A DNA stretch of 21,997 nucleotides from contig URYE01000044.1 in the NCBI GenBank assembly GCA_900551945.1, forward strand, positions 1 to 21,997, read 5' to 3'. This stretch comes from an uncultured Eubacterium sp. GTDB taxonomy: Bacteria > Bacillota > Clostridia > Lachnospirales > Lachnospiraceae. The position numbers and the translations under genes were made by a program. How positions within the stretch are numbered: position 1 is the first letter of the stretch; every line of letters begins with the position of its first letter. This document shows, in pieces, positions 1 to 21,997 of this stretch. The notes beneath the pieces were generated by a model. The model was not told where the DNA came from, did not search any database, and saw only the letters and a list, made by a program, of their open reading frames with translations.

Positions 1-410
1 AAGTTGTTGGAAAATGGAAGTATTAACTTATTTCCATTCAGTCTTACAAAACCGATAACAAGTGTCGCATATCCATCTTTGGGAAGATAGTGTGGCAGTT
101 TGCAGTCCCTAAAAGCATATTTACCCTGCTTGGTAAGTTTAAGCAAACCAAAAAATGATTTGAAAGAACCATCAACTTCTTTTAATATCTGCTGTGCCAT
201 ATTAGAATTAAGTGCTTTGTAATTAGGACTATTCTTTAAAAGAGTGTAATTCTTCTCGTATTTAAGAAACTCACCTTCCGTAAAGTAATACTGGCGCACA
301 TTATAGATTGCCTCATTGGCAAGGTTTTTAGCGGTATGACACAGTTCTTTAATGGTGAGATAATCTTCCTTGGACAAATGCTTTACCTGTTGTTTAATAG
401 TAAGATACAT
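1..410 (-). CDS. tnpB: IS200/IS605-family TnpB (OrfB), N-terminal part, runs off the window
   Basis: The 136 residues visible, beginning MYLTIKQQVKHLSKEDY, resemble the N-terminal region of IS605 OrfB/TnpB proteins. TnpB proteins are RNA-guided nucleases encoded by IS200/IS605 and IS607 elements. The catalytic RuvC-like and zinc-ribbon parts would lie beyond position 1 and cannot be checked. The ATG at 408-410 is preceded on the minus strand by a good Shine-Dalgarno, GAAAGGAG, about 7 bases away. The reading frame is open to the window edge. About 110 bases upstream of the start lies a hairpin typical of the left end of such elements (520-559), which supports the assignment. No tnpA (Y1 transposase) is visible on this side. 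The family call is firm; whether the gene is intact is unknown. Confidence 0.85.
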   Translation of the reverse strand, partial: MYLTIKQQVKHLSKEDYLTIKELCHTAKNLANEAIYNVRQYYFTEGEFLKYEKNYTLLKNSPNYKALNSNMAQQILKEVDGSFKSFFGLLKLTKQGKYAFRDCKLPHYLPKDGYATLVIGFVRLNGNKLILPFSNN

Positions 411-519
411 ACAGTTTTTCTCCTTTCGCAAACTCGAAGTTTGAACTTCTGTATGTATATTATGCCATATATTTTACCAAAATACCATATTTTCGGTAAA
501 TATATATTCTATATCTGAC

Positions 520-559
520 GCCATTCATCCCACGGTCTAAAGACCATGGGTTTTCTGGC
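520..559 (-). mobile_element. Left-end hairpin of the IS200/IS605-type element
   Basis: An imperfect palindrome pairs GCCA (520-523) with TGGC (556-559), and CCCAcGGTC with GACCaTGGG around a short loop. Hairpins of this form, with a CCCA-rich stem flanked by GCCA/TGGC, mark the subterminal ends of IS200/IS605-family elements, where the transposase recognises structured single-stranded DNA. It sits upstream of the tnpB start at 410, so it is read as the left end. The exact boundary with host DNA cannot be fixed without an empty-site copy. Confidence 0.65.
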
Positions 560-711
560 TGAAAAAATATAAAAATTAGCGTTAAAACACTTAATTTTAC
601 AAATTAATTATTACAATATGTTTATTTAAAAGCGCATATTTCATTTTCAATCTAATAAATAACTTTTTATAACAATCCCTATTAATATACTTTTACCTTG
701 ATTTGTCAATA
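560..711. other. AT-rich spacer between the IS end and the aminotransferase stop
   Basis: Apart from the IS hairpin, the 301 bases from 411 to 711 hold no gene. The part from 560 to 711 is very AT-rich. I see no convincing terminator for the aminotransferase operon and no RNA gene here. Confidence 0.5.
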
Positions 712-1878
712 TCAATTTTTATCCAAATTCTGGATAAAATGCTTTATTCTCTTTATACCCTCTTTAAGATTTTCAATCGAATAAGCATAAGAAATTCTTA
801 CAAAGCCCTCACCCGATGCTCCAAATGCTGTTCCTGGTACTACTGCAAGCTTTTCTTCTCTTAAGAGCCTATTGGCAAACTCATCTGATGTCATACCAAA
901 CTTCTTGATTGATGGGAATATGTAAAATGCACCAAATGGCTCAAAACAGTCCATTCCCATTTCATTAAGCTCGTTAAGAAGAAATCTTCTTCTCTGGTCA
1001 TAAGCATCTACCATTTTGTTAACTTCATTATCACAGCTTCTTAATGCTTCAACTGCTGCAAACTGACTATTTGTAGGTGCACACATAATTGCAAACTGAT
1101 GTAGTTTTGTCATTTCCTTTATAATATTAGCAGGCCCACAAGCATAGCCTAATCTCCAGCCCGTCATTGCAAATGTCTTTGAGAAACCATTTATTACAAT
1201 AGTTCGCTCTTTCATTCCGTCAAATTCTGCAATCGAGCAATGCTTTGTTCCATAAGTAAGTGCCGCATATATTTCATCTGAAATTACAAAAATATCCTTT
1301 TCAATAATAATAGGTACTATTTGCGCAAGTTCTTCTCTTGTCATTATTGCACCTGTTGGATTATTTGGAAATGGCATTACAAGCACTTTAGTCTTATCTG
1401 TTATTGCACTAAGCAAATCTTCTTTTGTGAGCTTAAAATCATTTTCTTCTTTAAGCTCAAGCGCAACAGGAACTGCGTCAGCCATTACTGCACATGGAAG
1501 ATACGATACATAACTTGGCTGTGGTATTATAACTTCATCACCCGGATTAATCATACAACGAAGCGCAACGTCAATAGCCTCACTTCCACCAACTGTTACA
1601 AGCACTTCATGCACTGGGTCATATTCTAAATTGTACTGTCTTTGCATATAAGCTGTAATTTCATTTCTTAACTCCTTAAGACCTGCGTTAGAAGTGTAAA
1701 ATGTTCTTCCTTTTTCAAGGGCATATATGCCTTCTTCCCTTACTGGCCATGGTGTGTCAAAGTCTGGTTCTCCAACACCTAATGATATAGCGTCCGGCAT
1801 CTCACTTACTATATCAAAGAACTTTCTTATTCCAGATGGCTCTATGTTAAGGATTTTGTCTGAAAGTGGATTTCTCAT
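712..1878 (-). CDS. PLP-dependent class I/II aminotransferase (aspartate/aromatic type)
   Basis: This is a fold-type I aminotransferase of 388 residues, the usual length for the aspartate/aromatic group (PatA-like in Bacillus). Such enzymes move an amino group between an amino acid and a 2-oxo acid using pyridoxal phosphate. Visible motifs are PNNPTG (171-176), which includes the PLP-contacting Asn, DEIY (201-204) with the Asp that pairs with the pyridine nitrogen, SKTFAMTGWRLG (233-244) with the Schiff-base Lys234, and GFVRISYA with Arg361, which binds the substrate carboxylate. No signal peptide is seen, so it is cytoplasmic. The ATG overlaps the stop of the upstream Lrp-type gene by ATGA, which indicates translational coupling. 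The pairing suggests the regulator controls amino-acid metabolism involving this enzyme. The true substrate cannot be told from sequence. Confidence 0.9.
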   Translation of the reverse strand: MRNPLSDKILNIEPSGIRKFFDIVSEMPDAISLGVGEPDFDTPWPVREEGIYALEKGRTFYTSNAGLKELRNEITAYMQRQYNLEYDPVHEVLVTVGGSEAIDVALRCMINPGDEVIIPQPSYVSYLPCAVMADAVPVALELKEENDFKLTKEDLLSAITDKTKVLVMPFPNNPTGAIMTREELAQIVPIIIEKDIFVISDEIYAALTYGTKHCSIAEFDGMKERTIVINGFSKTFAMTGWRLGYACGPANIIKEMTKLHQFAIMCAPTNSQFAAVEALRSCDNEVNKMVDAYDQRRRFLLNELNEMGMDCFEPFGAFYIFPSIKKFGMTSDEFANRLLREEKLAVVPGTAFGASGEGFVRISYAYSIENLKEGIKRIKHFIQNLDKN

Positions 1879-2357
1879 GGTGTCACCAACATTCTTTCGT
1901 CTTTTTGTTCTGCATCAAGGACTCTGCCGTAATCCTTATATTTTTTAAGTACAAAATGTGTTGATGTACTAAGCACAGCATCAAGTGGTGCAAGCTTATT
2001 TGCAACAAACTGTGCTACTGATTTCATAGTCTTACCTTCGATTATTACAGTAAAGTCAAACCCACCAGACATAAGATATACTGATGTTATCTCATCATAC
2101 TTATAAATTCTTTCAGCTATACTGTCAAAACCTAAACCTCTTTGTGGTGTAACCTTAACTTCAATTAAAGCTGTTACTTTTTCTTCACTTGTCTTATCCC
2201 AGTTGATAAGTGTATTGTATCCGCAGATAATATGCTCTTTTTCCATTTCTGCGATTTCATTTGCTATAACAGCTTCTTCAATACCTAGTCTTATTGACAA
2301 TTCATGCAAGTCAATTCGGCTGTTATTTTCTAAAATATCAAGAATTTTCTCTCTCAC
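1875..2357 (-). CDS. Lrp/AsnC-family transcriptional regulator
   Basis: The 160-residue protein has the Lrp/AsnC layout. An N-terminal winged helix-turn-helix covers roughly residues 1-50, followed by an alpha/beta ligand-binding RAM domain (about 62-140) with VTALIEVKVTP and a YLMSGGFDF stretch. The SGGFDF turn matches the family's usual G-x-(F/Y)-D effector-binding segment. These proteins form dimers or octamers and regulate amino-acid genes in response to amino acids. The start is a GTG at 2355-2357, chosen because AGGAGG lies 8 bases upstream, inside the end of the preceding gene. The gene overlaps its upstream neighbour by 20 bases and its downstream aminotransferase by 4, so the three are clearly one operon. 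Targets beyond its own operon cannot be inferred. Confidence 0.88.
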   Translation of the reverse strand: MREKILDILENNSRIDLHELSIRLGIEEAVIANEIAEMEKEHIICGYNTLINWDKTSEEKVTALIEVKVTPQRGLGFDSIAERIYKYDEITSVYLMSGGFDFTVIIEGKTMKSVAQFVANKLAPLDAVLSTSTHFVLKKYKDYGRVLDAEQKDERMLVTP

Positions 2358-3327
2358 TTTTCAATCCTCCTAAAAATCTATATACTTCATCTCTTTGCGG
2401 TGTATCAAGATATCTCTTTTCATCTTGATTATTGAGTATTCTGTCATTACCGTCTGTAGCTCTCCCTATAATCGTAGCAGGTACACCTATTTGTGCAAGC
2501 TCTTTTACAAGTCTATCTCCATCATCAGTTGCCATAAGCAATGCTCCGCTTGACTCTAACTTATACGGGTTGACATCGAACATTTCACAAATTTCTATTA
2601 TCTCTTGCTTTACAGGAATTTTTCTAAAGTCAATCTCAAGCCCTGTATTAGCGGCTTCTGCCATATCCCACAACGCACCAAATATACCACCTTCTGCTAC
2701 ATCGTGCATAGCTGTTACATTGCACTCTATAGCTTTAATAGCTTCGGCTTTAACAGTCATATCTAAAATATCACCATACGCCTTATCAACAACATCTTCA
2801 ACATATCTTTGCAATATTTCTTCTTTTTTGTTGTTAATTATGGCTCTAATACCGCCTATTCCAATCCATTTAGACATTACAATATACTGTCCTGCTTTCA
2901 TGTTCTTAGCAGTAATTGGCTGCTCTTGTTGTGATACACCGATACCTGTTACAGTTACAACTGGTGCTTTTATCATATCATTTATTTGCGTATGACCACC
3001 TGATATCTGCATATCAAGTTCACTACACTGCTGATTTAATGACCTTATTTCCTCTTTGAGATTGTATTCGTTAAAATTTCTTGGCATTATTACACTTGTA
3101 TGTGCCGCTAGAGGAATACCGCCACAGGCGTAAATATTATTAGCTACCCTATACACTGGAAATATTCCACAGGCTTCACTACAAAGTATACATTTATCAT
3201 TATTTTCTAAGTCTATTACTCCACAATCAATTCCAATCGCTGGCTTTTGCACTCTTTTATTCTTACTCTTTATCAGCTTTAGTACTGACCTATTAAGTAT
3301 AGAATTAGATATTTTTCCAGGGTTCAT
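2338..3327 (-). CDS. AIR synthase-related (PurM/HypE/SelD-fold) ATP-binding protein
   Basis: This 329-residue protein has the two-domain AIR-synthase fold, with an N-terminal AIRS half (about 28-130) and a C-terminal half (about 145-300). It begins like HypE (PGKISNSIL) and contains IGIDCGVIDL (31-40), a VANNIYACGGIPLAAHTS segment (61-78) aligned with the VND..A.GA.P loop of HypE/PurM, a SGGHTQI glycine loop (109-115) and MHDVAEGGIFGAL in the C-terminal half. It is not a standard HypE, because the C-terminal PRIC-type motif that carries the carbamoyl/cyano cysteine is absent. No hydrogenase genes are nearby. The Asp of the usual ND pair reads Asn (NN, 63-64). Its reaction is unknown; the operon with a regulator and aminotransferase hints at amino-acid or cofactor metabolism. 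ATG start 3327, with a weak GAAAGG Shine-Dalgarno. Confidence 0.75.
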   Translation of the reverse strand: MNPGKISNSILNRSVLKLIKSKNKRVQKPAIGIDCGVIDLENNDKCILCSEACGIFPVYRVANNIYACGGIPLAAHTSVIMPRNFNEYNLKEEIRSLNQQCSELDMQISGGHTQINDMIKAPVVTVTGIGVSQQEQPITAKNMKAGQYIVMSKWIGIGGIRAIINNKKEEILQRYVEDVVDKAYGDILDMTVKAEAIKAIECNVTAMHDVAEGGIFGALWDMAEAANTGLEIDFRKIPVKQEIIEICEMFDVNPYKLESSGALLMATDDGDRLVKELAQIGVPATIIGRATDGNDRILNNQDEKRYLDTPQRDEVYRFLGGLKSERENS

Positions 3328-3389
3328 AAAATTTTATACCTTTCTTTAATAAAGTCTTTACTTGCCTATTATCAATAATTAGTATATTA

Positions 3390-3497
3390 TTAAAGAAATA
3401 CGGATACTACCATTGGAACTACCATTGCTAATATAAGCAGGATAATTATTACTGAAGATAGTATTTTCTTTGTTTTTTTATTATTCATATTAATCAT
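3390..3497 (-). CDS. Small membrane peptide, 35 residues (Prli42/DUF4044-like)
   Basis: On the minus strand an ATG at 3497 opens a 35-codon frame, MINMNNKKTKKILSS followed by a hydrophobic stretch IIILLILAMVVPMVV. It is a short Lys/Asn-rich cytoplasmic tail plus one membrane span ending in VSVFL. It has a Shine-Dalgarno (AGAAAGGA, about 9 bases upstream) and a promoter-like pair just beyond (3533-3561). This layout resembles small single-span proteins of Firmicutes such as Prli42 (a stressosome-associated miniprotein) and DUF4044 proteins, but the resemblance is one of form. It lies 62 bases before the AIR-synthase-related gene and is probably the first gene of that operon. An internal start at Met4 is possible. 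Confidence 0.6.
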   Translation of the reverse strand: MINMNNKKTKKILSSVIIILLILAMVVPMVVSVFL

Positions 3498-3532
3498 TGC
3501 ATTTTTCCTTTCTGATATGTATCCTTTAATCT

Positions 3533-3561
3533 TTTATATGTTAAGGAAACTAATTTATGAA
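3533..3561 (-). promoter_or_regulatory. Sigma-A-like promoter for the 3497-to-712 operon
   Basis: On the minus strand TTCATA (3556-3561) and TATAAA (3533-3538) are separated by 17 bases, a reasonable -35/-10 pair upstream of the small peptide. The -35 overlaps the start codon of the divergent plus-strand gene at 3557, so transcription of the two sides could interfere. Confidence 0.45.
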
Positions 3562-4153
3562 ACTTTTATTGCCTTATTTTATAATATTAATTGTTGTTAT
3601 TCAACTGAAACTTCGTAAAAGTACGAAAAATAATAAAGAGCGAATGTCTAAATTCTGGGAAAAAGAACTCAGTGCTAACTCAGTGCGCAAAAAAGACATC
3701 TCTAATCTTAATTATATCACTATTCCCGACTCACTTCCAACTATTAATATCAACGATACTAAAATTTTAAAAGATTATGAAACTATTAATAAACTAAAAG
3801 AACGTAAAATCCTTAATTTATCTGGAATGAGTAATACTAATATTAAACTTGAATATGGTGTTGGTAATCTAGCCTTTCTTAGTGAATGTGATGATAACTT
3901 CGTTCTTCTTGTAAGAACACTTGATGAATTAGGACATCTTCTTTTTTCACAAGGATATGAAACACAAGGGTGTGAAATATTTGAATATGCTGTATATATT
4001 GGTTCTGATATAAAAGCTACATATACAGCTCTTGCTGATTATTATAATAAGAATAATAATAAAAATGGTATTGATAAACTACTTCTTAATGCTAGTAGTA
4101 TACAGACTTCAGCTAAGGATAGGATTGTAGAATATATTAATAGTGTAATGTAG
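3557..4153 (+). CDS. Conserved hypothetical protein with N-terminal membrane anchor and helical C-terminal domain
   Basis: The only plus-strand gene here encodes 198 residues. Residues 4-17 form a short hydrophobic N-terminal segment followed by basic residues (KLRKSTKNNKER), so it is probably anchored in the membrane with the rest in the cytoplasm. Residues 33-57 (FWEKELSANSVRKKDISNLN and following) form a motif I believe recurs in Lachnospiraceae proteins of unknown function. Residues 110-198 look all-helical, with repeats of TPR-like spacing (GYETQGCEIFEYAVYIGSD, YTALADYYNKN). I cannot assign a function. The ATG is preceded by AAGGA at a suitable distance. The gene converges on the DnaQ-like gene across a long palindrome (4162-4268) that probably terminates both. 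Confidence 0.7.
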   Translation: MKLLLPYFIILIVVIQLKLRKSTKNNKERMSKFWEKELSANSVRKKDISNLNYITIPDSLPTININDTKILKDYETINKLKERKILNLSGMSNTNIKLEYGVGNLAFLSECDDNFVLLVRTLDELGHLLFSQGYETQGCEIFEYAVYIGSDIKATYTALADYYNKNNNKNGIDKLLLNASSIQTSAKDRIVEYINSVM

Positions 4154-4161
4154 TGGCAAAG

Positions 4162-4268
4162 AAAAAGTGGCTGTCGCATTAACGAAAATTCATACAAAAT
4201 ATAGGCTTATTTTCTGATTAAACATTTATATTTTGTATAAAACTTTCTTAGTGCAACAGCCACTTTTT
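4162..4268. repeat. Long imperfect palindrome, copy A; probable bidirectional terminator
   Basis: Arms of 42 bases (4162-4203 and 4227-4268) are inverted repeats that agree at 36 positions, with a 23-base loop. The outer part, AAAAAGTGGCTGT ... ACAGCCACTTTTT, works as an intrinsic terminator in both directions between two convergent genes. The inner arm, CATACAAAATATA, goes well beyond what a terminator needs. A related element lies at 20064-20147 and shares GGCTGTCGCATTAA followed by an A-rich stretch and ACAAAATATA-like inner arms, so this is a dispersed family. Copies differ by changes that often preserve pairing. Confidence 0.8.
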
Positions 4269-4301
4269 ATCTTAATTTTAATATTACAATCTAAAATCTT
4301 A

Positions 4302-5021
4302 TTAATGATATTTATATGGCATTTTACCATATTCTGATATTATACCGTCAATAAGCTTAGAGGCTCTGCTTTTTGTAAGCTGGTCAATTGGTTCTTTTAG
4401 TTCAAGCTTATAATATGATACAAGACTTAACAAATAATTTTTTTGTGCAATTGTTATTGGCACATCTCTCTTTACAGTATAATTAAGCTTATTTGCCTTT
4501 TCAAAAATATCGTCATCTGGCTTTATATCATATAACTTCTCATAAAGACATTTTGCACTGACAGCATCATCATAAGCTCGGTGCGAACTGCCTGCGTCAA
4601 TATGAAAATGTTCACATAAATACTCAAGATTTCTATGCTCAACATCTGGCAGCAGTCTTCTTGCAATCTTTAACGTGTCAATTCCATCTTTTTCAAATGT
4701 CAATTTGTTATTAACAGCAGACTTTTTCAAAAAGCTATAGTCAAATATAACATTATGACCAAGTATTGGTAATTCGCCAATAAAATCAATTATTTCTTGA
4801 ATAATATCATTAATTACAGGGGCATTTTCTACCATACTGTCATTAATTCCAGTTAGCTGTGTTATTCTATCATCAATAGGTCGCTGTGGGTTAATAAGCT
4901 GTTGATACTTACCTGTAATAACACCATTTTCTACTTTTGCCATGCCAATCTCAATAATCTTGTCATTTGCTGGATTAAGCCCCGTAGTTTCTATATCTAA
5001 TGCAATATAATTATTAATCAT
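4302..5021 (-). CDS. DnaQ-like 3'-5' exonuclease (DEDDh family) with C-terminal extension
   Basis: This 239-residue protein carries a complete DEDDh exonuclease domain over about residues 1-165. ALDIETTG holds Asp9 and Glu11 (ExoI), GHNVIFDYSFL holds Asp94 (ExoII), and SHRAYDDA holds His147 and Asp152 (ExoIII). Such domains bind two metal ions and remove nucleotides 3' to 5', as in the epsilon subunit of DNA polymerase III and RNase T. It is a stand-alone protein, not part of PolC. Residues about 186-235 (PITIAQKNYLLSLVSYYKL, then LTKSRASKLIDGI) form a small helical domain I do not recognise with certainty. It follows nth by 11 bases and is probably cotranscribed with it, consistent with DNA repair or DNA end trimming. 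Start supported by TAGGGG upstream. Confidence 0.85.
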   Translation of the reverse strand: MINNYIALDIETTGLNPANDKIIEIGMAKVENGVITGKYQQLINPQRPIDDRITQLTGINDSMVENAPVINDIIQEIIDFIGELPILGHNVIFDYSFLKKSAVNNKLTFEKDGIDTLKIARRLLPDVEHRNLEYLCEHFHIDAGSSHRAYDDAVSAKCLYEKLYDIKPDDDIFEKANKLNYTVKRDVPITIAQKNYLLSLVSYYKLELKEPIDQLTKSRASKLIDGIISEYGKMPYKYH

Positions 5022-5032
5022 TTATTTTACCC

Positions 5033-5668
5033 CTACTTGTCTGTTCTATCACTTGACCTGCATATTCCATTAAGAAAACACTCACTACACTTAGGTGACC
5101 TAGCCGTACATATCTGTCTTCCAAATGTTATTATCTGTATATTGTATACAATCCAGTGGTCTTTAGGTAACACTTTCATTAAATCACATTCAACTTTATC
5201 GGGGTCAGTTTCGTTAGTAAAGCCCAACCTTTTCGATATTCTTTTAACATGTGTATCGACAACAATACTAGGCTCATGGTAAATATTGCCTCGTATAACA
5301 TTAGCTGTCTTTCTGCCAACTCCCGGAAGCTCTATTAATTGTTCAAGCTTTGATGGTACTACATCATTATATTTTTCATGCACAAGCTTAGCGGTGTTAA
5401 TAATATTTTTTGACTTACTGTGATAAAATCCTATCGAATGTATATCCTTTTCTAACTCCTTAATATCTGCATTTGCAAAACTTTCGGTGTTAGGATATTT
5501 TACGAATAAATCCTTTGTTACAATATTAACTCGCTCATCTGTACACTGAGCAGATAGCATGGTTGCCACTAGAAGCTCCCATGCTGTTGTATAATTAAGA
5601 CTACATCTGTATTCTGTTGTATATGTCTTATCTAATAATTCAATTATCTGTGCTGTTCTTTTCGTCAT
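5033..5668 (-). CDS. nth: Endonuclease III (DNA glycosylase/AP lyase)
   Basis: At 211 residues this is a full-length Nth. The enzyme removes oxidised pyrimidines and nicks the abasic site in base-excision repair. The helix-hairpin-helix is LPGVGRKTANVIRG (114-127), with catalytic Lys120. The catalytic Asp is Asp138 in VDTHVKR, the same numbering as the Escherichia coli enzyme. The [4Fe-4S] cluster ligands are complete: Cys187, Cys194, Cys197 and Cys203 with the family's C-x6-C-x2-C-x5-C spacing. The start overlaps the end of the upstream GGDEF gene by 29 bases, and the DnaQ-like gene follows by 11 bases, so repair genes and a signalling gene share a transcript. The assignment is secure. Confidence 0.95.
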   Translation of the reverse strand: MTKRTAQIIELLDKTYTTEYRCSLNYTTAWELLVATMLSAQCTDERVNIVTKDLFVKYPNTESFANADIKELEKDIHSIGFYHSKSKNIINTAKLVHEKYNDVVPSKLEQLIELPGVGRKTANVIRGNIYHEPSIVVDTHVKRISKRLGFTNETDPDKVECDLMKVLPKDHWIVYNIQIITFGRQICTARSPKCSECFLNGICRSSDRTDK

Positions 5669-7421
5669 ATCTGTATCGTTTCCCTAATATATTTCCTAAT
5701 GTGGATAAGTATATTATATCATCTTCTCCCCACTGTCGCCTATGTAATTTTCTGTTAAATGTAATAATTCTATGTCGGCAGATATCTTGCTTTACGTCAA
5801 CGTGTATAGATTGACTTATTCCATTATCAACAAGCGACTTATAAAGCATAGGAGCTTTTCTTTCGTAAAAATTAGCATTATCTATAACCATCAAGTTATC
5901 TTCTCTAAAATTAGCAAAATAACTATCATGGTACATATATTCTCCATCATGTTCAAATGATATATCATTTCCATAAAAAACATACTTCCTATAACGACCA
6001 CCATTAATATCATACATATATATACTTGAAAGTCCAAATGTCAATGCTATTTTTTCAGCTACATTTTTAGTGCGTTCAGTTCTATTAATACAATAACTGT
6101 CTATAATATCATTAACAACTAGATTTTTCCTATACTTATAATAAGACTCAACTGTATCCTTTGCTTTATCAGTTCCCTTTACATAATTACCATGTACATC
6201 TTCTTCATAAATGATATATCTATTTCTTCCTTTTTCTTTCGCAAGATATAACATTTTATCTGCCAGATTAAAAAGTGAGTCATAATCCTTTGCGTCATTA
6301 GGATAAGTAGCTGAACCTATTGAGCAAGTAATGTCTGGTTTATCATCGTCATTGGCATACATCCATTCTACATTACTTCTTATTGTCCTTAACACACTTC
6401 TTATTGATGAAACGGTATTCAAGTTCTCCATAATGATAAACATCTCATCTCCACCAATTCTTCCGGAAATACCCTTTCCTTCAACTGCATTTTTGACAAT
6501 ACTAGCTACATTGCTAATAACTTCATCACCAAACATATGACCATAGCCATCATTTACAAGCTTGAAATCATCTATGTCAATAACAGCAATAGTAACCGGA
6601 TAATCTGGCTGTGACTCAATAAGCTTTCTAGCATAATTAGTAATTGCTCTTTTATTAAGTAAATCTGTTCCTGCATCTTTTATTTCTTGAACATAAGATA
6701 TTCCCTTATTTGACGTATTATTCACTGGATTAACAACAGACATAGTTGCAATTACTTGCTTATGCTGCATATCATTTACCGTCTTACCTTTTACTAGACA
6801 CCATTGTTTCTTATCCTTATGGTCAAAAAATCGCATTTTAAGCTCTCTTTTAAAGGACATAGTACCATTTTTAAAATCGTCACACATATCTTTAAATATA
6901 GGAATACACTTTTCGTCAATATCACCATTTTTCAACTTACTCTCACGCCACTCGGCAAGTGTACCATTATAAAAATTAATCTGTTCATGGCTGCCTAACA
7001 TAAATATCTTAAGCTCATCAGTTTCGATATCGTATGAAATCATAAGATACTCCATAAGGCTAAAATACTCGGTTATGGTATCATTATCATCTATAAGATT
7101 ATCAATTGTATCTTCAAATTCTGACACATCTTGCAATTCCATACTTATTAGATGGTATTTTTCTTTTTTTAGTGTTACAAGCATCCACCTATATTGACCA
7201 TCATTTCTAACCATTCTTATTGTAATAATATTAATTTTTTCTCTTTCAAGTTCCTTAATTGCATCTTCAATTCTTTGAACATCTGCTGGATAAATAGAAC
7301 GTGCTAATGAATATATTGCATTTTCCCCAATAAACGCAAAGAAATTCTTATCACCATTCTTAACCATCAAATCTTCATCAATAACTGCTCTGCACTTGGT
7401 AAACTTCTCGTCCTTTACCAT
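5640..7421 (-). CDS. GGDEF-domain protein (probable diguanylate cyclase) with PAS-like N-terminus and GAF-like C-terminus
   Basis: The 593-residue protein has a central GGDEF domain (about 245-405). It contains DLLNKRAI, IDIDDFKLVNDGYGHMFGDE, the active-site loop RIGGDEMF (GGDEM, 323-327) and SIGSATYP, all features of an active cyclase making c-di-GMP from two GTP. The product-inhibition RxxD site, expected five residues before GGDEM, is absent (EGKG). The N-terminal 240 residues look like two PAS-type sensor folds, and residues about 430-585 look like a GAF-type fold, an unusual place for one after a GGDEF domain. No membrane segment is seen, so it is cytoplasmic. Met replaces the usual Phe of GGDEF/GGEEF. 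Start ATG 7421 has AAGGAG and a good promoter (7465-7492). Its 3' end overlaps nth. Confidence 0.85.
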   Translation of the reverse strand: MVKDEKFTKCRAVIDEDLMVKNGDKNFFAFIGENAIYSLARSIYPADVQRIEDAIKELEREKINIITIRMVRNDGQYRWMLVTLKKEKYHLISMELQDVSEFEDTIDNLIDDNDTITEYFSLMEYLMISYDIETDELKIFMLGSHEQINFYNGTLAEWRESKLKNGDIDEKCIPIFKDMCDDFKNGTMSFKRELKMRFFDHKDKKQWCLVKGKTVNDMQHKQVIATMSVVNPVNNTSNKGISYVQEIKDAGTDLLNKRAITNYARKLIESQPDYPVTIAVIDIDDFKLVNDGYGHMFGDEVISNVASIVKNAVEGKGISGRIGGDEMFIIMENLNTVSSIRSVLRTIRSNVEWMYANDDDKPDITCSIGSATYPNDAKDYDSLFNLADKMLYLAKEKGRNRYIIYEEDVHGNYVKGTDKAKDTVESYYKYRKNLVVNDIIDSYCINRTERTKNVAEKIALTFGLSSIYMYDINGGRYRKYVFYGNDISFEHDGEYMYHDSYFANFREDNLMVIDNANFYERKAPMLYKSLVDNGISQSIHVDVKQDICRHRIITFNRKLHRRQWGEDDIIYLSTLGNILGKRYRYDEKNSTDN

Positions 7422-7464
7422 AAAAATCTCCTTGCTACATCTTGTGTTTCTAAATAATATTAAG

Positions 7465-7492
7465 TTTATATCAGTGTTTTGTTTTTAGTCAA
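7465..7492 (-). promoter_or_regulatory. Sigma-A-like promoter of the GGDEF-nth-exonuclease transcript
   Basis: TTGACT (7487-7492) and TATAAA (7465-7470) are 16 bases apart on the minus strand, 44 bases before the GGDEF start codon. Fifteen bases further upstream is a perfect 8-base inverted repeat (7508-7529). Confidence 0.6.
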
Positions 7493-7507
7493 GCTTTATA
7501 TTGTAAT

Positions 7508-7529
7508 GATTGATATTTTTTTATCAATC
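7508..7529. promoter_or_regulatory. Perfect inverted repeat upstream of the GGDEF promoter
   Basis: GATTGATA (7508-7515) and TATCAATC (7522-7529) form a perfect 8-base inverted repeat around six T. It lies just upstream of the -35 box, a position suited to an activator or other regulator. It has no C/G-rich stem, so it is a poor terminator. An operator role is inference. The rest of 7530-7656 is AT-rich and I see nothing else in it. Confidence 0.3.
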
Positions 7530-7656
7530 TATATTTAAACTTTATCTTATAAACAGTTCAGTTATTTTTAGTATAATATTATTTCTGTTAATTTACAAGT
7601 CACAGTTTTTTTCTAGTACCTGAATATAATTAATAATTTTGACTTTGCATAAAAAT

Positions 7657-7701
7657 AGACCATCTAAAAGCTAGATTTTATTTCTAACTTTTAAATGGTC
7701 T
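7657..7701 (-). terminator. Intrinsic terminator after tRNA-Gly
   Basis: AGACCAT...CTAG pairs with CTA...ATGGTCT over about 18 positions with two mismatches, then runs into ATTTTTA on the minus strand. It lies 27 bases past the tRNA end. A T-rich tract on the plus side as well could make it bidirectional. Confidence 0.75.
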
Positions 7702-7727
7702 TGTTTTATTTTTATTGCATTAAAAAA

Positions 7728-7798
7728 AGCGGGTGATGGGAATCGAACCCACGTATCTAGCTTGGAAGGCTAGTGTTCTACCATTGAACTACACCCGC
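7728..7798 (-). tRNA. tRNA-Gly (anticodon TCC)
   Basis: A 71-base cloverleaf is read on the minus strand. The acceptor stem is GCGGGTG/CACCCGC, the D arm has AGTTCAATGGTAGAAC, the anticodon stem is CTAGC/GCTAG with loop CTTCCAA (anticodon TCC), and the T arm has GTGGGTTCGATTCCCAT. The discriminator base is T. CCA is not encoded, as is common in this group, and must be added by the CCA-adding enzyme. It reads GGA codons and probably other GGN codons by wobble. It has its own promoter (7851-7879) and terminator. Confidence 0.97.
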
Positions 7799-7819
7799 AG
7801 AAGTTATAATATTTTACCT

Positions 7820-7843
7820 GTTCACAAAGCTAATCTCGTGAAC
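7820..7843 (-). other. Hairpin in the tRNA-Gly leader
   Basis: In the leader between the -10 box and the tRNA 5' end, GTTCAC and GTGAAC pair around a 12-base loop. The tRNA-Phe leader has the same stem sequence (8726-8741), and both begin GTTCACGA on the transcribed strand. A role in tRNA 5' processing or leader stability is inference. Confidence 0.45.
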
Positions 7844-7850
7844 AAATAAA

Positions 7851-7879
7851 ATAATAACATATACAAATATTTCTGTCAA
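7851..7879 (-). promoter_or_regulatory. Strong sigma-A promoter of tRNA-Gly
   Basis: TTGACA (7874-7879, full consensus) and TATTAT (7851-7856) are exactly 17 bases apart on the minus strand, 52 bases upstream of the mature tRNA 5' end. Confidence 0.8.
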
Positions 7880-7895
7880 CCTATAAATGACATTT

Positions 7896-8018
7896 TTAAT
7901 TCTTTTCTTTATAGTTGAATTTTATTTTTTCCATTTTTTCAATAATAGAAGACTTAATTGTATCACTTAAATATACTTGATTTAATTTCTTTTTTGCATA
8001 TGCCAAATATGTATCTTT
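7896..8018 (-). pseudogene. Possible remnant of a coding region downstream of, and in frame with, the DUF4869 gene
   Basis: Directly after the DUF4869 stop (8019-8021), the same frame stays open for 40 codons, KDTYLAYAKKKLNQVYLSDT and onward to KEKN before a TAA at 7896. The composition looks protein-like (Lys/Glu-rich amphipathic helices), but there is no start codon near its beginning and no Shine-Dalgarno. It could be the tail of a deleted gene, or what remains of a longer protein interrupted by the stop. Chance cannot be excluded for so short a frame. Confidence 0.25.
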
Positions 8019-8372
8019 TTAAACAAACTCCCCAGCTATTGGCACAAGTTCTTCCATTGAATGAACAATTTGATTTGTATTTAAAATTCGTATATTAAAA
8101 GGTTCTTCTCCAAAATTCATCAAATGATGTAAATTTACGGTGCGGTCTTCACTTTCTGCAATCTTTAGCAACCACTTAGCACAATTATCACCGCAAGTTG
8201 ATACATTAAATACCATATCCGTATTAAATTTTACAAGAATTAATGTCTTAACTCCACCTGACAAATTAACTGGTGGTATCTTTCCTAAAATAGGACTATC
8301 TATTACACCACTGTCAAGAACTGTTGATTTATCCACATCTTGTATCATGTCTCCGTAAAAAATATTAAGCAT
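8019..8372 (-). CDS. DUF4869 domain protein, apparently shortened near the N-terminus
   Basis: The 117-residue product has the signature of DUF4869 proteins of Clostridia. It opens MLNIFYGDM, then has DKSTVLDSGVIDSPILGKIPP (14-34), LSGGVKTLIL (37-46), STCGDNCAKWLLK (58-70) and a closing ILNTNQIVHSMEELVPIAG. Family members I recall are near 150 residues and have about 30 more residues between MLNI.YGDM and the IKDVDKS segment. Here GDM runs straight into IQDVDKS, which points to an in-frame internal deletion. Function is unknown for the family. No membrane span is seen. An AGGAGG Shine-Dalgarno precedes the ATG. It is a single gene between two tRNA genes and probably has its own promoter: a TATAAT/TTATAA-rich stretch lies 30-60 bases upstream. 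Bases 8373-8560 hold nothing else I can name. Confidence 0.75.
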   Translation of the reverse strand: MLNIFYGDMIQDVDKSTVLDSGVIDSPILGKIPPVNLSGGVKTLILVKFNTDMVFNVSTCGDNCAKWLLKIAESEDRTVNLHHLMNFGEEPFNIRILNTNQIVHSMEELVPIAGEFV

Positions 8373-8560
8373 AGAATTGCCTCCTAAATATCATTAATAT
8401 TATTATACAAATTATAAGACTTATAAACCACATCTTTATATATTTAATTTTTTAATATAAATATTAAAAATATTTTCTATGAGTTTTTTAAGTTATTGCT
8501 ACATTTATCAACATCTTTTACAAGCATAGAGTTTGTATTATTGTCCGTATAAATACAAAA

Positions 8561-8591
8561 AGAGTTCAATTCTTTTTAAAGAATTGAACCC
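8561..8591 (-). terminator. Intrinsic terminator after tRNA-Phe
   Basis: GGTTCAATTCTTT pairs with AAGAATTGAAC on the minus strand around a short A-rich loop, followed by CTCTTTTTG. It begins about 10 bases past the tRNA-Phe 3' end. Confidence 0.8.
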
Positions 8592-8600
8592 TTACCATAG

Positions 8601-8673
<73 letters not shown>

Positions 8674-8725
8674 AGAAATCTAAGAATTTTCTAAGATTTC
8701 TTAAATATATTGTTTACACTTAGAC

Positions 8726-8741
8726 GTTCACTGTCGTGAAC
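8726..8741 (-). other. Hairpin in the tRNA-Phe leader
   Basis: GTTCAC and GTGAAC pair around a 4-base loop in the leader of tRNA-Phe. The stem is identical to that in the tRNA-Gly leader (7820-7843), while the loop is 8 bases shorter. A second inverted repeat (AAATCTTAG/CTAAGATTT-like) follows toward the tRNA. Confidence 0.45.
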
Positions 8742-8750
8742 ACAAGATAC

Positions 8751-8779
8751 AGTTTATCATAATAATCAAATGTCGTCAA
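8751..8779 (-). promoter_or_regulatory. Sigma-A promoter of tRNA-Phe
   Basis: TTGACG (8774-8779) and TAAACT (8751-8756) are 17 bases apart on the minus strand, about 78 bases upstream of the tRNA 5' end. Confidence 0.6.
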
Positions 8780-8819
8780 TACCTATTATTAATTATATAA
8801 TATATATATCACTAATATC

Positions 8820-8862
8820 TAGCAATATCAAATACATTATTAATTTTTATTTGATATTGCTA
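8820..8862 (-). terminator. Hairpin after trmD, probable terminator
   Basis: A perfect 15-base inverted repeat (8820-8834 and 8848-8862, core TAGCAATATCAAATA) with a 13-base loop begins 8 bases beyond the trmD stop. It is AT-rich and lacks a clear T-run, so it may be a weak terminator or a transcript-end stabiliser. Confidence 0.5.
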
Positions 8863-8870
8863 AAATAATT

Positions 8871-9572
8871 CTATTCTTGCTTATCATGCATATACTTTTC
8901 ATACATATCTGGTCTAAACTTTTTCGTTCTTTCAAGTGACTTTTGATATCTCCACTCATCAACCTTGCCATGATTACCCGATAAAAGCACATCTGGTACT
9001 CTCATTCCATTAAATTCAACAGGTCTTGTATACTGTGGATACTCTAAAAGTCCATTTTCAAAACTCTCTGTTTCTGCTGACTCAGAGTTATTAAGCACAC
9101 CCGGAACTAATCTTGATATAGTGTCTATAACCACCATAGCAGGCAGTTCTCCACCAGTAAGCACATAGTCACCAATTGATACATAATCTGTAACAATAGT
9201 TTCCAAAGCTCTCTCATCTATTCCTTCATAATGACCACAGAGTAGAACAAGGTCTTCTTCCTTTGAAAACTCATGCGCCATCTGCTGTGTAAAAGTATGC
9301 CCTTGAGGAGTCATATATACAACTCTTGGCCTATGTCCTGCTTTTTTAACAATACTATCAAAGGCAGAGCATACAGGCTCAGCCTGCATAACCATTCCTG
9401 CTCCGCCACCGTATGGATAGTCGTCAACTTTATTATGCTTATTCGTTGAAAAATCTCTTATATCAACAGCTTCAACCGACATAAGACCATTTTCAATTGC
9501 TCTGCCTGTAATACTTGTATTAAGTCCATTTAGTATCATATCAGGAAATAACGTCATTACATAAAAATTCAT
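8871..9572 (-). CDS. trmD: tRNA (guanine37-N1)-methyltransferase
   Basis: TrmD methylates N1 of guanine 37 next to the anticodon, using S-adenosylmethionine, and so prevents +1 frameshifting. The 233 residues match the family length. SPOUT-knot motifs are intact: YGGGAGMVMQAEP, LLCGHYEGIDERA, SIGDYVLTGGELPAM and LEYPQYTRP. The C-terminal helical domain has VLLSGNHGKVDEWR. It acts as a cytoplasmic dimer. In Firmicutes trmD normally follows rpsP and rimM. Here the upstream gene is a membrane-anchored SGNH protein, whose stop overlaps the trmD start (TAATG), so trmD translation is coupled to an unrelated gene. No rimM, rpsP or rplS is in the window. The hairpin at 8820-8862 closes the transcript. 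Confidence 0.96.
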   Translation of the reverse strand: MNFYVMTLFPDMILNGLNTSITGRAIENGLMSVEAVDIRDFSTNKHNKVDDYPYGGGAGMVMQAEPVCSAFDSIVKKAGHRPRVVYMTPQGHTFTQQMAHEFSKEEDLVLLCGHYEGIDERALETIVTDYVSIGDYVLTGGELPAMVVIDTISRLVPGVLNNSESAETESFENGLLEYPQYTRPVEFNGMRVPDVLLSGNHGKVDEWRYQKSLERTKKFRPDMYEKYMHDKQE

Positions 9573-10708
9573 TACTTAACTACTCCTGCTATACTATTTA
9601 AAAGAAATGGATAATATTCATTATAAATATTACTTCCATTACCTGTATACTGTGGGTTCATATATCCTGTGTTATCCTTAAAGGCTGTTGCTACATCAAT
9701 ATATGTCACACTATTTGGTTGACAAGCTGACATAACAATATTATTAACCTCATCAATAACTGACTGTTTAGCATTAACATTTGCCTTTGCTTCAAATGCT
9801 TGTGTAATTGGAAGAAGTGACAATACATATACATTAGTTGTTGGACTTGCTGTCTTTATCTGTGTTGCTATCCACATAATATTTTCAGCTATTGTCTGTG
9901 CGCTTCTTGTTCCATAATTAACATCATTAAGTCCAACCATTATAAATACCTTAGCTGGCTTTAAATTTACTGCTGTTTCTATATATCTATCAGCCTTATC
10001 TGTTGTATTATTACCATCTGCCATTACTTGTGGTGTATCAATATATTTATAGTATGCAATACCGTCCATAATTGAGTCACCTATAAATATCGAACCATTA
10101 TAATACTCTCTCGATGTGTACTCCTGTGCTACAGCTGGACCTACAATTGAAAGCGGAGAAAAGCCCATATTAGGTGAAAGTGTTGTTTCTTGTATTGTCG
10201 ACTGTGTTGTCTGTTGTGTAGTAGTGTTATTGTTATTTTGTGCATTGTCTGTAGCTTGTGTTGTTTGATTATTTTGGTTATTCTGATTATCACTACTTTG
10301 TGTTACATTTTGTGCTACTGTTGTCTGTGTTGTATTATTAGCCACTGTTTCTGTAGTAGCTGACCTGTTTTCTCCTGCATCAGATTTTGTTGATGTTATT
10401 GTCTTATAACCTGCTATACAAATAACAACTGCTGCTGCCGCACCAACACATATAAAGCATAAATTCTTATACTTATTCCACATACGCATCTTTCGGTTAA
10501 GCTTTATTCCATTTCTGCTTTCAAGCTTTTTACTCTTAGATACATTAAAATCACTATAATCATTTTTTGAAGTTTCAAATTCTTCATTATTATTTATACT
10601 ATCTAATTCTTTATCAGCTTCAATATTTTTGCCTATATTAACACTTCCATTAGACTTATTATTAGAAGTGCCATTTGTCTTTTCAATGTTATTTTTATTA
10701 TTACCCAT
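9572..10708 (-). CDS. Membrane-anchored SGNH/GDSL-hydrolase-like protein, catalytic Asp-His missing
   Basis: This 378-residue protein has four parts: an Asn/Ser/Glu-rich cytoplasmic tail (1-78), one membrane span (about 83-100, LCFICVGAAAAVVICIAGY), a low-complexity Gln/Asn/Thr linker (about 110-178) and an extracytoplasmic SGNH domain (about 195-378). Block I, IFIGDSIMDG, supplies nucleophile Ser212. Block II is ADGNN. Block III is VGLNDV, with Asn261. The closing block, usually DGxHL with catalytic Asp and His, reads NGSNI (357-361): both residues are Asn. SGNH enzymes remove acyl or acetyl groups from cell-wall polymers, peptides or lipids. This one may be inactive or use an altered mechanism. 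It follows the GH13 gene by 42 bases and overlaps trmD by one base. The Shine-Dalgarno is weak (GGA). Confidence 0.8.
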   Translation of the reverse strand: MGNNKNNIEKTNGTSNNKSNGSVNIGKNIEADKELDSINNNEEFETSKNDYSDFNVSKSKKLESRNGIKLNRKMRMWNKYKNLCFICVGAAAAVVICIAGYKTITSTKSDAGENRSATTETVANNTTQTTVAQNVTQSSDNQNNQNNQTTQATDNAQNNNNTTTQQTTQSTIQETTLSPNMGFSPLSIVGPAVAQEYTSREYYNGSIFIGDSIMDGIAYYKYIDTPQVMADGNNTTDKADRYIETAVNLKPAKVFIMVGLNDVNYGTRSAQTIAENIMWIATQIKTASPTTNVYVLSLLPITQAFEAKANVNAKQSVIDEVNNIVMSACQPNSVTYIDVATAFKDNTGYMNPQYTGNGSNIYNEYYPFLLNSIAGVVK

Positions 10709-10750
10709 TATATTAAATCCAGCCTTTCTGGTTAATCATGCGTTTATATT

Positions 10751-12865
10751 TTACCACTTTAACTTACGAAGAACAACTGCTGATGTCTTTCGCATACCAA
10801 TCTCAAGACAACCACCCGGAAGTGAATATCCAAGTCTTTCAGTACTAAAGCCACCGTCAAATGTAACCATTACCTGTTCAACATCGTCTTTATCTGTAAG
10901 TCCTATCTCCCATGCTCTTATCTTAACTCTTCTTTCTTCTTCAGAATTATTTACAATTACAATAATAGCATCATCTTTAGTAAATCTGCCATACGCAATC
11001 AAATTATATTCTGCAGCAAGACTCTTATATGAGCCATACATAAGTGCTGGGCTGTCTTTGTGTACTTTAATCATTGCCTTATGAAATGCAATAAGCTCAT
11101 TATCTTCATTGCCCCATGGATAAGTTCTTCTATTATCTGGGTCTGTCCAACCACATACACCGGCTTCATCGCCATAATATATAGTTGGTGCTCCCGGCCA
11201 TGTCATCTGTATTACTACAGCTTCCATAAACACATACTTATTAACATTCATATTAGCGGCTTCTGCCCCTGCATATGCCACTCTACCTACTGTTCTGTTA
11301 GTTCTAGTAAGAAATCTTGAATGGTCGTGGTTAGACAATTCATTCATAGATATAGCATAAGCCTGTCCGCCCATTCTTGACATATTGTGGTGCATCGCAC
11401 CAAAAAAATTATTTGCATTGCCAAGCATATCTTGTCTAAATTCATCACTATGCTTTTGCATACCTGTAAGAAACCATGTTACAGGCTCCATAAATGCGTC
11501 ATAATTCATAATAGTATCCCATTCACCGCCATGAAGCCAGTTATATGAGTCACCGTAATTCTCCGCAAGAATAATTGCTTCTGGATTAGCTTCTTTAACC
11601 ACATCTCTAAATCTTCTCCAAAAATAGTGATTATATTCTTCACTATGCCCTAAATCAGTCGCAACGTCAAGACGCCAGCCATCTACGTTATAAGGCGCAG
11701 AAACCCATTTTTTACCAATTCCTAATATATACTCTTCTAGTGCCTTTGAATCCTCGTAATTAAGCTTAGGAAGTGTATCATGCCCCCACCAGCCGTCATA
11801 AGAGCTGTTGTCTGGCCACTGGTCACTATAAAACTTAAAAAAGTCGTGATATGGACTGCTATATGTTTCATAAGCTCCAGCTGCATAATCTTCTTTACTT
11901 GAGCTATAAATGTGTTCTCTATCAAGCCATTTGTTAAATGAACCACAGTGATTAAACACACCATCAATTATAACTTTCATTCCCTTTGAATGAATATATT
12001 GTACAAGGTCTGCAAAATATTTATTACTAGCTTCAAGATTAGCTTTATTTGTAACTCTATCTTTGTACCTTGTAGCATTAACATTATTATTATCGCCCGG
12101 TGCTAGAAGCTCTCCCTCATCAGATACTATAACACCAATATGTGGGTCAATATAATCATAATCTTGTATATCATATTTATGGTTAGATGGTGATACAAAT
12201 ATAGGATTAAGGTATATTACATCAACACCTAAATCACTAAGATAACCTATCTTATCCCATACTCCCTTTAAATCTCCACCATAAAACTCTCTTATTCCCA
12301 TTGTGGCAGGATATTTATTCCAATCCTTAACTTGATTAACATGTTCGCCTATATAGCTATATTCGTCATCTAATACTGTATTAGACTTATCTCCATTACA
12401 GAAACGGTCAACAAATATTTGATACATAACTGCACCCTTTGCCCACTGTGGAGTACAAAATCCCGGTATGATTTCAAAATTATAATAAGGATTAAGTTCT
12501 TGTGTTGCCCCTATCTGATTATAATAACACGTTGCATTGCCAGACCTTACTTTATAATAATAATATATCTTATTCTCATCAACAGTTATCTTGGCTTCAT
12601 AATAGTCGAATTTGTAATCACTTTCTACTTTTGTCATTATGTGTTCAACATTATTAATATATACATAAGCATTATCTACATTATATCTTCCCGTTCTTAA
12701 TCTAAGCGTAACCTCGTCATTTGGCTTTGGTTCACATGGACTTCTGTAGCTTTCTGTTGCGTCACTAAATAATGCCCTTGTATTCAAAATGGGTCTTACA
12801 TTACACATATAAATTAATTTTTTCTCATCATCTGCAAGGCTTTCAACCATTTTAACTATCTTCAT
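10751..12865 (-). CDS. Cytoplasmic neopullulanase/cyclomaltodextrinase-type GH13 enzyme
   Basis: From the ATG at 12865 this is a 704-residue glycoside hydrolase of family 13. The N-terminal about 130 residues fit the CBM34-like domain of the neopullulanase, cyclomaltodextrinase and maltogenic amylase subgroup. The (beta/alpha)8 barrel follows. Conserved regions are all present: DGVFNHCG (Asp301-His306), DGWRLDVA (nucleophile Asp400), ILAEN (acid/base Glu435) and SNHDHS (Asp514), plus LPKLN, close to the MPKLN of this subgroup. There is no signal peptide, so it would act on imported maltodextrins, cyclodextrins or pullulan fragments. A TTG six bases upstream (12869-12871) is open in frame but only 2 bases from the AAGGA Shine-Dalgarno, so ATG is preferred. 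A -10 box TATAAT lies 35 bases upstream. Confidence 0.92.
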   Translation of the reverse strand: MKIVKMVESLADDEKKLIYMCNVRPILNTRALFSDATESYRSPCEPKPNDEVTLRLRTGRYNVDNAYVYINNVEHIMTKVESDYKFDYYEAKITVDENKIYYYYKVRSGNATCYYNQIGATQELNPYYNFEIIPGFCTPQWAKGAVMYQIFVDRFCNGDKSNTVLDDEYSYIGEHVNQVKDWNKYPATMGIREFYGGDLKGVWDKIGYLSDLGVDVIYLNPIFVSPSNHKYDIQDYDYIDPHIGVIVSDEGELLAPGDNNNVNATRYKDRVTNKANLEASNKYFADLVQYIHSKGMKVIIDGVFNHCGSFNKWLDREHIYSSSKEDYAAGAYETYSSPYHDFFKFYSDQWPDNSSYDGWWGHDTLPKLNYEDSKALEEYILGIGKKWVSAPYNVDGWRLDVATDLGHSEEYNHYFWRRFRDVVKEANPEAIILAENYGDSYNWLHGGEWDTIMNYDAFMEPVTWFLTGMQKHSDEFRQDMLGNANNFFGAMHHNMSRMGGQAYAISMNELSNHDHSRFLTRTNRTVGRVAYAGAEAANMNVNKYVFMEAVVIQMTWPGAPTIYYGDEAGVCGWTDPDNRRTYPWGNEDNELIAFHKAMIKVHKDSPALMYGSYKSLAAEYNLIAYGRFTKDDAIIVIVNNSEEERRVKIRAWEIGLTDKDDVEQVMVTFDGGFSTERLGYSLPGGCLEIGMRKTSAVVLRKLKW

Positions 12866-12899
12866 AACCAATCTTCCTTTTTTCCCAAATATATACTAT

Positions 12900-12928
12900 A
12901 TTATAACGAAAACGAACTCAATTCAACC
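12900..12928 (-). promoter_or_regulatory. Promoter of the GH13-SGNH-trmD transcript
   Basis: A perfect -10, TATAAT (12900-12905), is present. The -35 is poor (GGTTGA at 17 bases, or TTGAAT at 15). A weak -35 fits a promoter needing an activator, for example one responding to maltodextrin, but no operator can be named. Confidence 0.5.
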
Positions 12929-12978
12929 ATGATTTATTAACTTTTTAACAATATTAAATAAATTCTCTTGAATATAGT

Positions 12979-13148
12979 AAAAAGGACAGCCGGGGAAGGC
13001 TGTCCTTTTCGGAGAAGGTATTTCACTTATTATGGGGTGTAGCAAAAAATATATAATGTATTGGGGGGTTTTTACATTGATTATAATAACATTTTGCCCA
13101 TAATAAGTGTTACCAAACATCACTAAATTTCAAAAATATTTTTGTATA
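12979..13148 (-). ncRNA. Candidate structured small RNA with C-rich loops, ending in an intrinsic terminator
   Basis: Read on the minus strand, GGTA (13111-13114) plus CACTTATTATGGG (13097-13109) pair perfectly with CCCATAATAAGTG (13024-13036) plus TACC (13017-13020). Inside, CAAAA pairs with TTTTG, and AATGTA with TACATT around a loop containing CCCCCC. Eight bases after this stem comes a terminator hairpin GGACAGCC/GGCTGTCC with loop TTCCCC and a five-T tail (12979-12983). A -35/-10-like pair, TTGTAT (13178-13183) and TATTGT (13155-13160), 17 bases apart, could start the transcript near 13148. No protein-coding frame with a Shine-Dalgarno is seen in it. C-rich exposed loops are typical of Firmicutes sRNAs that bind Shine-Dalgarno sequences; that role is inference. 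Confidence 0.4.
12980..13009. terminator. Strong bidirectional intrinsic terminator
   Basis: AAAAGGACAGCC and GGCTGTCCTTTT are perfect inverted repeats around a 6-base loop, with A and T tracts on the two sides. It can end transcripts from either direction and closes the candidate small RNA on the minus strand. Confidence 0.85.
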
Positions 13149-13390
13149 TTTTGCACAATACATTCTTTGTATTCAGTATACAATCGCAACATAATCCTAT
13201 TTAATTATAACTTAGTGCTACATACTTTCTATCATTATTAAAAGTACATTTTGAATCAATCTTGACACTAACTATTAACTACTATTCATAGCAAGCTATT
13301 AAAGTTCTAACCGTTAATATTTTACAGTAATCATATATCATCTTCCGACTTTTGATATACCATCTTTTTAGCAGAGCAGCTAAACAACTT
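13149..13390. other. Non-coding stretch between ftsH and the structured element
   Basis: These 242 bases are AT-rich, with no open frame that looks coding. The only notable points are the weak promoter-like pair at 13155-13183 and a small TTTAGC/GCTAAA hairpin at 13365-13382 that lacks a T-run on the minus strand. I see no clear ftsH terminator. Confidence 0.4.
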
Positions 13391-15244
13391 TTACACTTCA
13401 ACTGTATCTGTATCATTTTTTTCTTCAAAAAGAGCTTCAAATTCTTCTCTTGTAATCTTTTCTTTTTCAAGAAGAAGATTAGCACTTTTTTCAAGGATGT
13501 CCATATTATCTGTTATTATCTTTCTTGCCTTTTCATAACAATCATCAATAATACTCTTAACTTCCATATCTATCTGACCAGCAACATCTTCGCCATAAGG
13601 TCTTGAGTGAGCTAAATCTCTTCCGATAAATACTTCATCGTTACTATCATCGTAATTAATAAGACCAAGCTTTGAAGAAAAACCATACTTTGTAACCATA
13701 GCTCTTGCTGTTTCTGTTGCCTGCTTAATATCTTGTGAAGCACCTGTTGTAATATCATCAAATATAAGTTCTTCTGCTATACGGCCACCAAGACTTACGA
13801 TGATATTTTGAAGCATTTTACCTCTGGTATTAAACATCTCATCTTTTTCAGGAAGTGGCATAGTATATCCTGCTGCCCCCATACCTGTTGGTATTATTGA
13901 CACTGTATGAACAGGGCCTACATCTGGAAGCACATGGAATAATATAGCATGACCTGACTCGTGATAGGCTGTAATCTTCTTTTCTTTTTCAGATATAATC
14001 TTACTCTTCTTTTCAACACCTATTCCAACTTTAACAAAAGCATATTCTACATCTGAATTTGAAATGTATCTTTTCTTAGCCTTTGCTGCATTAATTGCCG
14101 CTTCATTGAGAAGATTTTCAAGGTCTGCACCTGTAAAACCGGCTGTTGTTCTTGATAATGAGTCCAAATCAACATCATCGCCTAATGGCTTCTTAGCCGC
14201 ATGAACATTAAGTATCTCAAGACGACCTTGAACATCTGGCGCACCTACTACAACCTTTCTGTCAAATCTTCCTGGTCTTAATATAGCAGGGTCAAGAATA
14301 TCAATTCGGTTAGTTGCTGCCATTACGATAATTCCTTCATTTACACCGAAACCGTCCATCTCAACTAACATCTGGTTAAGTGTCTGCTCACGTTCATCGT
14401 GACCGCCACCCATACCAGTTCCTCGTCTTCTAGCAACTGCATCTATTTCATCAATAAATACAATACATGGTGCGTTCTTTTTAGCTTCTTCAAATAAATC
14501 TCTTACTCTTGAAGCACCTACACCAACAAACATTTCAACGAAGTCTGAACCTGAAATGCTAAAAAATGGAACACCTGCTTCTCCTGCAACAGCTTTTGCA
14601 AGAAGTGTCTTACCAGTTCCCGGAGGACCTGTAAGAATAACACCCTTTGGTATTCTAGCACCCAATTCAGTATATTTTACAGGGTTCTTTAAAAAGTCAA
14701 CAATTTCTTCAAGTTCTTCTTTTTCTTCATGGAGTCCAGCTACATTTTTAAATGTAACTTGTTTTCCCATATCATCTATAAGCTTTGCTCTACTTTTACC
14801 AAAATTCATCATTTTAGTACTTGAACCGCCACCTGATTGTCTTGAAGTTAAAAATACTATAAGCCCTATTGTAATTATACACATAAGAAATGGCCATAAC
14901 ATACTTATCCATGTGCTTTGTCTTACAACATCTCTTACTTGATAATCAACATTACTATTGTCAAGAAATGCTTCAACCTCATTAATATCAGATACATTAA
15001 GAGTCTTCTCTGACACTCCATCTGTTGTAAACTTTACTGTAAGCACACCTGTTGGCACTTCTGAATTTTGTTTAATAATTACACTTGATACATTTCCCTT
15101 TTCAACATCATTTTTAAAGTTCTTATAAGTATAACTTGATGTTGTAGAGGACGTTCTGGCAAATACCATATAAAATATTGCTATAACTGCTAGTAATATA
15201 ACATAAACACCAAAACCGCCAAATCTGCTTTTGTTACTATTCAT
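13391..15244 (-). CDS. ftsH: ATP-dependent zinc metalloprotease FtsH
   Basis: FtsH is a membrane-bound AAA+ protease that extracts and degrades membrane and regulatory proteins as a hexamer. The 617 residues show two membrane spans (about 11-28 and 113-133) around an extracytoplasmic segment. The AAA module has Walker A GPPGTGKT (206-213), Walker B IVFIDEI (261-267), the pore motif MFVG (238-241) and second region of homology with Arg323 and Arg326. The protease domain has the zinc site HESGH (428-432) and the third ligand Asp504 in [10 protein letters not shown]. The C-terminus ends in a short acidic tail. It follows hpt by 52 bases, the classic tilS-hpt-ftsH order of Firmicutes. The Shine-Dalgarno is only AGGCGA. 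In Bacillus, FtsH loss blocks sporulation. Confidence 0.97.
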
Positions 15245-15296
15245 CTTCGCCTGCTACTAAAAATAGCTTTTCCTTTCCTAGATTTTATAAATTAAT

Positions 15297-15836
15297 TTAA
15301 AGGTTTAGCACACCAATATATGGAAGATTTCTATATCTTTGGTCAAAATCTAAACCAAAACCTATAACAAACTTATCTGGAATTGTAAAACCATTATATT
15401 CTACGTCCATCTCAACTTCTCTTCTATCCGGCTTACTAAGTAATGTGCATATCTTAAGTGATTTAGGATTTCTTGCCTGCAACATAGGTACAAGTCTTGA
15501 AAGAGTATTTCCTGAATCAATAATATCTTCAACTATAATTACATTTTCACCTTCAATACTTTCATCAAGGTCTTTTTTTATCTTAACCTCACCACTTGAT
15601 TTTGTACCACTTCCATAACTTGAAACCTGCATAAAATCAAGCATTACTGGAACTGTTATTCTCTTTGCAAGTTCACAAGTAAAGAATATGCTGCCCTTTA
15701 ATATACATATAAGCTTAACATAACTGCCTTCGTAATCTTTACTTATTTGCTCTGCAAGTTCACATACTCTCTTTTGTAAGTCTTCTTCTGGTATCATTAC
15801 ACTGATATCGTGCTTTTCCATAACTTTTTCGTTCAT
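15297..15836 (-). CDS. hpt: Hypoxanthine phosphoribosyltransferase
   Basis: This type I phosphoribosyltransferase salvages hypoxanthine, and usually guanine, with PRPP to give IMP or GMP. The PRPP-binding loop is VIIVEDIIDSGNTL, with the paired acidic residues. The active-site loop with SSYGSGT, the LKGS segment and the C-terminal FVIGFGLDFDQRYRNLPYIG are all present. Its length (179 from the ATG at 15836) fits the family. A GTG nine bases upstream (15845) is also possible, since AAAGGA is 5 bases before it, while AAAGGTGG lies before the ATG; I chose ATG. It sits between tilS and ftsH as in Bacillus, where TilS and HprT act together to activate ftsH transcription. Confidence 0.95.
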   Translation of the reverse strand: MNEKVMEKHDISVMIPEEDLQKRVCELAEQISKDYEGSYVKLICILKGSIFFTCELAKRITVPVMLDFMQVSSYGSGTKSSGEVKIKKDLDESIEGENVIIVEDIIDSGNTLSRLVPMLQARNPKSLKICTLLSKPDRREVEMDVEYNGFTIPDKFVIGFGLDFDQRYRNLPYIGVLNL

Positions 15837-15862
15837 TAATGCCACCTTTATCCTTTCATTGT

Positions 15863-17344
15863 TTATTTAACATTACAGGAAAAATGTATTGAGGCTTTTA
15901 TAATACAGCCTAAATTACTATCTATCCTTGCTGTTTCACTTCGTCTTACTGCACATATCCACAAAACTTCTGAACCTGTTGCACATAGCAATATGTTATC
16001 TCTATCTGTTGAAGGGATTTTCCTGTCAATAAGCTCTTTTTTTAACTTCTTTTTTGTTCCATCTAAATTAACTATAATATAGTCACTAGCTTGTCTTTTT
16101 CTTATCACAATATCTTGATTTAATTTATTGCAATCAAAGTAAATAGTATAACTATTATTTTGTGTTTTTTCAAGTGCTAATACCCTCTCAAATGTAATTT
16201 TCTCAATAAAAGCCTTTTCTTTGTTAGGAATATAACATTCTTCATTAATAACTGCTTCTATCTGTTCTCCAATATTTAGAGCTTTTAACTTAGAATTTTC
16301 AATACTTATAGTAATATCATTATCATTTTCAGATATATCTTGTTGCACCTTCTTATACATGATTATCTTATCATAGCTTCTCTTAGCAATAATATTATAC
16401 GGCATATCAACCATTTTACCACTCTGCATATTAACAAGGTCAACTACTGATAGAATATGCGTCTTATACACATCTTTTAAATGCCCTGCAAGCTCCCCCA
16501 TCACACGCCTTATAACATACTTAAGCAATAATGGCTCTATATCTTTACTAATATCAATATCTGCCCTTATTATATTGCCCTCATCATCATACTTTAATGT
16601 AACCTTTTTATCATAAATTACATTTGCCATTTTTGTAATAAATGTATCTGCCTCTGATATATCTTGCGCCACCGCACATATATGCTTTGGCGCTAGTTCA
16701 TTAATATTGTTTTGTACAAATGGAATAAGTGTATTTCGTATTTTATTTCTTGTATATTCGTTATCAAGGTTAGTACTATCTGTTATAAAACCTTCTCCAC
16801 ATTCTGTTAAAAATGCTTCAATTTCTCGTCTTTCTACACAAATGAGTGGTCTTATAACATTATCTCTTACAGGCTTGATTCCTGCAAGCCCTGTAAGACT
16901 GCTGCCTCGAAACATATTCATAAGTACAGTTTCAGCCTGGTCATTAATATGATGCGCAACAGCAATTCTTGTAGTATCATAGCCATATTGTGCAGCAATG
17001 GTATTAAATATTTCATACCTAGCTATACGCCCTGCCTCCTCCTCAGATAATTTTCTTTCTTTGGCTAACTTTGGAACATCTACACTTACTGCTTTAAAGT
17101 TCACATTATATTTTTCACAAAGAGCTTTTGCAAATTCTTCATCTCTTTTTGCTTCACTTCCCCTTATTCCATGATTAACATGAACTCCCGTAATTTTTAT
17201 ATTGTACTTGCCCATTCTTATTACATGAATAAGCACTATAAGCAAACATACTGAGTCTGCTCCACCTGAAATACCAACAACTACATTTTTGCAGATGTCA
17301 AACATCTTATTGTCTTTTATAAATTTATATACTTTTTCTATCAT
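15863..17344 (-). CDS. tilS: tRNA(Ile)-lysidine synthetase
   Basis: TilS adds lysine to C34 of tRNA-Ile(CAU), using ATP, so that it reads AUA instead of AUG; it is essential in most bacteria. The PP-loop ATP-binding motif is GISGGADS (24-31). VHVNHGIRGSEAKRDEEF and VAHHINDQAETVLMNMFRGS follow, and the mid-region and the C-terminal TilS domain (RKRQASDYIIV, KKLKKELIDRKIPSTDRD) are present. The length is 493 residues from ATG 17344, giving the usual N-terminus MIEKVYKFIKDN. That ATG has no clear Shine-Dalgarno and lies 17 bases beyond the spoIIE stop, so translation probably depends on coupling. A TTG start at 17380, overlapping spoIIE with AGGA upstream, is the alternative. Downstream are hpt and ftsH. 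Confidence 0.94.
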   Translation of the reverse strand: MIEKVYKFIKDNKMFDICKNVVVGISGGADSVCLLIVLIHVIRMGKYNIKITGVHVNHGIRGSEAKRDEEFAKALCEKYNVNFKAVSVDVPKLAKERKLSEEEAGRIARYEIFNTIAAQYGYDTTRIAVAHHINDQAETVLMNMFRGSSLTGLAGIKPVRDNVIRPLICVERREIEAFLTECGEGFITDSTNLDNEYTRNKIRNTLIPFVQNNINELAPKHICAVAQDISEADTFITKMANVIYDKKVTLKYDDEGNIIRADIDISKDIEPLLLKYVIRRVMGELAGHLKDVYKTHILSVVDLVNMQSGKMVDMPYNIIAKRSYDKIIMYKKVQQDISENDNDITISIENSKLKALNIGEQIEAVINEECYIPNKEKAFIEKITFERVLALEKTQNNSYTIYFDCNKLNQDIVIRKRQASDYIIVNLDGTKKKLKKELIDRKIPSTDRDNILLCATGSEVLWICAVRRSETARIDSNLGCIIKASIHFSCNVK

Positions 17345-17360
17345 AAGAATAATTATATTA

Positions 17361-18488
17361 TCATTTTTTACTTGTGTCAAACAGTCCTATAACCATAACG
17401 GTGCAATCATCTGATGGAGTATTGTTGTTACATTTCAATGAATTGTGAAGAATTGCTTTAGCCATAGCATTTGGCTCTTTTAATTTTATAGAATTAATAA
17501 TGTCAACCATCTGTTCTTCTTTGTTGACACACGGAAGATTGTCAAGAATACCATCACTTATCATAACAACATAATCGCCATCATATAACTTCTTAGTAGT
17601 ACAATCGTAGTCAACTTTTTCAAGCACTCCTATTGGAAGTGTCGTTGACTTTATAATCTCAACACAAGACTCTCTTTTTATAAATGTTGATACAGCCCCT
17701 AGTTTAATACAGTGCATATACGCTGTTTGACAGTCTATAATACTCATATCTACTGTAACAGGATTGCCCATACCACCCCCTGCAATGTAAGCAGAATTTA
17801 CAAGCTCTAATGCCGCTTTTTCATTAAAGCCTGCTTCGATACAATTTTCAATAAGTTCAATAACCATACGGCTTTCTACAAAAGCTCGCTTGCCAACTCC
17901 CATACCATCAGCAATTGCGGCAATTACTTTTCCACAGTCTAAATGTGACATAAGAAAATTATCACCATTAAAATGGTCTTTTCCCTTATTCATTCTTGAT
18001 ATTCCTGATAGTATTCTAAACCTATCTTCTTCTAAAAATACATATTGATGAAATTCCTCATTAATAATCATTCTATTCATGTTGTCGCTATAATATATAC
18101 TTCCTGTGCAGTCTGATATAGTTCTTAATAGCCTTCTTAATGTTACACAACCTTTTCCAATTGTTCTTGCCATTAAGATTATCTGATATTTACCGTTGTT
18201 CCTTTTGATAAATTCAATATTTTTTATTCTTATGCCATTAATAATACATCTTGCCTTAAGTTCTTTTACAAAGCCCTTATCCGCCTTTTTTACACATACT
18301 CTCATATTGGCCGATTGAATTGTCATACATTCTTCCAATACATCAGCAACTAAAAAAAGCTGTCTGGAAATACCTGACTTTTCAGAAGCACTGTTATACG
18401 CCTCACCTAGCCTTCTGAATGTCTTGGCTGTTTCCTCCAGCTTTGTAACTGAATATGTAGTAACATAATCCTGCACATTATCACTCAT
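17361..18488 (-). CDS. spoIIE: SpoIIE-type PP2C phosphatase lacking the membrane and FtsZ-binding regions
   Basis: SpoIIE dephosphorylates SpoIIAA in the forespore to release sigma-F, and also helps polar division through FtsZ. The catalytic PP2C domain is complete, with GDNF (Asp176), AAIADGMGVGKRA (Asp194), GAVSTFIKR, LPIGVL, MISDGI (Asp312) and SDDCTVMV (Asp360/361). About 160 residues before it match the SpoIIE regulatory segment. Ordinary SpoIIE is around 800 residues with about ten N-terminal membrane spans; this protein is 375 residues from ATG 18488 and has none. Only 116 bases separate it from divIC, so the missing part is not in another frame here. ATG is chosen for the GGAG 5 bases upstream; a TTG at 18536 would add 16 residues. 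The position before tilS matches Bacillus spoIIE. Confidence 0.85.
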   Translation of the reverse strand: MSDNVQDYVTTYSVTKLEETAKTFRRLGEAYNSASEKSGISRQLFLVADVLEECMTIQSANMRVCVKKADKGFVKELKARCIINGIRIKNIEFIKRNNGKYQIILMARTIGKGCVTLRRLLRTISDCTGSIYYSDNMNRMIINEEFHQYVFLEEDRFRILSGISRMNKGKDHFNGDNFLMSHLDCGKVIAAIADGMGVGKRAFVESRMVIELIENCIEAGFNEKAALELVNSAYIAGGGMGNPVTVDMSIIDCQTAYMHCIKLGAVSTFIKRESCVEIIKSTTLPIGVLEKVDYDCTTKKLYDGDYVVMISDGILDNLPCVNKEEQMVDIINSIKLKEPNAMAKAILHNSLKCNNNTPSDDCTVMVIGLFDTSKK

Positions 18489-18604
18489 ACTGACTCCATT
18501 TCTGCCATAAGATATGCAAATACTTGTTTTATGCAATTTATTCGCACCTATCAGTATAAAACATGTTTTGTAAAAAAAATGTCACTCTATGCAATTATAA
18601 TAAT

Positions 18605-18934
18605 TTACTTATTTTCTGGTCTAAATACAAGTTCATCCGGATATATAAGTCCAAACTTGTCCTTTGCCATATCCTCAACAAATTTCTTTGTTTGTATGTA
18701 CTTTTTGTATTCTTCAAGGTCTTTAGTTCTTTGTTGCTGTTCCTCCAATTGTGCTTGAAGGTCGGCTTTTGTCTGTTCGTTTATGTCATATTGATTTTGA
18801 AGTGATGCTTTATTTATGTACATTACAACTCCAATTACTATTACAAGTAAAAATGCAAGCACCAACCCCATAATTGCAGAACGTCTTTGTCTTTTTAGAC
18901 GCATTGCGTGTTCTCTTCTTGTTTCATATTTCAT
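18605..18934 (-). CDS. divIC: Septum formation protein DivIC (FtsB family)
   Basis: DivIC is a bitopic division protein that works with FtsL and DivIB/FtsQ to activate septal cell-wall synthesis. The 109 residues show a basic cytoplasmic tail (RREHAMRLKRQRR), a single membrane span (about 20-40) and an extracytoplasmic coiled coil rich in Gln/Glu (about 45-80). The closing motif FVEDMAKDKFGLIYPDELVF is characteristic of DivIC/FtsB, where the A-R/K-x-x-x-G-x-x-x-P-x-E segment is conserved. It overlaps yabQ by 4 bases, in the standard yabP-yabQ-divIC order. The assignment rests on both motif and position. Confidence 0.9.
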   Translation of the reverse strand: MKYETRREHAMRLKRQRRSAIMGLVLAFLLVIVIGVVMYINKASLQNQYDINEQTKADLQAQLEEQQQRTKDLEEYKKYIQTKKFVEDMAKDKFGLIYPDELVFRPENK

Positions 18935-19356
18935 AAAATATCTTCCTTTTTTTTAACTGACCTATGTGATTTTAATTTTGTTGAAAAATACTTAACTTTT
19001 ATTATAATAAATCTTATAAGTGTTTTCAATGGCTTTAATACAAGTTGTAATATAAATGTAGTGTATTTTACAAACAACTTTCCAACGGAATATCTATAAA
19101 TAAATGCTCCTGCTATAAATCCACCTGTAACAAAACCTCTAATAATACCATTGTTAAGCTCATATATAATACTAAATGCTGTAATCGCAACATTTATCCA
19201 ATATATAATATCTTCAACAGATATAGTCCATACTCTCTTATGTTTTACAATTCTTCTAAATACCCTAATACAATCATATTCAAAAGCTAACACCATGCCC
19301 CAAAAGAGCGATAAAATAAGAGTCATGCCCTCAACACCAATGGATTTATTTATCAT
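18931..19356 (-). CDS. yabQ: Spore cortex biosynthesis protein YabQ
   Basis: YabQ is a membrane protein of the mother cell needed for spore cortex formation in Bacillus. The 141 residues include about four hydrophobic segments (around 11-28, 48-65, 72-90 and 95-116) and a basic C-terminus (KLKSHRSVKKKE). The N-terminal SLFWGMVLAFEYDCIRVFRR segment matches the usual G-x-x-x-x-x-x-Y-D-x-x-R pattern. It overlaps yabP by ATGA and divIC by 4 bases, so the three are translationally coupled. The length is normal, unlike the shortened spoIIE downstream. Confidence 0.88.
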   Translation of the reverse strand: MINKSIGVEGMTLILSLFWGMVLAFEYDCIRVFRRIVKHKRVWTISVEDIIYWINVAITAFSIIYELNNGIIRGFVTGGFIAGAFIYRYSVGKLFVKYTTFILQLVLKPLKTLIRFIIIKVKYFSTKLKSHRSVKKKEDIL

Positions 19357-19640
19357 TTAAACAATCTTCCCATAAATGTTTCATTTTTCTTAGCAATTCC
19401 TTGCGACTGCGAATACACTAAAGACTCAACCTTACCGTCAATATCAAGCTCTCCTTTTTCCACAGAAAGCCTATTCACATGAAGGTCACTCCCTTTTATC
19501 GTCATAAGTCCATATTCTGTTTCCAATACAACTTTATTAAGGTCAAAAGAAATAACATCTGTAATTCCAGTAAGCTCCATTCTTTTCCTATCTGTCAAAA
19601 ACACCCTATGCGACATCTTTTGGTGCATTTTCTCGTCCAT
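19353..19640 (-). CDS. yabP: Sporulation protein YabP
   Basis: YabP, a YabP/YqfC-family protein, is made under sigma-E in Bacillus and is linked to cortex formation with YabQ. The 95 residues are typical. SHRVFLTDRKRMELTGITDV is followed by FDLNKVVLETEYGLMTIKG and SDLHVNRLSVEKGELDIDG, which match the family's core. No membrane span or signal peptide is seen. The ATG at 19640 has a GGGGGTG Shine-Dalgarno. The 125 bases upstream, up to rqcP, contain no terminator or sigma-E promoter that I can call with confidence. Confidence 0.92.
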   Translation of the reverse strand: MDEKMHQKMSHRVFLTDRKRMELTGITDVISFDLNKVVLETEYGLMTIKGSDLHVNRLSVEKGELDIDGKVESLVYSQSQGIAKKNETFMGRLFK

Positions 19641-19765
19641 GCAAACACCCCCATATAAAAAACACTCTCCGCAAGCTTCTCAAGTTATTGTGACAGTTTT
19701 CATACTATTTTCTATATATCACTCCACAATTAATATATGCCGCACCCAATATTTTAATGTATATT

Positions 19766-20005
19766 CTAAATATATTCAAACATATCTGCCGCTTCTTCTT
19801 TTTTGACTGTATCCTTAACTTCTGTAACCCTAACCTTTACAGACTTATTACCAAATTCAATTTCTATAACATCGCCCTTTTTAACGTCAACAGATGCCTT
19901 AGCAACCTTGTCATTTATTTTCACACGACCTGCATCACAAGCATCATTTGCAACAGTTCTTCTCTTAATTAATCTTGAAACCTTTAAATACTTATCTAAT
20001 CTCAT
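19766..20005 (-). CDS. rqcP: S4-domain RNA-binding protein RqcP (YabO)
   Basis: The 79-residue protein is an Hsp15-type S4 protein. In Bacillus, RqcP binds the 50S subunit with RqcH and drives addition of alanine tails to stalled nascent chains. The S4 motif is at the start, [20 protein letters not shown], followed by [20 protein letters not shown]. The start is the ATG at 20005, chosen because AAGGAG precedes it; the frame is open 23 codons further but lacks family features there. The location between mazG/hup and yabP is the conserved Firmicutes position. Its promoter is at 20045-20074. Confidence 0.93.
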
Positions 20006-20044
20006 AATAAATTCTCCTTGTTTGGTTTTTATAATTTTAGTAAG

Positions 20045-20074
20045 ATTATAGCATAATGAAAAAAGCTGCCGCAA
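20045..20074 (-). promoter_or_regulatory. Promoter of rqcP, overlapping a repeat arm
   Basis: A perfect -10, TATAAT (20045-20050), and a TTGCGG -35 (20069-20074) are 18 bases apart on the minus strand. The -35 falls inside one arm of the palindromic repeat at 20064-20147, so the repeat seems to supply part of this promoter. Confidence 0.5.
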
Positions 20075-20147
20075 TAAAAATCTTCTACAAAATATAGATA
20101 ATTAAGCATTATTCTATATATTGTGTTGATTTTTTAATGCGACAGCC
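20064..20147. repeat. Long imperfect palindrome, copy B; probable hup terminator
   Basis: AGCTGCCGCAATAAAAA...ACAAAATATAGA (20064-20098) pairs imperfectly with TCTATATATTGTG...TTAATGCGACAGCCC (20113-20147). The second arm, read in reverse complement, begins GGGCTGTCGCATTAA and closely matches the arm of copy A at 4162-4203. The element lies between hup and rqcP and probably ends the hup transcript. A small GTATCT/AGATAC hairpin (20158-20173) lies between it and the hup stop. Confidence 0.75.
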
Positions 20148-20203
20148 CTAAATATTAGTATCTTTATAGATACCTGACTGTTATCATATTAACTAATAAT
20201 TAA

Positions 20204-20479
20204 TTATGCGTTCACAGCATCCTTTAATGCCTTACCAGCCTTGAACTTAGGAGCTTTAGAAGCAGGAATTTGAATTGCTGCACCTGTCTGTGGGTTCTTT
20301 CCTGTTCTAGCTGCTCTTTCGCTAACTTCAAAAGTACCAAAACCAACTAACTGGATTTTTCCGCCATTCTTTAATTCTTCGCTAACAACATCGATAAATG
20401 CCTTTAATGCCTTTTCGCTATCCTTCTTAGATAATTCTGCCTTTTCAGCCATTGCTGCTACTAATTCTGTCTTATTCAT
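20204..20479 (-). CDS. hup: DNA-binding protein HU
   Basis: HU is a nucleoid protein that binds and bends DNA as a dimer. The 91 residues contain [20 protein letters not shown], the family signature [20 protein letters not shown] on the DNA-binding arm, and the conserved Pro at the arm tip ([12 protein letters not shown]). The ATG at 20479 has a GAGGAG Shine-Dalgarno; the open frame upstream is not HU-like. A consensus promoter (20535-20563) starts a separate transcript, fitting the high expression of HU. The repeat at 20064-20147 terminates it. An HU gene between mazG and rqcP is a known arrangement in Clostridia. Confidence 0.96.
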
Positions 20480-20534
20480 GTAAATTTCTCTCCTCAACAG
20501 GTATATTTTTCTATTGGATTTCCCCAACAAATCA

Positions 20535-20563
20535 TTTATAAACTGTTTTACAGCTTTTGTCAA
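20535..20563 (-). promoter_or_regulatory. Strong sigma-A promoter of hup
   Basis: TTGACA (20558-20563, full consensus) and TATAAA (20535-20540) are exactly 17 bases apart on the minus strand. The leader is about 50 bases long. Confidence 0.8.
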
Positions 20564-20620
20564 TACAAACTGCCATTTTTTAAGTGTTTGTGTGGTTTTT
20601 TCTATAATTTTTCACATAAA

Positions 20621-21112
20621 CTATAGATTTTGTACACTTTTTCTTTTCATTTCTATTAGTTCCTTTGAAATTTTTCCAGCACTGTATGCGCTTTCATACT
20701 CTTGTAACTTATCTAGCTTTTCTTTTTTCTTGACAGCTTTCCAGATACTAAGACCTTCTTCTATATCCAGTTTTTTAACTTCTTCCTGCGTAAACACATT
20801 TGGGTGTCTTCTTACAAGCTTTTTACCTAATTCATCTATTACATCATTAAGAGTAAACTCATCTTTCTCCTTTGCAATTTCAGAATACATAAGCACTTGC
20901 AACAAAAGGTCACCTAATTCTTCTTTTAGGTTAATATAATCGTTGTTATCTACAGCTTCAACTACTTCTTGTGCTTCATCTGTAACACATTTTTTCATAG
21001 TTTCATAAGTCTGTACGCTATCCCAAGGACAACCATCAGGCTGCCTTAACTTATGAACTATATCTAATACATCTTTAAAATTGTACTTTTCTTTTATAAA
21101 TTCTTCGTTCAT
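20621..21112 (-). CDS. mazG: MazG-family nucleotide pyrophosphohydrolase
   Basis: MazG enzymes hydrolyse NTPs or dNTPs, including non-canonical ones, to monophosphate and pyrophosphate. From ATG 21112 the protein has 163 residues and a single domain. GCPWDSVQTYETMKKC (27-42) is followed by DEAQEVVEA with Glu46 and Glu49, then LKEELGDLLLQV with Glu65 and Asp68, and RRHPNVF (101-107). Together these give the metal-binding E-x2-E...E-x2-D set. Bacillus YabN at this locus also carries an N-terminal tetrapyrrole-methylase domain, which is absent here. The frame extends to a TTG at 21154, but that stretch lacks family features and a Shine-Dalgarno. spoVT lies just upstream. Confidence 0.92.
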   Translation of the reverse strand: MNEEFIKEKYNFKDVLDIVHKLRQPDGCPWDSVQTYETMKKCVTDEAQEVVEAVDNNDYINLKEELGDLLLQVLMYSEIAKEKDEFTLNDVIDELGKKLVRRHPNVFTQEEVKKLDIEEGLSIWKAVKKKEKLDKLQEYESAYSAGKISKELIEMKRKSVQNL

Positions 21113-21159
21113 CTGTATACTTTCCGCCTTTTTACATTTTATACAAAAATCCAAAAATT

Positions 21160-21714
21160 TTATGCCTGCATTTGCTTGCCTATAAAGTCTGCTGCACTTA
21201 CTACAAGCATTTTCTCAGAATTAGTATACTTTTGTTTTTCATCTTTTGCAAGCATTACTACTGCGCCAAGTGCGTCACCTTCACTTATTATAGGACATAG
21301 AGCTTGTGCAAATATTTGTAAATGTATATCTTTATCTTCTACAATATTTATGCCACCCCTTGAGCTGTCATTTGCAACAACGGGAGTTCTTTGTTCTATA
21401 AATTCTTCAAGCTCCTTTGTTATTGGTTTTGATATAAGCTCTTTTTTTAAATTTCCCGTTGCTGCAATTATCTGCTCTCTATCAGTAATACAAACTATCT
21501 GCCCCGTAGTTGACGCAAGCGAGTCTGCATAATCTTTTGCAAATTCAACCATTTCTCCAACTGGTGAATATTTTTTTAGTACTATTTCACCTGTTTTTTC
21601 TGTATATATTTCAAGTGGGTCTGTTTCTCTTATTCTTAATGTTCTTCGTATTTCCTTTGGAATGACAATTCGCCCTAAATCGTCAATACGACGTACTATC
21701 CCTGTAGCTTTCAT
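21160..21714 (-). CDS. spoVT: Stage V sporulation protein T
   Basis: SpoVT is an AbrB-type regulator active in the forespore under sigma-G, where it tunes late sporulation and germination genes. The 184 residues comprise the swapped-hairpin DNA-binding domain (1-50, MKATGIVRRIDDLGRIVIPK and IRRTLRIRETDPLEIY) and a GAF-type C-terminal domain (about 55-180). The length is normal. In non-sporulating relatives it may have other roles. The ATG at 21714 has only a weak Shine-Dalgarno-like GGAA, and about ten bases upstream begins what looks like the right end of a TnpB element. The native promoter has therefore probably been separated from the gene or replaced. Confidence 0.95.
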   Translation of the reverse strand: MKATGIVRRIDDLGRIVIPKEIRRTLRIRETDPLEIYTEKTGEIVLKKYSPVGEMVEFAKDYADSLASTTGQIVCITDREQIIAATGNLKKELISKPITKELEEFIEQRTPVVANDSSRGGINIVEDKDIHLQIFAQALCPIISEGDALGAVVMLAKDEKQKYTNSEKMLVVSAADFIGKQMQA

Positions 21715-21721
21715 AATATTT

Positions 21722-21893
21722 CCGTTACTGAAAACTTATAAAAAGTTATAAACTTTTATGTTTCATTCCTATTTCATCGTGTATGCTTTTGTACTAAATA
21801 AATTTAGTTACTACTTACAGTTCCTTGTACACTCCATAGGCGTAAATTCCGAACTAACGTATTCGTACACATCTGTATTAACTTTTTCGTGTT
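21722..21893 (-). mobile_element. Right end of a TnpB element; probable omegaRNA-coding region
   Basis: Downstream of the tnpB stop are about 170 non-coding bases running up to spoVT. In IS605/IS1341-type elements this segment encodes the omegaRNA scaffold that ends at the right end, with the guide taken from flanking host DNA. Here it holds inverted repeats, CTAAAT/ATTTAG and TTATAA/TTATAA (21736-21751), then TTTTCAGTAACGG just before spoVT. I infer the right end lies near 21720-21724; the exact base is unknown. Confidence 0.5.
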
Positions 21894-21997
21894 TTATACA
21901 GATATTTTCATCTCTCCATAATTTTTAAGATTTATCGCTGCTTGATAATCTCTATCAATTACATTTCCACATTCACATCTGTAAATACGGTCTGATA
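21894..21997 (-). CDS. tnpB: IS200/IS605-family TnpB, C-terminal end, start lies beyond the window
   Basis: Reading in from the window edge on the minus strand gives SDRIYRCECGNVIDRDYQAA then INLKNYGEMKISV and a TAA at 21894-21896. CxC followed by G-x-x-x-D-R-D-x-x-A-A-x-N is the end of the TnpB zinc ribbon and the last RuvC acidic residue (the D of DRDYQAA, usually written DRDxNAA). So at least the C-terminus is intact. The upstream part, including any tnpA, is outside. It has the same orientation as the tnpB at 1-410 and may be another copy of the same family, but the visible parts do not overlap and cannot be compared. Confidence 0.85.
   Translation of the reverse strand, partial: SDRIYRCECGNVIDRDYQAAINLKNYGEMKISV

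Follow-up and report, generated by a model that had tools for sequence, protein, structure and literature searches.

What, if anything, is encoded between ftsH and the gene downstream of it in this stretch of Lachnospiraceae DNA? The genes identified in the window (the whole stretch analysed, 21,997 nucleotides from an uncultured Eubacterium sp.), every one of them on the minus strand, encode a protein of SpoIIE type, TilS, a phosphoribosyltransferase, FtsH and a member of the alpha-amylase family, and a gap of 519 bases separates ftsH from the amylase gene. An earlier note had proposed that this gap encodes a regulatory small RNA of 110-170 nt, closed by a long perfect stem and exposing two C-rich loops. 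Our analysis supports the small RNA but not the shape that was given to it. The best explanation, which we consider probable, is that the gap contains an autonomous gene for a trans-acting Lachnospiraceae sRNA of about 97 nt, which would act by Hfq-independent base pairing through unpaired C-rich motifs. The locus is laid out as follows:

13391-15244, minus strand: ftsH, the upstream gene (Peptidase_M41, AAA, FtsH_ext)
12979-13075, minus strand: predicted sRNA transcript of 97 nt, with +1 at 13075 (conserved block in the 68-sequence alignment A2)
10751-12871, minus strand: alpha-amylase family gene, the downstream gene (Alpha-amylase, E 1.1e-47)

Judged by its sequence, the RNA is a separate transcription unit with a promoter and an intrinsic terminator, and its C-rich motifs are predicted to be unpaired. 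The predicted transcript reads, in order, GUAAAAA-CCCCCC-AAUACAUUAUAU, a short A/U-rich segment, CUACACCCCAUAA, AAAUACCUUCUCC and a covarying terminator; model R1, in which the window is itself included, matches it at 12979-13074. Three motifs stand out in the body:

13057-13068, minus strand: C-rich motif 1, CCCCCCAATACA, near the 5' end (conserved; mean unpaired probability 0.92)
13030-13042, minus strand: C-rich motif 2, CTACACCCCATAA (conserved; mean unpaired probability 0.91)
13011-13023, minus strand: motif 3, AAATACCTTCTCC, directly 5' of the terminator (conserved; mean unpaired probability 0.69)

The values for motifs 1 and 2 compare with 0.52 for the whole transcript in the predicted fold. 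Among 81 sequences selected by nhmmer with the window alone as query, motif 1 is present as CCCCAATA in 81/81 and as CCCCAATA(C/T)A in 79/81, with CCCC before AATA in every one. Motif 3 is found as AAATACCTTC in 78/81 of the same sequences, two of the three misses being cuts at contig ends. These counts are less biased than those from alignment A2, the rows of which were chosen by a pattern requiring motifs 1 and 3. A2 comprises 68 distinct homologues, identical duplicates and two loci where the pattern hit coding sequence (L009 and L096) having been left out; five loci missed by the pattern (L003, L018, L032, L069 and L073) all match R1. A2 has 19 invariant columns, with 18 falling within CCCCAAUA.A and AAAUACCUU. 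The C-run of motif 1 varies in length from 4 to 9, and a second CCCC, that of motif 2, lies between motifs 1 and 3 in 63/68 homologues. Motif 2 is gone in one clade (L001 and L116-L119), where the middle of the RNA (CUACACCCCAUAA) has been swapped for another hairpin and both ends are kept. Three weaker matches to the model (L069, L134 and L135) deviate at motif 1 or 3.

The conservation is confined to the unit. In the RNA body, the 14 near relatives share 88.6% identity with the window and the 53 others 83.8% (the latter including L038, which is of the same genus), vs. 68% and 61%, respectively, in the promoter region and 50-56% in flanking segments (upstream, 91-180 nt; downstream, 105-194 nt), a level that we take as the background of alignments of such A/T-rich DNA. 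The body is this similar despite TilS being only 32-46% identical (80 loci among the TilS matches listed). The proposal that the minus strand encodes a short sRNA, ending in a terminator, bearing unpaired C-rich motifs and shared with relatives, is thus supported by comparison of homologues, with a predicted size of about 97 nt instead of 110-170 nt.

The unit ends in a hairpin that covaries among the homologues:

12979-13009, minus strand: intrinsic terminator hairpin and U tract (10 of 11 pairs changed on both sides)

The level of the given structure was reached by 0/500 shuffles and lies above that of every slid version of it. In the window the terminator reads AAAAGGACAGCC-TTCCCC-GGCTGTCCTTTTT, and its loop had been put forward as a second functional C-rich loop. 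However, the terminator part of the homologues contains CCCC in 24/68 cases and TTCCCC in only 2/68, which argues against such a role. A middle hairpin, UAUAG/CUAUA, is poorly supported, with 78.7% of cells paired and one pair with changes on both sides. In Lachnospira multipara (L038), the terminator stem is followed by no clear U tract.

Upstream of the transcript, the homologues share promoter-like signals:

13083-13091, minus strand: extended -10, TGT TATTAT (TGTTATTAT), 7 nt before +1 (conserved box in homologues)
13108-13113, minus strand: weak -35, GTAACA (4/6 matches), with a 19-nt spacer (homologue promoters scored)
13096-13153, minus strand: conserved upstream promoter element, ACAAAAA ... 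TTTGGTAACACTT, a possible activator site (PWM from 68 upstream regions)

In 61/68 homologues, the G of GTA is preceded at 6-8 nt by a TGnTAnnnT-type box. A -35 with at least 4/6 matches is separated from this box by an unusual spacer of 19 nt in 40 of the 65 promoters scored and by 17 nt in 10; spacers as long as 19 nt are typical of MerR-type activation. With the PWM, a TTTGTG-type half-site was placed at -41/-42 in 47 of the 68 upstream regions and at -52 to -54 in the other 21; as plain patterns, TT(T/A)(G/A)TG occurs in 58/68 and CACAAAA in 32/68. The shift of the half-site corresponds to one helical turn and so points to an activator that has to face the polymerase. In 2.0 Mb of the G404 chromosome, no site of the element scored above 14 besides the one before the RNA. 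We infer from sequence that the sRNA gene is expressed.

The position of the promoter bears directly on the long stem by which the RNA was proposed to be closed. Its two arms are:

13097-13109, minus strand: 5' arm of the repeat, CACTTATTATGGG, upstream of the -10 (exact complement of CCCATAATAAGTG; the full pairing is not conserved)
13024-13036, minus strand: 3' arm of the repeat, CCCATAATAAGTG, inside the transcript (exact complement of CACTTATTATGGG)

The letters are as the earlier note described them: the 13-base repeat is perfect, it is flanked by GGTA/TACC, CCCCCC lies between the arms and a terminator comes after. The 176-nt minus strand also has a low folding energy (-47.4 kcal/mol, z -6.6, with 0/200 shuffles as low), and the plus strand folds well too (z -4.5). 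However, the upstream arm lies 5' of the extended -10, inside the promoter element, and therefore should not be transcribed from the RNA's promoter. Nor is the full stem conserved in relatives, since none of the 67 other homologues has the complete 13-base repeat. When the 70 nt upstream were compared with the first 70 nt of the transcript, the longest exact pairing was 5-8 in 61/68 homologues; L106 (13) and L103 (12) pair via unrelated A/T runs and not via the repeat of the window. Remnants are seen at the equivalent place in 9/67 homologues, with 6-7 pairs in eight (CACTTA, CACTTAT or ACTTAT) and eight in L037 (TTACTTAT), since words of this kind occur in the promoter element as well as in the RNA. 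A 13-long match arose in 1/200 single-base shuffles of the upstream 70 nt, a post hoc figure. We take the 13-bp stem to be a coincidence between promoter element and RNA, and a 110-170-nt RNA closed by it, with two exposed C-rich loops, has in our estimation next to no chance of being the correct structure, all the more so with the terminator-loop TTCCCC kept in two sequences.

The RNA is widespread in the family. R1 matches 221/299 sampled Lachnospiraceae genomes at E<=1e-3, which is probably a lower bound because the filters were strict and many assemblies look incomplete; both factors may account in part for the 78 genomes with no match at this threshold, and for the loci and genus genomes below that lack the RNA. 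Named hosts include Lachnospira multipara, Catonella morbi, Blautia parvula, Butyrivibrio hungatei, Agathobacter rectalis, Lacrimispora xylanisolvens, Roseburia hominis An869, Mobilitalea sibirica and Kineothrix alysoides. Within the closest genus sampled, to which Lachnospira multipara ATCC 19207 belongs, a search with the element DNA gave matches in 22/22 genomes at a loose E<=1, of which 20 were at E 5e-11 or better; in the remaining two (G004 and G419) there were only DNA matches at chance level.

The place of the RNA relative to ftsH was followed in loci found through TilS. A first TilS search of genome contigs found no relative, and a second, made with an alignment of relatives, gave matches that point to Lachnospiraceae. 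Among the TilS matches listed, 65 loci included the complete end of ftsH and 400 nt or more beyond it, and the search for homologues between ftsH and downstream genes that the earlier note had called for found the RNA behind ftsH in 56 of these 65; most of the 56 are also in the model. The other nine loci lack it (L008, L012, L017, L028, L035, L048, L055, L061 and L067).

Beyond the family, a sample of the class gave 22 matches in 21/391 genomes at E<=0.01, 12 of these 21 genomes being already in the family sample. Visual inspection of ten of the 22 matches suggested that three (L137, L139 and L140) are false and that two (L136 and L138) are distant relatives. In the latter two, a 7-bp hairpin (GUGAAAA/UUUUCAC) is predicted to hold the 5' C-rich motif in its loop, which may point to an older form of the RNA.

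Most matching family genomes (200/221) have a single match and 21/221 have two or more, some of them in tandem; G058 has five matches, and G166 four strong and two weak ones. Copies could be printed for 28 of 30 loci from ten multi-copy genomes. Their bodies are nearly identical and their terminators differ, even between tandem neighbours. A loose test that allowed up to three substitutions in TTTGTGnACACTT detected the upstream element in 34/34 of these copies (overlapping loci count some copies twice), though by eye it was not clear in L297 and L309.

Is the RNA then simply a leader or attenuator of the amylase gene? The two are on the same strand in the window, and an amylase gene follows the RNA in 46/55 loci among the TilS matches listed, the aligned amylase start lying a median of 106 nt past the end of the RNA; an amylase is found behind the RNA of the distant relative L138 too. 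(The 55 scored loci are the 56 RNA-bearing ones less L018, which the pattern missed; the median distance from the ftsH match end to the start of the RNA in these 55 loci, again among the TilS matches listed, is 143 bases.) However, nine of the 55 loci have no same-strand amylase match behind the RNA (in eight of these nine, 1 kb or more was available), and in three of the 46 the amylase is 1.9-3.6 kb away. The next gene is convergent in Agathobacter rectalis, and neither ftsH nor an amylase lies within 1.5 kb in 19 of the 30 loci from multi-copy genomes. The RNA persists where the amylase is not found, is kilobases away or the next gene is convergent, and is therefore not a leader; we consider this reading very improbable. 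A cis-acting leader or riboswitch more generally was set aside, the RNA having no constant sense position before a regulated gene. Comparison of the homologues instead demonstrates a conserved unit with promoter-like and terminator signals, which has spread and been duplicated and is independent of the downstream gene. In Lachnospira multipara (L038 12117-14070), about 1.9 kb separates the ftsH match end from the RNA.

Records of mobile DNA were also searched. Phage records gave no match at E 1e-5, and 1/72,556 plasmid records matched. The latter (L328, NZ_CP143948.1 51616-59709) is a 252-kb "plasmid" record of Agathobacter rectalis that carries tilS-hpt-ftsH and the RNA; it may be a misfiled piece of chromosome, since its genes look chromosomal. 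An IMG/VR contig (L327 1-300) begins with an apparent FtsH tail (DEFEALF...), followed by the RNA with its promoter and then by other DNA, a frame of which reads helicase-like by eye. Here, a prophage seems to have integrated directly behind the RNA.

This contig could mean that the site is at least an insertion neighbourhood, and would fit a DNA-level element in place of a functional RNA. A tiny coding gene is another way to account for the conservation. Against both stands the joint conservation of a promoter-like box, a body and a covarying terminator. The 4-9 range of the C-run, moreover, gives length differences that are not multiples of three, and 44/68 transcripts have no closed ORF, those in the others being of 16 codons or fewer. 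A coding function was dropped on this ORF evidence, and we see only a minimal likelihood that the locus is a DNA element or a coding gene, as opposed to the gene for a functional RNA.

How might the sRNA act? Base pairing is held most likely because the C-rich motifs are unpaired and the hosts have G-rich ribosome-binding sites; indeed, AAGGAG and AGGAGG lead the counts of host ribosome-binding words. That the RNA pairs with Shine-Dalgarno sequences is plausible from its sequence. Prediction of targets at ribosome-binding sites, which the earlier note had recommended, yielded no conserved target among the candidates followed up. The scan looked for exact complements near 1767 starts, as defined by a simple gene caller, in 2.0 Mb of one chromosome. 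Complements of at least 9 nt near starts were found 17 times for motif 1 and nine times for motif 3 (vs. 7.4 and 4.8, respectively, for single-base shuffles), a mild excess, and 6- and 7-mers complementary to the motifs showed no general enrichment near these 1767 starts. Two candidate targets, which from their sequences look like a sodium:solute symporter and a response regulator, were followed through the genus and are not conserved: the genes are present in 12 and 22 of the 22 genus genomes, respectively, and the match is lost in most orthologues, being kept in four and three close relatives, the query genome included. The negative scan means that there are few targets, that targets differ between lineages or that there is no pairing at start sites.

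The last of these possibilities leads to the main rival explanation, in which the autonomous RNA would not pair with mRNAs, but bind a protein or a large complex (RNA polymerase, the ribosome or an RNA-binding protein) through its invariant segments. The near-invariant AAUACAUUAUAU stretch is longer than a simple C-rich seed requires, and near-invariant unpaired stretches longer than a typical seed, like the lack of general enrichment of complementary words at start regions and of conservation in the candidate targets, would be expected of such an RNA; multiple nearly identical copies would also suit one that titrates its partner. However, no protein-binding signature was recognised, the RNA is not 6S, whose gene is separate, and the C-run varies in length from 4 to 9. 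We regard protein binding as unlikely.

If the sRNA does pair with mRNAs, it would do so without Hfq. This protein (PF17209) was found in 0/22 genus genomes (the window's own genome is not among them), and the same search found it in 5/14 control genomes, E. coli and B. subtilis included. An Hfq-dependent sRNA was discarded as a candidate on this count.

The preferred reading of a base-pairing sRNA can be spelled out as follows. Transcription would start from the extended -10 promoter with its weak -35 and the conserved upstream element, probably an activator site, and would end at the intrinsic terminator. The transcript would present two or three nearly invariant, mostly unpaired segments, namely the 5' C4-9 AAUACA, the middle CUACACCCCAUAA and the pre-terminator AAAUACCUUCUCC. 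These would pair, without Hfq, with G-rich stretches in a limited number of mRNAs, the likeliest place being the ribosome-binding sites. We tentatively go one step further, to a possibility that we consider less likely than not: the RNA may be a core Lachnospiraceae regulator, with housekeeping-like conservation, sometimes two to five copies, its own activator site at either of two positions one helical turn apart (-42 or -53) and an Hfq-free action via its invariant 5' C-rich end. Lachnospiraceae are major members of the gut microbiota. If true, a dominant gut lineage, belonging to a branch in which little work has been done on sRNA regulation, would have a riboregulator common to the whole family. 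The RNA offers a ready handle, with named hosts, no Rfam match, duplication in some genomes and a predicted transcript of about 97 nt starting with GUAA, and a system for Hfq-free sRNA regulation.

Does the RNA belong to a known family? With Rfam 15, no family was found at the RNA locus at the gathering score, and no minus-strand match overlapped the RNA at E up to 10. In 20 other loci that carry homologues, no family was matched at the RNA either, and the only match was to an unrelated c-di-GMP riboswitch in L136 (c-di-GMP-I, 414-497, minus strand, close to the distant relative there). Elsewhere in the window, a RAGATH-18 RNA lies at 21766-21840 on the minus strand (73.9 bits vs. a gathering score of 44.9). 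No paper describing the RNA by title or abstract was found among the matches listed from the open-licence PMC literature. Passages of a C. phytofermentans start-site study mention a non-coding unit that lies downstream of a glycoside hydrolase, and state that antisense transcripts below the 200-bp library threshold would be missed (PMC5171806). We read these passages as neither confirming nor excluding the RNA (PMC5171806). As far as Rfam 15 and the searched literature show, the RNA would thus represent an undescribed family that is widespread in one bacterial family.

Four known RNAs invite comparison. 6S RNA is likewise an independent RNA gene in the same genomes. However, the Lachnospiraceae RNA is about half the length of the 187-position 6S model (RF00013), and 6S was rejected as its identity, there being no RF00013 match to it and 6S being a separate gene in 20/22 genus genomes. 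CsfG is a sporulation sRNA of endospore formers. The two RNAs, compared by description, are both conserved within a group of Firmicutes, but the -10 of the Lachnospiraceae RNA is TATTAT-like. LhrC of Listeria is a multicopy C-rich sRNA, which recalls the several near-identical copies, some in tandem, in some of our genomes (the sequence relation was addressed via Rfam only). In contrast to LhrC, one match per genome is usual for the Lachnospiraceae RNA.

RoxS/RsaE of Bacillus subtilis and Staphylococcus aureus is, like the RNA described here, a Firmicutes sRNA with several C-rich regions; passages of one paper on RoxS describe four such regions able to pair with G-rich parts of mRNAs (PMC5419742). 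The Lachnospiraceae RNA differs in having no Rfam match and different motif words (CCCCAAUACA and AAAUACCUUCUC), the comparison having been made via Rfam and not directly by sequence. By analogy, and with no kinship implied, the RNA would most likely work in the manner of RoxS/RsaE, via its unpaired C-rich motifs.
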